Notes under the pieces: model-generated
The model's input: only the letters and a program-made list of their open reading frames with translations
Told to the model about the DNA's origin: nothing
Database searches by the model: none
NCBI GenBank assembly: GCA_944388245.1
Contig: CALXIA010000011.1
Span: forward strand, 1 to 54,558
DNA: 54,558 nucleotides
Reading direction: 5' to 3'
Origin: an uncultured Gemmiger sp.
Lineage (GTDB): Bacteria; Bacillota; Clostridia; Oscillospirales; Ruminococcaceae
Translations under genes and position numbers: made by a program
Shown here: one piece after another, positions 1-54,558 of the stretch
Numbering within the stretch: position 1 is the stretch's first letter
Layout of the letters: each line of letters begins with the position of its first letter

Positions 1-188
1 AACCGGATGAGGTTGGCGATCCGGTTGACCAGCACGGTGGTCTTGCCGCTGCCCGCGCCGGCCAGGATCAGCAGCGGGCCCTGGGTAGTAAAGACGGCCT
101 GGCGCTGCACCGGGTTCAGCTTGCCGAACCGCTGCTCGATGTATTGATCCCGCAGCGCAAGAAATTCGGTATCAAGTGAGGACTTCAT
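1..188 (-). CDS. UvrD/PcrA-family ATP-dependent helicase, N-terminal fragment
   Basis: Only the first 62 codons are inside the window; the gene continues past base 1. The reading frame starts at an ATG (186-188) preceded by an AGAAAGG ribosome site. Residues about 23-33 carry the Q-motif (LNPVQRQAV) and residues about 41-52 the Walker A loop ([12 protein letters not shown]), the arrangement at the very N-terminus of superfamily 1A helicases such as PcrA and UvrD, which unwind DNA during repair and replication restart. The family name is secure from this motif pair; which paralogue it is cannot be told from so short a piece. Confidence 0.85.
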
Positions 189-243
189 AAACACAATAGC
201 CTTTCTGTAAGGGCAGAGTCTCCCAAATCGTTGAATCAGAGAT

Positions 244-249
244 ATTATA
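244..249 (-). promoter_or_regulatory. Extended -10 promoter for the helicase gene
   Basis: On the minus strand TATAAT is preceded by TG one base upstream (TGGTATAAT, extended -10). The -35 region falls in the A/T run at the foot of the neighbouring terminator and is not consensus. Confidence 0.5.
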
Positions 250-266
250 CCACAACCACCAGTGCT

Positions 267-317
267 AAAAAAAGGGGGCCGCTGGCAAATTTGCTGCCAA
301 ATTTGCCAGCGGCCCCC
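267..317 (-). terminator. Long intrinsic terminator after the decarboxylase subunits
   Basis: A 19-bp perfect inverted repeat (274-292 with 299-317, 6-base loop) is followed on the minus strand by seven T (267-273). It ends transcription of the beta-subunit gene about 105 bases downstream of its stop. The stem contains GGCAAATTT in both arms. Confidence 0.9.
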
Positions 318-421
318 TCGCGGGTGCGCCTGATTGCTTTGTTTTTTTGCACAGTACAACGTTCCCATCCACACAAAAAGCCCGCCGTTCCGAAGAACGA
401 CGAGCCTTGTCATGTACGAGA

Positions 422-1615
422 TCAGCCGAAGATGTTGATCAGGATACCGGCCGCCACAGCGCTGCCGATCACGCCGGCCACGTTGGGGCCCATGGCGTGC
501 ATCAGCAGGAAGTTCTGGGGATTCTCGGCCTGACCGACCTTCTGGGACACACGGGCCGCCATGGGCACCGCGGACACGCCCGCGGAACCGATCAGCGGGT
601 TCACCTTGCCGTGGGTGGCCCAGCACATCAGCTTTCCGAACAGCACGCCGCCGGCGGTGCCGAAGCCGAAGGCCAACAGGCCCAGCACGATGATCTCCAC
701 CGTTTCCAGGGTCAGGAAGGTGTTGGCGCTGGTGGTGCAGCCCACCGACACGCCCAGGAAGATGGTGATGATGTTCATCAACTCGTTGCCGGCCGTCTTC
801 TGGATACGGTCCACAACGCCGCTTTCCTTCATCAGGTTACCCAGCATCAGCATGCCCACCAGCACAGCGGAATCCGGCAGGATCAGGCTGACGATGATGG
901 TGCAGAGGATGGGGAAGATGATCTTCTCAGTCTTGGAGACGGTGCGCAGCTGGCTCATGACGATCTGGCGTTCCTTCTTGGTGGTGAGCGCCTTCATGAT
1001 GGGCGGCTGGATGACCGGCACCAGAGCCATGTAGCTGTAGGCCGCCACGGCGATGCTGCCCAGCAGATGGGGCGCCAGCCGGGAGGTAACGAAGATAGCG
1101 GTGGGGCCGTCCGCGCCGCCGATGATGCCGATGGAAGCCGCTTCAGCGCCACTGAAGTTCAGCCACTTGGCGCCCAGGAAGGTTGTGAAGATACCCAGCT
1201 GGGCGGCAGCGCCCAGCAGCAGGCTCTTGGGGTTGGAGATCAGGGGGCCAAAGTCGGTCATGGTGCCGATGCCCAGGAAGATCAGCGGCGGATAGATGCC
1301 CAGCTTAACGCCCATGTAGAGCATGTCGCCCAGGCCGCCGTTGTTGAGAATATCGATCCAGGAGGGGTGCAGCAGCACTTCGTCGCCCACACCGATAAAG
1401 TATTGCATGTGGATGATGTTACTGCCCGGCAGGTTGGCCAGGATCATGCCGAACGCGATGGGCAGCAGCAGCAGCGGCTCAAACCCGCGCACAATGGCCA
1501 GGTACAGCAGGAAACAGCCCACCACCAGCATAACGATGTACAAGGGCTCCTGCGCCAGGCCGGTGAAACCGGAATTCTGGATAATGCTAATAAAAGTTTG
1601 CCAGATTGCGCTCAT
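422..1615 (-). CDS. oadB: Na+-translocating decarboxylase beta subunit (OadB/GcdB family)
   Basis: This is the membrane carboxyl-lysine decarboxylase and Na+ carrier of oxaloacetate, glutaconyl-CoA or methylmalonyl-CoA decarboxylases; it exports Na+ as the carboxybiotin is decarboxylated. The 397-residue protein has many hydrophobic segments and the family blocks [13 protein letters not shown] (about 163-175), [10 protein letters not shown] (about 191-200) and [17 protein letters not shown] (339-355). In these blocks D169, N339, G343, S348 and R355 correspond to residues reported as needed for Na+ coupling in Klebsiella OadB. An AAAGGAG site precedes the ATG. The gene lies 19 bases behind the gamma-subunit gene and shares its promoter. 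No alpha (carboxyltransferase) or biotin-carrier gene is nearby, so the substrate cannot be named. Confidence 0.9.
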
Positions 1616-1634
1616 TCCTCACACAGCTCCTTTC

Positions 1635-2057
1635 TCAAAACGGGGCGGTGTTGGACTGAACACCGGCCTGACCCCAAGCCTTGCGGCCGCTTGCCTGTGC
1701 GGCGCGGGACACGGGTTTGATGGAGCGGATGGTAAAGCCGCCCTGCTCCATGCCGGCCACCGCGGCGGCGATCACCGCCACGATCTCCGGGGTCACGGCG
1801 CCGGGAGCCGGCAGGACCGCGGCAGCGGACACATTGCCGCCCGCTGCGGGCGCGGAAGGCGCGGGCGCCGACGGGGCCGGCGCGGACTTGGCCTTCTTTT
1901 TGGCCTCCAGCGAATCAAAGAACTTGCCCTGCAGGGCAATGATCAAGGTCAGCAGGATCAGGATCAAAAAGACCAGCAGCAGACCTGTGATGACCACCGT
2001 CAGATCATTGGGTTCCGGTGTGATCGCGAGCAGGAACGGCATAAAGGATGTTCCCAT
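1635..2057 (-). CDS. oadG: Decarboxylase gamma subunit-like membrane protein (OadG type)
   Basis: The 140-residue protein has one membrane helix (about residues 18-42), then a Lys-rich stretch, an Ala/Pro/Ser linker (APAPSAPAPSAPA) and a C-terminal region with an EIVAVIAAAVAG helix. This is the build of OadG-like subunits that hold the alpha and beta subunits together. The start at 2057 was chosen over an upstream in-frame ATG (2141) because an AGGAGGT site lies 7 bases before it and the promoter -10 lies between the two. It is the first gene of a two-gene unit with the beta subunit. Family assignment rests on architecture and context rather than on a strongly conserved motif. Confidence 0.75.
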   Translation of the reverse strand: MGTSFMPFLLAITPEPNDLTVVITGLLLVFLILILLTLIIALQGKFFDSLEAKKKAKSAPAPSAPAPSAPAAGGNVSAAAVLPAPGAVTPEIVAVIAAAVAGMEQGGFTIRSIKPVSRAAQASGRKAWGQAGVQSNTAPF

Positions 2058-2105
2058 AGAACAAACCTCCTTTTGAGAATGGGACTGTGAACAATATCTT
2101 GTAAC

Positions 2106-2134
2106 ATTATAAAAGAAAAGACGATTTGTTTCAA
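2106..2134 (-). promoter_or_regulatory. SigA promoter for oadG-oadB
   Basis: Minus strand: -35 TTGAAA (2129-2134), 17-base spacer, -10 TATAAT (2106-2111). The start codon lies about 50 bases downstream. Confidence 0.8.
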
Positions 2135-2203
2135 GACCCATGAGGATTTTTTTAACAGCCCGGACAAAAAACGCAGACGGCCGTGTAAATCCATACTGAG
2201 CAC

Positions 2204-2233
2204 AAAAACCGGGACCCTGACAGGTCCCGGTTT
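2204..2233 (-). terminator. Intrinsic terminator of the ABC operon
   Basis: An 11-bp perfect stem (2206-2216 with 2223-2233) with a 6-base loop is followed on the minus strand by a T run. It sits 19 bases after the permease stop codon. Confidence 0.85.
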
Positions 2234-2251
2234 CTGTTTATTTACGAAACA

Positions 2252-3712
2252 TCACTCGTGCCGGATGGCTTCCAGCGCGCTGATCTTGGTGGCACGGTGG
2301 GCCGGCCACAGGCCACTGAGCACCCCCACCATCATGGAGAAGCCCAGACCCAGCAGCACCAGCCAGGGCGGGATGATGGACACCTCGCCGCCCATGCCGC
2401 TCATGCCGCCCATCATATTGGTCAGGCCGCTCAGGTCGATGCCCTCGCCGCCAAAGAAGGCCACAATGGCGTTCAGGTTGTTCAGAACGGCGGAGGCCGC
2501 GAAACTCAGCACCACGCCGATGGCGCCGCCCAGCAAACCAATGCTGCCTGCCTCCACCAGGAACAGGGTGCGGATCTTGCCCACCTCGCAGCCCAGCACC
2601 TTCATGACGCCGATCTCCTTGGTGCGCTCGTAAATGGACATCATCATGGTGTTGGCGATGTTCAGCGCGGCCACCAGCAGCGCCACCGCCGCGGTGCCCC
2701 CCAGGATCATCTGGCTCTTGGCCACGCTGGCCTGCATCTCGTTGCGGATCTGGGTCATGGAGTTGGTCTGTTCATAGCCGATGTCATGGAGCCAGTTTTC
2801 CACCTCCTCCACGTTGTCCACATCGTCCACCTTTACGTAGACCTCCTGGTAGCCGTTGTCCTGCTCCCGCATGACGCCGCCGGATCCGCTGATGATCACC
2901 CCTCCGGAGGAGGAGTTCTTGTTGCCGCTGAGTTTTTGGTATGCCTGCTCCACCATCTTCATATCCGAGATGCGCATGGCGATACCGGACTCGGTAAAGT
3001 AGTGCTTGGATGTATCGGAGACAAAGACCCCCATGACCACCAGCTCAAAGTCCTGGGTCTTTTCGTTGCCGTTGTTGTCGTAGGCGATCAGCCGCAGGGT
3101 AAGTTTGTCCTTTTCCACATCCACAAAGGGAGGCACCGGATTGCCCAGGGAATCGGTCTCTCCCGCCCAGCGCTGGCGCTTACCGCTGTTCCAGCTTTTG
3201 CGGGTATCCTGGAACCCATACCCCATGTTGGCGCCTACCAGCACCGGGATCTTCTTCTTGCCCAGATTCAGATCATCCGGGATCCAGCTGCCGCTCTGCA
3301 GCTGGAACTCCATCGCCTGCAGCGCGGTCATGTCCACGCCGTAGCTTTCATAAAAATACGCCTCATACCGGTCATTCTTGCCGGCATAGATGCTGGCATT
3401 GACATTATTGGCCGAATAGAACGGCGTAGCGGCCACCACATGCTCCTGCGCGCGGATGGTATCCAGCATCTCGTCGTCCAGCTTGGGGGTCTCCCCCACC
3501 GAACCGTAGGCATAGTTCCAGATCTGGATCTGGGTCAGGTCCCCCCAGCTTTGCAGCATGGCTTCGTTGTTGGCATTGCTGGCGATGCCCAGGCTGATCA
3601 GCACGATGATGGCGAAGGTGCCCACCACCACGCCGATCACGGTCAGGGCCGTGCGGCCCTTGCGGCGGCGCAGGTTGTCCGCGCTGAGCCGCAGCAGATC
3701 AGATATCTTCAT
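2252..3712 (-). CDS. MacB/FtsX-type ABC transporter permease
   Basis: The 486-residue protein has one N-terminal membrane helix (about 22-44, after an RRRKGRTALTVIGVVVG segment typical of MacB_PCD proteins), a large extracytoplasmic domain (about 45-335), and three C-terminal helices forming the FtsX domain (ANTMMMSIYERTKEIGVMKVLG, then two more; ends SALEAIRHE). Such permeases work as mechanotransmission devices with a LolD/MacB-type ATPase and usually export lipoproteins, peptides or drugs. The start overlaps the preceding surface-protein gene by 14 bases, so the two are translationally coupled. It is the last gene of the ATPase-surface protein-permease unit. The periplasmic domain contains a Ser/Gly-rich loop. 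Substrate unknown. Confidence 0.88.
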   Translation of the reverse strand: MKISDLLRLSADNLRRRKGRTALTVIGVVVGTFAIIVLISLGIASNANNEAMLQSWGDLTQIQIWNYAYGSVGETPKLDDEMLDTIRAQEHVVAATPFYSANNVNASIYAGKNDRYEAYFYESYGVDMTALQAMEFQLQSGSWIPDDLNLGKKKIPVLVGANMGYGFQDTRKSWNSGKRQRWAGETDSLGNPVPPFVDVEKDKLTLRLIAYDNNGNEKTQDFELVVMGVFVSDTSKHYFTESGIAMRISDMKMVEQAYQKLSGNKNSSSGGVIISGSGGVMREQDNGYQEVYVKVDDVDNVEEVENWLHDIGYEQTNSMTQIRNEMQASVAKSQMILGGTAAVALLVAALNIANTMMMSIYERTKEIGVMKVLGCEVGKIRTLFLVEAGSIGLLGGAIGVVLSFAASAVLNNLNAIVAFFGGEGIDLSGLTNMMGGMSGMGGEVSIIPPWLVLLGLGFSMMVGVLSGLWPAHRATKISALEAIRHE

Positions 3713-5234
3713 CGCTGTCCTCCAGCTGCGCCAGTTTGGCAGCCTTCTTCTTGCGCACGATAATCACGGTAGCCGCGCCGCCGCCGATCACCACCACCGC
3801 CAGGATGATCCAGACGAACACCGGCACACCGCCGGAAGGCTCTTCCACATCCATCCCCATGGTGGGGTCCATGCTGGGATCCATCCACATATCGCCGCCG
3901 CCCATGCTCTCTTCCACAGTGCAGCTGAAGGTCTTTTCCAGGGTGACCACTTCGCCCTGGGCATCCTCATAGCTGAGCACGATGGTGCCCTCGATGGTGC
4001 CGGCCTCGCTGCCCATCAGAGAGAAATCCACCGAGTTCTCGGTGCCGGCGGCCAGATTCCCCAGATACTGGCTCTGGCCGGGGTTGGCCATGTTGCCTTT
4101 GAGTTCGGCGGACAGGTTGTTGATCTGCATCTTGCCCTTGTTGACAAAGGACAGGGAGAGATAGCCCTCCTCGCCCACCATGATGGTCTCGGGGGCCTCC
4201 AGGCCGGTGATCTCAAAACGGTCCGGCTGGGTGACCGGCACCGAAACGGTGGTGGAACCGTCGGTGGTGGGGGCCGCACCGGTTTTCTTGCCCTTGCCGG
4301 ACAGCGCTACCGAGAATTTGGCCACGCCGCCGGTGAAGTTGGCGCCGGGCAGGATCTTATAGGTAACCTGGCGGGTACTGCCGGGGGCCATGTCGCCCAG
4401 GTACACATTCAGGTTACCGTTGGCCAGGGTCACGTTCTCGTCGTTGATGCCCAGGGTCACCATCACGTCGCCCAGATTCTCGCCGCCGTCGGTGGCGTAG
4501 ATGGTCAGGGTCAGGTCAAACGGTTCGCCGGCCGCCACGCTGGTGCCGCCGAATTTGGATTCTTTCAGGATCAGGCCGGGGGTCTTGGGCACCGGGGTCG
4601 GGCTGGGTTCGGGGGTGGGCTCCGCTGTGGGCGCCGGGGTGACCTGCGGCAGCTGACATTCCACAACGGCAATGTTCTGGTTGGCCAGTTCCGCGATGGA
4701 GAAGCCAAAACCGTTCCCAGGCCCGTTGAACTTCAGGCCGGTAAACTCCGCGTATCCGCGGCCCTCGCTGACCTTGTACAACTGTGTGCCGCCGCTCTGC
4801 TGGACAAAATTGCCCGCGGTCATGGACGCGCCGCCACCGCTGGCGGACTGATAGGAAAAGTAGACCCGAATGGTCAGGTCGGTGGTGTACATCGGCACGC
4901 TGGTGGTGGAGACAAAGTCGTTGCCGCTGCCGCTGCCGATGGCATAGGATTCATAGGTAACGCCAGACACGCCGCCGCTCAACGGTTCAGGGGTGGGTTC
5001 CGGCACGGGCGTGGGCTCGACCGTAGCGACCGGCGTGGGGGTGGCGGTCGCCGCAGCGGGAGGCTGGGATGCCCCATCGGAAGATCCATCTTCCGCCTGC
5101 ACGGCAGGGGTCGTCCCCGCCGCGCTGCCGCCCGCTGCCGGGTCCTCGGCAAAAACAGGGGTGATGGCGCAGAGGCTGCACAGCATTGCCAGCGCCAGAA
5201 ATACGCTTAAAATTCGGCTCATCTTCTTCATCAT
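3699..5234 (-). CDS. Secreted, membrane-anchored Pro/Thr-linker protein of the ABC operon
   Basis: The 511-residue protein has a signal peptide (about 1-29, ending PVFA), a low-complexity Ala/Pro/Thr region (about 30-85, repeated EPTPVPEPTPEP), a first domain to about 205, a second Pro-rich linker (about 205-222), then two beta-rich CARDB/NEW3-like repeats (about 223-330 and 335-445, each with GEPFDLTLTI or GEEGYLSLSF type strands). It ends in a membrane helix (about 467-489) and a KKKAAK basic stop-transfer tail. It overlaps the permease start by 14 bases and lies 30 bases behind the ATPase stop, which suggests an extracytoplasmic partner of the transporter. Exact function unknown. Confidence 0.8.
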   Translation of the reverse strand: MMKKMSRILSVFLALAMLCSLCAITPVFAEDPAAGGSAAGTTPAVQAEDGSSDGASQPPAAATATPTPVATVEPTPVPEPTPEPLSGGVSGVTYESYAIGSGSGNDFVSTTSVPMYTTDLTIRVYFSYQSASGGGASMTAGNFVQQSGGTQLYKVSEGRGYAEFTGLKFNGPGNGFGFSIAELANQNIAVVECQLPQVTPAPTAEPTPEPSPTPVPKTPGLILKESKFGGTSVAAGEPFDLTLTIYATDGGENLGDVMVTLGINDENVTLANGNLNVYLGDMAPGSTRQVTYKILPGANFTGGVAKFSVALSGKGKKTGAAPTTDGSTTVSVPVTQPDRFEITGLEAPETIMVGEEGYLSLSFVNKGKMQINNLSAELKGNMANPGQSQYLGNLAAGTENSVDFSLMGSEAGTIEGTIVLSYEDAQGEVVTLEKTFSCTVEESMGGGDMWMDPSMDPTMGMDVEEPSGGVPVFVWIILAVVVIGGGAATVIIVRKKKAAKLAQLEDSDEDI

Positions 5235-5264
5235 TGTGGTTCCCTCTCCTGTTTTGTCAGCTTG

Positions 5265-6047
5265 TCAGTTCTGCGCCGGTACGGTGGTCTGGGGTTCCGC
5301 CGGCGCAAGGTCCACCAGATCTTTGAACATCTCGGCGCGGCTGCGAGCGCGGGTCTCCTCGTCCACCACCACATCGCTCTGCACCTTGCCGTCCATAATG
5401 GTGATCACCCGGTCCGCGCAGCCTGCCAGCTCCCGCTCGTGGGTGACCATTACAAAGGTGATATTGTTCTCCCGCGCCATCTGCAGAATGCGGTACAACA
5501 CCTGCCGGGTGGTGGAGGAGTCCAGGTTGCCGGTGGGCTCGTCAGCAAAAATCACCTTGGGTTTTGCCACGAACGCCCGGGCGATGCCCACCCGCTGCTG
5601 CTGGCCGCCGCTCATCTCGGTAGGCTTGTGGTTGGCCCGTTTGGACAAGCCCATCTTTTTCAGTTCTTCCTTTGCCAGTGCCAGCCGGGCCTTGCGGGGC
5701 ATTCCCTTGAACATCAGGGGCAGCGCCACATTTTCGGCGGCGGTCAGGTTGGGCAGCAGATTATAGCTTTGAAAAATAAACCCCAGATGCGCCTGCCGGA
5801 ACTTTGCCAGTTCGTTCTCGTTCATGGCGCTGATCTCGTGCTTGCCGATAAACACCTGCCCGCGGGTGGGCTTTTCCAGCCCGGCCAGCTGATTCAGCAG
5901 GGTGGATTTGCCGCTGCCCGACGCGCCCACGATGCAACAGACCTCTCCCGGCTCAATGGCAAGGTTCACATCGTTCAGGGCAATGACCTTCTCGTGCCCT
6001 ACCCGATACACCTTGCGCAGGTTTACGGTTCGGATAATGGGAGCCAT
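5265..6047 (-). CDS. ABC transporter ATP-binding protein (LolD/MacB family)
   Basis: The 260-residue ATPase has Walker A GASGSGKST (41-49), a Q-loop (FQSYNLLPN, about 92-100), the signature MSGGQQQRVGIARA (145-158) and Walker B VIFADE with PTGNLD behind it (about 165-176), followed by the switch His in VTHE. The VRHVT-like N-terminus and the EPTGNLD box place it with LolD/MacB/FtsE ATPases, which power FtsX-type permeases. It is the first gene of the unit with the surface protein and the permease. The C-terminus has about 30 extra residues ending in a Pro-rich tail. A weak GAGGTGA site precedes the ATG. Confidence 0.92.
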   Translation of the reverse strand: MAPIIRTVNLRKVYRVGHEKVIALNDVNLAIEPGEVCCIVGASGSGKSTLLNQLAGLEKPTRGQVFIGKHEISAMNENELAKFRQAHLGFIFQSYNLLPNLTAAENVALPLMFKGMPRKARLALAKEELKKMGLSKRANHKPTEMSGGQQQRVGIARAFVAKPKVIFADEPTGNLDSSTTRQVLYRILQMARENNITFVMVTHERELAGCADRVITIMDGKVQSDVVVDEETRARSRAEMFKDLVDLAPAEPQTTVPAQN

Positions 6048-6083
6048 CGCTTCACCTCAGTTCCTCTCAATTCCTCTCGTTTT

Positions 6084-6881
6084 TCAAATCAATGACAAGA
6101 TCCCCACAAACGGGCGGATCCACCCGGTGAGCGAGGACTTGAACACCCAGTAATACAGCACCGCGAACACCTCGCGGAAATAGCAGGGCATCACCGAGAC
6201 CAAGCTGATCCCCGCCGGCAGGGTACGCACCTGCGAAAACCCCGCCTGACGGGCGTAGCAGCCGGCCCGATAGCAGTGGAACGCGTTGGTGACCACTGCC
6301 ACCGGCGCGTCGGCGGGCACCCCCGCCTGTTCCAGCAACGCCCGCGCAAAGCGCAGATTTTCCTCGGTGGAGGTGCTGGCGTCATCCACCAGGATCTGCT
6401 CGGCAGGCACCCCCTGCGACACCAGATAATCCCGCATGGCCTGCCCTTCCGGCAGCGCCTCGCCGTTTCCCTGGCCGCCGGTGGTCACGATCAGCCGGTC
6501 GGGGTCCTGCCGCCAATAGACCAGCGCCGCGTCCAGACGGCGGCGCAGCACGTCCGAAAGGCGCTCGCCCCGCAGGGCGGCCCCCAGCACGACGATGGCG
6601 CGCTCATCTCCCCGGGGCTGGTTGGTGTAGCCGCTCACCGCCACAAAGGCCAACAGTGCGCAGAACAGCCCCACGCCGCAGAAAAACAGATTGCGCAGCA
6701 CCCGGCCCACCCCGGCCGCGCAGAACGCGTCGATCGGGCCGTGAAACAGTGCGTAGATCCAAAGCATCGCGGTGATGCCGTAGATCACAAGGATGCCAAA
6801 ATTAAAGTTGGAGCGAAAGGTGCGCAGCACACTGTCGCCCAAAAACAGAATAGCCAAAGCCCAGATTATGTACAATTTCAC
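6084..6881 (-). CDS. DUF218 (YdcF/ElyC/SanA-like) membrane protein
   Basis: The 265-residue protein has N-terminal membrane segments (three to four helices in residues 1-100) followed by the DUF218 domain: VVLGAALRGERLS, a TGGQGNGEALPEGQAMRDYL block and a LVDDASTSTEENLRFA block, all family hallmarks. Homologues in other bacteria affect envelope or wall-precursor metabolism. The start is uncertain: I chose the GTG at 6881, which directly precedes the first hydrophobic helix; a GTG at 6959 would add 26 residues rich in Arg and Gly. It lies 36 bases upstream of the ABC ATPase and may be co-transcribed with it. Confidence 0.75.
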   Translation of the reverse strand: MKLYIIWALAILFLGDSVLRTFRSNFNFGILVIYGITAMLWIYALFHGPIDAFCAAGVGRVLRNLFFCGVGLFCALLAFVAVSGYTNQPRGDERAIVVLGAALRGERLSDVLRRRLDAALVYWRQDPDRLIVTTGGQGNGEALPEGQAMRDYLVSQGVPAEQILVDDASTSTEENLRFARALLEQAGVPADAPVAVVTNAFHCYRAGCYARQAGFSQVRTLPAGISLVSVMPCYFREVFAVLYYWVFKSSLTGWIRPFVGILSLI

Positions 6882-6908
6882 CCGTGGAATCTCTCTCCCC
6901 CTCCCTCC

Positions 6909-6926
6909 GCCGACCGGCCGGTCGGC
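6909..6926. repeat. 18-bp perfect GC palindrome
   Basis: Both arms of this 18-base block are exact reverse complements (GCCGACCGG repeated inverted). It lies just upstream of the chosen DUF218 start, next to a purine-rich GGAGGGAGGGGGAGAG stretch. No T run follows, so it is not a terminator. Confidence 0.6.
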
Positions 6927-7010
6927 AGAGTATTCAGTTGTAAAACGATTTTGCCGCACGGATTATTTCATTCCTGCCGGGAAATGCCAGACAATGGCAA
7001 GACCGCCCAA

Positions 7011-7045
7011 AACAAAACGTTCCCGCCCCGACGGGGACGGGAACG
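7011..7045 (-). terminator. Intrinsic terminator after deoB
   Basis: Inverted repeat CGTTCCCGNCCCC/GGGGACGGGAACG type stem (7018-7045) with TTTTGTTTT on the minus strand. It lies 9 bases after the deoB stop. Confidence 0.8.
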
Positions 7046-7053
7046 CAAGCAGA

Positions 7054-8232
7054 TCAGCGGCGGATCTCCGGCCACAGGCTGACGCCGGTAGTCATCGGGG
7101 TGTCCACATCCAGATACTCGCAGACGGTGCGGGCGATACAGGCAAAACTCTTGCGGGTGCCCAGGTCCACGCCGGGACGCACCGGCGCGCCGGCCACCAG
7201 AAGCGGCACATACTCGCGGGTATGGTCGGTAGTCTTGGTGTAGCCGGGGTCGCAGCCGTGGTCGGCCGTGATCATGACCAGATCCTCCGGACGCAGCTTT
7301 TTCAGCAGTTCGGCCAGGCCCCGGTCAAACCGTGTCGCCGCGTCGGCGTAGCCGTCGATGTTGCGGCGGTGGCCAAACACCATATCAAAATCCACCAGAT
7401 TGATAAAGGCCAGGCCGCTGAAATCCCGGTCGGCCAATTCCAGGGTGACCCGCATGCCATCGTCGTTGTTCTTGGTGCGGATGGTCTCGGTATCCCCCTG
7501 TCCGGCAAAGATGTCGTGGATCTTGCCCACCGCGATCACATCCCGGCCGGCCTGTTTCAGATAATCCAGCATGGTGGGAGCGGGCGGCTTCAACGAGAAA
7601 TCGTGCCGGTTCGCGGTGCGCTTGAAATCCGCGGCACAGCTGCCCACAAAGGGGCGGGCGATCACACGGCCGACCCCATGCTCCCCCTGGAGCATATCCC
7701 GGGCGATCTGGCAATACTGGTACAGGGTCTCCACCGGCACCACGTCCTCATGGGCGGCCACCTGGAACACGCTGTCCGCCGAGGTATAGACGATCAGCGC
7801 GCCGGTGCGCAGATGCTCCTCACCGTAATCCACCAGCACCTGCGTGCCGGAATAGGGCTTGTTGCACAGCACCTTGCGGCCGGTGCGGGCCTCAAATTCC
7901 GCGATGACCTCCGGCGGGAATCCGTCCGGGTAGGTGGGCAGCGCGCGGGGGCTTTCCACCCCGGCGATCTCCCAGTGACCGATGGTGGTGTCCTTGCCGT
8001 TGCTGGCCTCCTGCAGACGGGCAAACGCCCCCGCGGGTTCCGGGACCTTTTCCCCGCAGGCAACGCCATCAATATTGAACAGACCCAACTGCCGCATCCG
8101 CGGCACGTCAAACGCCGGGCTGGCGGCAATACTGGCCAGTGTGTTGGTGCCCTCGTCGCCAAAGGCGGCGGCATCCGGCTCCGCGCCGATGCCGAAGCTG
8201 TCCAGCACGATCAAAAACACTCGTTTCGCCAT
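7054..8232 (-). CDS. deoB: Phosphopentomutase
   Basis: DeoB interconverts ribose (or deoxyribose) 1-phosphate and 5-phosphate, linking nucleoside salvage to the pentose phosphate pathway. The 392-residue length is the family norm. It opens with KRVFLIVLDSFGIGAEPDA, whose Asp is a metal ligand and which carries the alkaline-phosphatase-superfamily N-terminal motif. Later blocks are TNTLASIA, DTTIGHWEIAG, VGSCAADFKRT and, near the C-terminus, MITADHGCDPGYTKTTDHTREYVPLLV with the metal-binding Asp and His residues. A GGAGGT site precedes the ATG. It is monocistronic, with its own promoter and terminator, and divergent from pyk. Confidence 0.96.
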   Translation of the reverse strand: MAKRVFLIVLDSFGIGAEPDAAAFGDEGTNTLASIAASPAFDVPRMRQLGLFNIDGVACGEKVPEPAGAFARLQEASNGKDTTIGHWEIAGVESPRALPTYPDGFPPEVIAEFEARTGRKVLCNKPYSGTQVLVDYGEEHLRTGALIVYTSADSVFQVAAHEDVVPVETLYQYCQIARDMLQGEHGVGRVIARPFVGSCAADFKRTANRHDFSLKPPAPTMLDYLKQAGRDVIAVGKIHDIFAGQGDTETIRTKNNDDGMRVTLELADRDFSGLAFINLVDFDMVFGHRRNIDGYADAATRFDRGLAELLKKLRPEDLVMITADHGCDPGYTKTTDHTREYVPLLVAGAPVRPGVDLGTRKSFACIARTVCEYLDVDTPMTTGVSLWPEIRR

Positions 8233-8275
8233 ATATTTTACCTCCTTGCAGGCAAATTGTGTGGAAATCGACTGT

Positions 8276-8281
8276 ATTATA
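8276..8281 (-). promoter_or_regulatory. Extended -10 promoter of deoB
   Basis: Minus strand TGCTATAAT (extended -10), 43 bases before the deoB ATG. The -35 region (TTTCTT) is poor. Confidence 0.55.
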
Positions 8282-8321
8282 GCACATTCTTTTGGGAAAA
8301 GAAAGACTATTACAGGAACGC

Positions 8322-8350
8322 TTGTCCCCGGTCCGATTTTCGTTTATAAT
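8322..8350 (+). promoter_or_regulatory. SigA promoter of pyk
   Basis: -35 TTGTCC (8322-8327), 17-base spacer, -10 TATAAT (8345-8350), about 70 bases before the pyk ATG. Confidence 0.75.
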
Positions 8351-8422
8351 AGGTGAGGTCAAATCCGCTCCGGGCCAAGCGGCTCCGGAACTTGTCCATA
8401 GAACGAAGGAGGAGAACACAAG

Positions 8423-10165
8423 ATGCGAAAAACCAAGATCGTCTGTACGCTGGGTCCTTCCACCGACAACGAAGAGGTGCTGCGCGCCATGATCGAAAGC
8501 GGTATGGATGTTGCCCGCTTTAACTTTTCCCACGGCTCGCACGAGGAACACAAGCGCCGGTTTGAGACCCTGGACCGGCTGCGCCAGGAACTGGGCCGGC
8601 CGGTTGCCACCCTGCTGGACACCAAAGGCCCGGAGATCCGGCTGCGCCAGTTCAAGGACGGCCAGGTCAACCTGACCGCCGGGCAGGAGTTCACCCTGAC
8701 CACCCGGGATGTGGAGGGCGACGCCACCATCTGCGCCGTCACCTACAAAAACCTGCCCCAGGACGTAAAGGCAGGCGGCACCATTCTGCTGGACGACGGC
8801 CTGATCGGCATGAGCATCCTGGATGTGAACGAGACCGATATTCTGTGCCGGGTAAACAACAGCGGCGTTATCAAGAACAACAAGGGCGTAAACGTGCCGG
8901 ATGTTTCCCTGTCGCTGCCGTATATCAGCGCCCGCGACAAGGACGATATCCTGTTCGGCGTGGAGATGGGTTTTGACTTCCTGGCGGCCAGCTTTACCCG
9001 CACCGCCGCTGACATTCAGGACATCCGCCGTCTGCTGGACAGCAAGCAGTCCCACATGCGGATCATCGCCAAGATCGAGAACCGGGAAGGCGTGGACAAC
9101 ATCGACGCGATCCTGTCGGCCGCCGACGCCATCATGATCGCCCGCGGCGACATGGGCGTGGAGATCGACTTCACCGAGATCCCCGTGATCCAGAAGGACA
9201 TCATCTACCACAGCTTCTCCAGCGGCAAACCGGTGATCACCGCCACCCAGATGCTGGAGAGCATGATCGAACATCCCCGCCCCACCCGTGCCGAGATCAC
9301 CGACGTGGCCAACGCCATCTACGACGGCACCTCCGCCATCATGCTCAGCGGCGAGACCGCCGCCGGCAAATACCCGGTGGAAGCGGTGCGCACCATGGCG
9401 GCGATCGCCCAGCGCACCGAGAGCGACCACAACTATCTGTCCCGGATGCGCAAGGCGCCCAACGACCATCATTTGAGCATCGCCGCCGCCACCGCCCACG
9501 CCGCCTGCACCACCGCCGCCGACCTGAAGGCCGACATGGTGATCACCGTGAGCAAGAGCGGCGAGACCGCCCGTCTGCTGAGCCGCTGCCGGCCCGAACA
9601 GCCCATCCTCGCCTGTGTGATGGAGGAACAGGTGCAGCGGCATCTGGCCCTGTCCTGGGGCGTGGTCCCGCTGCTGATGCCCTACGCCCGCAACACCGAC
9701 GAGCTGATCGATTTCTCGGTACACGCCGCTCAGGAAGCCGGTTTCGTGCAGGACGGCGATCTGGCGGTGATCACCGCCGGCGTGCCGGTGGGGATCAGCG
9801 GTACCACCAACATGATCAAGGTGCATCTGGTGGGCGACTCCCTGCTCACCGGCGTAGGCGTGGGCAAACTGGTTGCGAAAGGTCCGCTTTGCGTCTGCCG
9901 CAACCTGGAAGAGGTCCAGGCCAAGTTCCATCCCGGCGATGTTCTGGTGGTTCCCTACACCAACAACGACATGCTGGAATATATGCGGCAGTCCGCCGCC
10001 GTCATCACCGAGGAGCCGGGTCTGAACAGCCACGCGGCCATTGTGGGGCTGACCCTGGACAAAGCGGTGATCGTGGGGGCTGTGGGCGCCACCCGGGTCT
10101 TGAAAGACGATGTGCGGGTATCGGTGGACTGCGCCCGTGGCGTGGTGCGCCGTCTGCCCCAGTAA
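8423..10165 (+). CDS. pyk: Pyruvate kinase with C-terminal PEP-utiliser domain
   Basis: Pyruvate kinase converts PEP and ADP to pyruvate and ATP, the last step of glycolysis. The 580-residue protein starts RKTKIVCTLGPST and has NFSHGSHEEH, LLDTKGPEIR, the catalytic Lys block MRIIAKIENREGV, the metal-site segment IMIARGDMGVEI and the ATQMLESM block of the family core. After the allosteric domain comes an extra domain (about residues 490-580) with TEEPGLNSHAAIVG, the phospho-His motif of PEP-utilising enzymes, as seen in the longer pyruvate kinases of Bacillus and Clostridia. The ribosome site is AGGAGG. It is followed 14 bases on by luxS and probably co-transcribed with it. Confidence 0.97.
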   Translation: MRKTKIVCTLGPSTDNEEVLRAMIESGMDVARFNFSHGSHEEHKRRFETLDRLRQELGRPVATLLDTKGPEIRLRQFKDGQVNLTAGQEFTLTTRDVEGDATICAVTYKNLPQDVKAGGTILLDDGLIGMSILDVNETDILCRVNNSGVIKNNKGVNVPDVSLSLPYISARDKDDILFGVEMGFDFLAASFTRTAADIQDIRRLLDSKQSHMRIIAKIENREGVDNIDAILSAADAIMIARGDMGVEIDFTEIPVIQKDIIYHSFSSGKPVITATQMLESMIEHPRPTRAEITDVANAIYDGTSAIMLSGETAAGKYPVEAVRTMAAIAQRTESDHNYLSRMRKAPNDHHLSIAAATAHAACTTAADLKADMVITVSKSGETARLLSRCRPEQPILACVMEEQVQRHLALSWGVVPLLMPYARNTDELIDFSVHAAQEAGFVQDGDLAVITAGVPVGISGTTNMIKVHLVGDSLLTGVGVGKLVAKGPLCVCRNLEEVQAKFHPGDVLVVPYTNNDMLEYMRQSAAVITEEPGLNSHAAIVGLTLDKAVIVGAVGATRVLKDDVRVSVDCARGVVRRLPQ

Positions 10166-10179
10166 GGAAGGTGCAAACG

Positions 10180-10641
10180 ATGGAACGCATTGCCAGTTTT
10201 TGCGTGGATCACACCACGCTGCGGCCCGGGATGTACCTGTCCCGACGGGACGGAGATGTGGACACCTGGGATATCCGGATGAAAGCGCCCAACAAGGGCG
10301 ACTATCTGACCACCACCGAGGCCCACACGCTGGAACACCTGTTTGCCACCCGGGCCCGCAACGGCCGCTGGGCGGACCATGTGATCTATGTGGGGCCGAT
10401 GGGCTGCCGCACCGGCTTTTATCTGCTGACCCGCGGCCTGTCCGACGCCGAGGCGCTGGAACTTGCCACCGATTGTTTTGCCTTTATGGCGGAATACGAC
10501 GGCCCGGTGCCCGGCGCCAGCGAGGCGGAATGCGGCAACTGGAAAGACCTGGACGGCGCTTGCGCCCGGCCCCAGGCTGCCGCCATGCTTCAGGTGCTGC
10601 GCGGCTGGAGCCCGGAAAAGATGCGGTACGGTTCCGTTTGA
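10180..10641 (+). CDS. luxS: S-ribosylhomocysteine lyase (AI-2 synthesis)
   Basis: LuxS cleaves S-ribosylhomocysteine to homocysteine and DPD, the precursor of the signal AI-2, in the activated methyl cycle. The 153-residue protein has the metal-binding HTLEH motif (H49, H53, with E52 as general base), the active-site Cys in GPMGCRTGF (C76), and the third metal ligand Cys in EAECGNW (C117). The ATG follows an AAGGAAGG site 14 bases after the pyk stop; an upstream in-frame extension would lie inside pyk and is rejected. The sequence is complete. A bidirectional terminator follows. Confidence 0.96.
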   Translation: MERIASFCVDHTTLRPGMYLSRRDGDVDTWDIRMKAPNKGDYLTTTEAHTLEHLFATRARNGRWADHVIYVGPMGCRTGFYLLTRGLSDAEALELATDCFAFMAEYDGPVPGASEAECGNWKDLDGACARPQAAAMLQVLRGWSPEKMRYGSV

Positions 10642-10674
10642 GCGGCGTAACGCCCAGATCTGTATAACCGAAAA

Positions 10675-10716
10675 AACGCCCGTCGCGGAATCCATTCCGT
10701 GACGGGCGTTCTTGTA
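10675..10716. terminator. Bidirectional terminator between luxS and the lectin gene
   Basis: Inverted repeat AACGCCCGTC-CGGAA/TTCCG-GACGGGCGTT (10675-10710, one mismatch near the middle) with an A run on its left and CTTGTATTT on its right. It lies between two convergent genes. Confidence 0.85.
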
Positions 10717-10745
10717 TTTCAGTATGCCGGATCGAACAGGCGGCA

Positions 10746-11645
10746 TTACTTGCCGCTCTTGCGGCCGGTTTTCTTTTCCGCCGGCTTCTTCTCCTCTGCC
10801 TTGGGGGCGGCAGGCTTCTTGGCCGGCTCAGTCTTGGTCGCCACCATGGCCTTGGGCGTTTCCGCCTTCACCGCGGGCCGGGTCTCCGGCTTGGTGGTCA
10901 GGCTGGTCGCCGCTTTGGGAGACTCTTCCGCCTTAGGCGCAGCTTTCGCCTTGGAGGCAGCTTCTGCCTTGGAGGCAGCTTCTGCCTTGGAGGCAGCTTC
11001 TGCCTTGGGGGCAGCTTCTGCCTTGGAAACAGTTTCCGCTTTGGGGGCGGCGGGCTTGGACGCCGCTTTTTTCGCGGCCGGTTTCTTTTCCACGGTCTTG
11101 GAGGCCGCCTTTTTGGCCGTCGGCTTCTTTGCGGCCGGTTTCTTTTCCGCGGCTCCGGCGGATTCCGCCTTGGGGGCGGCGGCTTTCTTTTCCTTGACCT
11201 GGCTGATGCTCCACAGCTGGTTTTCCCCGTTCACATCCTGCCAGATCTGCACATGGGCGCCGTTTTCCGTGCTCATCCCCACCACATCCAGGCACTTGCC
11301 GGCCAGGTTAGACTTGATCTTGAAGCGGCCGTCGTTGGTGGCTTCCAGCACCCACAGCTGGCTGGACGCGGGCGCGCCCTCCCACTGATGCACCCAGGTG
11401 CCGTCGGTCACGCCGCCGTCCACCAGATCCAGCATCTTGCCGGTAAAGCGGTTCTGGATCCGGTACACACCCTCGCCGGCGCGCACAAAGTTCCACTGCT
11501 GCCAGGGCTCGCCCGCGCTGGCGTACAACTGGATGGCCGCACCGTTCTCGGTGTTGAAATCCGCGACCTCCAACACCTTGCCAGTGGCGGCGGTAATGGT
11601 ATAAAATTGATCTGCCTGGATAATGGTCTGGCTGGTTTTTTTCAT
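10746..11645 (-). CDS. Ricin-type beta-trefoil protein with histone-H1-like Lys/Ala tail
   Basis: The 299-residue protein has two parts. Residues 1-150 form a ricin B-like beta-trefoil with three Q-x-W repeats (QQWNF 49-53, SQLWVL 95-100, NQLWSI 142-147), a carbohydrate-binding fold. Residues 151-299 are almost only Lys, Ala, Pro, Glu, Ser and Thr, with KKPAAKKPTAKK type runs and tandem SKAEAA hexapeptides, resembling histone H1 or AlgP tails. No signal peptide or anchor is visible, so it is predicted cytoplasmic unless exported in another way. The start at 11645 follows a GGAGAGAGG site and is preferred over an upstream in-frame codon at 11759 because the promoter lies upstream of both and the trefoil starts here. 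Function unknown. Confidence 0.82.
   Translation of the reverse strand: MKKTSQTIIQADQFYTITAATGKVLEVADFNTENGAAIQLYASAGEPWQQWNFVRAGEGVYRIQNRFTGKMLDLVDGGVTDGTWVHQWEGAPASSQLWVLEATNDGRFKIKSNLAGKCLDVVGMSTENGAHVQIWQDVNGENQLWSISQVKEKKAAAPKAESAGAAEKKPAAKKPTAKKAASKTVEKKPAAKKAASKPAAPKAETVSKAEAAPKAEAASKAEAASKAEAASKAKAAPKAEESPKAATSLTTKPETRPAVKAETPKAMVATKTEPAKKPAAPKAEEKKPAEKKTGRKSGK
10950..11030. repeat. Tandem 18-bp repeat in the lectin tail
   Basis: About four copies of an 18-base unit (GCCTTGGAGGCAGCTTCT as written on the plus strand), encoding a six-residue AASKAE/SKAEAA unit on the minus strand. The inner copies are identical; the outer ones differ at one to three bases. This suggests recent expansion by slippage. 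Confidence 0.8.
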
Positions 11646-11779
11646 AGTTCCTCTCTCCTTCAAAACACACTGCGTCTGCCCGGCAACCTGCCAGGATAGG
11701 AAACAGAGTCCACAACAGGCCCGACCAAAGGCAGAACGGCTATATGGCGCGCTTTGCAAAGGGGCGGGCCTATGTTCCG

Positions 11780-11807
11780 ATTATACCATTTTTGCCTTTC
11801 GCGTCAA
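11780..11807 (-). promoter_or_regulatory. SigA promoter of the lectin gene
   Basis: Minus strand -35 TTGACG (11802-11807), 16-base spacer, -10 TATAAT (11780-11785). Confidence 0.75.
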
Positions 11808-11898
11808 GCAAAACGCCGCAAAAATCGCCGTTTTGCCAGAGTGCGCGCCCTTTCGCGCCATTTTTTTGTATTGAAACGCCTACAAAAGGAGAAGTTTT

Positions 11899-12609
11899 AT
11901 GCTCTATCGCCACGTAGTCCCCGCCGTGTTTCACCGGCGTCTGAACCGGTTTGTCGCCCTGGCCGACGCGGGACACGGCCCGCAGCCGGTGCATGTGAAA
12001 AACACCGGCCGCTGCGCCGAACTGCTGATCCCCGGCTGCCGCGCCTGGCTGCAAAAGGCCGAGGGCGCGGCCGAACGCAAGACCGGATACGACCTGATCG
12101 CGGTGGAAAAGGCCCGACCCGGCCGGGACCCGCTGCTGGTCAATCTGGACTCTGCCGCCCCCAACACGGTCGCCGGCGAATGGCTGGCGGGCGGCGGCCT
12201 GGGGCCGCTGGACGCTCTGCGACCGGAATGCCGGCTGGGAGACAGCCGGTTCGACTTTTTTGCCCGGCAGCCGGACGGCACGCCGGTGCTGGTGGAGGTG
12301 AAGGGCTGCACGCTGGAACAGGATGGGCTGGCCCGGTTCCCCGACGCGCCCACCCTGCGGGGAGAAAAGCATGTGCGGGAGCTGACCGAGCTGCGCTCGT
12401 CCGGCTACGCGTGCGCTGTGCTGTTTGTGGTGCAGATGGAAGGGATGCGCCGTTTTTCTCCCAACTGGGACACCCATCCCGCTTTTGGCGCGGCGCTGAA
12501 CCGGGCGCAGGCTGCCGGGGTGCGGGTGCTGGCCCTGGGCTGCCGGGTGGAACCCGACCGGCTGGAGATCGCCTATCCGATCCCGGTAGACCTGACCGCG
12601 CCCGGGTAA
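11899..12609 (+). CDS. sfsA: SfsA family protein
   Basis: SfsA proteins were named for stimulating maltose use in E. coli; they have an OB-like N-terminal part and a nuclease-like C-terminal domain, but no settled biochemical role. The 236-residue sequence has the family marks VHVKNTGRCAELL (51-63 region), SRFDFF, LVEVKGCTLE and FPDAPTLRGEKHVREL, in the normal order and at the normal length. An AAAGGAGAA site lies 8 bases before the ATG. It is divergent from the lectin gene and precedes the Mn2+-type riboswitch; I see no strong terminator between its stop and the next promoter. Confidence 0.93.
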   Translation: MLYRHVVPAVFHRRLNRFVALADAGHGPQPVHVKNTGRCAELLIPGCRAWLQKAEGAAERKTGYDLIAVEKARPGRDPLLVNLDSAAPNTVAGEWLAGGGLGPLDALRPECRLGDSRFDFFARQPDGTPVLVEVKGCTLEQDGLARFPDAPTLRGEKHVRELTELRSSGYACAVLFVVQMEGMRRFSPNWDTHPAFGAALNRAQAAGVRVLALGCRVEPDRLEIAYPIPVDLTAPG

Positions 12610-12635
12610 AATTCCTCCCTTTGCCGGAAAACCGC

Positions 12636-12665
12636 TTGACATTCTGCCCCCAAACATGGTACTCT
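12636..12665 (+). promoter_or_regulatory. Promoter of the yybP-ykoY-type leader
   Basis: -35 TTGACA (12636-12641), 18-base spacer, -10 TACTCT (12660-12665), directly before the riboswitch. Confidence 0.65.
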
Positions 12666-12671
12666 GCTCTT

Positions 12672-12815
12672 TAGTAAAAGGGAGTAGCCGGCGGGCCGCC
12701 AGCAAAGGCGGGCCGCAGCGGTTTGCGTCAGGTCGGGCTCACGGGCCCCGCTGCTGCTATAATTGGCAAGACTTTTACCACCGTGCCGCACAGGCCGGCG
12801 GTAAAGGTCTTTTTT
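12672..12815 (+). ncRNA. yybP-ykoY (Mn2+) riboswitch with overlapping terminator
   Basis: The aptamer begins with GTAAAAG (12674-12680) running into GGAGTAGC and ends with GGCAAGACTTTTACC (12765-12779); GTAAAAG pairs with CTTTTAC to form P1. GGAGTAGC and GGCAAGA are the conserved loop elements of this class, with a GCGTCA element between them. The 3' arm (ACTTTTACC) also pairs with GGTAAAGGT (12800-12808), followed by TTTTTT, to form a terminator (12770-12815). P1 and terminator are therefore mutually exclusive, as in known ON switches of the family, where Mn2+ favours read-through. Recognised from memory of the consensus; not scored with a covariance model. Confidence 0.82.
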
Positions 12816-12854
12816 GTTGTCTCGGCTTTCCCGAAAAGCAAAGGAGTGGAGCGA

Positions 12855-13967
12855 ATGGAATACCTGTACGAAAACATCCTTCTTCTGGACTGGAAGATGG
12901 TGGTCATGTGGGTGATCGGCGGGCTGCTGATCTACCTGGCCATCAAGAAGGACATGGAACCCAGCCTGCTGCTGCCCATGGGCTTCGGCGCGATCCTGGT
13001 GAATCTGCCCATGTCCGGCGCGGTGACCCAGGGCGCCGAGGAGGGCGTGCTGGACGTGCTGTACAACGCCGGCATCGCCAACGAACTGTTTCCCCTGCTG
13101 CTGTTCATCGGCATCGGCGCGATGATCGATTTCGGGCCCTTGCTGCAGAATCCCAAGCTGCTGGTATTCGGCGGGGCGGCCCAGCTGGGTATCTTTTTGA
13201 CCCTGAGCCTGGCCTGTCTGTTCGGCTTTGACCTGCAGGACGCGGCCAGCATCGGCATCATCGGCGCGGCCGACGGCCCTACCGCCATCTTTGTATCCCA
13301 GTGGTACGGCTCCAACTACACCGGCGCCATCATGGTGGCGGCCTACAGCTACATGGCCCTGGTCCCTCTGGTGCAGCCGGTGGTCATCCGGGCGCTGACC
13401 ACCAAAAAGGAGCGGATGATCCGGATGCCTTACCAGCCGGCCAACGTGAGCCGCACCACCCGCATCCTGTTCCCCATTCTGGTGACCATTGTGGCCGGCC
13501 TGATCGTGCCCCGCAGTGTGGCGCTGGTTGGTTTTCTGATGTTCGGCAACCTGCTGCGGGAATGTGGCGTGCTGAACAGCCTGTCCGAGACCGCGCAGAA
13601 CGTGCTGGCCAACCTGATCACCATCTTTTTGGGCATCACCATCGCCAGCCGGATGCAGGCCGAGCAGTTCCTCTCGCCGGACACCCTGCTCATCCTGGCG
13701 CTGGGTCTGCTGGCCTTCGTCTTCGACACGGCCGGCGGCGTGATCTGCGCCAAGATCATCAACCTGTTTGCCCGCACCAAGGTCAACCCGATGATCGGCG
13801 CCTGCGGCATCTCGGCCTTCCCCATGTCCAGCCGCGTTGTGCATAAGATGGGCCTGAAGGAAGACAACCAGAACTTCCTGCTGATGCACGCGGCGGGGGT
13901 CAATGTGGGCGGCCAGATCGCCTCGGTGATCGCCGGCGGCCTGCTGCTGAACCTGATCGCCCGCTAA
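12855..13967 (+). CDS. OadB-family Na+ carrier paralogue under Mn2+-type riboswitch
   Basis: The 370-residue membrane protein is a clear paralogue of the beta subunit at 422-1615, about 27 residues shorter, with the same blocks: [13 protein letters not shown] (D140), [10 protein letters not shown] (163-172) and NPMIGACGISAFPMSSR (N311, G315, S320, R327). All positions matching the known Na+-coupling residues of OadB are kept. Its N-terminus is shorter and different, and no decarboxylase or biotin carrier is encoded nearby. An AAAGGAGTGG site precedes the ATG. The gene follows a Mn2+-type riboswitch and is followed 18 bases on by a 41-codon membrane peptide gene. It may be a decarboxylase beta subunit or a stand-alone transporter; see findings. 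Confidence 0.88.
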   Translation: MEYLYENILLLDWKMVVMWVIGGLLIYLAIKKDMEPSLLLPMGFGAILVNLPMSGAVTQGAEEGVLDVLYNAGIANELFPLLLFIGIGAMIDFGPLLQNPKLLVFGGAAQLGIFLTLSLACLFGFDLQDAASIGIIGAADGPTAIFVSQWYGSNYTGAIMVAAYSYMALVPLVQPVVIRALTTKKERMIRMPYQPANVSRTTRILFPILVTIVAGLIVPRSVALVGFLMFGNLLRECGVLNSLSETAQNVLANLITIFLGITIASRMQAEQFLSPDTLLILALGLLAFVFDTAGGVICAKIINLFARTKVNPMIGACGISAFPMSSRVVHKMGLKEDNQNFLLMHAAGVNVGGQIASVIAGGLLLNLIAR

Positions 13968-13985
13968 ACAAAGGAGGAATCCATC

Positions 13986-14111
13986 ATGCTGAATACCGCG
14001 CTGTTTGTGGAGAGCCTGCTCTATCTGGGCAAAGGGATGCTGGGCATCCTGATCGTGATGCTGCTACTGGCCGGCTGCATCGCCCTGCTGAACCGGATCT
14101 TTCACGAATAA
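13986..14111 (+). CDS. 41-residue single-helix membrane peptide (mini-OadG?)
   Basis: This small frame reads MLNTALFVESLLYLGKGMLG, then a hydrophobic helix (about residues 18-35, ILIVMLLLAGCIALL), and ends NRIFHE-stop. An AAAGGAGG site lies 7 bases before the ATG, and the gap to the upstream OadB paralogue is 18 bases, so it is very likely translated with it. OadG-type subunits begin with a single helix of this kind, so this may be a gamma subunit reduced to its membrane anchor. It is followed at once by the promoter of the fluoride leader. Confidence 0.75.
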   Translation: MLNTALFVESLLYLGKGMLGILIVMLLLAGCIALLNRIFHE

Positions 14112-14116
14112 CTTTC

Positions 14117-14145
14117 TTGCATTCCCGGCCGGGATGCGCTATACT
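14117..14145 (+). promoter_or_regulatory. Promoter of the fluoride leader
   Basis: -35 TTGCAT (14117-14122), 17-base spacer, -10 TATACT (14140-14145). Transcription should start near 14152, at the first base of the aptamer. Confidence 0.75.
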
Positions 14146-14151
14146 GGGTGC

Positions 14152-14260
14152 CAGTGGGAATGAAGTTCTCCCCTGCCCGGCATCCGTCCGGCGCGAACCG
14201 CTCAAAATTCTGGAGCTGATGACTTCTGCCGCCCTGTGCGCAGAAGCCATCGGCTTTTTT
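14152..14260 (+). ncRNA. Fluoride (crcB motif) riboswitch with terminator
   Basis: The leader has GTGGGAATGAAGTTCTCCC (14154-14172), matching the GGNGAUGNNGUUCNCC hairpin of fluoride aptamers, then AACCGC (14206-14211) and GAGCTGATGACTTCTGCC (14213-14230), matching the conserved AACCGC...GCUGAUGACUNCU core. The segment GCTGATGACTTCTGC also pairs with GCAGAAGCCATCGGC, followed by TTTTTT (terminator 14215-14260), so aptamer folding and termination compete and fluoride would switch the gene on. The insert between the two parts (GCCCGGCATCCGTCCGGCGC) is larger than in minimal examples. Recognised from memory of the consensus; not scored with a covariance model. Confidence 0.82.
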
Positions 14261-14296
14261 GTTTGCGGGGCAAAATCTTTCCGGGAGGAATTGCGT

Positions 14297-15487
14297 ATGC
14301 TGTTAAGTCTTGCGTGGATCTTTTTGTCGGGCCTGGCGCTGGGTGGGCTGATGCAAAAACTGGGCCTGCCCGGTTTGCTGGGGATGCTGCTCACCGGCAT
14401 CCTGCTGGCGCAGCTGGGGGCCATCGACCCCTCGCTGCTGGGGATCTCCGCCTCCCTGCGGGAGATCGCGCTGGTGATCATTCTGCTGCGGGCGGGGCTG
14501 AATCTCTCCGCGCAGGACCTGAAACGGGCCGGCCGGCCGGCGGTGCTGCTCTGCTTTCTGCCCGCTGTGTGCGAGATCGTCGGCATCCTGCTGCTGGCCC
14601 CGCCGCTGCTGGGCTGCACCCGGCTGGAGGCCGCGATCCTGGGTGCTACCCTGGCGGCGGTATCCCCGGCGGTGATCGTGCCCCGGATGCTGCGGCTCAT
14701 GGAGGAGGGCTGGGGCTCTGCCCGGGCGGTTCCCCAGATGCTCATGGCGGGGGCCTCGGTGGACGATGTGTTCGTGATCGTGCTGTTTACCGCCTTCACC
14801 GGTCTGGCCCAGGGGGATGGCTTCTCCGCGCTTCAGCTGGCCCGCATCCCCACCTCGATCCTGCTGGGGGTGGCCGTGGGGCTCGTCTGCGGGCTGGCTC
14901 TGAACCAGCTGTTCCGGCGCGTCCATCTGCGGGACAGCGCCAAGGTGCTGATCCTGCTGAGCGTGTCCTTTCTGCTGGTGAGCGCCGAGGATGCTTTCAC
15001 CGGCTGGCTGGGCTTCTCCGGCCTGCTGGCGGTGATGGCGATGGGGGCGGCTCTCCAGGCCCGGTACGGGCTGGTGGCCGGCCGGCTCAGCGGCAAGTTC
15101 GGCAAGCTGTGGGTGGCGGCGGAGGTGCTGCTGTTCGTGCTGGTGGGTGCGGCGGTAGACCCGGCCTATCTGCTCCAGGCCGGCCCGGCCATGCTGGCGG
15201 TGATCGCAGGCGCTCTGGCGGTGCGGATGGCGGGGGTCATGCTCTGCGTGGCCGGCACCCGGCTGACAAAACGGGAACAGATGTTCTGCGCCATCGCCTA
15301 CTGCCCCAAGGCCACGGTGCAGGCGGCTATCGGGCCGTTGCCGCTGGCGATGGGGCTGGCCTGCGGGCCGATGGTACTCACCGGGGCGGTGCTGGCGATC
15401 CTTCTCACCGCACCGCTGGGAGCGCTGGTCATTGACCACAGCTATGCAAAACTGCTGCGTCAGGACAGGCAGGCCACGCCACAGTAA
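14297..15487 (+). CDS. Cation:proton antiporter under fluoride riboswitch
   Basis: The 396-residue protein is nearly all membrane helices (about 11-12), of the CPA (Na+/H+ antiporter, NhaP/KefB-like) type: GLALGGLMQKLGLPGLLGMLLTGI at the N-terminus, LRAGLNLS (about 68-75), AVSPAVIVP and GASVDDVFVIVLF with the paired acidic residues of the exchange site (D-D). Na+/H+ antiporters are one of the known gene classes behind fluoride riboswitches, where they are thought to help remove fluoride or the protons that come with HF. The ATG at 14297 follows a GGGAGGAA site and lies after the riboswitch terminator; the frame is open upstream but would read through the riboswitch. Confidence 0.9.
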   Translation: MLLSLAWIFLSGLALGGLMQKLGLPGLLGMLLTGILLAQLGAIDPSLLGISASLREIALVIILLRAGLNLSAQDLKRAGRPAVLLCFLPAVCEIVGILLLAPPLLGCTRLEAAILGATLAAVSPAVIVPRMLRLMEEGWGSARAVPQMLMAGASVDDVFVIVLFTAFTGLAQGDGFSALQLARIPTSILLGVAVGLVCGLALNQLFRRVHLRDSAKVLILLSVSFLLVSAEDAFTGWLGFSGLLAVMAMGAALQARYGLVAGRLSGKFGKLWVAAEVLLFVLVGAAVDPAYLLQAGPAMLAVIAGALAVRMAGVMLCVAGTRLTKREQMFCAIAYCPKATVQAAIGPLPLAMGLACGPMVLTGAVLAILLTAPLGALVIDHSYAKLLRQDRQATPQ

Positions 15488-15523
15488 CGGATTTTACTTC
15501 GCGTCGCCAGGCTTGTACACGCT

Positions 15524-15562
15524 AAAAAACGGGAGAGGGCCCTACTGGCTCTCTCCCGTTTT
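15524..15562. terminator. Bidirectional terminator between antiporter and ftsQ
   Basis: AAAACGGGAGAG (15526-15537) pairs with CTCTCCCGTTTT (15551-15562), with A and T runs on both sides. It serves two convergent genes and closes the division cluster. Confidence 0.88.
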
Positions 15563-15578
15563 CTGCAAGTTATGACGA

Positions 15579-16697
15579 TCAGCCGGGGCTGAATACCGGG
15601 CGAATGGTGCCGTCCTCCCGGATGTGGCTCACGTCCAGCGTTCCCCGGTCGGTCTCGGAAAGCCCGTTCTCTCCCAGCAGGATCGCGCGGGTAAACTGCA
15701 TCTTATACTCCAGATTGTTGGCGGTGCCCAACAGCACCGTCACCCGCCCGTCATAGATCACCTTCAATTCCGTCAGGCTGGTCATATCCACACGGGTGGT
15801 CTTTTCCAGCAACCCTTCCTGCTGCAGCGCGTTCAGGATCTGGCGCAGCAGGGTCAAATCCTTGCTGCGGTCCTCCGGCGCAGCGGTAGGTTCCGGTGTG
15901 GCAGAACCGCTATCCGAAGCGCTTGTATCGCCAGCCTGCGTATCCGATGACGCGCCGCTGGCGGCGTCTTCTTCGTTCAACTGCAAAAAGGTGCCCGGAA
16001 CCGGTGTTTTTACCTGCACCCCCACCAGGCTCAACAAACCAGCCGGCTGGTTGGGGGAAAGTTCCATCACCTTGAATTTCTCACTCAAGGTGGCCCATCC
16101 GGCCGCCGTTTCGATGCAATAGGTGGCCACGGCCGGCTGCACCCGCACGATCACGGTGGAGGGTATATGCTGGTACACCTCCACCGTTTCCAGAAGCGGA
16201 AATTCCAGGGCCAGCTGGGAGGCCTTTTCCTGGGCGCTGAAGCTGTACAGCTGTTCGCCGGGATTTACGCCCAGCGCCGCGATGATCGCCTCCTCGGCGT
16301 AGGGGCCGGTATCCGCCGGGGTGGAGCGGTCCAGGTTCTGCACCGTGATCGTTTCCACCTTGAACAGCACGGTAAAGGAAAGCACCACACCGGTCACGAT
16401 CAGCGCGGCGATCAGCAACCCGGCCAGGATCCGCCGGTTGCGCCGCCGGCGGCGCATCTCGCCCTTTGTTACCCGCCGCCGCGCTGCCTTCTCCCGCACA
16501 GGGCGCTTTTTCTTCCGTCCCGCCGGCCGTTGGGGCGCGGGTGGATGCACCGGCACCTCCCCCAGATCCAGTTCGATCTGCTGCATTCCGCCGCGCCGGC
16601 CCGCGGGACGGCGCGGCGGAATGGGGGCGGTGTTCTGATCAAACAGAGGGGCCTGCCGCACCGCACGCGGCGCGCGCTTACGCTTTCGCTTTGCCAT
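15579..16697 (-). CDS. ftsQ: Cell-division protein FtsQ/DivIB
   Basis: FtsQ/DivIB links early and late divisome parts and controls septal wall synthesis with FtsL and FtsB/DivIC. The 372-residue protein has an unusually long, very basic cytoplasmic tail (1-89, KRKRKR, RKKKRP, RRRRRNRR), one membrane helix (90-112), a POTRA domain (about 113-185, FKVETITVQNL), a beta domain, and an acidic Ser/Thr/Asp loop near residues 255-285 (SGASSDTQAGDTSASDSG) inserted before the last part. The start at 16697 has a GGGGAGAGG site; an upstream in-frame codon at 16751 lacks one. It is the last gene of the division cluster and has the shared terminator behind it. No ftsA or ftsZ follows. Confidence 0.85.
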   Translation of the reverse strand: MAKRKRKRAPRAVRQAPLFDQNTAPIPPRRPAGRRGGMQQIELDLGEVPVHPPAPQRPAGRKKKRPVREKAARRRVTKGEMRRRRRNRRILAGLLIAALIVTGVVLSFTVLFKVETITVQNLDRSTPADTGPYAEEAIIAALGVNPGEQLYSFSAQEKASQLALEFPLLETVEVYQHIPSTVIVRVQPAVATYCIETAAGWATLSEKFKVMELSPNQPAGLLSLVGVQVKTPVPGTFLQLNEEDAASGASSDTQAGDTSASDSGSATPEPTAAPEDRSKDLTLLRQILNALQQEGLLEKTTRVDMTSLTELKVIYDGRVTVLLGTANNLEYKMQFTRAILLGENGLSETDRGTLDVSHIREDGTIRPVFSPG

Positions 16698-16755
16698 GGC
16701 CCTCTCCCCTTTCCACAAGGCCGCCGTACCCAAACGGGCGCGGCGGCACAATTCT

Positions 16756-17883
16756 TTACTTTCCTTCGTCCACCAGCCGCAGCAGGCGGGCGGTAATTTT
16801 ATTCAAACTCTCCGGTTCCGCCATGGCCCGGGCCATTTTGCCCATGACCTCCAGACGGCCCGGCTCGGCCAGCAGGCTCTCCACGGCCTGGATGAGCCCT
16901 TCCCCTGTCAGGTTTTTCTCCTCAATGACCAGTGCGGCGCCCGCCTTTTGCAGTTCCAGCGCGTTGTAGTACTGGTGATTTTCCGCCACGTTGGGGCTGG
17001 GGATCAGGATGGAAGCCCGGCCCGCCGCCTGCAGTTCCGCCAGCGTAAGCGCCCCGGCCCGGCTGATCACCAGATCGGCGGCGGTCAGCAGCTGAGGCAT
17101 ATTGCGGATGTACTCGCTGACCACCAGATCCTGCCCCGGCGCAAAGCCTTTCTGCTGGCCCAGCTGCCGGAACAGTTCCACCCCCCGGCTGCCGGTGGCA
17201 TGCAGATGCAGGATGGCGTGGGGATGGGTCTTCTGCTCCCAGGCGACCAGGTCGGCCACGACCTCGTTGATGCGGCGCGCCCCCAGGCTGCCGCCAAAAC
17301 TCAGGATCACCGTCTTATCCCCGGCGGCCAGACGGGCCCGCTCCTCCGCCCGGTTCTGGGTGAAGATCTCCGGGCGGACCGGATTGCCCACCACCAGGGT
17401 CTTGTCCGGCGCGCCCAGCTTTTCCACCGCGGCGGGCACCGCGGCAAACACTACGTCCACGTCCCGGGCCAGCAGTTTGTTCGTCACGCCGGGAAAGGCG
17501 TTCTGCTCATGGATCGCCGTGTGGATCCCCATCCTGGCCGCGCAACGCACCACCGGCCCGCTCACGTAGCCGCCGCATCCGATCACCAGATCCGGCCGCA
17601 CCTCCTTCAGAATCGCCTTTGCCCGGGGCCCGGAAAGGGCCAGGTGCCAGATCGCCTGGAGATTTCGCACCACATTTTGCGGGGTCAGCCGACGCTGGAT
17701 CCCGTTCACCTCAATGTGATGGAAAGGATAGCCCGCCTCCCGGACCAGGCCGAACTCCATCCCCTCCCGCCGGCCGGCAAAATGGATCTCCGCGTCCGGG
17801 CGGGCCGCCCGCAGCGCGCCGGCGATGGCCAGCGCCGGGTTGATATGGCCGGCTGTGCCGCCGGCCGCGATAAGCACTCGCAT
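16756..17883 (-). CDS. murG: UDP-GlcNAc:undecaprenyl-PP-MurNAc-pentapeptide transferase
   Basis: MurG adds GlcNAc to lipid I to give lipid II on the inner face of the membrane. The 375-residue GT-B protein starts MRVLIAAGGTAGHINPALA, the Gly-rich loop with the catalytic His, and has the second Gly-rich loop FGGSLGARRIN, the HQ-type block IHEQNAFPG and the UDP-binding RAGALTLAELQAAGRASILIP-N segment followed by ENHQYYNA. An AAAGGAG site precedes the ATG. It lies between ftsW and ftsQ, as is usual in the cluster. Confidence 0.96.
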   Translation of the reverse strand: MRVLIAAGGTAGHINPALAIAGALRAARPDAEIHFAGRREGMEFGLVREAGYPFHHIEVNGIQRRLTPQNVVRNLQAIWHLALSGPRAKAILKEVRPDLVIGCGGYVSGPVVRCAARMGIHTAIHEQNAFPGVTNKLLARDVDVVFAAVPAAVEKLGAPDKTLVVGNPVRPEIFTQNRAEERARLAAGDKTVILSFGGSLGARRINEVVADLVAWEQKTHPHAILHLHATGSRGVELFRQLGQQKGFAPGQDLVVSEYIRNMPQLLTAADLVISRAGALTLAELQAAGRASILIPSPNVAENHQYYNALELQKAGAALVIEEKNLTGEGLIQAVESLLAEPGRLEVMGKMARAMAEPESLNKITARLLRLVDEGK

Positions 17884-17922
17884 GGATCGCGCGCTCCTTT
17901 CCCTGTGTCAACTGTCGGTCGC

Positions 17923-19200
17923 TCAGGCACCGAAAAAGTCCTGGCGACGCGCCTTTTGTTCCTGCTCTTTCCGGGCGCGGTCCGCGGCCTGGCGTTCCTT
18001 TTCCAGCTGACGCTGAAGCGCCTGGTTGGCGTTGCCCGCCCGGCAGATACTGAACAGAACCCCCATCTGGGCCAGCAGCATAGTCAGGCTGGTGCCGCCG
18101 GAAGAGAAGAAGGGCAGGCTGATCCCGGTGTTGGGAATGGTGTTGGTGACCACCGCGATATTCAAAAACACCTGCCAGGCGATCTGGGCGGTAATCCCGA
18201 TCCCCAGCAGCGCACCGTACCGGTCCGGTGCGTGCATCGATACCCAGGCGCACTGAATAATGAATGCCGCAAAAAGGCCGATGCACAGACAGGCGCCCAC
18301 AAAGCCCAGCTCCTCACAGAGTACGGCAAAGATAAAGTCGTTCTGGGCTTCGGGCAACCAGAGGTTTTTCTGCACACTGTTGCCGATCCCCACCCCGAAC
18401 AGCCCGCCGGAAGCGATGGTATACAGGCTCTGGGCCGTCTGCATGGTGCTGTTGAGAATATCGGAAAAGGGATCCAGCCAGCCGGCCAGCCGCTCTTCCA
18501 CATAACCTTTCTGCACCAGGAAAAAGACCACGCCCACGGCGCCCACGCCGCCCGCGCCCAGGAACAGCCAGCGCAGGCTGGCGCCCCCCACCGCGATCAT
18601 GGTCATCAGGATGCAGACCATCAGCACCATGGCGGAATAGTGGGGTTCAAACTTGAGCAGCACCAGAATCGGCAGCAGGAAGAACATGGGCAGCAGGATC
18701 CCGTACCACAAGGTCTGGAGGCGACGGCGGTGCGCGTCCAGCAGGTGAGCACCATAGAGGATCACCGCGAATTTGGCGATCTCACTGGGCTGCACATTGG
18801 GCAGGCCCGGCAGACGGATCCAGCGATGGTACCCGTTCAGATCGGGCAGGATGAGAACCAGCACCAACAGCGCCAGGGTGACCCCATAAAAGGCCCAGGT
18901 CCATTGCCGCAGCCAATGGTAGTCCACCATGGAAACGAACCAGGCCACCCCCAGCCCTGCCAGCGCGTAGAGGAACTGCGGCCCGATGTAGTAAAAGCTG
19001 TTGCCGTCGTGCTTGTAATAGGCCGTCACATAGCTGGCGCTGAACAGCATGATCAGCCCGAACACCATGAGCATCAGCAGGGTAACCGCCAGATAGGGGG
19101 ACACCTGGCCGGGATGCCGGTAGAAAAACCGGGGACGGCGCAGTCGTGCCCGGTTGCGGGGAGCCGACCGCGCCCCACGTTTTTGTGCTGTCGCCGCCAC
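17923..19200 (-). CDS. ftsW: Septal peptidoglycan polymerase FtsW (SEDS family)
   Basis: FtsW is the SEDS glycosyltransferase that polymerises lipid II at the septum with a class B PBP. The 425-residue protein has a basic N-terminus (about 1-30), about ten membrane helices and the SEDS marks MLFSASYVTAYY, KFAVILYGAHLL, YSAMVLMVCILMTMI (with FEPHYSA before it), NSVQKNLWLPEAQNDFIFAVLCEELG and LPFFSSGGTS near the C-terminus. The C-terminal tail is a charged, predicted coiled segment (EKERQAADRARKEQEQKARR). It starts with GTG behind an AAAGGAGGT site. MurD, which often sits between mraY and ftsW, is absent. Confidence 0.94.
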   Translation of the reverse strand: MAATAQKRGARSAPRNRARLRRPRFFYRHPGQVSPYLAVTLLMLMVFGLIMLFSASYVTAYYKHDGNSFYYIGPQFLYALAGLGVAWFVSMVDYHWLRQWTWAFYGVTLALLVLVLILPDLNGYHRWIRLPGLPNVQPSEIAKFAVILYGAHLLDAHRRRLQTLWYGILLPMFFLLPILVLLKFEPHYSAMVLMVCILMTMIAVGGASLRWLFLGAGGVGAVGVVFFLVQKGYVEERLAGWLDPFSDILNSTMQTAQSLYTIASGGLFGVGIGNSVQKNLWLPEAQNDFIFAVLCEELGFVGACLCIGLFAAFIIQCAWVSMHAPDRYGALLGIGITAQIAWQVFLNIAVVTNTIPNTGISLPFFSSGGTSLTMLLAQMGVLFSICRAGNANQALQRQLEKERQAADRARKEQEQKARRQDFFGA

Positions 19201-19243
19201 GGCCGCACCTCCTTTTCTCCCTTGACAGAGCCGACACGAACCG

Positions 19244-20248
19244 TCAGCTCAAATACAAAAATACCACGCCCAGCAGGATCGCGCTGGCAGCCACAAAGCT
19301 GAAGGTGGCCACGATGCGCACCTCGCTCCAGCCGGAAAGTTCAAACGAATGGTGGATCGGGGTCATCTTGAAGATGCGCTTGCCATGGGTGAGTTTGAAG
19401 TAGATCACCTGGATGACCACGCTGCCCGCTTCACAGATATACACAAACCCCATGAAGACCAGCAGTTCCGGCCGCCCCATGCAGAAAGCCATAGCCGTGA
19501 CGGCGCCGCCCAGGAACATACTGCCCGTATCTCCCATGAAGGTCTTGGCCGGATAGAAGTTCCACACAAGGAACCCGGCCAGCGCCCCGCCCAGCGAGGC
19601 GGCGTAGAGGGAGAGTTCAAACATGCCCAGCAGCCCGGTGATCAGCAGATAGCCCACCATGACCACAAAGGTCACGCTGCTGGCCAGGCCGTCGATCCCG
19701 TCGGTCAGGTTGACCGCGTTGACCATAAAGAGAATGCCCAGGAAGGCAATGGGATAAAAGGCCAGACCCAGGTCCACGGTGCCGAACGCTGGCAGCGCCA
19801 CCAGGGTGGTCAGGTTGCCGCTGTGCGCCAGCGACGCCAGGAACATGGCGGCGATCACCATCTGGACGATCAGCTTCTGCCAGGCACGCAGCCCCAGATT
19901 GCGGTGGTGCACCACCTTGGCAAAGTCATCCGCGAACCCGACCAGGGAAAACGCGAAGGCGCAGAAGAGCACCTGAAGCACACCGGTCAGGCGGCCGGGA
20001 GAAAACAGCCCCGGTTCCCGCAAAAACAGGGTGAGAAGCGCGAAGCACAGCCCCAGCGTGCTGCCCAGGATGAAACACAGGCCGCCCATGATGGGAGTGC
20101 CCTGCTTTTTCTTGTGCCAGGTGGGGCCGATCTCCTTGATGGTCTGGCCCAGGTGCAGCCGGCGCAGCATCGGCACGATAAAGCACCCGGAAACGGCCGA
20201 GATCAGCGCCGCGCTCACCACGGCCACGATCAGGGAAACGGTTGTCAT
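19244..20248 (-). CDS. mraY: Phospho-MurNAc-pentapeptide transferase
   Basis: MraY transfers phospho-MurNAc-pentapeptide to undecaprenyl phosphate, making lipid I. The protein (334 residues from this start) has about ten helices and the family blocks KKKQGTPIMGGL, DDFAKVVHHRNLGL (Asp pair), NAVNLTDGIDGLA and the cytoplasmic MTPIHHSFELSGW (the HHH-like site with catalytic neighbours). Two starts are possible: the ATG at 20257 overlaps the murF stop (ATGA) but is only one or two bases from the AAGGAGA site; the ATG three codons later (20248) has better spacing, so I chose that. Confidence 0.94.
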   Translation of the reverse strand: MTTVSLIVAVVSAALISAVSGCFIVPMLRRLHLGQTIKEIGPTWHKKKQGTPIMGGLCFILGSTLGLCFALLTLFLREPGLFSPGRLTGVLQVLFCAFAFSLVGFADDFAKVVHHRNLGLRAWQKLIVQMVIAAMFLASLAHSGNLTTLVALPAFGTVDLGLAFYPIAFLGILFMVNAVNLTDGIDGLASSVTFVVMVGYLLITGLLGMFELSLYAASLGGALAGFLVWNFYPAKTFMGDTGSMFLGGAVTAMAFCMGRPELLVFMGFVYICEAGSVVIQVIYFKLTHGKRIFKMTPIHHSFELSGWSEVRIVATFSFVAASAILLGVVFLYLS

Positions 20249-20253
20249 GGCTA

Positions 20254-21624
20254 TCATTCTCCTTTTTTCTGCAACAGATAGTAGCGCTGCAGGATGGTTT
20301 CCAGCTGCATACCGCGGCTGGCTTTGGCCAGCAGGCCGTCTCCGGGGCGCAGCCAGGCGGCCAGACGGGCGGCGGCTTCATCCGGGTCGGTGCAATGCAC
20401 CGTTTCCACCCCTGCTTCGGCTGCCGCACGGGCGGTCAGCGTGCTCTGCGGCCCGTAGGCCACCAGATAGTTTACCCCGTTTTCCGCGGCCCAACGCCCC
20501 ACCTGGGCGTGGGCCTGCTCGCTCACCGCGCCCAGTTCCAGCATATCTCCCAGCAGCGCCGCCCGACGGGCCAGCGGCATTTGGCCAAACATCACCAGGG
20601 CGGCTTTCATGCTGTCCGGGCTGGCGTTGTAGCAATCCTCCACCACCGTGACCCCGCCGCTGTGCAGGATATGCTGGCGCATACCGGTGGCCTGGTACTC
20701 TGCCAGGGCGGCAGCGGCACGGGCCGGGTCCAGCCCCAGGCGGACCGCGGCTGTCCAGGCAGCCAGCGCGTCCCCTACATTGTGCCGGCCCGGGACCGGT
20801 ATATACGCCTCAAACCGGCCATGTGCCCGGTCCTCAATGACAAAGGTCTGGCCGTCCTGTGCGTCCCGCACATCCAGCGCCCGCACATCGGCCGCGGAGT
20901 CCCCGGCGGCGCTGAACCACACCGGCCGCAGCCGGGCGGGCAATTTTGCCCCGGGCAGCAGATCGTCGTCCCGGTTGAGCACCAGCGGCGCACCGTCCGG
21001 CAGACCGGCACAGATCTCCAGCTTCGCTTTCAGAATATTCTCCCGGCTGCCCAGCGTTTCCAGATGGGACACGCCGATGCAGGTGATGATGCCGGCGGCG
21101 GGGCGGGCAGCCCGGACCAGCCGTTCGATCTCGCCCAGGTTGCTCATGCCCATCTCCACCACGCCGTAGCGGATGGTATCGTCCAACCGGAACAGGGTAT
21201 TGGGCAGGCCGATCTCGTTGTTCTGGTTGCCCTCGGTTTTGAGGGTCGGACCAAACGCGGACAGCACCGCGTAGCAGAACTCTTTGGTGGTGGTTTTTCC
21301 CACACTGCCGGTGACCCCGATCAGGGTGGGTGAAAACAGGGTGCGATAGTTGGCCGCCATCCGCACCATGGCGTGGTGGCTGTTGGGGCACAGGATCAGC
21401 CGCTCGGGCGGAACACCCGGCACCGGCCGGTTGGCCACGATCCAGCCCGCGCCGGCCTGAAAGGCGGCGGCGGCGAAATCATGCCCGTCCACCTTCTGGC
21501 CGGGAAAACACACAAACACACAACCGGGCACGACCTTGCGGCTGTCGGTCACCACGGCGGTGACCGGGCTCGCATCGGCCAGGCCTATCCCGGCCAGCAG
21601 ATGATTGGCGGCAATCGGCTGCAT
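20254..21624 (-). CDS. murF: UDP-MurNAc-tripeptide D-Ala-D-Ala ligase
   Basis: MurF adds D-Ala-D-Ala to the UDP-MurNAc tripeptide, the last cytoplasmic step of the precursor. The 456-residue protein has the N-terminal SRKVVPGCVFVC strand block, the P-loop GVTGSVGKTTTKE (103-115), the EGNQNNEIGLP and GVVEMGMSNLGEIERL blocks, HNVGDALAAW and VVEDCYNASPDSM, all typical of Mur ligases and of MurF in particular. The start at 21624 follows an AAGGAGGGG site; a frame open further upstream is not used. It overlaps or abuts mraY by four bases. Confidence 0.95.
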   Translation of the reverse strand: MQPIAANHLLAGIGLADASPVTAVVTDSRKVVPGCVFVCFPGQKVDGHDFAAAAFQAGAGWIVANRPVPGVPPERLILCPNSHHAMVRMAANYRTLFSPTLIGVTGSVGKTTTKEFCYAVLSAFGPTLKTEGNQNNEIGLPNTLFRLDDTIRYGVVEMGMSNLGEIERLVRAARPAAGIITCIGVSHLETLGSRENILKAKLEICAGLPDGAPLVLNRDDDLLPGAKLPARLRPVWFSAAGDSAADVRALDVRDAQDGQTFVIEDRAHGRFEAYIPVPGRHNVGDALAAWTAAVRLGLDPARAAAALAEYQATGMRQHILHSGGVTVVEDCYNASPDSMKAALVMFGQMPLARRAALLGDMLELGAVSEQAHAQVGRWAAENGVNYLVAYGPQSTLTARAAAEAGVETVHCTDPDEAAARLAAWLRPGDGLLAKASRGMQLETILQRYYLLQKKGE

Positions 21625-21687
21625 ACATTCCCCTCCTTGCATGGAACAAATCCTTCCGCTAGTATGTGTAGCGGACAAGCGCACAAA

Positions 21688-23943
21688 TTATTCCTCGCCC
21701 CCGCTGGAATCGGTGGTGGTGATGGTGATCAGGGTGCCCAGCGGCTGCTGACTGTCCTTTTCTATGCTTTGGGCGGTGACCAGGCCGTTTTCCGGGCCGG
21801 ACACAACCACATTGAACCCCGCCGCCTTGAGCATCTGGGAGGCGAATTCGCCCCGGCGCCCCACCACATCGGGCACGGCGGCGGTGGTATCCTCGGTGCC
21901 CTGGGTGTACAGGTATACCGTGGAGCCCAACGGCACCTTGGTGCCGGCGGCCGGCGACTGGTGAATCACCTGGCCGATGCCGTCCACCAGTTCATGATCC
22001 AGGCCCTTGCTGTTCAGGGTGGACTGGGCCAGGATCCATTCGCTGGACAAGTTGCCCAGCACCAGATTGGGCACCGTGACGGTGCCGGACAGATTGCTGA
22101 TATCCTTTTCAAAGCCCATGTAGGGGCCGATCTCGCTGAGCATGTTGCCCACCAGCGGCGCGCTGATGGTGCCGCTGGTCTCGAAGGTGTCGCTGCGCAC
22201 ATCGTCCAGCATGACCAGCACGGCGATCTGCGGGTCGTCCACCGGCATGACCCCCACAAAGCTGTAACTTACATTATAGCTGCCATCCTCGTTCGCGTCC
22301 ACATCCAGCTTCTCGCTGGTGCCGGACTTGCCGCCGATCCGATACCCGGCCACATAGGCGTTGCGGCCGCTGCCGCCATCCACAACGCCCTCCATCATGC
22401 TGACCACCTGGCTGCTGACCGCCTCGCTGACCACCTGCCGCTTGGGTTCCGGATCGATCTCCTCCACCAGGTTGCCATTACTGTCCAGAATACTGCTCAC
22501 AAGATGGGGCTGCACCAGGTAACCGCCGTTGACCACCGCGCTGACGGCGGTGATCATCTGGATCGGGGTGACCTTATGGGTCTGGCCGAAACTGCTGCTG
22601 GCCAGCTGCACCGGGCCCAGGCTGGAGAGAGAGTGAGAGATACCGCTTTCCTCACCGGGCAGGTCGATGCCGGTCTTTTCCCGGAATCCAAAGCCGTTGT
22701 AATACTCGTAGAACTCTTCCGAGCCCAGCCGCTGCGCGATCTGGATAAACGCGATGTTGCAGCTGTTGTTGACCGCCTGCCCCACCGTCTGCATGCCATG
22801 GGCCTTGTGGTTGAAGCAGGTGTAGGTGCGGTCGGCCACCGTGTAACTGCCCGGGCAGTTGAAGCTGGAGACCGGAACCACCGCGCCCGCGTCCAGGGCC
22901 GCGGCGGCCGTGACCAGCTTAAATACCGAACCGGGCTCATACAACTCGGTGATTGCCTTGTTTTTCCACTGGCGTTCCCGGGCCGCGCCCTGGGCGGTGG
23001 TAAACGCCTCGCCATCCAGGCCGTCCAGCGTGGCGGCCAGGTCCTCATCGTAGATGTTATAGGGATCGTTGGGATCAAAGTCCGGTTTGCTGGCCATGCC
23101 CAGCACCGCGCCGGTATTTACGTCCATGGCGATGGCCACGCCGCGTTCCTGCACATTGTAGGTGTCGATGGCCTCGCTGAGATACCGCTCCAGAATCGAC
23201 TGGATGTTGATATCCACCGTGAGCACCAGGCTCTTGCCATCCTCCGCCGGATAGGTGGTGGCCTGGTCGTTGTCCACTTCATATCCCCACCGGTTGCGCA
23301 CCGTCACGGTACGGCCGTCCACCCCGGCCAGGGTCTCGTCGTAGTATTTCTCCAGCCCGTAAAAGCCGTCTCCGTCCGCGTTGCAGAACCCCAGCACGCT
23401 GGCCAGGAACGCCCCGCAGGGATACTGCCGCACACTGGTCTGGGTGGTGATGACCGCCAGATCCTTATCAAAATCCGACACAAAAGCCTTGACCGCGTCC
23501 GCGGTGGGCTTATCCACACTCTTGGCCAATACTTTGTAGCGGGTGGACGTATCCGACAATTTCTGGTACACCTCATCCGCGTCCAGGCCCAGGATCTCCG
23601 CCAGCCCCTCGCTGGCCTCCGCGATCCCTTCCGGATCGCAGACCGTCGGGTCCGCGGTGATATCCCACACCGTTACGCTGCGGGCCAGCACATTGCCGGT
23701 GGCGTCGTAGATATTGCCCCGCAGAGCCGGCAGGGTGGCGTCCATCGTCTGCTGGGCCGCCGCCCGCGCCTGGTACTCATCCCCCATGGTGATCTGAAGC
23801 CAGTACAGCCGGCCCACCAGCAGACCAAAGCCCAGCACAACAAACAGCCCCAGCAAGATAGCGGTGCGCCGCGACAGCAGACGGGGCACACCAGGCTGGG
23901 GTTTGGGGGGAGCGGGCGAAATCGTTCTGCTCGTGGAAGCCAT
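21688..23943 (-). CDS. Class B penicillin-binding protein with two PASTA domains
   Basis: This septal or spore-type transpeptidase (PbpB/PBP2x/SpoVD group) cross-links peptidoglycan next to FtsW. From this start it has 751 residues: a cytoplasmic tail, a membrane helix (about 27-47), a dimerisation domain (LPALRGNIYDATGNVLA), the transpeptidase with SVFK (S339, K342), SCN (394-396) and KSGT (539-542), then PASTA domains at about 622-682 and 688-745. KSG is the normal variant in PBP2x-like enzymes. The start is not settled: the ATG at 23943 is 15 bases from a GGAAAGGA site, and a TTG at 23958 is too close to it. It lies between ftsL and murF, where pbpB or spoVD usually is. Confidence 0.92.
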   Translation of the reverse strand: MASTSRTISPAPPKPQPGVPRLLSRRTAILLGLFVVLGFGLLVGRLYWLQITMGDEYQARAAAQQTMDATLPALRGNIYDATGNVLARSVTVWDITADPTVCDPEGIAEASEGLAEILGLDADEVYQKLSDTSTRYKVLAKSVDKPTADAVKAFVSDFDKDLAVITTQTSVRQYPCGAFLASVLGFCNADGDGFYGLEKYYDETLAGVDGRTVTVRNRWGYEVDNDQATTYPAEDGKSLVLTVDINIQSILERYLSEAIDTYNVQERGVAIAMDVNTGAVLGMASKPDFDPNDPYNIYDEDLAATLDGLDGEAFTTAQGAARERQWKNKAITELYEPGSVFKLVTAAAALDAGAVVPVSSFNCPGSYTVADRTYTCFNHKAHGMQTVGQAVNNSCNIAFIQIAQRLGSEEFYEYYNGFGFREKTGIDLPGEESGISHSLSSLGPVQLASSSFGQTHKVTPIQMITAVSAVVNGGYLVQPHLVSSILDSNGNLVEEIDPEPKRQVVSEAVSSQVVSMMEGVVDGGSGRNAYVAGYRIGGKSGTSEKLDVDANEDGSYNVSYSFVGVMPVDDPQIAVLVMLDDVRSDTFETSGTISAPLVGNMLSEIGPYMGFEKDISNLSGTVTVPNLVLGNLSSEWILAQSTLNSKGLDHELVDGIGQVIHQSPAAGTKVPLGSTVYLYTQGTEDTTAAVPDVVGRRGEFASQMLKAAGFNVVVSGPENGLVTAQSIEKDSQQPLGTLITITTTDSSGGEE

Positions 23944-24025
23944 ATACGGGTATACCAATCCTTTCCGGCAAACGCCGCGTTACGCCGATCCCATCGGCGG
24001 TGAAGAAAAAGCAAAAACGGCAAAT

Positions 24026-24051
24026 GGGAGAGGCCCGACCGGTCCTCTCCC
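24026..24051 (-). terminator. Internal hairpin between ftsL and the PBP gene
   Basis: GGGAGAGG (24026-24033) pairs with CCTCTCCC (24044-24051). On the minus strand it is followed by ATTTGCCGTTTTTGCTTTTTC, an imperfect T-rich tail. It could be a weak terminator or attenuator inside the cluster; the 183-base gap between the two genes is otherwise unexplained. Confidence 0.45.
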
Positions 24052-24126
24052 ACGCCCTCTCCCCTTTCCGGCAAGAAAAGAGAGCGGTTGTTCCCCGCGG
24101 GGGCGGCATGCCGCCGCGCCCGCCGA

Positions 24127-24600
24127 TCAGGGATTCAGATAATTCATCAGGCTGAGGGCCATCTCACCGATCTGGCGGGCGATCTTGTCCAGGCCGCTGG
24201 CCGGGCGGGTGATCTGGCTCTCCTGTTCCACCGTTATGTAGGTGACCTGGCTGGAATCGATCTTCATCAGCCCCAGCTTCGCTGCGATCTCATCCACATT
24301 GCTCTGGTTGGTAATAGCGTCCATCTGGCTGGTCAGGTAGCTGTATTCGCTCTGCGCGGCGGCCAGCTGGCTCTCATATTTCTGGATATCGGCCGCCAGC
24401 GCGGACACCTGCGCCTGGCTGAACAGGTAACTGCACAGCAAAGCCAGGAGGATTCCGCCCACCGCGACCACCCGCACCTGCTGGAGAGCGGCCCACACCA
24501 TGCCGGTTCGGTGGCCTTTCGCCACCCGCAGCGGCTGCGGCTGTTTGCGGGCCCGGGCCCGATTTTCAAAGACCGACAGATCATACGCAGCCTGCGGCAT
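24127..24600 (-). CDS. ftsL: FtsL-like division protein
   Basis: The 157-residue protein has a basic cytoplasmic tail (1-40), one membrane helix (about 43-61, VRVVAVGGILLALLCSYLF) and an extracytoplasmic coiled coil (about 65-110, SALAADIQKYESQLAAAQSEYSYL) ending in an FtsL-like EIAAKLGLMKI motif. FtsL forms a complex with FtsQ and FtsB/DivIC that activates septal synthesis. It has the usual place between rsmH and the class B PBP. Sequence identity in this family is low, so the call rests on shape and position. An AAAGGAGG site precedes the ATG. Confidence 0.85.
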   Translation of the reverse strand: MPQAAYDLSVFENRARARKQPQPLRVAKGHRTGMVWAALQQVRVVAVGGILLALLCSYLFSQAQVSALAADIQKYESQLAAAQSEYSYLTSQMDAITNQSNVDEIAAKLGLMKIDSSQVTYITVEQESQITRPASGLDKIARQIGEMALSLMNYLNP

Positions 24601-24633
24601 GGTTGGCTTCCTCCTTTCCCGGTGAAATATGGT

Positions 24634-25557
24634 TTACAGTTTTTCGATGACCCGCAGTTTGGCGCTGCGGCTTCGGCGGTTTTCCTGTTGCTCGTCCGCG
24701 GTGGCCTCGATGGGTTTTCGATTGATCAGCCTGCCCTTGGCCTTGCCGCCGCACACGCAGACCGGCAGTTCCGGCGGACAGGTACAGGCGGTGGCCCACT
24801 GACGAAACCGGTTCTTGACCAGCCGGTCCTCCAGAGAGTGAAAGGTGATGATGGCAAACCGACCGCCCGGATTCAGCATCGAAAAAATGCCGTCCAGCCC
24901 TTCGCTCAAGGCGTCCAGTTCGCCGTTGACGGCGATCCGCAGCGCCTGGAAGGAGCGGCGGCTGGGGTTTTTGTCCTTGCGGCGCACAGCGGGCGGCAGC
25001 GCAGAGGCGATGGTGTCAGCCAGCTGAAGGGTGGTCAGAATGGGCTGACGCTCCCGCAGCCGCACAATGTGCCCGGCTATAGCCCAGGCATAGGGCTCCT
25101 CGCCATACTCCCGCAGGATGCGGGCCAGTTCCTCCCGGCTGGCGGTGTTGACCAGATCCGCGGCGGTGGGGCCGCTTTGGCTCATCCGCATATCCAGCGG
25201 CGCGTCCATCCGATAGGAAAAGCCGCGCTCGCCGTCATCCAGCTGATGGCTTGAAACCCCCAGATCCAGCAGCGCGCCGTCCAGGCCGGCGATCCCCAGC
25301 TGCTGCAGCACCTGAGGGGCGTTGCGGAAGTTGGCCTGCACCACGGTGGCGGGCAGACCCACCAGCCGTTCGGTGGCCACGGCGATGGCGTCCGGGTCCT
25401 GGTCCAGACTGATGAGCCGGCCGGTGGTCAGGCGGCGGGCGATTGCGCCGGAATGTCCCGCCCCGCCGGCGGTGCCGTCCAGGTAGATCCCTTCCGGTTT
25501 GATGGCAAGCCCCTCCAGACATTCCTGCAGCAGCACGGGCTGGTGGCTGAATTCCAT
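24634..25557 (-). CDS. rsmH: 16S rRNA (cytosine-1402-N4)-methyltransferase
   Basis: RsmH (MraW) methylates C1402 in the ribosomal P site. The 307-residue protein opens with FSHQPVLLQECLEGL and YLDGTAGGAGHS, the SAM-binding motif, and carries LLDLGVSSHQLDDGERGFS, DAPLDMRMSQ and the late FAIITFHSLEDRLVKNRF block, all diagnostic. The RRKDKNPSRRSFQALRIAVN segment is also typical. An AAAGGGGG site precedes the ATG, and the gap to mraZ is 21 bases. Confidence 0.96.
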   Translation of the reverse strand: MEFSHQPVLLQECLEGLAIKPEGIYLDGTAGGAGHSGAIARRLTTGRLISLDQDPDAIAVATERLVGLPATVVQANFRNAPQVLQQLGIAGLDGALLDLGVSSHQLDDGERGFSYRMDAPLDMRMSQSGPTAADLVNTASREELARILREYGEEPYAWAIAGHIVRLRERQPILTTLQLADTIASALPPAVRRKDKNPSRRSFQALRIAVNGELDALSEGLDGIFSMLNPGGRFAIITFHSLEDRLVKNRFRQWATACTCPPELPVCVCGGKAKGRLINRKPIEATADEQQENRRSRSAKLRVIEKL

Positions 25558-25578
25558 GCGGGCTTGTCCCCCTTTCGG

Positions 25579-26004
25579 TCAGATATCCAGTTCCTCCATG
25601 GTGGCCGCCAGTTTCTGAGTATCCATGGTGATCTGCTCGTTGTAGGCGCGCCAGGAACGGGTATCCCAGATCTCGGCGTGGTTGCGGTTGCCGATGATGG
25701 TGACCTCTTTCTCCAGCCCGGCGTGCCGGCGCAGCACCGGCGGCAGCAGGATACGGCCCTGCTTGTCCGGCGTGACCTCCTCGGCAGCGGAGAACAAAAA
25801 ACGCTGGATGTCCCGGCTCTTGGTCATACCTTTGGCGGCAAAGGTCGCCGCCAACTGCTCAAACTCACTCTGGGAAAAGGCCACCAGGCAACCGTCCAGC
25901 CAGCGGGTGACCATAAACTTTTCCCCCATCTCCTCCCGGAAACGGGCCGGAAAGTTCAGGCGGCCCTTTGCGTCGATGGCGTAGTTGTACTCGCCCACCA
26001 GCAT
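25579..26004 (-). CDS. mraZ: Transcriptional regulator MraZ
   Basis: MraZ is the DNA-binding regulator of the division cluster and represses its own operon in E. coli. The 141-residue protein has two SpoVT/AbrB-like halves with the conserved AIDAKGRLNFPA (about 9-20) and VTPDKQGRILLPP (about 82-94) turns. The start at 26004 follows an AGGAAAGGGGG site; an in-frame codon at 26064 would overlap the operator repeats and is rejected. The gene leads the cluster and has its binding boxes just upstream. Confidence 0.95.
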   Translation of the reverse strand: MLVGEYNYAIDAKGRLNFPARFREEMGEKFMVTRWLDGCLVAFSQSEFEQLAATFAAKGMTKSRDIQRFLFSAAEEVTPDKQGRILLPPVLRRHAGLEKEVTIIGNRNHAEIWDTRSWRAYNEQITMDTQKLAATMEELDI

Positions 26005-26058
26005 CGCGGCCCGCCCCCTTTCCTGTTGCGGCTTATCCGGGCTAAAGCGGGGATTTCC

Positions 26059-26088
26059 TCCCACTTTTACCCACTTCTACCCACTTAT
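26059..26088 (-). promoter_or_regulatory. MraZ operator: three AAGTGGGTA-type repeats
   Basis: On the minus strand the sequence reads AAGTGGGTAG, AAGTGGGTAA, AAGTGGGAGG: three direct repeats at exactly 10-base spacing, lying between the promoter and the mraZ start. MraZ is known to bind GTGGG-type repeats with helical-turn spacing upstream of its own gene. Confidence 0.85.
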
Positions 26089-26095
26089 ATGCTTT

Positions 26096-26123
26096 ATTAT
26101 ACTGAACGCCCCCCCAAAAAGCA
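26096..26123 (-). promoter_or_regulatory. Promoter of the division cluster
   Basis: Minus strand -35 TTGCTT (26118-26123), 16-base spacer holding a G6 run, -10 TATAAT (26096-26101), ten bases upstream of the MraZ boxes. Confidence 0.65.
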
Positions 26124-26248
26124 ATAGGCCCGGTACAAAAACTCCGGGCCCGAATTGTCTTTTTTTGGCGTATTTACACGGTTTTTCCCGCCTTGCTATG
26201 GCGGGTGTGAAAGATCGGTTACAAAACAGGGACAAAGTATCCTTTGAG

Positions 26249-26285
26249 AAAAAGAACAGGCGGAGAGGCATACGCCTTTCCGCCT
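26249..26285 (-). terminator. Intrinsic terminator after the coiled-coil gene
   Basis: AGGCGGA-AGGC with GCCT-TCCGCCT (26258-26285, one bulged pair) followed on the minus strand by TTCTTTTT. It ends the rsmD/coiled-coil transcript about 20 bases after the stop. Confidence 0.75.
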
Positions 26286-26305
26286 TGTATTGAGTTGCTG
26301 TCCGT

Positions 26306-26764
26306 TCAGCCGTTTTTGGCCGCCTGGCGCAGGTTGCTGCGCACATTTTTTACCTCGGCGGCACTGCGGACCAGCTGTTCCTCACTGGCGCGCAGCATAT
26401 TGTCGCAATATTCGGTGACCGTCTGGCGCATCTCCCGGGCCTGGGTCTGGGCTGTGGACACGATCTCCGCCGCCCGCTGCTGGGCGGCGCGCACCACTTC
26501 CTGTTCCCCCACCAGGATGCGGGCCCGCTCCTCGGCCTTCTTGATGAGGGCCTCGCTCTCCCGCTTGGCGCCGGCGATGATCTCGCCCCGGTCCTGCACG
26601 ATCGCCTTGGCCTGCCGGATCTCGTTGGGCAGGTTCAGGCGCACCTCGTCGATCAGGTCCCGAACCTTTTCCACATCCACCGCCCGCTTGCCGCCGCTGA
26701 AAGGCAGGCCTGTCCCCTCTTCCAGGGTTTCTTCCATCATATCCAACAGTTCATCGATATTCAT
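26306..26764 (-). CDS. Coiled-coil protein (V-ATPase subunit H/E-like annotation)
   Basis: The 152-residue protein is charged and helical, with long heptad stretches (about residues 40-150, IRQAKAIVQDRGEIIAGAKRESEALIKKAEERARILV-type). Proteins of this kind behind rsmD are often labelled as ATPase or vacuolar ATPase subunit H-like, or likened to DivIVA, on coiled coil alone. There is no membrane helix. Its ATG overlaps the rsmD stop (ATGA), so the two are translated together, and the ribosome site AAAGGAG is inside rsmD. Real function unknown. Confidence 0.75.
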   Translation of the reverse strand: MNIDELLDMMEETLEEGTGLPFSGGKRAVDVEKVRDLIDEVRLNLPNEIRQAKAIVQDRGEIIAGAKRESEALIKKAEERARILVGEQEVVRAAQQRAAEIVSTAQTQAREMRQTVTEYCDNMLRASEEQLVRSAAEVKNVRSNLRQAAKNG

Positions 26765-27312
26765 AGGTCTGCACTCCTTTTCTGATAGCGGGTCACCAGG
26801 ACGGTGCCGTATCGGTATTGTTTGATCTTTTCCAGCCCGGCGGCCTCGTCGGGAAGTTCGGCCGCCAGTTCGCTCTCGCAGAGCACCGTGCCGCCCGGTG
26901 TGATGCGGGCCGCCAAAAGCGGCAGGATCTCGGCCAGCGTGCCATGCCGGTAGGGCGGGTCCAGCAGCGCCAGGTGAAAGGTGTCCTGGGTGCGGGCAAG
27001 AAACGCGTCCGCTTCGCTCCAGACCACCTGGGCCCGGTTCTCCACGCCGGCGGCCCGGCAGTTGCGCTTGACCACCTCCACCGCGGGACGGCTGCGATCC
27101 ACAAAAACGCAGCGGGCCGCGCCGCGGCTCAACGCTTCGATCCCCAGCTGGCCGCTGCCCGCGAACAGATCCAGCACCCGCGCCTCCGGGATCAGGAACT
27201 GCAGCGCGCTGAACATCCCCTCCTTGACCCGGTCAATGGTGGGCCGGGTCACATCCTCGCCGGGCAGGGTCTCCAGACGGGTCCCCCGGGCGGAACCGGA
27301 AATCACGCGCAT
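26761..27312 (-). CDS. rsmD: 16S rRNA (guanine-966-N2)-methyltransferase
   Basis: RsmD methylates G966 of 16S rRNA. The 183-residue protein starts MRVISGSARGTRL, has RPTIDRVKEGMFSAL, the SAM-binding VLDLFAGSGQLGIEALSRGA and the catalytic DPPY box (LALLDPPYRHG), in the standard order and length. An AGGAGGT site precedes the ATG. It lies three bases behind the uvrC stop and overlaps the next gene by four bases, so uvrC, rsmD and the coiled-coil gene form one unit. Confidence 0.96.
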   Translation of the reverse strand: MRVISGSARGTRLETLPGEDVTRPTIDRVKEGMFSALQFLIPEARVLDLFAGSGQLGIEALSRGAARCVFVDRSRPAVEVVKRNCRAAGVENRAQVVWSEADAFLARTQDTFHLALLDPPYRHGTLAEILPLLAARITPGGTVLCESELAAELPDEAAGLEKIKQYRYGTVLVTRYQKRSADL

Positions 27313-27315
27313 ACT

Positions 27316-29214
27316 TCAAACCTCCTTGGCCGCCCCGTTCGGGGGGCACGTTTCATTATGGGGGCTGGCGGGCGGCTTGTCAAGAGCCGTTTCCGGGTGA
27401 AAATGGGCAAAGATCGCCTGGGCTGTGACCGGACCCACCCCCGGCGTTTCACACAGCTGGTCCACCGAAGCCTCCCGCACCGCGGCCACCGTGCGGAATT
27501 TGGCCAGCAGCGCTTTGGCCGCCGCCGGGCCCACCCCCGGCACCTCGGTCAGGCGGGAGGAATAGGATTTTTTCTTCTGGGTCTGCCGCTGGTAGGAAAT
27601 GGCAAACCGGTGCACCTCGTCCTGGATGGAGGTGATAAAGGTGAAGATCCCCCGGTGCATACTCACGGCGATCTCCGCGCCGCCGGGGGCCACGATGGCC
27701 CGGGTGCGGTGGCGGTCGTCCTTGACCATGCCGAACAGCGGCACATCCGCCAGCTTGGTGCCGGCAAGCGCCGTTTGCACCGCGCTCACCTGCCCGCGGC
27801 CGCCGTCCAACAGGATCAGGTCCGGTTTTTGGGCAAAAGAACCGGCGGCGTCCGGCTTTTCGTACTCAGCAGCCCGGCGGCTCAGGGTCTCGGCCATGCT
27901 GGCGTAGTCGTCGGTGCCCAGCACGGTGCGCATCTTGAAGCGCCGGTAATCGCTCTTTTTGGGTTTTCCCTCTTCAAACACCACCATGCCGCAGACGCTG
28001 GTGCCCTCGCCCCAGTTGGAGATGTCGTAACTTTCGATCCGGCGGGGCGGGGCGGGCAATCCCAGCACCTGGGCAGTCTCGTCCAGCAGGCGCTCCTGCT
28101 TGCCGTAGCGGCCGCTCTCCCGGGCCAGCCGCTCCACCGCGTTGGTGTAGGCCATGGTGACCAGCTTGGCCACATCCCCCTTTTGCGGCACATACAGGTG
28201 GACCTTGGCGCCCCGGGTCTGCTCCAGCAGCTGTTGCAGCGCTTCGGCGTCCTCCGGCAGGGCGTCCACCGCAATGGTGCGGGGGATCTCCTCTCCGTCC
28301 AGGTAGTAGCGGGACAAGAACTCCTCCCGCACCCCGTCCGCGTCGGCGGTGTCGTGAAACACGAACTCCCGCTTGTCCGCCAGACGGCCCCGGCGGTACC
28401 GCAGCACCGCGGCGCATACCGCCCGGGTGGTGGCGGCCAGGGCGATCACGTCCATCTGGGTGCGCTCGTCCACCACCACCTTCTGCCCTTCGCTGACCTT
28501 GCGGATGGCGGCCAGCTGATCCCGGATCAGGGCGGCCTGTTCAAAATCCAGCCGCTCGGCGGCGGCGGTCATCCGCTCCTCCAGGGTTTTGAGGATCTCC
28601 TTTTTTCCGTAACGGATCATGTGCACCGCCCCGGCCACCGCCTCGTTATAGGCCTCCCGGCTGATCTTGCCGCTGCACAGCCCCATGCACTTGCCGATAT
28701 GGGCATTCAGGCAGGGGCGGCCCTTGCCGATATCCTCCGGGAACCGACGGTTGCAGCGGGGCAGCTGAAAGCAGTCCTGGGCGGTCTGGACCATCTCCCG
28801 CACCGCGAAGCTGGAGGTGAAGGGCCCAATATATTCGGCGCCGTCCTCCTCCTTCTGCAGCACGGCGGACAGCCGCGGGTAGGCCTCCCGGGTGACCCGC
28901 ACATAGCTGTAGCCCTTGTCGTCCTTGAGCAGGATGTTGTATTTGGGGGTGTGGGCCTTGATCTGGCTGGCTTCCAGCACCAGCGCCTCAAATTCGCTCT
29001 GGCAGACGATCACATCAAACTCGTACGCGTTTTCGATCATCCGGGTGACCTTGGCGTCGTGCGGGACCCCTTCGCGGAAATACTGACGCACCCGGGTGCG
29101 CAGGCGCTTGGCCTTGCCGATATAGATGATCGTCCCCTCCTTGTCCCGGATGATATACACGCCGGGCAACAAGGGCAGCATACAGGCCTTTTCGTACAGC
29201 TGGGCTTTGGTCAT
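27316..29214 (-). CDS. uvrC: Excinuclease ABC subunit C
   Basis: UvrC makes both incisions in nucleotide-excision repair with UvrA and UvrB. The 632-residue protein has the GIY-YIG 3'-nuclease (LPGVYIIRDKEGTIIYIGKAK, about 14-36, then RTRVRQYF), a Cys-containing CNRRFPEDIGKGRPCLNAHIGKCMGLC block, a UVR domain (about 200-235, LEERMTAAAERLDFEQAALIRDQLAAI), the RNase H-like 5'-nuclease with ESYDISNWGEGTSVCGMVVF and DLILLDGGRGQVSA, and a C-terminal helix-hairpin-helix pair (LTEVPGVGPAAAKALL, CETPGVGPVTAQAI). The start at 29214 follows AAAGGAGC; a codon at 29253 is inside the upstream terminator. Confidence 0.96.
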   Translation of the reverse strand: MTKAQLYEKACMLPLLPGVYIIRDKEGTIIYIGKAKRLRTRVRQYFREGVPHDAKVTRMIENAYEFDVIVCQSEFEALVLEASQIKAHTPKYNILLKDDKGYSYVRVTREAYPRLSAVLQKEEDGAEYIGPFTSSFAVREMVQTAQDCFQLPRCNRRFPEDIGKGRPCLNAHIGKCMGLCSGKISREAYNEAVAGAVHMIRYGKKEILKTLEERMTAAAERLDFEQAALIRDQLAAIRKVSEGQKVVVDERTQMDVIALAATTRAVCAAVLRYRRGRLADKREFVFHDTADADGVREEFLSRYYLDGEEIPRTIAVDALPEDAEALQQLLEQTRGAKVHLYVPQKGDVAKLVTMAYTNAVERLARESGRYGKQERLLDETAQVLGLPAPPRRIESYDISNWGEGTSVCGMVVFEEGKPKKSDYRRFKMRTVLGTDDYASMAETLSRRAAEYEKPDAAGSFAQKPDLILLDGGRGQVSAVQTALAGTKLADVPLFGMVKDDRHRTRAIVAPGGAEIAVSMHRGIFTFITSIQDEVHRFAISYQRQTQKKKSYSSRLTEVPGVGPAAAKALLAKFRTVAAVREASVDQLCETPGVGPVTAQAIFAHFHPETALDKPPASPHNETCPPNGAAKEV

Positions 29215-29251
29215 GGATGAAAAGCTCCTTTGGCAAAAATACAGGGATAGC

Positions 29252-29282
29252 AAAAAGCGGGCAGCCGCCGGGCCGCCCGCTC
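29252..29282 (-). terminator. Intrinsic terminator after ptsH
   Basis: AGCGGGC...GCCCGCT stem with an inner GC-rich part (29257-29282), followed on the minus strand by TTTTTGC. It lies 16 bases after the ptsH stop and before the uvrC ribosome site. Confidence 0.8.
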
Positions 29283-29298
29283 ATGACACGATGTTGGA

Positions 29299-29562
29299 TT
29301 ATTCGGCAAAACCGCTGTTGACCAGCTTGACCAGACCTTCCACCGCGGCCTGCTCGTCGGCGCCGTCGGCAATGATCCGGATGGTGGTGCCGCCCACGAT
29401 GCCCAGGCTCAGAACGCCCAGCAGGCTCTTGGCATTGACACGACGCTCTTCTTTTTCGACCCAAATAGAGGACTTGTACTCGTTGGCCTTCTGAATGAAG
29501 AAGGTAGCGGGACGAGCGTGCAGACCGACCTGATTCTCAACAGTGACTTCTTTAACAAACAT
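29299..29562 (-). CDS. ptsH: Phosphocarrier protein HPr
   Basis: HPr passes phosphate from PEP/enzyme I to the sugar-specific PTS enzymes and, when phosphorylated on Ser46, acts as co-repressor with CcpA in Gram-positive bacteria. The 87-residue protein has the active site GLHARPA with His15 and Arg17, and Ser46 in AKSLLGVLSLGI, both at the canonical positions, so it is HPr and not Crh. No enzyme I or HPr kinase gene is nearby. The ATG at 29562 follows an AGGAGCG site; the frame stays open upstream, into a promoter region, and is not used. Confidence 0.95.
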   Translation of the reverse strand: MFVKEVTVENQVGLHARPATFFIQKANEYKSSIWVEKEERRVNAKSLLGVLSLGIVGGTTIRIIADGADEQAAVEGLVKLVNSGFAE

Positions 29563-29623
29563 GGTACCTTCGCTCCTAATTCTCATCGTAAATTTGGGTT
29601 TGAGAGCCCCATTGCATGACAAC

Positions 29624-29652
29624 ATTTTATCGCATCCCCGCCCCCTTGTACA
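29624..29652 (-). promoter_or_regulatory. Probable promoter of ptsH
   Basis: Minus strand -35 TGTACA (29647-29652), 17-base spacer, -10 TAAAAT (29624-29629), about 60 bases before the start. The -35 is four of six to consensus. Confidence 0.5.
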
Positions 29653-29723
29653 GGGGTTTTGGGCAATTTTGTCAGTTCTCCGAATCTGGGCTTTTTCAAA
29701 AACGCCGTGTTTGTACAACTTCA

Positions 29724-29756
29724 CCAGTTAGTTTTTCACATACTTGGCCAGTTAGT
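29724..29756. repeat. Two CCAGTTAGT direct repeats between trmD and ptsH
   Basis: CCAGTTAGT at 29724-29732 and 29748-29756, 24 bases apart, in an AT-rich 236-base gap upstream of the ptsH promoter. Spacing close to two helical turns would suit a dimeric regulator, but nothing else supports this. Confidence 0.35.
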
Positions 29757-29798
29757 CAAATGTTTTCAACATCTTTCCACAATTCAAAGAACACCGTG

Positions 29799-30518
29799 TT
29801 ATTTCCGGGGACCGCGCGCCTGCCAGGCGGCGTACAGATCAGGACGGCGCGTCCGGGTGCGCTCCAGGCTTTGCTGCGCACGCCATTTTTCAATATTGGC
29901 GTGGTGTCCGGTGAGCAGCACCCCCGGCACCGCCCGGCCCTGCCAGACCTCCGGCCGGGTGTACTGGGGATATTCCAGCAGGCCGTTCCAATGGCTTTCC
30001 TCCTGGTAGCCCTGGGGCTCGGCCAGCACGCCGGGCTGCAGCCGCAGCACGCTGTCCGCCACCACCAGAGCGGCCAGTTCCCCGCCGGTGAGCACATAAT
30101 CCCCGATGCTGATCTCCTCGTCCCCGATCGCCTGGATCACCCGCTCGTCCATGCCCTCGTAGTGACCGCAGACCAGCAGCAGATTGTCATATTCGGCCAG
30201 GCGGCGGGCGTGGCTTTCCTCAAAGCGGACGCCGGCCGCGGTCATAAAGACGATGTGGGGCCGGGGCCGGCCGTACAGCCAGTTCTGCCGGATGATGGCC
30301 CGGCAGCAGTCGTAGATGGGCTGGGCGTTCATCACCATGCCGCAGCCGCCCCCGTAGGGATAGTCGTCCACCTGTTTCTGTTTGTTGAGGGTATAGTCCC
30401 GGATCTGATGGCAGTGGGTCTCGACCAGGCCCTTGCGGGCGGCGCGGCCCAGGATGCTCTCGTTCAGATAGGCCTGGCACACCTCCGGGAACAGGGTGGC
30501 AATGTCGATGCGCATCAT
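29799..30518 (-). CDS. trmD: tRNA (guanine-37-N1)-methyltransferase
   Basis: TrmD makes m1G37 in tRNAs that read CNN codons and prevents frameshifting; it is a SPOUT enzyme with a deep trefoil knot. The 239-residue protein opens with [11 protein letters not shown] and has the cofactor-binding [31 protein letters not shown] (knot) and, near the C-terminus, [13 protein letters not shown], all family marks. It follows rimM with an ATGA overlap and is the last gene of the rpsP operon. The L19 gene rplS, which follows trmD in many bacteria, is not here. No convincing terminator follows. Confidence 0.96.
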
Positions 30519-31048
30519 TCCGCTTCATCTCCGTTCTGGGCGGGGCCGAACATGCCCGGAATGGGCCGCACCCGGATATAGCCCTCCTCCGGGCATTTCT
30601 CCACCAGGAACTCCGCCACCCCCGGGAACCGGTACTCGGCGCCGTCCTCGGCGCGGACGGTATAGATATCCTGGGCGGCGGGATGGCTGATATCCTGCAC
30701 CGTGCCGTAGCACGCGCCGGTATCCGCGTCCAGCACCCGGCAGCCCAGCAGATCCTGGATAAAAAAGGCGCCTTTCGGCAGGCGCACGTCCGCCCGGTCA
30801 ATGTAGAGCACCCGGCCCACCATGGCCCGGGCCGCGTCCATGTCGGCCACCCCTTCCAGCCGCAGCAGGCCCATATTCTTGTGGGGGCGCAGACCGGTCA
30901 CCCGCGTTTCGCCCTCGCCCTGAGCGGACCGGTACACCCGCGTCAGCCGGCCCAAAAAGGCCACACTGTCGCACCAGAGTTCCAGTTTCATCTCGCCGGT
31001 GACCCCGTGGGGCGCCACGATCCGGCCGATCTCCAGATATTGCTGCAT
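30515..31048 (-). CDS. rimM: 16S rRNA processing protein RimM
   Basis: RimM helps assemble the 30S head around S19 and 16S helices. The 177-residue protein has the N-terminal RimM domain ([23 protein letters not shown]), a central [21 protein letters not shown] block and the C-terminal PRC-barrel-like part ([13 protein letters not shown], then [22 protein letters not shown]). The start at 31048 follows AAAGGAGCC; a codon at 31069 overlaps the terminator T run and is rejected. It is preceded by an intrinsic terminator, so its expression is likely lower than that of rpsP and khpA. It overlaps trmD by four bases. Confidence 0.94.
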
Positions 31049-31070
31049 AACGGCTCCTTTACTTTGCATG

Positions 31071-31102
31071 AAAAAAAGCCTTTTGCGCGGGGCAAAAGGC
31101 TT
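31071..31102 (-). terminator. Intrinsic terminator inside the operon, between khpA and rimM
   Basis: An 11-bp perfect stem, AAGCCTTTTGC (31076-31086) with GCAAAAGGCTT (31092-31102), and a 5-base loop. On the minus strand it is followed by seven T. It starts 19 bases after the khpA stop and ends 23 bases before the rimM start. Confidence 0.88.
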
Positions 31103-31120
31103 GTGACGGTGCGGCCGGGA

Positions 31121-31354
31121 TCAGTCGATCTCGACCATGACCTTGTCGCCCTGACGGACGGCGGCCGCCCGCATCACGATGCGGATGGCCTTTGCGATAC
31201 GGCCCTGCTTGCCAATGACCCGGCCCATGTCCCCTTCGGCCACATGCAGGTGATAGACGATGGTGCCGTCCTCTCGGGGGGCATCCACTGTGACCTGCAC
31301 GGCGTCCGGCTCATCCACCAGCCCTCTGGCAACGGCCAGCAACAGCTCCTGCAT
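31121..31354 (-). CDS. khpA: KH-domain RNA-binding protein KhpA
   Basis: KhpA is a small RNA-binding protein that works with KhpB/Jag and is linked to cell size and wall synthesis in other Firmicutes. The 77-residue protein is one type II KH domain with the GXXG-type loop VIGKQGRIAKAIRIVMRAAA (about 45-65), preceded by the VDEPDAVQV segment. An ACGGAGG site precedes the ATG. It lies between rpsP and rimM, its usual place, and has a strong terminator directly behind it. Confidence 0.93.
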   Translation of the reverse strand: MQELLLAVARGLVDEPDAVQVTVDAPREDGTIVYHLHVAEGDMGRVIGKQGRIAKAIRIVMRAAAVRQGDKVMVEID

Positions 31355-31375
31355 GGATCGTACCTCCGTTTTGGG

Positions 31376-31618
31376 TTACAGAATGTTGGACTTCTTCAGC
31401 AGCACACGCACAGTGTCGGTGGGCTGAGCGCCGGTGGCGATCCACTTTTTGGCCTTCTCGCCATCGATGTTCACAACAGCGGGCTCCTTGGTGGGATCGT
31501 AGTAGCCGATCTCCTCAATGAAGCGGCCGTCGCGGGGGAAGCGGCTATCCGCCACCACAACACGATAGAAAGGAGCCTTCTTGGCGCCCATACGGCGCAG
31601 TCTGATCTTAACAGCCAT
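31376..31618 (-). CDS. rpsP: 30S ribosomal protein S16
   Basis: The 80-residue protein starts [26 protein letters not shown] and continues [16 protein letters not shown], the S16 signature. S16 is needed for 30S assembly. The start at 31618 has an AGGAGGT site; the frame remains open far upstream into the ffh end but that is not used. It lies 109 bases behind ffh, and that gap holds a GCCCG/CGGGC hairpin that could be part of a leader. Confidence 0.97.
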
Positions 31619-31727
31619 GATTACGTTACCTCCTGAAAATCTTGCGGCCCGGTTCGGGCGCGGTAGAAAAATGTATAACACCCGCACCGCCTGGCGGCCT
31701 GGGTCATACCAAACATTGTGGGGGCGT

Positions 31728-33065
31728 TCAGCGCGGCAGCCGGCCGCCCATCCCCATCCGCCGGCCAAAGGCCTTGGGATTCTTCTTGAACTGCTTCATG
31801 AGCTTCTGCATCATTTCATACTGGCGCAGCAGGCGGTTGACCTGCTCCACCGTGGTGCCGCTGCCCGCCGCGATCCGCCGCTTGCGCTTGGGATCGATCA
31901 GGGAGGGCTTGGCCCGCTCGGCGGGGGTCATGCTGTAGATGATCGCCTCGACCTGGACAAACGCCTTGTCGTCCACCTGGCTGGGGTCGATCTTGTTGCC
32001 GCCGGGCAGCATCCCCAGAAGCGCCGACACACCGCCCATCTTCTTCATCTGGGCCAGCTGGGCCAGCATGTCGTTCATATCGAACTTGTTTTCCATCAGG
32101 CGGCGGGCTGTCTCCTCCGCCTGCTTGTCATCCTGGGCCTGCTGGGCCTTCTCGATCAGGGTGAGCACGTCGCCCATGCCCAGGATCCGCCCGGCCATGC
32201 GGCCCGGATGGAACACCTCCAGGTCATCCAGCTTTTCGCCGGTGCCCTGGAACTTGATCGGCTTGCCGGTGACCGCCTTGACGCTGAGCGCCGCGCCGCC
32301 CCGGGTATCGCCGTCGGTCTTGGTGAGCACGATGCCGTCCACGCCCACCGCCTCGTTAAAGGCTTTGGCCACGTTGACTGCGTCCTGACCGGCCATGGCG
32401 TCCACCACCAGCAGCACCTCGTCCACCGTGACGGCCTGCTTGATCCGGTCCAGCTCGGCCATAAGGGCTTCGTCCACATGCAGACGGCCGGCGGTATCCA
32501 GGATCACAATGTCGTTGCCGTGGTCCTTGGCGTGGGCCACCGCCTTGGCGGCGATCTCCTCGGGCTTGGCCTGGCCCATCTCAAACACCGGCACCCCGGC
32601 CTGGGCCCCCACCACCTTCAACTGGTCGATGGCGGCGGGCCGGTAGACGTCGCAGGCCACCAGCAGCGGGCGGTGCCCCTGTTTCAAAAACCACTTGCCC
32701 AGCTTGGCGGCGTGGGTGGTCTTGCCATTGCCCTGCAGGCCGCACATCATGATGACCGTGGGCGGCTTGGATTTGATATGAATACGGGCCGCCTCCTGGC
32801 CGCCCATCAGGTTGGTGAGTTCCTCGTTGACGATCTTGACCACCTGCTGGGCGGGGGTGAGGCTCTCCATGACCTCCTGCCCCAGGGCCCGCTCGGTGAC
32901 CTCATTGCAAAAATCCTTCGCGACCTTGAAGTTGACGTCGGCCTCCAGCAGGGCCATGCGCACCTCCCGCATGGCGGCCTTCACGTCCGCCTCGGTCAGC
33001 TTGCCCTTGCCGCGCAGTTTTTTGAATACACCGGCCAGACGGTCGGAAAGGGATTCAAATGCCAT
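31728..33065 (-). CDS. ffh: Signal recognition particle GTPase Ffh
   Basis: Ffh binds signal peptides and SRP RNA and docks with FtsY to bring membrane proteins to SecYEG. The 445-residue protein has the N domain ([23 protein letters not shown]), the G domain with [32 protein letters not shown] and [14 protein letters not shown], the closing [12 protein letters not shown], and the Met-rich M domain ([18 protein letters not shown], then the SRP-RNA-binding [20 protein letters not shown]). It is complete, and a GCGAGGAA site precedes the ATG. It lies 18 bases behind ylxM. Confidence 0.97.
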
Positions 33066-33083
33066 ATCGTTTCCTCGCTGCCC

Positions 33084-33449
33084 TTACTCGCTGATATGCT
33101 CGATCAGTTCCAGCATCTCGCTGGTGGCCTTGTCGATCTCCTCGCTCATGGCGTAGGAGGTGGAGTTGTAAAAGCGGATATCCCGCGTCAGCTTTTCCAG
33201 CTGGGCGACCCCCTCCTGCACGGCCCGGTACCGGCGGGCAAAGCCCACCTTCTCCTCCAGTTCCAGCAGGATGCTCTCGCCCCGCTTGATGGAGTCCCGC
33301 ACCCCCTGCCGGGTGATGCCGAAGTTGTCCGCGATCTCCGCCAGGGAGAGATCGTCGTTGTAATACTGCTCCATCACGTCGCGCTGCTTTTCGGTCAGGA
33401 CCTCGCCGTAAAAATCCAGCAGGTAGGAAATCTCCAGATTCTTGGCCAC
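33084..33449 (-). CDS. ylxM: YlxM/p13-family DNA-binding protein
   Basis: YlxM proteins are sigma-70 region 4-like helix-turn-helix proteins found next to ffh and reported to tune SRP function. The 121-residue protein starts (GTG) AKNLEISYLLDFYGEVLTEKQRDVMEQYYNDDLSLAEIADNFGITRQGVRDSIKRGE, with the HTH at about 35-62, followed by a helical C-terminus. A GGAGGGAGGGG site precedes the GTG. A consensus promoter lies upstream and drives ylxM-ffh and probably rpsP-khpA. Confidence 0.93.
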   Translation of the reverse strand: MAKNLEISYLLDFYGEVLTEKQRDVMEQYYNDDLSLAEIADNFGITRQGVRDSIKRGESILLELEEKVGFARRYRAVQEGVAQLEKLTRDIRFYNSTSYAMSEEIDKATSEMLELIEHISE

Positions 33450-33500
33450 GGCTGCCCCTCCCTCCGCATTTCTGTAAAGTTCTTTGCTTTACAGTTGCAG

Positions 33501-33529
33501 ATTATACCAGACCGGCCGGACGCTGTCAA
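33501..33529 (-). promoter_or_regulatory. Consensus SigA promoter of ylxM-ffh
   Basis: Minus strand -35 TTGACA (33524-33529), 17-base spacer, -10 TATAAT (33501-33506): a perfect match to the SigA consensus and the strongest promoter seen in the window. Confidence 0.9.
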
Positions 33530-33591
33530 GGGGCGCGGCGCAATTCTTTTCGCTTTTTTGCGCTTTGTCGCCCGCCCAGGGCCGCAAGCGC

Positions 33592-33620
33592 TTGACGGCG
33601 GCCGGCCGATGGAATAAGAT
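33592..33620 (+). promoter_or_regulatory. Promoter of the PLP enzyme pair
   Basis: -35 TTGACG (33592-33597), 17-base spacer, -10 TAAGAT (33615-33620). A TATAAT also occurs at 33623-33628 but without a -35 at the right distance. Confidence 0.6.
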
Positions 33621-33659
33621 ACTATAATAAAGGGACAAAATCCGGAAGGAGGCGCCCGC

Positions 33660-34556
33660 ATGGAGGTGCTGAACAGCTACTACCCGGTTCTCTATCGCTG
33701 CCCGGTCATCCGGCTGGGCGGATACGCCGCCCAGCATAGCCTGAACGGCGAGGTGCTGGCCTATCTGGATTTTGGGGGCGCCACCGGCAGCGCCAAGGAC
33801 GGGCTGGCCGAGAGCATGCTGGCGCTGGCCGCCGAGCGGGGCGATCTGGCCCCGGGGCAGATGGTGGTGGAGGCCAGCAGCGGCACCTTCGGCGCGGCGC
33901 TGGCGCTGGCCTGCCGGGTCAGCGGACACCCGATCACCCTGATCGTGTCCCGCACGCTGGACGCGCAGCGGATGAGTTATCTGCGCGGGCTGGGCGCCAA
34001 ACTGCTCTATTCCTCCCCGCTGGATGGCCGGCGGGGCATGGAGCAGCTGGCCCGCCAGACCGCCGAGAGCTGCGGCGGCTATTACATGGACTACTTTGCC
34101 AACGACGACAACCCGGAACATCACCGGCGGGTGACCGGCCCGGCGATCCTGAAGGCCACCGGCGGCCAGATCGACGCGGTGGTGGCCGGGGTGGGCAGCG
34201 GCGGCACGGTGACCGGCGTGGGCGAGCACATTCGGGCCTGGCACGACCACATCAAGATCGTGGCGGTGGAGCCCTACGAGAGCCAGGCCATTGGCGGAGG
34301 ATTTGTGGGCAAGCACGGCATCCCCGGGCTGGGAGCGGGATTTGTGCCCGCCAACTACAACCCCTATGTGGTGGATCTGGTCATGGCTGTGACCAGCGGG
34401 GACGCCCAGCGCGCCGCCCGGGAGGTGCTGCTGAGCGACGGCATTCCCGCCTGTCCCAGTGCGGGAGCGGCGCTCTTCGCGGCCCGGCAGCTGATCGAAA
34501 AAGGCAAGGCCCGCCGTCCGCTGTGTATATTCAGCGGGCGCGTGACCTATGACTGA
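33660..34556 (+). CDS. Cysteine synthase-like PLP enzyme
   Basis: The 298-residue protein belongs to fold-type II PLP enzymes related to cysteine synthase and cystathionine beta-synthase. The Schiff-base Lys is K46 in GGATGSAKDGLA. The phosphate-binding loop is GVGSGGTVTG and the C-terminal Ser block is CPSAGAALFAA. The substrate loop, usually TSGNTG, reads ASSGTFG here, so the Asn that contacts the substrate carboxylate is absent. The substrate may therefore differ from O-acetylserine. A GGAAGGAGG site precedes the ATG. It is followed 30 bases on by an aminotransferase gene, probably in one operon. Confidence 0.82.
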   Translation: MEVLNSYYPVLYRCPVIRLGGYAAQHSLNGEVLAYLDFGGATGSAKDGLAESMLALAAERGDLAPGQMVVEASSGTFGAALALACRVSGHPITLIVSRTLDAQRMSYLRGLGAKLLYSSPLDGRRGMEQLARQTAESCGGYYMDYFANDDNPEHHRRVTGPAILKATGGQIDAVVAGVGSGGTVTGVGEHIRAWHDHIKIVAVEPYESQAIGGGFVGKHGIPGLGAGFVPANYNPYVVDLVMAVTSGDAQRAAREVLLSDGIPACPSAGAALFAARQLIEKGKARRPLCIFSGRVTYD

Positions 34557-34586
34557 TATTACTTTTGAGGGAGAGGGAATCCAACC

Positions 34587-35771
34587 ATGATACCGGAGCA
34601 TTACCGGCAGATGCTGGGGCAGAAATCGGTCATTCGGGAGATTTTTGCCTACGGCATGGAGCGGGCCAAGGTGATCGGCCCGGAAAACGTATTCGACTAC
34701 AGTTTAGGCAATCCGTCGGTACCGCCACCGAAGGAATTCACCCAGGCCATGCTGGACCTGCTGCAGAACAGCGATCCGCTGACCCTGCACGGCTACAGCC
34801 CCAGCCTGGGCATCGAGAGCGTGCGGCAGGCCATTGCCGATTCGCTGCACCGGCGGTTCGGCATCGCCTATGAGGCCAAGCACATCTTCCCCACCACCGG
34901 CGCGGCGGGGGCCGTGGCCCACGCGCTGCGGGCGGTGTGCCGGCCCGGTGACCGGGTGCTGGGCTTTGCGCCCTTCTTTTCCGAATACCGGCCCTATGTG
35001 GAGGGCGCCGGGCTGCGGCTGGATGTAGTGCCGCCCCATGTGGAGGATTTTCAGATCCAGTTTGACGAACTGGAAAAGCGGCTGGCCCCGGATGTGGCGG
35101 CGCTGCTCATCAACACCCCCAACAACCCCAGCGGCGTGGTGTACACCGAGGCGACCCTGCGCCGTCTGGCCGCCCTGCTGGAGGAAAAGCAGAAGGAATG
35201 GGGCCAGCCCATCTACCTGATCAGCGACGAGCCCTACCGGGAGATCGTGTTTGGCGACGGGCCGGCCCCCTACCCGGCGGCCATCTATCCCAACACCCTG
35301 ACCTGCTATTCCTTCAGCAAGTCGCTGAGCCTGCCCGGCGAGCGGATCGGCTATGTGGCGGCCGGACCGGACTGCGCCGAGGCGGCGACTATTATTGATA
35401 TCTGCGGGCAGATCTCCCGGGGCACCGGCCACAACTGCCCACCCTCCATCATCCAGCTGGCGGTGGCCCGCTGCCTGGATGTGACCAGCGACCTGAGCGT
35501 TTACCGCACCAACCGGGACATCCTGTACAAGGAACTGATCGATCTGGGCTTTACCTGCGTGGAACCGGGCGGCACCTTCTACATCTTCCCGAAAGCGCTG
35601 GAGGCGGATGCGACGGCCTTCTGCAAAAAGGCGATGCAATACGATCTGCTGCTGGTGCCGGGCGACGGCTTTGGCTGCCCGGGGTATTTCCGGATGGCCT
35701 ATTGTATCGACACCGACAAGGTGGTGCGCAGCCTGCCCGCGCTGCGCAAACTGGCGGCGGACTATCGCTGA
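34587..35771 (+). CDS. Class I/II aminotransferase (PLP)
   Basis: The 394-residue protein is a fold-type I aminotransferase of the AspB/AspC group. It has the substrate-side GNP (41-43), the NTPNNPSG block (N180), SDEPYREI (D214 and Y217), the Schiff-base Lys K245 in YSFSKSLSLPGERIG with R253, and near the C-terminus the FRMAY substrate-carboxylate Arg. The amino acid it uses cannot be read from the sequence. A GAGGGAGAGGG site precedes the ATG. It follows the cysteine synthase-like gene in the same direction and is closed by a strong terminator. Confidence 0.9.
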   Translation: MIPEHYRQMLGQKSVIREIFAYGMERAKVIGPENVFDYSLGNPSVPPPKEFTQAMLDLLQNSDPLTLHGYSPSLGIESVRQAIADSLHRRFGIAYEAKHIFPTTGAAGAVAHALRAVCRPGDRVLGFAPFFSEYRPYVEGAGLRLDVVPPHVEDFQIQFDELEKRLAPDVAALLINTPNNPSGVVYTEATLRRLAALLEEKQKEWGQPIYLISDEPYREIVFGDGPAPYPAAIYPNTLTCYSFSKSLSLPGERIGYVAAGPDCAEAATIIDICGQISRGTGHNCPPSIIQLAVARCLDVTSDLSVYRTNRDILYKELIDLGFTCVEPGGTFYIFPKALEADATAFCKKAMQYDLLLVPGDGFGCPGYFRMAYCIDTDKVVRSLPALRKLAADYR

Positions 35772-35786
35772 CCCATCTCGACAGAC

Positions 35787-35829
35787 AAAACCCGGCGCGC
35801 TGCCCGCGGGCAGCGCGCCGGGTTATTTT
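35787..35829. terminator. 36-bp perfect palindromic terminator
   Basis: AACCCGGCGCGCTGCCCG and its exact inverse (35789-35824) with an A run on the left and TTATTTTG on the right. It serves the convergent aminotransferase and phosphoglucomutase genes. Confidence 0.88.
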
Positions 35830-35840
35830 GCATGGGGCAA

Positions 35841-37553
35841 TCAGCTGAGCAGGGGCTTGAGGGCCGCGGCCAGGGCGTCCTTCTGGGCCTGCGCCTCGGC
35901 CAGGTCCTTGCCCAGGGTGGTGAAGTAGGTCTTGATCTTGGGCTCGGTGCCGCTGGGGCGGACCACCACCGAAGCGCCGCCTTCCAGCGCATAGATCAGC
36001 ACGTTGGCGGCGGGCAGGTCGATGGGCTCGGTCTTGCCGGTGACAAAATCGGTCCTGGTGCGGGCCTGGTAGTCCGACACCGACACCACCTTGCAGCCGG
36101 CAAACGCGGTGGGCGGATTCTGGCGCAGATGCTGCATGATACCCGCCATCTTGTCCATGCCGGACAGGCCCGGGAACTCAAAGCTGTCCACCTTGTTCAG
36201 GTAGCGGCCGTACTGGGCGTAGATGCGCTCCAGTTCCTCCTTGATGGAGGAGCCGATGCTGCGGTAGTAGGCGGCCATCTCGCAGATCAGCATGCTGCCC
36301 ACGATGGCGTCCTTATCCCGCACATAGCTGCCCGCCAGGTAACCGTAGCTCTCCTCAAAGCCGAAGATGAACCGCTCCACCTGGCCCGCGGCCTCCAGCC
36401 GGGCGATCTGGTCCCCGATCCACTTGAAGCCGGTGAGAACGTTGCGGCACTCCACCCCATAATGGGCAGCCACCACGTCCGCCAGCGGGGTGGACACGAT
36501 GCTCTTGACCATGACCGGGTCCTTGGGCATGGTGCCCTTCTCGATGCGGGCGGCGCAGATGTAGTCCAGCAGCAGCACGCCCACCTCATTGCCGCTGAGC
36601 AGCTCATAGCTGCCGTCCTTGCAGCGCACGGCGATGCCCACCCGGTCCGCGTCCGGATCGGTGGCCAGCATCAGGTCGGCGCCGTTCTTTTCCGCCAGTT
36701 CCAGCCCCAGCCGCAGCGCCTCGAAGATCTCCGGGTTGGGATAGGGGCAGGTGGGGAAGTTGCCGTCCGGCTCCTTCTGTTCGGGCACGATGGTAACGTC
36801 GGTGATGCCGATGTCCCGCAGCACCCGGGTGACCGGGACCAGGCCGCTGCCGTTCAGCGGGCTGTACACCAGCTTGAGCCCGGCGGTGGCGCACAGGCCC
36901 GGGCGCACGCTGCAGGCCTTGATGGCGTCGTACAGTGCCTCGTAGCAGGCGTCCTCCACGTACTGGATCAGGCCGGCGGCCATCCCCTCCTCAAAGGGCA
37001 TGGTCTTGGCGCCGGTGAGCACATCGGTCTTCTGGATCTCGGCATAGACCACATCGGCGGCCTCGTCGGTCATCTGGCAGCCGTCCGGCCCGTAGGCCTT
37101 GTACCCGTTGTACTTGGCCGGGTTGTGGCTGGCGGTGACCATGATGCCCGCGTTGCAATGGTAATACCGGGTGGCAAAACTCAATGCCGGAACCGGCATC
37201 AGTGCCTTATAGATGCGCACCTTGACCCCGTTGGCAGCCAGCACTTCGGCGGCGGCTTTGGCAAACACATCGCTCTTGATACGGCTGTCGTAGCTGATGG
37301 CCACCGTCTGGGTGCCGCCCTGGGTCTTGACCCAGTTGGCCAGCCCCTGGGTGGCCTGCCGCACCACATACACATTCATCCGATTGGTGCCCGCGCCGAT
37401 GACCCCCCGCAGACCGGCGGTGCCAAACTTGAGCGCCACGGCAAACCGGTCCTGAATGGCCTCCTCGTCCCCGCGGATGGATTCCAGTTCGGGTTTCAGG
37501 TCGGCGTCGTCCAGCTTTGCAGCAAGCCAGCGTTCATACTCTTGCTGATACAT
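35841..37553 (-). CDS. pgcA: Phosphoglucomutase/phosphomannomutase (PgcA-like)
   Basis: This alpha-D-phosphohexomutase interconverts hexose 1- and 6-phosphates and feeds UDP-glucose and glycogen or wall sugar synthesis. The 570-residue protein has FGTAGLRG (43-50), the phospho-Ser loop VTASHNPAKYNGYK (S142), the metal-binding DPDADRVG (around residue 300), the sugar loop FGFEESYGYLAG and the C-terminal RPSGTEPKIK phosphate-binding loop. The length fits the longer PgcA type. The start at 37553 follows AAAGAGGG; a codon ten residues upstream (37583) lies in the promoter region. It is divergent from comM. Confidence 0.94.
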   Translation of the reverse strand: MYQQEYERWLAAKLDDADLKPELESIRGDEEAIQDRFAVALKFGTAGLRGVIGAGTNRMNVYVVRQATQGLANWVKTQGGTQTVAISYDSRIKSDVFAKAAAEVLAANGVKVRIYKALMPVPALSFATRYYHCNAGIMVTASHNPAKYNGYKAYGPDGCQMTDEAADVVYAEIQKTDVLTGAKTMPFEEGMAAGLIQYVEDACYEALYDAIKACSVRPGLCATAGLKLVYSPLNGSGLVPVTRVLRDIGITDVTIVPEQKEPDGNFPTCPYPNPEIFEALRLGLELAEKNGADLMLATDPDADRVGIAVRCKDGSYELLSGNEVGVLLLDYICAARIEKGTMPKDPVMVKSIVSTPLADVVAAHYGVECRNVLTGFKWIGDQIARLEAAGQVERFIFGFEESYGYLAGSYVRDKDAIVGSMLICEMAAYYRSIGSSIKEELERIYAQYGRYLNKVDSFEFPGLSGMDKMAGIMQHLRQNPPTAFAGCKVVSVSDYQARTRTDFVTGKTEPIDLPAANVLIYALEGGASVVVRPSGTEPKIKTYFTTLGKDLAEAQAQKDALAAALKPLLS

Positions 37554-37607
37554 GGCAATTACCCTCTTTCTGTGCCTGTACAAGGCAAAATGGGATCTCT
37601 AATCTCC

Positions 37608-37636
37608 ATTTTATAGACAGGTGGCAGGATTGTCAA
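37608..37636 (-). promoter_or_regulatory. Promoter of pgcA
   Basis: Minus strand -35 TTGACA (37631-37636), 17-base spacer, -10 TAAAAT (37608-37613). Confidence 0.75.
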
Positions 37637-37643
37637 TTCGCAC

Positions 37644-37685
37644 TTGTGGATTTCGCCGGGCCGGTCTATACTTAATTTAGTATAG
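37644..37685 (+). promoter_or_regulatory. Promoter of comM with inverted repeat at the -10
   Basis: -35 TTGTGG (37644-37649), 17-base spacer, -10 TATACT (37667-37672). An inverted repeat CTATACT-6-AGTATAG (37666-37685) covers the -10 and start region and could be an operator. The divergent pgcA -35 lies only 7 bases from this -35. Confidence 0.6.
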
Positions 37686-37703
37686 AAATCGGGAGGAACG
37701 GCC

Positions 37704-39233
37704 ATGTTTGCCAGGGTAAACAGTTTCGGGATCCACGGGCTGGAGGGCTTTCTTGTAACAGCGGAAGCCGATCTGAGCGGCGGGCTGCCGCAGTTTGCCA
37801 TTGTGGGCCTGCCGGACAGCGCGGTAAAAGAGGCCGCCGACCGGGTACGCAGCGCCAGCAAGAATCTGGGGTTTGGCTGGCCGGCCGGGCGGATCACGGT
37901 AAATCTGGCCCCCGCCCATCGCAAAAAAGCCGGGCCGGTGTATGACCTGCCCATCCTGCTGGGCATCCTGTGCGCGGCGGGGCAGCTGCCGCCCCCGCCG
38001 CCGGACTGCGCCTTTGTGGGCGAACTGGCGCTGGATGGGGCGGTGCGGCCGGTGAACGGGGTCCTGCCCATGGCGCTGCACGCGGCGGCGTGCGGTATTA
38101 AGCAGCTGTTCGTGCCCGCGGCCAACGCCCGGGAGGCCGCGGTGGCCGAAGGGCTGGCGGTATATGGGGTGGACAGCGCCCGGCAGGTGGCGGAGCATCT
38201 GCGGGGCAGCGCGCCGCTTTCGCCGGTGGAGCCCTGCCGCTATGAGGGCGACGCCGCCGGTGACATTCCCGATTTTGCCGACGTGCACGGCCAGGCGGAG
38301 GCCCGCCGGGCCATGGAGGTGGCGGCGGCGGGCGGCCACAATATCCTGCTGATCGGCCCGCCGGGCACCGGCAAGAGCATGCTGGCCAAGCGTCTGCCGG
38401 GCATCCTGCCCCCCATGACCCGGGAGGAAGCGGTGGAGGTGACCCAGATCTACTCGGTGGCGGGGCTTCTGCCGGCCGGCAGCGGGCTCATGACCCGGCG
38501 GCCCTTCCGCAGCCCGCACCACAGCGTAAGCGCCACCGCTCTGGCGGGCGGCGGGTCCAATCCCCGGCCCGGCGAGGTGAGCCTGGCCCACGACGGGGTG
38601 CTGTTTCTGGACGAGCTGCCGGAATTCAGCCGGGACGCGCTGGAGATCCTGCGTCAGCCGGTGGAGGACGGGCAGGTGACGGTGAGCCGGGTGGCGGGCA
38701 GCGCCACCTATCCCAGCCGGTTTTTGCTGGCCGCCGCCATGAATCCCTGCCGGTGCGGCTACTTCGGCCACCCCACCCGGGCCTGTACCTGTCCGCCCAG
38801 CGCCATCGACCGGTATCGCCAGAAGATCAGCGGGCCGCTGCTGGACCGGATCGACCTGCACGTGGAGGTGGCCCCGGTGGACTATGAGGACCTGGCCGAC
38901 ACCGCCGGCGGCGAGAGCAGCGCCGCCATCCTGGACCGGGTGCTGGCAGCCCGCCAGATCCAGACTGCCCGGTACGCGGGCACCGGGGTGCGCTGCAATG
39001 CCCAGCTGCCCCCTGCCCTGCTGCGGCGGTTCTGCGTGACTACCCCCGCCGCCGCGGCCCTGCTGCGGGAGGCTTTCCGGGCCATGGGGCTCAGCGCCCG
39101 GGCCTACGACCGAATTTTGAAGGTGGCCCGCACTATCGCGGATCTGGCCGGCGCGGACCGGATCGGTGAAGAGCATCTGGCCGAAGCGCTGCAATACCGC
39201 AGCCTGGACCGCAAATACTGGTATTCCAACTGA
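37704..39233 (+). CDS. comM: YifB/ComM family Mg-chelatase-like AAA+ ATPase
   Basis: ComM is a hexameric helicase that helps branch migration during natural transformation in Gram-negatives; YifB homologues are widespread and less understood in Firmicutes. The 509-residue protein has an N-terminal LonC-like domain (FARVNSFGIHGLEGFLVTAEADLSGGLPQFAIVGLPD, about 1-170), Walker A GPPGTGKS (218-225), Walker B LFLDELPEF, the RPFRSPHHSVSATALAGGG block, and the ATMNPC-type AAAMNPCRCGYFGHPTRACTCP Cys-rich segment, ending in a Mg-chelatase C-terminal domain. The length and order are normal. A GGGAGGAA site precedes the ATG and a terminator follows. Confidence 0.94.
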   Translation: MFARVNSFGIHGLEGFLVTAEADLSGGLPQFAIVGLPDSAVKEAADRVRSASKNLGFGWPAGRITVNLAPAHRKKAGPVYDLPILLGILCAAGQLPPPPPDCAFVGELALDGAVRPVNGVLPMALHAAACGIKQLFVPAANAREAAVAEGLAVYGVDSARQVAEHLRGSAPLSPVEPCRYEGDAAGDIPDFADVHGQAEARRAMEVAAAGGHNILLIGPPGTGKSMLAKRLPGILPPMTREEAVEVTQIYSVAGLLPAGSGLMTRRPFRSPHHSVSATALAGGGSNPRPGEVSLAHDGVLFLDELPEFSRDALEILRQPVEDGQVTVSRVAGSATYPSRFLLAAAMNPCRCGYFGHPTRACTCPPSAIDRYRQKISGPLLDRIDLHVEVAPVDYEDLADTAGGESSAAILDRVLAARQIQTARYAGTGVRCNAQLPPALLRRFCVTTPAAAALLREAFRAMGLSARAYDRILKVARTIADLAGADRIGEEHLAEALQYRSLDRKYWYSN

Positions 39234-39237
39234 TCTT

Positions 39238-39266
39238 CCCGGTGGGCGATGCCCGCCGGGTTTTTG
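39238..39266 (+). terminator. Intrinsic terminator of comM
   Basis: 10-bp stem CCCGGTGGGC/GCCCGCCGGG (39238-39260, one G-U pair) followed by TTTTTGTTTG. Confidence 0.88.
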
Positions 39267-39270
39267 TTTG

Positions 39271-39334
39271 TCGAAAATAATTTATTGTTTTTCGATAAAT
39301 TTATATTGATTTTCAATTCATCCTATGGTATAGT
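39271..39334 (+). promoter_or_regulatory. Promoter and probable operator of the DUF2975/XRE operon
   Basis: -35 TTGATT (39306-39311), 17-base spacer, -10 TATAGT (39329-39334). Just upstream lies an imperfect inverted repeat, TCGAAAATAA (39271-39280) and TTGTTTTTCGA (39285-39295), and a related half (TTGATTTTCAA, 39306-39316) covers the -35. The AT-rich block stands out in a GC-rich genome. It is the likely binding site of the XRE protein encoded two genes on. Confidence 0.6.
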
Positions 39335-39371
39335 AGCGTCAGAGGATATCCCGACAAGGAGGAGCGGAAGT

Positions 39372-39833
39372 ATGAGACTTTCCAATGAGCAAAGCATCCG
39401 GCTGTCCAAGGTATGTGTATGGCTGTTCATGATCCTGCTGGCGGCGCTGGACCTGGGCTGCTACTGGGCGGTGGACTGGTTCATCGGCACCCGGCCGGTG
39501 CTGCTGGGCTTTGGCCTGCGGGAAGGGCTGCTGATGATGAGCACCATCTATCTGGGCAGCGCGCCCGCCTGGGTGCTGCTGATCAATCTGCATCGGCTGC
39601 TGGGGGCGCTGGCCGCCGGGCAGGTATTCGTGCCCGCCAATGTAGCCCGCCTGCGGCGGGTGAGCTGGTGCTGCACAGCGGCCTGCCTGCTCTGCCTGAT
39701 CAGCGCTTTCTACTATCTGCCCTGGCTGCTGGTGGCCGTGGCGGCAGGCTTTATGGCGCTGATCGTGCGGATCGTGAAAAACTGTTTTGCCCAGGCCGCC
39801 GCCATGAAGGACGAACTGGATTTTACCATTTGA
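39372..39833 (+). CDS. DUF2975 membrane protein
   Basis: The 153-residue protein has about four membrane helices (near 15-35, 42-70, 95-120 and 122-140) and few polar residues. Such proteins are called DUF2975 and almost always precede a small Cro/CI-type regulator, as here (19-base gap). The biochemical role is unknown; the pair is thought of as a membrane-sensor and regulator module by context only. The start at 39372 has an AAGGAGGAG site; the open frame further upstream crosses the promoter and is not used. Confidence 0.82.
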   Translation: MRLSNEQSIRLSKVCVWLFMILLAALDLGCYWAVDWFIGTRPVLLGFGLREGLLMMSTIYLGSAPAWVLLINLHRLLGALAAGQVFVPANVARLRRVSWCCTAACLLCLISAFYYLPWLLVAVAAGFMALIVRIVKNCFAQAAAMKDELDFTI

Positions 39834-39852
39834 CGCCGGGAGGGAGAAGCGT

Positions 39853-40074
39853 ATGTCCATCCGAATCAATCTGGATGTGATGATGGCCCGCCGCCATATC
39901 GCCGCCGGCGAGTTGGCCGAGCGGATCGGGATCACCCCGGCCAATCTGTCCATCCTGAAAAACAACAAGGCCAAGGCGGTACGTTTTTCCACCCTGGCCG
40001 CCCTGTGCCGGGAACTGGGCTGCCAACCCGGCGATCTTCTGGAATACCGGCCGGATGAGGAGGAAACGCCATGA
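39853..40074 (+). CDS. Cro/CI (XRE, YozG-like) transcriptional regulator
   Basis: The 73-residue protein is one helix-turn-helix domain: MARRHIAAGELAERIGITPANLSILKNNKAKAVRFSTLAALCRELGC, with the recognition helix near residues 30-42 and a short acidic tail ending DEEETP. Small regulators of this kind follow DUF2975 genes. A GGGAGGGAGAAG site precedes the ATG. The stop codon overlaps the next ATG (ATGA). It probably acts on the inverted repeats in front of the DUF2975 gene. Confidence 0.92.
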   Translation: MSIRINLDVMMARRHIAAGELAERIGITPANLSILKNNKAKAVRFSTLAALCRELGCQPGDLLEYRPDEEETP

Positions 40075-40589
40075 AACGAGCCTTTGTTGTATCCTTTCTT
40101 CTCTGTCTCGCGCTGGCGCTGGCAGGCTGCGCCCGTTCCCCGGAGCAGCGGGCAGCCGAGGCCCTGGGTCTGGACCTGTCCGCCGGGACCGTCGCGGTGG
40201 ATACCGATACCCATGGGGGGTTCCACGGAGACGGGGCCGCTTGCTTGAAGCTGACCTTTCCGGACAGCGCCCTGGCCGACCTTCTCGCGGCCGACCCGGC
40301 CTGGAAACCGCTGCCCCTCTCCGACGTGGCCACCGCGCTGGTCTACGGCCGAACGCTGGAACAGGACGGGGTCAGCATGAGTTGGGGCCCCTATCTGACC
40401 AAGGAGGACGGCCAGCCGCTGGTGGATCCGGCGGTGGAGAACGGCTGGTACCGGCTGATCGACCGCCACGCCGACGCCGCCGACCCGGCGGACGAGAGCG
40501 CCATCCTGGGGCGCGGGTCGCTGAACTTTACCCTGGCGCTCTATGACGCCGACCGGAACGAACTGTACTATCTGACCCTGGACACCTGA
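40071..40589 (+). CDS. Small lipoprotein of unknown function
   Basis: The 172-residue protein has a signal peptide with a lipobox, LALAGC (Cys20), so it should be processed by signal peptidase II and held on the outer face of the membrane. The rest is soluble, acidic, with Trp-rich segments (DPAWKPLPL, MSWGPYL, NGWYRLID) and the end DADRNELYYLTLDT. I recognise no domain. It overlaps the XRE gene by four bases and is followed 14 bases on by the DUF4173 gene, so it belongs to this operon. Confidence 0.8.
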   Translation: MKRAFVVSFLLCLALALAGCARSPEQRAAEALGLDLSAGTVAVDTDTHGGFHGDGAACLKLTFPDSALADLLAADPAWKPLPLSDVATALVYGRTLEQDGVSMSWGPYLTKEDGQPLVDPAVENGWYRLIDRHADAADPADESAILGRGSLNFTLALYDADRNELYYLTLDT

Positions 40590-40603
40590 TAAGGAGAATC
40601 ATC

Positions 40604-42205
40604 ATGGATAAGAATCTGCAAGAGGGCGCGGGGCGTCCCCTCTATATAAATGCGCCCCAAACGATCCCGGCCGCGCCGGTCAAACCGCCTTTTGCCGTTA
40701 CTTCGGCCGAGTTGTGGGCCGCGCTGGGCAGCTACCTGATCGGATTTTTCTATATTCAGTGGGTCTTCTGGAACGCGAACATAGCCGGCGGCTGGCTGGC
40801 CGTCTTCGCGGTGGCCTTCTGCGCCGGGGTGGAGATCTTCTGCCGGGCCATGGGGCATCGCCGGGTTCCCGCCGAAAGCTGGTTCTGGCTGGCCTGCCTG
40901 GGCGCGGTGGCGGTGAGTTTCGCCCTTTGGGGCAGCGTCGGCGCCACGGTGGGCGGCTGGGACATACTGGCGCTCCACGGGCTGGCCGTTTACTGGACCC
41001 TGATCCGCACCGGCTCGCTGAGCGAGGGTGGCACCGGTCCGATGCTGGTACTGGACCTGGCGCGGGGGTTTCTGCTTTACCCCTTCGGCGGCTTTTTCCT
41101 GCGCATCCGCACCCTGCTGGCCCGCATCCGGCGCACAAAGCCCGGCTCCAAGGGCCTGACAGGCGTAGGTCTCGGCCTGGTCGCCGCCATTCCGCTGCTG
41201 GCGATCGCCTACCAGCTGCTGGCGGCGGTGGACGGGAATTTTGCCGCGCTGATCCGGTTCACCATCGACTGGAACTGGCTCAACGGGGAACTGGTGCTGC
41301 GGCTGATCCTGAGTTTGCCGGTAGGGGCCTGGTTGTATGGGCTGGTCGCCTCCTGCCTGCGGGCCCGGCCCGACCCGGCCCTGCCCGCCGAACTGCGCCG
41401 CGCGGCGGAGGAGGCGCGGGTGCTGCCCGCCAGCACTGCCGGCGTCCTGCTGGCCGCGTTGAACGGGCTGTATCTGGCTTTCTTCCTGCTGCAGGGCAGC
41501 TATCTGCTGGGCGGTTTTTTCGGGCGGCTGCCGGCGGGTTTCACCGCCGCGGAGTACGCGGTCAGCGGGTTTGGCGAAGTCTGCCGGCTGATGCTGCTGA
41601 ACCTGGCCGTGCTGGGCGGCTGCGCCAAATTCGGCCGTGTGCCGCTGCGCCGCAGCCGGGTATTGCAGGCGCTGGGCGGGGTGCTGTGTGGTTTCAGCCT
41701 GCTGTTTGTGGCGGTGGCCGCCGCCAAGCTGGGCCTGTATATCCGCCGCTTCGGCCTGACCCCCCGCCGGGTGCTGGCCGCCTGGTTCATTCTGGTGCTG
41801 GGCGCCTGGGCCTGCATCGCCCTGCTCACCCTGCTGCGCCCCATCCGGGCCGTCCGTCTGGCGGTGTGGGTAACGGCGGCGGCTTTTGCGCTGCTCTGCC
41901 TGTCTGGTCCGGACGGCTGGATCGTGCGGGGCAACATCGCCCTGTACGCCCACGGCGTGGTGGACGAGATCGACCCGGATGTGATCGGGCAGTGTACCCG
42001 CTGGGAGGGCCCGCGCCAGCTGGCCCAGCCCCTGCTGGACAGCGGCTGGATGCTGGGCCGCACTGAGGAGGAACTGGTGGACATGCTGGGTTACATGGGC
42101 AGCTCGGGCAGCGGCACCCTGTTCTGGCCTCTGGGCGAGGGCCGGCAGCTGATCGTGACCTTTGACCCGAGCACCGACCTGTCCGCCCGGGCCGAGATCC
42201 GATAA
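40604..42205 (+). CDS. DUF4173/DUF4153-type membrane protein
   Basis: The 533-residue protein has about twelve membrane helices and a C-terminal extracytoplasmic part of about 90 residues (from GNIALYAHGVVDEIDPDVIGQC). The segments LRRAAEEARVLPASTAGVLLAALNGLYLAFFLLQGSYLLGG and FAEVCRLMLLNLA-like runs (GFGEVCRLMLLNLAV) look like DUF4173/DUF4153 proteins, which often travel with DUF2975 and XRE genes. Function unknown. An AAGGAGAA site precedes the ATG. It is the last gene of its operon; a terminator hairpin lies 80 bases on. Confidence 0.8.
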   Translation: MDKNLQEGAGRPLYINAPQTIPAAPVKPPFAVTSAELWAALGSYLIGFFYIQWVFWNANIAGGWLAVFAVAFCAGVEIFCRAMGHRRVPAESWFWLACLGAVAVSFALWGSVGATVGGWDILALHGLAVYWTLIRTGSLSEGGTGPMLVLDLARGFLLYPFGGFFLRIRTLLARIRRTKPGSKGLTGVGLGLVAAIPLLAIAYQLLAAVDGNFAALIRFTIDWNWLNGELVLRLILSLPVGAWLYGLVASCLRARPDPALPAELRRAAEEARVLPASTAGVLLAALNGLYLAFFLLQGSYLLGGFFGRLPAGFTAAEYAVSGFGEVCRLMLLNLAVLGGCAKFGRVPLRRSRVLQALGGVLCGFSLLFVAVAAAKLGLYIRRFGLTPRRVLAAWFILVLGAWACIALLTLLRPIRAVRLAVWVTAAAFALLCLSGPDGWIVRGNIALYAHGVVDEIDPDVIGQCTRWEGPRQLAQPLLDSGWMLGRTEEELVDMLGYMGSSGSGTLFWPLGEGRQLIVTFDPSTDLSARAEIR

Positions 42206-42235
42206 ACGGGATTTCACACATCCCTCACCGGATGC

Positions 42236-42266
42236 TTGCAGAATCCACACAGCGCCACCCTATACT
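42236..42266 (+). promoter_or_regulatory. Possible promoter before the Gld-like operon
   Basis: -35 TTGCAG (42236-42241), 19-base spacer, -10 TATACT (42261-42266). The long spacer weakens the call. The terminator hairpin starts only about 18 bases after the -10. Confidence 0.4.
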
Positions 42267-42283
42267 GATGCAAGACCGATCAA

Positions 42284-42314
42284 GGTCATCCCGGAAGGGA
42301 TGGCCTTTTCTTTT
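42284..42314 (+). terminator. Intrinsic terminator or attenuator before the Gld-like operon
   Basis: 9-bp stem GGTCATCCC (42284-42292) with GGGATGGCC (42297-42305, one G-U pair), a 4-base GGAA loop, then TTTTCTTTT. It ends the DUF4173 operon, or attenuates transcripts from the promoter just upstream. Confidence 0.75.
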
Positions 42315-42332
42315 GCAGAGGAGGGTTTCCCA

Positions 42333-43292
42333 TTGATCCAGGCAGAACACCTGACCCGCCGGTACGGCGCCCGGGTGGCGGTGGAGGATCTTTCCTTTAC
42401 CGTACCTACCGGCCAGATCTGCGGTCTGCTGGGGCCCAACGGCGCCGGCAAAACCACCACCCTGAATGTGCTGACCGGGTATCTCGCGGCCAGCGAGGGC
42501 CGGGTCATCGTCAGCGGGCATGACATTCTGGAGGAGCCTATGGCCGCCCGGCGGCAGCTGGGCTATCTGCCGGAGCAGCCCCCGCTCTACCCGGAGATGA
42601 CGGTGGAGGAATACCTGCGCTTTGTGGCCGAATTGCGGCGGGTGCCCCGTGCGGAGCGTTCCGCCCAGGTGCGCCGTGCCATGAACCGGGTGGCCGCCGC
42701 CGATATGGCCCGCCGGCTGATCCGCAATCTGTCCAAAGGATACCGCCAGCGGGTGGGGCTGGCCGCCGCTCTGCTGGGCGACCCGGAGGTGCTGATCCTG
42801 GACGAACCCACCGTGGGGCTGGACCCGGCCCAGATGATCGAGTTCCGCACCCTGATCCGCCAGCTGGGCCGCAAGCACACGGTGATCCTCTCCAGCCACA
42901 TTTTGAGCGAGGTGAGCGCCGTCTGCGACCAGGTGCTGATCCTGTCCCGGGGGCGGCTGATGGCCCAGGGCACCCCGGACCAGCTGGCCGACCGCCTGGC
43001 GGGCCGTGCCCGGTTACAGATCCTGGTGCTGGGCCAGGCGGACACCGCCGCCGCGGCTGTGAAAGCCCTGGAGGGAGTATGCGAAGTGAAGGCTGACCCG
43101 GAATCGGAAGGCCGGGCCCGTCTGACCGTCACGCTGGACGCAGGGGCCGCGCCGCAGCAACAGGCGGCCGTGAGCCTGGCTTTGGCCGCCGCCGGCTGCG
43201 CGGTGCTGCGGCTGGAGGCCGAGGCTATGAGCCTGGAAGAGGTATTTTTGCAGCTGACCGAAACACCGCAGGAGGGAGACCAGGAAGAATGA
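42333..43292 (+). CDS. ABC transporter ATP-binding protein (GldA-like)
   Basis: The 319-residue ATPase (from this start) has Walker A GPNGAGKTT (34-42), a Q-loop followed by LGYLPEQPPLYPEMTVEEYLRF, the signature LSKGYRQRVGLAAAL, Walker B VLILDEPTVGLDPAQ and the H-loop ILSSHILSEV. A C-terminal extension of about 90 residues resembles DUF4162. The GldA/CcmA/NatA class drives ABC-2 permeases. I chose the TTG at 42333 because GAGGAGGG lies eight bases before it; an ATG at 42300 would begin inside the terminator hairpin with no ribosome site at a good distance. It overlaps the permease gene by four bases. Confidence 0.9.
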   Translation: MIQAEHLTRRYGARVAVEDLSFTVPTGQICGLLGPNGAGKTTTLNVLTGYLAASEGRVIVSGHDILEEPMAARRQLGYLPEQPPLYPEMTVEEYLRFVAELRRVPRAERSAQVRRAMNRVAAADMARRLIRNLSKGYRQRVGLAAALLGDPEVLILDEPTVGLDPAQMIEFRTLIRQLGRKHTVILSSHILSEVSAVCDQVLILSRGRLMAQGTPDQLADRLAGRARLQILVLGQADTAAAAVKALEGVCEVKADPESEGRARLTVTLDAGAAPQQQAAVSLALAAAGCAVLRLEAEAMSLEEVFLQLTETPQEGDQEE

Positions 43293-44152
43293 GCGCGATC
43301 TTCAAGCGGGAATGGAAATGTATGTTCAGCGGGATGCTGGGCTACGCCCTCTGTGCCGCCTATGTGCTGGTGGGCGGGCTGTATTTCTGGGTATACAACC
43401 TGCTGAACCTGTACCCCGACTTTGGCTACACCCTCTACGGCACCACCTTTGCCATGCTGGTGTTCATCCCCATCCTGACCATGCGCAGCCTGGCGGAGGA
43501 GCGCCGCTCCCACACCGATCAGCTGCTCCTCACCGCGCCGGTGGGCGTTCCTTCCCTGGTGGCGGGCAAATATCTGGCGATGGCGGCTGTGTTCACGGTA
43601 CCGGTGGCGATCCTGGGGCTTTGTCCGCTGGTGATGCGGCTGTACGGCACGGTCAGCCTGCCCAAAGCGTATGGCGCGCTGCTGGGCTACTGGCTGCTGG
43701 GCTGCGCGGGCATCGCCATCGGCCTGTTTTTCAGCGGGCTGACCGACAGCCCCATCATCGCCGCCCTGTCCACCTTTGGGGTGCTGCTGCTGAGTTATCT
43801 GATGCCCGGCATCCAGAGCCTGTTTGCCGTGGGCAGCCTGCTGGCACTGGGGGTGTTCGGGCTGCTGGCCGCGCTGGCCGGCCTGCTGGCCGGCATCCGA
43901 AGCCGCAGCCTGATGCTGGGCATGCTGGTATTTCTGGCCCTGTGCGCCGCTTTACTTGCCCTCTACGCGCTGCGCAGCGCCACCCTCACCAGCGCTTTTA
44001 CCGCTCTTCTGGGGGCACTGGGGCTGTTCACACCCTTTGAGAATTTTATCTACGGGATCTTCAGCATCCCGGCGGTGATCTACTATCTGAGCATTACAGC
44101 GCTGTTTTTGTTCCTGGCGGGCCAGGGACTGGAAAAGCGCCGCTGGAGTTGA
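43289..44152 (+). CDS. ABC-2 type permease (GldF-like)
   Basis: The 287-residue protein has six or seven membrane helices and the ABC-2/GldF marks FKREWKCMFSGMLGYALCA at the N-terminus and LTMRSLAEERRSHTDQLLLTAPVG in the first cytoplasmic loop. It has the typical place between the ATPase and a GldG-like protein, with four-base overlap upstream. In Bacteroidetes, GldA-F-G support gliding; here the system must do something else, as no other gliding genes are seen. Confidence 0.88.
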   Translation: MSAIFKREWKCMFSGMLGYALCAAYVLVGGLYFWVYNLLNLYPDFGYTLYGTTFAMLVFIPILTMRSLAEERRSHTDQLLLTAPVGVPSLVAGKYLAMAAVFTVPVAILGLCPLVMRLYGTVSLPKAYGALLGYWLLGCAGIAIGLFFSGLTDSPIIAALSTFGVLLLSYLMPGIQSLFAVGSLLALGVFGLLAALAGLLAGIRSRSLMLGMLVFLALCAALLALYALRSATLTSAFTALLGALGLFTPFENFIYGIFSIPAVIYYLSITALFLFLAGQGLEKRRWS

Positions 44153-44166
44153 AAGGAGGCCCGCGC

Positions 44167-45663
44167 ATGGGAAAGAAGCCCCGCGGAGAACGGCCAAAGC
44201 GCCGCTTTTTCCTTCCTCTGCCCGGTCGGCCCACCGCCCGGGTATTCCGCAACGGTTCAGCCGCCACGCTGCTGACCGTGCTGGCGGTAACGGCTACTGT
44301 GCTGGTGAATCTGATCGCCCGGGCCCTGCCCGCCTCGGTCGGCCAGTTTGACTTGAGCGAGACCGGACTGTATACCCTGGGGGATGTATCGCTGGGAATC
44401 TTGGACCAGCTGGATCAGGACGTGACCATCTACTATCTGGCCCAGACCGGCACCGTGGACAGCAACGTGACCGCTCTGCTGGACCAGTATGCCGGGCACA
44501 GCGGCCACATCCGCTGGCAGCAGAAGGATCCGGCCCTATACCCCGGGTTCGCCCGCCAGATGGGGGTGGAGGACGCCACCGACGGCAGCCTGATCGTGAC
44601 CAGCGGCGAGCGCACCAAACTGGTGGACAGCAGCCTGCTCTACACCAACGAATTCGACTACGATACCTACACTACTGTGGCCAGCTTTGACGCAGAAAAT
44701 CAGATCACCAGCGCGCTGCAATATGTGACCGGCGGCGAACTGCCGGTAGTATACCAGCTGACCGGGCACGGGGAGATGGCGCTCTCCGGCGGGGTGCAGC
44801 AGGCGCTGGCATTGCAGAATGTGGAACTGCGGGACTTGAATCTGCTGACCGAGGACATTCCGGAGGACGCCTACGCGCTGGTGATCTGCGCCCCCGGCTC
44901 GGATTTTGCCCTGGAAGACGTGGAAGCGCTGCGCACCTGGCTGCTGGATGGCGGCCGGATGCTGGTCTGCACCGATCCTGGGGCGGACACCCCCAATCTG
45001 GACAGCCTGATGGAGGACTGGGGGCTCAGCCGGATCGACGGATTGGTCATCGAGGGCAGCAGCTCCCACTATCTGCAGGGCGCGTCCTATTATCTGCTGC
45101 CGGACCGGGGCAGCCATCCCATCAACGACGCGGTTGAAGAGGGGCTGTATGTGCTGGCTCCGGAGGCACAGGCCATCCGGGTGGCGGATTCGCTGCCCGA
45201 GGGGGTGGCGGTGACCGAACTGCTGACCACCAGCGACAGCGCCTACAACAAGGCCGACGGCTACGACATGGCCACACTGGACAAAGAGGAGGGGGACGAG
45301 ACCGGCCGGTTCGCGCTGGCGGTAGCCGCCACCCTGGGCGCGGCGGACGGCGACGACGAAGAGGCGGCGGGCGACAGCGGGCCGGAAAGCCGGCTTGTCT
45401 GGCTGAGCTGCCCGACGCTGTTCATGACCGACGAACTGGACACGATCACCGCCGGCGGCAACGGACAGTTTGTGCTGGGCTGTGTAAGCTGGCTGGCCGA
45501 CCAGGACACCACCTCCCTGATCGCCGCCAAGAGCCTGATGCTGGAGGGGTTGAGTTTGAGTTCCGGCCAGGTGAGCCTGTGGGCTGGCATTTTCCTGGTG
45601 CTCATTCCGCTGACGCTGCTCATCCTGGGCATCGTGGTGACCCTGAAACGGAGGAGACGCTGA
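44167..45663 (+). CDS. GldG-like auxiliary ABC protein
   Basis: The 498-residue protein has a basic cytoplasmic tail, a first membrane helix (about 31-51, ATLLTVLAVTATVLVNLIARAL), a large extracytoplasmic domain and a second helix near the end (about 470-492), closing KRRRR. The N-terminal DLSETGLYTLGDVSLGILDQLDQDVTIYYL and the GGRMLVCTDPGA and TDELDTI segments match the GldG/DUF4350 family (ABC-type uncharacterised transport auxiliary). The start at 44167 follows AAAGGAGG; the frame is open to a TTG at 44149 that overlaps the permease stop. It overlaps the next ATG by one base (TGATG). Confidence 0.85.
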   Translation: MGKKPRGERPKRRFFLPLPGRPTARVFRNGSAATLLTVLAVTATVLVNLIARALPASVGQFDLSETGLYTLGDVSLGILDQLDQDVTIYYLAQTGTVDSNVTALLDQYAGHSGHIRWQQKDPALYPGFARQMGVEDATDGSLIVTSGERTKLVDSSLLYTNEFDYDTYTTVASFDAENQITSALQYVTGGELPVVYQLTGHGEMALSGGVQQALALQNVELRDLNLLTEDIPEDAYALVICAPGSDFALEDVEALRTWLLDGGRMLVCTDPGADTPNLDSLMEDWGLSRIDGLVIEGSSSHYLQGASYYLLPDRGSHPINDAVEEGLYVLAPEAQAIRVADSLPEGVAVTELLTTSDSAYNKADGYDMATLDKEEGDETGRFALAVAATLGAADGDDEEAAGDSGPESRLVWLSCPTLFMTDELDTITAGGNGQFVLGCVSWLADQDTTSLIAAKSLMLEGLSLSSGQVSLWAGIFLVLIPLTLLILGIVVTLKRRRR

Positions 45664-46280
45664 TGAAACAAAAACGGCTGCTGCTGGCCGGCATGATCGG
45701 TCTGGTGGCGCTTCTGGGGGTCGGCCTGGCGCTGGTGAGCCTGCTGGCCCGGGAGCCGGAAACCGAACCGGATACCACCATTGCTCTGACCGACTACGCC
45801 CCGGCAGATATCACCGCGATCCAGTACACCCGCGAGGGCGAGACGGTGGAACTGGCGCTGGTGACCGAGACGGTGGAGACTGCCGATGCCAGCACTGGCG
45901 AAGCCGTCACCGAGGAGGAAAGCCGCTGGGTACTGGCCGACCGGCCGGAAGAAACGGTGGATCAGACGCTGGTCAACAGCATGACCACAGCGCTGGGCAC
46001 CCTGACCACTACCCGGGATCTGGGCGAGAACGGGAGCCTGGCCCAATTCGGGCTGGATGAACCGTCTCTGACGGTGCAGGCCACCGCCAACAGCACGGAA
46101 CACTGCTACTACTTCGGTGACACCAACCCGGTGACCGGCGAGGTCTACCTGATGGTGGAGGGTGCGACCAGCCTGTACACCGTGCGCTACACCAGCCTGA
46201 ACGTGTTCCAGTACAGTGCGGACGATCTGGTACAGGTCATCACCGCCGATGTACAGCCGGAATCGTCCCTTGCAGAATGA
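45663..46280 (+). CDS. DUF4340 domain protein
   Basis: The 205-residue protein has a signal anchor helix (about 7-28, LLLAGMIGLVALLGVGLALVSLLA) and an extracytoplasmic domain with FGLDEPSLTVQATA and YYFGDTNPVTGEVYLMVEG, the hallmarks of DUF4340. Such proteins follow GldG-like genes and are thought to form part of the same complex. Its start overlaps the GldG-like stop by one base, so the two are coupled. It is the last gene of the four-gene unit; a strong terminator follows. Confidence 0.85.
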   Translation: MKQKRLLLAGMIGLVALLGVGLALVSLLAREPETEPDTTIALTDYAPADITAIQYTREGETVELALVTETVETADASTGEAVTEEESRWVLADRPEETVDQTLVNSMTTALGTLTTTRDLGENGSLAQFGLDEPSLTVQATANSTEHCYYFGDTNPVTGEVYLMVEGATSLYTVRYTSLNVFQYSADDLVQVITADVQPESSLAE

Positions 46281-46299
46281 CCCAATGCTCTTCTTTTTC

Positions 46300-46336
46300 A
46301 GAGCGGCACAGCAGGCGCTGTGCCGCTCTGTTTTTT
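46300..46336 (+). terminator. Intrinsic terminator of the Gld-like operon
   Basis: 13-bp stem AGAGCGGCACAGC/GCTGTGCCGCTCT (46300-46329, 4-base loop) then G and six T. Confidence 0.92.
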
Positions 46337-46414
46337 GTGCAGCAATTCACTTTTGGGCCTCTCTGCCCATTCTCTTTGCTTCCTGATATGGTTTCACAAT
46401 CTACAAGGTCTCTC

Positions 46415-46442
46415 TTGCACAGGCGCAAAAACGAGGTATAAT
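46415..46442 (+). promoter_or_regulatory. Promoter of the ECF sigma operon
   Basis: -35 TTGCAC (46415-46420), 16-base spacer, -10 TATAAT (46437-46442). The leader of about 110 bases is AT-rich. Confidence 0.65.
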
Positions 46443-46555
46443 AATACAAACGGTTCCTTTTTTGCCTCATGCCTTAATAAAATAATAAATTTTTTTGCCG
46501 GCCTGCAATAAACCGCCTGCGCCGTGCATTACCAAGATGACAGGAGCGAAAAGTC

Positions 46556-47137
46556 ATGCTGACAAGCCTATTGGCAATCAACGCCTCGCAGCCCGCCGCG
46601 CAACACAGTTCAGAACTGGAACAGCTGCTGCGCGGGGTGGCCGCCGGAGACCGGGAATCTCTGGCCGAGCTGTACAGCCGCACCCGGGCGGCCGTGTACG
46701 GGCTGGCGTTGTCCTACCTGAAAAACGGGCAGGATGCCCAGGACATTACCCAGGACACATTTGTTCGGGTATGGGAAAAAGCTGGGCAGTATCGCTCTCA
46801 GGGAAAGCCCTTGAGTTGGCTGCTTGCCATTGCGCGGAATCTGGCGCTGATGAAGCTGCGCAGCGCGCAACGCACAGACCTGCTTGCAGAAGACGAATGG
46901 CTGCTTGTACCGGCGCAGGACTCCCCCTTGACAGCCGAAGACCGGCATCTGCTGGATCTGGCGGTCAACGCGCTGGCCGATGATGAACGTCGAGTGGTCA
47001 TGCTTCACGCCGTAGCCGGCTTGAAGCACCGGGAAATCGCCAGCTTATTGGAAATGCCGCTGGCCACCGTCCTGTCAAAATATCACCGCGCATTGAAGAA
47101 AATGAAGCAGCGGCTGAAAGGAGATGAGGCGCAATGA
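46556..47137 (+). CDS. ECF RNA polymerase sigma factor
   Basis: The 193-residue protein has sigma region 2 (ESLAELYSRTRAAVYGLALSYLKNGQDAQDITQDTFVRVWEKAGQYRS type, about 28-82, split here by family motif) and region 4 (LLDLAVNALADDERRVVMLHAVAGLKHREIASLLEMPLATVLSKYHRALKKMKQ-like helix-turn-helix, about 120-180), with no region 3, so it is an ECF (group 4) sigma factor and not SigI. It recruits RNA polymerase to a small set of stress genes. A GGAGCG site precedes the ATG. It overlaps the next gene by four bases (ATGA), the usual sigma and anti-sigma arrangement. Confidence 0.93.
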   Translation: MLTSLLAINASQPAAQHSSELEQLLRGVAAGDRESLAELYSRTRAAVYGLALSYLKNGQDAQDITQDTFVRVWEKAGQYRSQGKPLSWLLAIARNLALMKLRSAQRTDLLAEDEWLLVPAQDSPLTAEDRHLLDLAVNALADDERRVVMLHAVAGLKHREIASLLEMPLATVLSKYHRALKKMKQRLKGDEAQ

Positions 47138-48720
47138 CCAATCAGGAATTGGAGACACGGCTTCGGCAAGCAACACAACATGCCGTCCCGGACGATCTGG
47201 ACGCGATCCTCTCCCGATGTGACAGCCCCACGAAAGGAACTGTGATTTTAATGGAAGAGAAGAGAAGGTTTAATCCCAAGGCCGGACTGTGGATCGCGGC
47301 CGCCGCCTGTGCCGCCCTCGCGCTGGGCGTGGCGGGCTTTGGACTGGGCGCGAATTGGCAGGCTGGCAGTCAGGTAGCCAGCATCGTGTCGCTGGATGTG
47401 AACCCCAGCGTAGTGTTGGAAGTGAACAATAAAGAACAGGTTCTGAACGCCCTGGCCATGAACAACGACGGGCAAACGGTTCTGGGCGATATGGACCTGA
47501 AGGGCAGCCAGTTGAACGTGGCGGTGAACGCCATCGTGGGTTCGATGGTCAAAAACGGTTATCTGGATGAACTGGCCAACTCGATCCTGATCACCGTGGA
47601 AGACGAAAATGCCGCCCGCGGGCAGGCGCTGCAGCAGACTTTGACCCAGGAGGTCAGCGAAGCGCTGGCCGCCAACGCGCAGAACGGCGCGATCCTTTCT
47701 CAGACAGTCGATCCCAGCAACGCCGCCCTGCAGCAGAAAGCCGATGAATACGGCATCACCTTGGGCAAAGCTACCCTGATCCAGTCCATGGTGGATCAGA
47801 ACACCCAGCTTCGGTTTGAGGATCTGGCCGGCCTGACCGTGAACGAATTGAATCTGCTGGCCGCCAACGCCAAAAACACCCCGACCCAGGTTGTCTCTAC
47901 CGGTATCGCCAGCGATGACGCCTACATCGGCGTGGAAGCCGCTAAAACCGCGGCGTATGCCCATGCCGGCGTGAACGCGGCGGACGTGGTCGGCGTTCAG
48001 GTGGATTTCGACTACGAGCGCGGCCAGATGGTTTATGAACTGGAATTCTATGTGAACGGCGTGGAATACGAATATGATGTGAACGCATCCACCGGCGAAA
48101 TCGTAAAATACGAGCAGGACCACAAGATGGTCGCTGTCCAGCCGCAGAGCACCCCGGTTTCCCAGAGCACTCCGGTTCCGCAGGCCACTCAAGCCCCGCA
48201 GGCTACTCAGGCCCCCCAGGCCACCCAGGCTCCCCAGAGCACACCTGTTCCCCAGACCACTACCCAGCAGCAAGCCCCCCAAGGCACTCTGACCAGCCAG
48301 CAGGCCCAGGAAAAGGCGTTTGCCCATGCGGGCGTGGACGCCTCCAACGTGACGGTGACCAAGTGCCAGCTGGATTGGGATGACGGGTACCAGATATATG
48401 AGATCGAATTCTGGTCCGGCAACGTCGAATACGATTACGAGATCGACGCCACCACCGGTACCGTCTTCAAGCGGGAGCAGCAGACCCACGCAGTGAGTAT
48501 CGGCCAGGTGATCACCGCCGCGCAGGCTCGTGACGCCGCTCTTGCCGCCGCCGGCCTGTCCCTGAACGATGTGTGGGATCTGGACATCAGCGATGAGCTG
48601 GACGAACGCACTCCTCATTACGAAGTGGAATTCAAGTGTGCCAACGGCGAGTATGAGTATTATATCAACGCCCAGGACGGCAGTGTAATCAACTACCGTC
48701 AGGAGTCCTATCACCGTTGA
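47134..48720 (+). CDS. RsgI-like membrane anti-sigma candidate with PepSY domains
   Basis: The 528-residue protein has a short cytoplasmic N-terminus (1-50, where an anti-sigma domain would be), one membrane helix (about 51-71) and an RsgI-like middle domain (ASIVSLDVNPSVVLEVN-type start near 82, through about 235). Then come three PepSY-type repeats (about 255-335, 390-460 and 465-525, each with AHAGV-type helix and YEYDVNASTGEIV or YEIDATTGTVF strands). A Gln/Pro/Thr/Ala linker (about 340-385, repeated QATQAP) separates the first from the second. It overlaps the ECF sigma gene by four bases. The N-terminal part shows no clear zinc finger. Confidence 0.82.
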   Translation: MTNQELETRLRQATQHAVPDDLDAILSRCDSPTKGTVILMEEKRRFNPKAGLWIAAAACAALALGVAGFGLGANWQAGSQVASIVSLDVNPSVVLEVNNKEQVLNALAMNNDGQTVLGDMDLKGSQLNVAVNAIVGSMVKNGYLDELANSILITVEDENAARGQALQQTLTQEVSEALAANAQNGAILSQTVDPSNAALQQKADEYGITLGKATLIQSMVDQNTQLRFEDLAGLTVNELNLLAANAKNTPTQVVSTGIASDDAYIGVEAAKTAAYAHAGVNAADVVGVQVDFDYERGQMVYELEFYVNGVEYEYDVNASTGEIVKYEQDHKMVAVQPQSTPVSQSTPVPQATQAPQATQAPQATQAPQSTPVPQTTTQQQAPQGTLTSQQAQEKAFAHAGVDASNVTVTKCQLDWDDGYQIYEIEFWSGNVEYDYEIDATTGTVFKREQQTHAVSIGQVITAAQARDAALAAAGLSLNDVWDLDISDELDERTPHYEVEFKCANGEYEYYINAQDGSVINYRQESYHR

Positions 48721-48739
48721 TTCGCTTATAAAACCAAAC

Positions 48740-48787
48740 GCCGCCGGGCGAAACAGCAACGTCTGTTTTGCCCGGCGGCCATTTTTT
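48740..48787. terminator. Bidirectional terminator between RsgI-like and ktrA genes
   Basis: GCCGCCGGGC (48740-48749) with GCCCGGCGGC (48770-48779), an inner AACAG/CTGTT pairing, then CATTTTTT on the plus strand. The genes are convergent. Confidence 0.88.
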
Positions 48788-48799
48788 ACTGGCAGATTT

Positions 48800-49447
48800 T
48801 TAGAAGTGGATGAACTTCTGAATATCCTTATTGGCGCCCATGATCAGGATTGTCTCATTGTTTTCAAAGATATATTCCGGCTTCGGCAGCGGCTCCAGAA
48901 CGTCTCCCCGCTTGATCGCCAAGATACTAATGTGATACTTCTGCCGCACCGCCAGCTGCACAATGCTCTTGCCGATCCAGCTTTCCGGCACGGTGGTCTC
49001 ATAGATCGAATGATCCGCGTTCAACTCAATATAATCGAACACATTATCCGAGCCGTAGCGGACCGCCGCGCGAATGGCCATCTGCTTTTCCGGGTACACC
49101 ACATCGTCCGCCCCGTTGCGCAGCAGGAATTTGGCGTGTACATCCCGGTTGGCACGGGCCAGCACAAACCGGGCGCCATAGTCCTTCAGCAGCGCGGTGG
49201 TCTCCAGAGAACTCTGGAAATTGTCACCGATCGCCACCACACACAGGTCAAAATCGCGCACTCCCAGCGAAGCGATAAACTGTTCGTTGGTGGAATCCCC
49301 GATCTGGGCGTTGGTCACCAGGGGCAGGATCTCGTTGACCCGGTCCTCATTCACGTCCACCGCCAGCACATCGTGGTTCATTTCGTTGAACTTCTGCGCC
49401 ATGTGGCGGCCAAAGCGGCCCAGGCCAATCAATAAAATGGACTTCAT
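48800..49447 (-). CDS. ktrA: KtrA/TrkA-type K+ uptake regulatory subunit
   Basis: KtrA is the cytoplasmic RCK gating ring of the KtrAB K+ channel-like transporter and binds ATP, ADP or NAD(H). The 215-residue protein starts KSILLIGLGRFGRHMAQKF with the Rossmann GLGRFG loop, has the acidic AVDVNED end of strand 2 and the IGDSTN block (RCK_N, about 1-130), and a C-terminal RCK_C domain (about 135-215, IVQLAVRQKYHISILAIKRG). The start at 49447 has an AGGAGGAA site. It lies 35 bases behind ktrB in one operon. Confidence 0.93.
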   Translation of the reverse strand: MKSILLIGLGRFGRHMAQKFNEMNHDVLAVDVNEDRVNEILPLVTNAQIGDSTNEQFIASLGVRDFDLCVVAIGDNFQSSLETTALLKDYGARFVLARANRDVHAKFLLRNGADDVVYPEKQMAIRAAVRYGSDNVFDYIELNADHSIYETTVPESWIGKSIVQLAVRQKYHISILAIKRGDVLEPLPKPEYIFENNETILIMGANKDIQKFIHF

Positions 49448-49482
49448 ACAATTCCTCCTGTTCGGTTCTGAACAAAAATGGC

Positions 49483-50826
49483 TTAACCAATCGTAATACG
49501 TTCCTGCGGAAGCTGGGACGGCGTAGGCACATGCCCGCTGACCAGCGCGTAGATCATGGTGAGACCGCCCACGCGGCCAAAATACATCAGCACAATCAGA
49601 ATCACCTGGGACAGCGGCCCCAGGCCTGTGGTGCAGCCCAGCGTGAGCCCCACCGTGCCAATCGCGGAAGCGCACTCAAACAGCACCATGCTCAGCGGCA
49701 ATCCCTCCACCAGCGTAATGATCACGGCCCCCGCCAAAAACAAGGTCATATACATCACAATGATCGCCACCGCGCTGCGCAGCACATCCTGCGGGATGCG
49801 CCGGCCAAAGGTGGTGACCCCATCCCGCTTGGAATATACCGCCCGCACCGTCAAAAACACGACGGCCAGCGAAGTGGTCTTGAAACCGCCCGCCGTGGAA
49901 CCGGGCGAACCGCCTGTGAGCATCAAAAAAATCATCAGCAGAATGGTGACCGGGTGCAGCAGGGTCAGGTCCACCGTATTGAATCCGGCCGTTCGGGTGG
50001 TGACCGACTGGAACAACGCCGCCCACAGCCGTTCCCCCAGGCTCAGACCTTGCCAGGCAGTCTGGTTGAACTCGTAGGTAAACAGATAAATCGCCGGCAA
50101 TACCAGCAGCAAGCCGGTGGTCACCAACACCATCTTGGTTTGCAGGCGGTACGCATGGAAGCGGAACTTGTTGCGCAGGATATCGCTCCAGGCGAAAAAG
50201 CCGATACCGCCCGATACGATCAACACCATGATCACCAGGTTGACCAGCCAGTCACCGGTATAGCAGACCAATGAACTGAAGGGCGCGCGCACCCCCATCA
50301 GGTCAAATCCCGCGTTGCAGAATGCGGACACCGAATGAAACAGCCCATACCAGGCGCCCTGCACAAAGCCAAACTCCGGAATGAACCGAAACGCCAGCAG
50401 AACAGCAGAGACCAACTCCATCGCCAGGGTAAAGCGAAGGATAAAACCGGTCAGCCGCACGATCCCGCCCACCTGAGGCGCGGAAATCGATTCCTGCATC
50501 ACATATCTCTGCCGAAAGCCGATCCGCCGGCCGGACAGCACCGAAACGATGACCGCCATCGTCACCACCCCCATCCCGCCGATCTGGATGAGCAGCAGAA
50601 TGATGGCCTGACCAAACACCGACCAGTAGGTGGCGGTATCCACCACCACCAGGCCGGTCACACAGGTGGCGGACGTAGCGGTAAACAACGCGTCCAGGAA
50701 AGGAGTTACCTGGCGGCTTTGAGACGAAATGGGCAGCATAAGCAGCAATGCCCCGGCGAGAATTAAGAGCCCAAAACTACCCAGCACGATCTGGGCCGGT
50801 GAAATCTGTCGTAATCGCTTTTGCAC
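49483..50826 (-). CDS. ktrB: KtrB/TrkH-type K+ transporter membrane subunit
   Basis: KtrB is the ion-conducting partner of KtrA, with four pseudo-repeated pore units. The 447-residue protein has about ten helices and the pore-loop segments FTATSATCVTGLVV (filter-like TG), HSVSAFCNAGFDL, QSVTTRTAGFNTV and ASAIGTVGLTLG, which match the four TrkH/KtrB filter loops. The start is the GTG at 50826, eight bases behind a CGGAGGA site; a codon at 50874 lies closer to the promoter and has no ribosome site. KtrA follows in the same operon. Confidence 0.93.
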   Translation of the reverse strand: MQKRLRQISPAQIVLGSFGLLILAGALLLMLPISSQSRQVTPFLDALFTATSATCVTGLVVVDTATYWSVFGQAIILLLIQIGGMGVVTMAVIVSVLSGRRIGFRQRYVMQESISAPQVGGIVRLTGFILRFTLAMELVSAVLLAFRFIPEFGFVQGAWYGLFHSVSAFCNAGFDLMGVRAPFSSLVCYTGDWLVNLVIMVLIVSGGIGFFAWSDILRNKFRFHAYRLQTKMVLVTTGLLLVLPAIYLFTYEFNQTAWQGLSLGERLWAALFQSVTTRTAGFNTVDLTLLHPVTILLMIFLMLTGGSPGSTAGGFKTTSLAVVFLTVRAVYSKRDGVTTFGRRIPQDVLRSAVAIIVMYMTLFLAGAVIITLVEGLPLSMVLFECASAIGTVGLTLGCTTGLGPLSQVILIVLMYFGRVGGLTMIYALVSGHVPTPSQLPQERITIG

Positions 50827-50903
50827 GGTTTTCCTCCGATACTGTTTTCGCAAAATGCTTTGGTTCCCGCCCAATCGGGCGTAAAAAGGGATATGCTGGC
50901 TCT

Positions 50904-50932
50904 ACTATAATACATCCATAGTCGGTTTGCAA
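50904..50932 (-). promoter_or_regulatory. Promoter of ktrBA
   Basis: Minus strand -35 TTGCAA (50927-50932), 17-base spacer, -10 TATAGT (50904-50909). The leader of about 75 bases is too short for a c-di-AMP riboswitch of the ydaO type. Confidence 0.65.
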
Positions 50933-51072
50933 GTCTGTTTGTACAGGATGCATCCGGCGCAACATTTTGGGTACAACTTTTCAATCCGCCAAACCATTCT
51001 TTGATCTGAAGTGGTAAATTTTCGTATTTCAGGATTTTTTCGTGCAAAACATGGACTTTTGTTGAATTTTCT

Positions 51073-51080
51073 GGTATAAT
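51073..51080 (+). promoter_or_regulatory. Extended -10 promoter of the AraC gene
   Basis: TGGTATAAT (extended -10; TATAAT at 51075-51080), 30 bases before the GTG start. The -35 (TGGACT near 51052) is weak. The 200-base region upstream is AT-rich and otherwise empty. Confidence 0.55.
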
Positions 51081-51110
51081 GACCCGTAGCATTGTCAGGA
51101 GGTGTTTTCC

Positions 51111-51962
51111 GTGTCGGGGGTCTACAAGCAGTCCTTCAAGCAAAATTATACCGATAATGTAGAACTTTCCATCTTCAACTGCGGGCTTGAATCCTGCACA
51201 CCGGGGCACACCTGGGGGCCGGGCATCCGGGACCATTATCTGATCCATCTGGTTGTTTCCGGGCGGGGAACCTACCGGATCGGCCAGCAATCCTATTCTC
51301 TGGAGGCCGGCCATTTGTTTTTGATCAAGCCCAACCAGCTGATCAGCTATACTGCCGATATGGAGGACCCCTGGGAATACTATTGGGTCGGGTTCAACGG
51401 CGCCTTTGCCAGCAAGTTTGTGCAGCAGACCCCCTTTACCGACGCGCGGCCGGTACACCGCTGCAAGGACATGGAAAAGCTCAAGGAACTGTTGCACGGC
51501 ATTTATCTGCATCGGGGGCCGGAACCCCAGAATGAAGCCATGATGGTGGGATACCTGTATCTGTTCATGGCCAATCTGATCCAGGAAGCGCAGGAGATGG
51601 AAAGCCGCACCGGCAACTCCAGTTCGCAGTATGTGCTCAATGCCATCAAGTACATTCAGTTCAACTACTCGCAGGACATCAGCATCGACGATATCGCCAA
51701 ATCCGTGGGGGTCAGCCGCAGCCATCTGTACCGGGTATTCATGAGCAACGTGGGCCAGAGCCCGATCGATTATCTGACCAGCTACCGCATCAACGAGGCG
51801 TGCGCGCTGCTGCGCACTTCGCAGCTTTCCATTGCTGAGATCGCCGTGTCGGTGGGCTTTTTCGATCAATTTTACTTTTCACGCGTATTCAAGAAAGCCA
51901 AGGGCGTCCCTCCCAGCAAGTACATGGCCAGCTTTGAACATGCATCCAACTCTGAAAAATAA
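51111..51962 (+). CDS. AraC-family transcriptional regulator
   Basis: The 283-residue protein has an N-terminal cupin-like AraC ligand domain (about 20-140, YLIHLVVSGRGTYRIGQQSYSLEAGHLFLIKPNQLISY) and a C-terminal double helix-turn-helix (about 180-278, YIQFNYSQDISIDDIAKSVGVSRSHLYRVFMSNVG, then IAEIAVSVGFFDQFYFSRVFKKAKGVPPSKY). This layout is typical of sugar-responsive regulators. The GTG at 51111 sits eight bases behind an AGGAGG site; a GTG three codons earlier overlaps that site. It is followed 12 bases on by a periplasmic-binding-like gene, probably in one operon. Confidence 0.92.
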   Translation: MSGVYKQSFKQNYTDNVELSIFNCGLESCTPGHTWGPGIRDHYLIHLVVSGRGTYRIGQQSYSLEAGHLFLIKPNQLISYTADMEDPWEYYWVGFNGAFASKFVQQTPFTDARPVHRCKDMEKLKELLHGIYLHRGPEPQNEAMMVGYLYLFMANLIQEAQEMESRTGNSSSQYVLNAIKYIQFNYSQDISIDDIAKSVGVSRSHLYRVFMSNVGQSPIDYLTSYRINEACALLRTSQLSIAEIAVSVGFFDQFYFSRVFKKAKGVPPSKYMASFEHASNSEK

Positions 51963-51974
51963 AGGATCCCCTTC

Positions 51975-52955
51975 ATGAAACGTTATCTGATTCATATACT
52001 GGAATTTTACCTGATCGCGGGCACCCTGTGTGCCTGCGGATACGCCGCCCTGCTGCTGGGCGGCTATTTTGACCAGGCCCCCCGGGCCGTGTACATTCAG
52101 CAGGAGGGCGCGGAAGGCGCCTTTGCCGACCAGATCGCCGCAATGCTGGGCGATGACCTGCGCCTGACCATCGCGGACAGCGGCGATGATCTTTTGACAC
52201 AGGCCACCGAACTGCTGGAGTCGGACGCCTGCGCGCTGGTGCTGGATCTGAAGACCATCCCGGAAAACGCGCAGGCCCTCACCGAACTGGCCCGGGAAAA
52301 GCAGATCGCCCTGATCTGGCTGGGCGCCCGGCCCGACGCAAAGGTGCTGGAATACGAAAACAGCTGGTATGTGGGCAGTGACCCGGCACAGGCCGGCGAA
52401 TTGTTGGGCGAACAGGCGGCCATGCTGTTCCGGGAGGGAACAGCTGCCGATCGGAACGCCGATCTCCTGCTGCAATATGTGTGGGCCGGCAACACCGCGT
52501 TTGCCGATGCCGGCACGCTGCAACAATATATTCTGGACGAATGTGAGCATTACGGGGTTTATACCGCCCAGGTGGGATCGCTGAGCGGGACCGAGCAGGA
52601 TCTGGCGGAACAGGCCGGCGTGGAACTGGCCGAGCCGTCTGCCCAGCCGGAGATCCTGTTTTTCTCCGACCCGCAGGCACTGGAATCCATGGAACTGGCC
52701 CGCCCCTCCCTGCCCTGGTGGGCGGAGGACAGCAGCCTGCCCGTGCTGACCACCGCCCCCAGCCGGGAGGTTGCCTCCAGCCTGATCCAAAAGGGTCAGG
52801 CCGCCGCGGTGGCCTGGTACGACGGCACCACCGCCTCTCAACTGGTAACCGCCATGCTGCGCAATACGGCCGCTCTGCGCTTTGTCGGGCAGGGTGAGGA
52901 CATTCAGCCCGACGGGCAGTTTTTTGCCATACCCTATCAACTGATGACCGCTTGA
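51975..52955 (+). CDS. Periplasmic-binding-protein-like sugar-sensor protein
   Basis: The 326-residue protein has an N-terminal helix (about 8-31, a signal anchor; the Cys-Ala-Cys there is not a proper lipobox) and a type 1 periplasmic-binding fold: YIQQEGAEGAFADQIAAML, ALVLDLKTIPENAQALTELAREKQIALIWLG (strand-helix-strand), VGSDPAQAGELLGEQAA (the ligand-side helix of ribose and galactose binding proteins) and a C-terminal PSREVASSLIQKGQAAAVAWYDG block. No permease or ATPase gene is next to it, so it may be a membrane-tethered sensor working with the AraC regulator rather than a transporter part. An AAAGGAT site precedes the ATG. Confidence 0.75.
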   Translation: MKRYLIHILEFYLIAGTLCACGYAALLLGGYFDQAPRAVYIQQEGAEGAFADQIAAMLGDDLRLTIADSGDDLLTQATELLESDACALVLDLKTIPENAQALTELAREKQIALIWLGARPDAKVLEYENSWYVGSDPAQAGELLGEQAAMLFREGTAADRNADLLLQYVWAGNTAFADAGTLQQYILDECEHYGVYTAQVGSLSGTEQDLAEQAGVELAEPSAQPEILFFSDPQALESMELARPSLPWWAEDSSLPVLTTAPSREVASSLIQKGQAAAVAWYDGTTASQLVTAMLRNTAALRFVGQGEDIQPDGQFFAIPYQLMTA

Positions 52956-52972
52956 CCCAAAGGAGGGCCGCT

Positions 52973-54558
52973 ATGTCTGTGCGGAAGAATGCCGTGATCC
53001 CACTCCGAATTGAGAGCCTGTCCAGCGACGGAAACGGTGTGGGCCGGGCTGAGGGGCAAGCGATCTTTGTTCCCGGCTGCGCGGTCGGTGATGAAATCCT
53101 GGCCCGCATTGTGAAAGACTGCGGCCGCTACGCCTTTGCCATCGTGGAGGAACTCCGCCACCCTGGCCCCGGCCGTGTGCCGCCGGATTGCCCGGTCAGC
53201 ACCCGTTGCGGCGGATGCTGTTTCCGTCATCTGGACTACGGGACCGAATGCAAGGCCAAGGAGAGTTTTGTACAGGACGCGTTTACCCGCATCGGGGGAA
53301 TGGATCTTGCGGTGGAGCCGATCCTGCCCGCCCCCTCTCCCCTGCGTTACCGCAACAAGGTACAGTTGCCGGTAGGGGTCGGGCCGGACGGGCATCTGAC
53401 CACCGGATTTTACGCCGGGCGCAGCCACCGGATCGTGCCCTGTGCGGACTGTCTGCTGCAGCCGGAATGGATGAACCAGGCGGCGCAGGCAGCCTGTCAA
53501 TTGCTGGAACAGGCTGGCGTCACCGCCTACGATGAGGCGGCCGGTACCGGTCTGATCCGGCACCTGTTTTTGCGGGAGGGCTGGCACAGCGGCCAACGGC
53601 TTCTGTGTTTTGTGGTCAACGGGGACCGTTTGCCGCGGGAGGCAGAACTCGCCGCAAAACTGGCACAGGAGTTTTCTCTCACCACCGCACTTCTCAACCA
53701 AAACACCGCCAACACCAACGTGATTCTTGGCCGCACAACCCGCACGCTGCTGGGGCCAGGGTACATCACGGACACGCTGGCCGGGGTTCCCATCCAAATG
53801 GGGGTGCACGAATTTTATCAGGTCAACACCCCTGCCGCCGAGCAGCTGTACGCGGTGGCCCGGCAATACGCCGCGCTTCGCTCTCAGGACCATCTGCTGG
53901 ATGTGTACTGCGGAATGGGCACCATCGGGCTGTCCATGTATAGCGATTGTGCCCGGTTGACCGGGATCGAGGTCGTGCCCCAATCGGTGGACGCTGCCCG
54001 GGAAGTGGCGGCGCGCATGGGGGCAGACCGGGCGGAATTTTTCTGCATGGACGCGGGGCAGGCCGCAGAACGGCTGTCCCGGCAGCCCGGATACCAGCCC
54101 GATGTGATCGTGCTGGATCCCCCACGCAAGGGCTGCGACGCCGCCACCCTGAACGCTGTGGCCCGTATGGCCCCACGGACCATTGTCATGGTCAGCTGCA
54201 ACCCGGCCACCGCCGCCCGGGACGCCCGCACTCTGGCCGACCTGGGGTATGCAACACGCCAGATACAGCCGGTGGACCTGTTCCCGCGCACCAGACACGT
54301 GGAGACTGTATGTTTATTGTCCAAACTTCAAGCGAAGCAACATATCGAGATAAACTTGGATATGGACGAGCTTGATTTGACCGATGCGGAGAAGAAAGCT
54401 ACCTACCAAGAAATCAAGGATTATGTGCTGGAGCATAGCGGCTTGAAAGTCAGCAGCTTGTATATCGCACAGATAAAGCAAAAGTGCGGTATCATCGAGC
54501 GTGAGAACTACAATAAGCCGAAGTCTGAGGACGCTAAACAGCCGGGGTGCCCGCCGGA
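52973..54558 (+). CDS. rlmD: 23S rRNA (uracil-5)-methyltransferase RlmD/RumA with foreign C-terminal extension, 3' end outside window
   Basis: The frame runs open from this ATG (AAAGGAGGG site) to the window end: 528 codons, no stop. It has a TRAM domain (about 1-60), the iron-sulfur Cys cluster CPVSTRCGGC (C-x5-C-x2-C, about 78-87), the SAM loop VYCGMGTIGLSM, the DPPRKGC box and the catalytic Cys in MVSCNPATAARDA. RlmD proteins end soon after RHVETVCLLSKL (about 443-455), but here the frame goes on for over 75 residues: KQHIEINLDMDELDLTDAEKK-type start, KVSSLYIAQIKQKCGIIEREN, NKPKSEDAKQPGCPP. From about 54303 the DNA turns AT-richer with different codon use. See findings on an inserted element. 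Confidence 0.9.
   Translation, partial: MSVRKNAVIPLRIESLSSDGNGVGRAEGQAIFVPGCAVGDEILARIVKDCGRYAFAIVEELRHPGPGRVPPDCPVSTRCGGCCFRHLDYGTECKAKESFVQDAFTRIGGMDLAVEPILPAPSPLRYRNKVQLPVGVGPDGHLTTGFYAGRSHRIVPCADCLLQPEWMNQAAQAACQLLEQAGVTAYDEAAGTGLIRHLFLREGWHSGQRLLCFVVNGDRLPREAELAAKLAQEFSLTTALLNQNTANTNVILGRTTRTLLGPGYITDTLAGVPIQMGVHEFYQVNTPAAEQLYAVARQYAALRSQDHLLDVYCGMGTIGLSMYSDCARLTGIEVVPQSVDAAREVAARMGADRAEFFCMDAGQAAERLSRQPGYQPDVIVLDPPRKGCDAATLNAVARMAPRTIVMVSCNPATAARDARTLADLGYATRQIQPVDLFPRTRHVETVCLLSKLQAKQHIEINLDMDELDLTDAEKKATYQEIKDYVLEHSGLKVSSLYIAQIKQKCGIIERENYNKPKSEDAKQPGCPP
54293..54315 (+). other. Candidate attachment site / left boundary of an integrated element in rlmD
   Basis: The bases CACGTGGAGACTGTATG (54296-54312) encode the conserved HVETV end of RumA/RlmD. 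The composition changes right here: by hand count 38 of 60 bases are G or C at 54241-54300, but 23 of 60 at 54301-54360 and 27 of 60 in each of the next two blocks. From memory, integrative elements in streptococci use the 3' end of the rum methyltransferase gene as target with a CACGTGGAG-type core. The right end is outside the window. Confidence 0.5.

Follow-up and report, generated by a model that had tools for sequence, protein, structure and literature searches.

The closest described relative of the gene pair analysed here is the beta-gamma membrane half of the Salmonella oxaloacetate decarboxylase (StOAD; PDB 6iva/6iww; PF03977 and PF04277). According to the study of that complex, D203, S382 and N412 bind Na+, the substitutions R304A and N311A moderately inhibit decarboxylation with no strong effect on Na+ binding, and E40 matters for decarboxylation more than R304 and N311 do, again without strong effect on Na+ binding (PMC7274780). 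The same source describes the beta fold as that of CitS/NapA and the gamma residues 2-43 as seen bound to beta; alpha binding drops severely when gamma 61-84 is lost, and the gamma C-tail is needed for alpha, not for beta (PMC7274780). The pair studied here, OadB2 and a small gamma-like peptide (mini-gamma), resembles StOAD in an alignable beta subunit with all Na+-site residues and in an adjacent small gamma helix. It differs in a gamma without the alpha tail, in relaxed R304/N311 positions, in the new invariant residues E77 and Q354 and in its Mn2+ riboswitch, and no alpha gene or biotin carrier was found beside the pair (the carrier having been looked for at part of the loci). The small partner of OadB2 is already a named family, NF040909 'OadG-related small transporter subunit', but this name carries no substrate or Mn2+ link.

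With the yybP-ykoY riboswitch class (RF00080), the oadB2 leader shares the L1 elements GGGAGTAGC/GCNAGAC, an L3 NCA with an invariant A, and a P1 helix overlapping a terminator. Unlike RF00080, it controls an OadB-type gene rather than one of the usual exporters, and it scores under the Rfam gathering threshold. MntP, cation P-type ATPases and Na/Ca exchangers, cation membrane transporters that occur behind the same RNA class in the same bacterial family and class, differ from OadB2 in that the latter belongs to another Pfam family and, by kinship with StOAD, to the CitS/NapA-like elevator group (PMC7274780). A Na+ riboswitch has been reported before some oxaloacetate decarboxylase genes (PMC9337991); this is a different RNA from the oadB2 leader. 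In the papers searched, neither OadB nor its small partner is connected with Mn2+; the two 2015 papers that defined the riboswitch, whose gene lists may contain such a connection, lie outside that set.

The window, which is the whole stretch of 54,558 nucleotides analysed, is contig C11 of a 1.97-Mb genome that is 75% complete. Its features are listed in Table 1. Two OadB arrangements stand in contrast inside it: an OadG of about 150 aa (149 aa as taken; the frame is open to 168 aa) lies upstream of OadB1, whereas OadB2 has the switch on its 5' side and the 41-aa peptide on its 3' side. The reading of this locus in the first-pass annotation stands in its main parts. The leader elements GGGAGTAGC and GGCAAGAC and the P1 overlapping the terminator are present where they had been placed, with the P1 3' strand (12772-12778) also forming part of the terminator 5' arm; the second OadB paralogue (PF03977, 511 bits), besides that at 422-1615(-), is confirmed, and so is the 41-codon peptide, which starts 18 bases past the oadB2 stop; the aligned D, N, G, S and R residues of OadB2 are kept; and, as for the claimed absence of a nearby alpha gene, this genome has its OadA-type and Carboxyl_trans matches on another contig, C2. 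No Na+ riboswitch was found at the Rfam gathering score in the window. A fluoride riboswitch and an antiporter lie downstream of the oadB2 pair as a separate unit.

Table 1. Features of the oadB2 locus and of the comparator OadG-OadB1 pair in the window.
Feature	Position	Strand	Evidence or remark
Putative promoter TTGACA-18-TACTCT	12636..12665	+	just 5' of the leader; read by eye, unlisted in the promoter scan, weak
yybP-ykoY (Mn2+) riboswitch aptamer	12672..12781	+	R2 42.8 bits, E 3.9e-8; R1 82.5 bits (window in R1 training set)
L1 GGGAGTAGC	12680-12688	+	riboswitch element
L1 3' side GGCAAGAC	12765-12772	+	riboswitch element
P1 helix	12674-12680 paired with 12772-12778	+	riboswitch element
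L3 with discriminator A	A at 12730	+	placed by sequence on the Mn2+-contacting A
Intrinsic terminator (expression platform)	12770..12815	+	fold; upper stem also listed in the promoter scan
OadB2, stand-alone OadB-type Na+ carrier, 370 aa	12855..13967	+	PF03977 510.8 bits
Mini-OadG peptide (mini-gamma), 41 aa, one hydrophobic helix	13986..14111	+	no alpha-docking tail
OadB1 paralogue (comparator)	422..1615	-	PF03977 535.9 bits
Long OadG (comparator), C-terminal extension	1638..2084	-	PF04277 3.5e-15; precedes OadB1

The leader RNA and the genes behind it

The first-pass annotation had proposed the RF00080 score as a check on its riboswitch call, and by the letter of that check the leader fails (11.1 bits against a threshold of 45); the Rfam model SSRC10 likewise gives 27.4 bits against 56, and RF00080 reached E 0.1 in none of 15 leader-bearing relatives. 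The same threshold was applied to the mntP and alx leaders, the two Mn2+ riboswitches of E. coli K-12, whose genes are annotated as Mn2+ exporters. Because the mntP switch itself scores 41.6 bits, also below 45, and the alx switch is unlisted by RF00080 at E<=1, the threshold does not discriminate, and Rfam was dropped as sole judge of the leader.

We instead used two covariance models of our own, R1 built from 29 aligned leaders upstream of OadB relatives and R2 from 41 leaders of MntP or P-type ATPase genes only. The two are not fully independent, since R2's leaders were first found by R1; the outside anchors are E. coli mntP (R1 and R2), alx (R1 only) and the genes behind R2's best class-level matches. 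Over the 6.5 kb of E. coli searched, R1 detects the mntP leader (E 3e-4) and the alx leader (E 0.0075) just 5' of their genes; R2 also finds mntP in E. coli and leaves alx unlisted. In the window, R2 recovers exactly the aptamer span of Table 1, and R1 gives no match besides the oadB2 leader. The leader has a fold z-score of -3.5. In its helices, 21 of 27 pairs covary with changes on both sides and 86.8% of cells are paired (0 of 500 shuffles were as good), while the L1 G-G-A and the L3 adenosine are invariant in 29/29 OadB leaders. In crystal structures of this class the invariable L3 A touches Mn2+ (PMC6754395), a residue mapped by sequence alone onto A12730. On these sequence and fold features the leader belongs to the yybP-ykoY (Mn2+) riboswitches, its P1 overlapping a terminator, and is predicted to bind Mn2+; the class named in the first-pass annotation is thus borne out by R1 and R2.

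For the L. lactis switch, in which P1 and terminator are arranged as in the oadB2 leader, Mn2+ was described to stabilise a helix so that transcription passes the terminator (PMC11087558), whereas one review terms this riboswitch class 'OFF' switches (PMC11477304). Following the L. lactis account, we predict that the oadB2 switch is ON with Mn2+: high Mn2+ would stabilise P1, prevent the terminator and turn the operon on.

Among the 148 genomes sampled from the window's family, R1 gives 97 matches in 71 genomes. Thirty of these are at OadB2 loci already in the set, and the downstream genes were read for 60 of the other 67. After leaving out L161, L168 and L175, at which a longer frame masked a gene that is MntP, the first proteins behind the remaining 57 are 20 P-type ATPases, 18 MntP, nine Na_Ca_ex, three CitMHS, two Na_Pi, two TetR, one Band_7, one truncated OAD_beta and one without match. 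At class level, R1 gives 115 matches in 291 genomes; 68 of the matches listed were read and their genes named by similarity to our own labelled set, yielding 20 Na_Ca_ex, 18 ATPases, 16 OadB2, four MntP, four CitMHS and six unassigned, an OadB share that is biased upward by the training of R1 on OadB leaders. R2 also lists 14 of these 16 OadB2 places, and its best 30 class-level matches precede 14 MntP, ten P-type ATPase, one Na_Ca_ex and five unassigned genes, and no OadB2. MntP, P-type ATPase and Na/Ca exchanger genes therefore lie under the same RNA class in related genomes, and sometimes in the same genome.

The OadB2 clade and its small partner

The OadB tree splits OadB1 (22 rows) from OadB2 (143 rows) with support 100. 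Seven of the 22 OadB1 proteins adjoin OadA, and the others were assigned to OadB1 by the tree. L077, a truncated protein, was kept out of the residue counts and the tree; L219, L235 and L236 (no upstream sequence) and the duplicates L224, L230, L254 and L102 were left out of the tree. When the leader is placed on this tree as a label, it changes 29 times, at least ten of these changes being forced by well-supported branches; the association of RNA and gene has been kept, lost or made many times.

OadB2 matches the OadB of PDB 6iva with E 1e-98, residues 15-368 of 370 being alignable in two stretches, and its fold was assigned from this sequence match. Residues of 150 OadB2 and 22 OadB1 proteins were compared through the PDB alignment. 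D203, S382, N412, E40, Y229, N373 and G377 are invariant in both clades. R304 is R in only ten of 150 OadB2 proteins (S in 107) against 22/22 in OadB1. At position 311 all 22 OadB1 proteins have N, as do 63 of the 150 OadB2 proteins, 72 of which have K instead; six OadB2 proteins retain both R304 and N311. The window's OadB2 has S242, N249 and E35 at the positions of R304, N311 and E40. T148 is T in 22/22 OadB1 and I in 146/150 OadB2. Conversely, E77 (Salmonella G134) and Q354 (V416, four positions past N412) are each found in 150/150 OadB2 and 0/22 OadB1. I319 and F322 flank S320 at the tip of the second hairpin (150/150 OadB2 each), and A138 flanks the tip of the first (146/150). D337, once a candidate clade-specific residue, was dropped, S. 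Typhimurium OadB having D too. As read from the alignment, the Na+-site residues of OadB2 are intact and the constraint on the decarboxylation residues R304/N311 is relaxed, and comparison of OadB2 with OadB1 offers a natural test of which residues in OadB serve decarboxylation and which serve ion transport.

A pattern search allowing up to 80 aa found a mini-gamma after 127 of the 148 OadB2 genes that have 200 nt of downstream DNA, the other 21 loci giving no peptide. The median length is 46 aa (30-80) in 128 peptides, and the alpha-docking tail of gamma is absent. At E<=1, 35 of 40 scanned mini-gammas match NCBIfam NF040909 OadG_rel_small (best 1.2e-10) and 25 of 40 match PF04277 (best 2.6e-5); the window's own peptide matches neither.

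OadB2-type genes, defined by at least 58% identity to the window's protein, are common. There are 71 such loci. One belongs to a further member of the genus, and the other 70 are spread over 69 of the 148 genomes sampled from the family. The leader is present at 35 of the 71, the identical 35 being found by R1 and R2 (29 of these leaders are in the R1 training set and none in R2's). L241, the match of which lies about 1 kb upstream, was counted as leader-less, and L108, being OadB1, is outside the 71. Since the other 36 loci are without leader, Mn2+ control is not universal. Before leader-less OadB2 genes (19 loci, Rfam gathering score) the only other riboswitch was one cobalamin riboswitch, at a stretch edge. 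In the OadB1 clade, the leader is found at 0/21 loci, seven of which adjoin OadA.

A scan of named genomes gave at least 584 OadB relatives of any kind, from which 80 further loci, 67-77% identical to the window's protein, were kept. Among the matches listed, all 80 fall within OadB2 and 27 have an R1 match, 26 of these directly upstream; carriers of switched OadB2 include Gemmiger formicilis ATCC 27749 and Bittarella massiliensis GD6. The 16 switched class-level OadB2 genes (of 68 loci read) are spread over ten families of the class other than the window's. The closest OadB relatives, among the matches listed, are nearly all from Clostridia or Oscillospiraceae and kin. The window's OadB2 matches decarboxylase-subunit profiles, so genes of this type are likely to be named decarboxylase subunits. 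No conserved third operon gene was found among frames of at least 70 aa at 72 loci, the commonest other neighbour cluster occurring at 6/72. An 11-locus neighbour cluster consists of antisense frames over OadB itself.

A candidate manganese exporter and its alternatives

We consider it probable, from the comparisons above, that OadB2 and mini-gamma form an alpha-independent, Na+- (or H+-) dependent elevator transporter for Mn homeostasis, most likely for Mn2+ (or Mn2+/Ca2+) export. The pair would derive from the membrane part of a Na+-pumping decarboxylase, and beta and mini-gamma would assemble as in the solved Salmonella complex. OadB2 would not pump Na+ with carboxybiotin energy and so would have to run as a secondary carrier, its core domain moving Mn2+ out against the entry of Na+ or H+ in an elevator-like manner, as in CitS and NapA. 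The cargo is proposed to be Mn2+, perhaps Ca2+, because the regulation points there. With slightly better than even confidence we further suggest that gut and rumen Clostridia have a widespread, so far overlooked family of Mn2+ exporters. In this family a decarboxylase Na+ pump would have lost its enzyme and docking tail, the remaining membrane half would have been remodelled near the ion site (at Q354, and at E77 in an adjacent helix) to exchange Na+ for Mn2+, and its gene would repeatedly have come under a Mn2+ riboswitch. If so, part of the manganese homeostasis of gut anaerobes has been misread, and the membrane subunit of a primary pump works alone as a secondary carrier.

The intact Na+ site is also compatible with an antiporter that works without alpha and exchanges Na+ for H+ (or for a solute). 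Such a carrier would correct Na+ or pH during a rise of Mn2+ (or Ca2+), aiding other exporters and moving no Mn2+ itself. The fold is kin to that of NapA/NhaP, and in StOAD Na+ competes with H+ (PMC7274780). A few CitMHS and Na_Pi genes, which are not known as metal exporters, also lie behind the same RNA. We nevertheless hold the antiporter unlikely, since in 17 of the 31 family genomes in which the R1 scan found a switched OadB2 this gene is the sole R1 match (under strict filters, which can miss weak matches), a pattern that fits a main effector more readily than an accessory one, and since the invariant Q354, one helix turn from a Na+ ligand, suggests an altered ion selectivity.

The other option raised in the first-pass annotation, a spare beta subunit, conditional on Mn2+, for a biotin decarboxylase whose alpha is encoded elsewhere, draws on the invariance of E40 and on candidate partners in the same genomes. 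Proteins with PF02436, of OadA or pyruvate-carboxylase type, occur in 121 of 148 family genomes, including the window's (on C2), and large Carboxyl_trans proteins in 103 of 148. Four genomes (G010, G082, G111 and G125) have a PF02436 protein and OadB2 as their single detected OadB. That protein adjoins a Carboxyl_trans gene in G082 and G111, as in the window's genome, and may belong to another enzyme or may pair with OadB2 at a distance.

Physical linkage speaks against such a partnership. Within flanks of median 3 kb on each side (under 1 kb upstream in eight loci and downstream in 12), an OadA gene is found at one of 151 OadB2 loci (L270), starting 2.7 kb upstream. A Carboxyl_trans gene lies within 10 kb of OadB2 in one of 69 family genomes (G091, 6.7 kb off, with OadA behind it). 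G050, which is 96% complete, has a switched OadB2 as its sole OadB. It lacks PF02436 proteins, and none of its Carboxyl_trans matches is better than 1e-30. Its only Carboxyl_trans genes are two short adjacent ones of acetyl-CoA-carboxylase type near a biotin-carrier gene, and a second, partial Biotin_lipoyl match lies on C6 (23.4 bits against a cut-off of 22.1). A gamma without alpha-docking tail, the relaxed R304/N311 and the pairing of OadB1 with a long gamma at another place in the window argue in the same direction, and we regard a spare subunit as improbable. Mn2+ export or tolerance on the OadB fold, the first inference of that annotation, is favoured over it because the docking tail is gone and R304/N311 are relaxed in most of the clade, and because G050, which has the switched pair, shows no decarboxylase-type alpha match; that the pair transports Mn2+ directly is what we infer. 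Its further claims of a stand-alone beta subunit and of a reduced gamma agree with the comparative data, and the OadB homologues that it had suggested looking for, with the same RNA and without oadA, proved to be many.

A further alternative, with Ca2+ on a par with Mn2+ as ligand and the pair serving to export Ca2+ (or Ca2+/Mn2+), would fit a pneumococcal yybP-ykoY RNA reported to bind Ca2+ besides Mn2+ (Martin 2019, as cited in PMC9495176) and the cation P-ATPases and Na_Ca_ex proteins among the co-regulated genes, but is very improbable given that MntP, in Pfam a manganese efflux pump, ranks second among the partner genes of the family and that the Mn2+-discriminating A is invariant in 29/29 OadB leaders.

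As for the relation between the proposed Mn2+ exporter and MntP, three genomes (G000, G050 and G125) have OadB2 with MntP absent. A simple replacement of MntP by OadB2 was rejected, since 134 of the 148 family genomes have MntP, among them 66 of the 69 that carry OadB2.

Genes downstream of Mn2+-riboswitch-class RNAs

Na/Ca exchanger genes lie behind Mn2+-riboswitch-class RNA at 20 of the 68 class-level loci whose downstream genes were assigned by similarity, and CitMHS, Na/Pi, Band_7 and TetR genes are also found downstream of such RNAs (loci L141-L200 and L301-L368 of related genomes). At locus L315, the downstream product resembles a KUP potassium carrier, as judged by eye. The Mn2+ regulon is perhaps broader than the usual lists.

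TetR-family regulator genes follow Mn2+-riboswitch-like RNA in two genomes (L155 in G146, L179 in G002), and similar genes lie farther downstream.

Rfam models and a taxonomic label

In Rfam, SSRC10 ('Streptococcus sRNA 10'; threshold 56 bits) outscores the yybP-ykoY model RF00080 on the Mn2+ riboswitches of the window (12686-12816) and of loci L014, L021, L025 and L033, with scores of 27-34 bits, suggesting that SSRC10 itself may be a streptococcal yybP-ykoY RNA. RF00080 looks narrow in the release used.

The OadB2 of locus L208, on a contig labelled Methanobrevibacter, was placed amid Bacillota sequences in the protein tree; the label is probably a binning error.

Other features of the window

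Immediately 3' of the Mn2+-switched OadB2 pair lie a fluoride riboswitch, which the Rfam scan also found in all three genus relatives that it covered (L004-L006), and an antiporter gene.

Features of the window apart from the Mn2+-switched pair
Feature	Position	Strand	Remark
OadG-OadB1 pair	422-2084	-	
Ricin-B-type lectin domains, then long low-complexity tail	10749-11651	-	tail K/A/E/P-rich, repeat-bearing
Fluoride riboswitch	14147-14235		42.4 bits
Na_H_Exchanger-type antiporter	14297-15487		fluoride riboswitch ahead of gene

No alpha gene for the OadG-OadB1 pair was found on the window's contig. On C2, another contig of the same genome, a Carboxyl_trans gene adjoins an OadA-type gene, a common arrangement in the family that recalls transcarboxylase.
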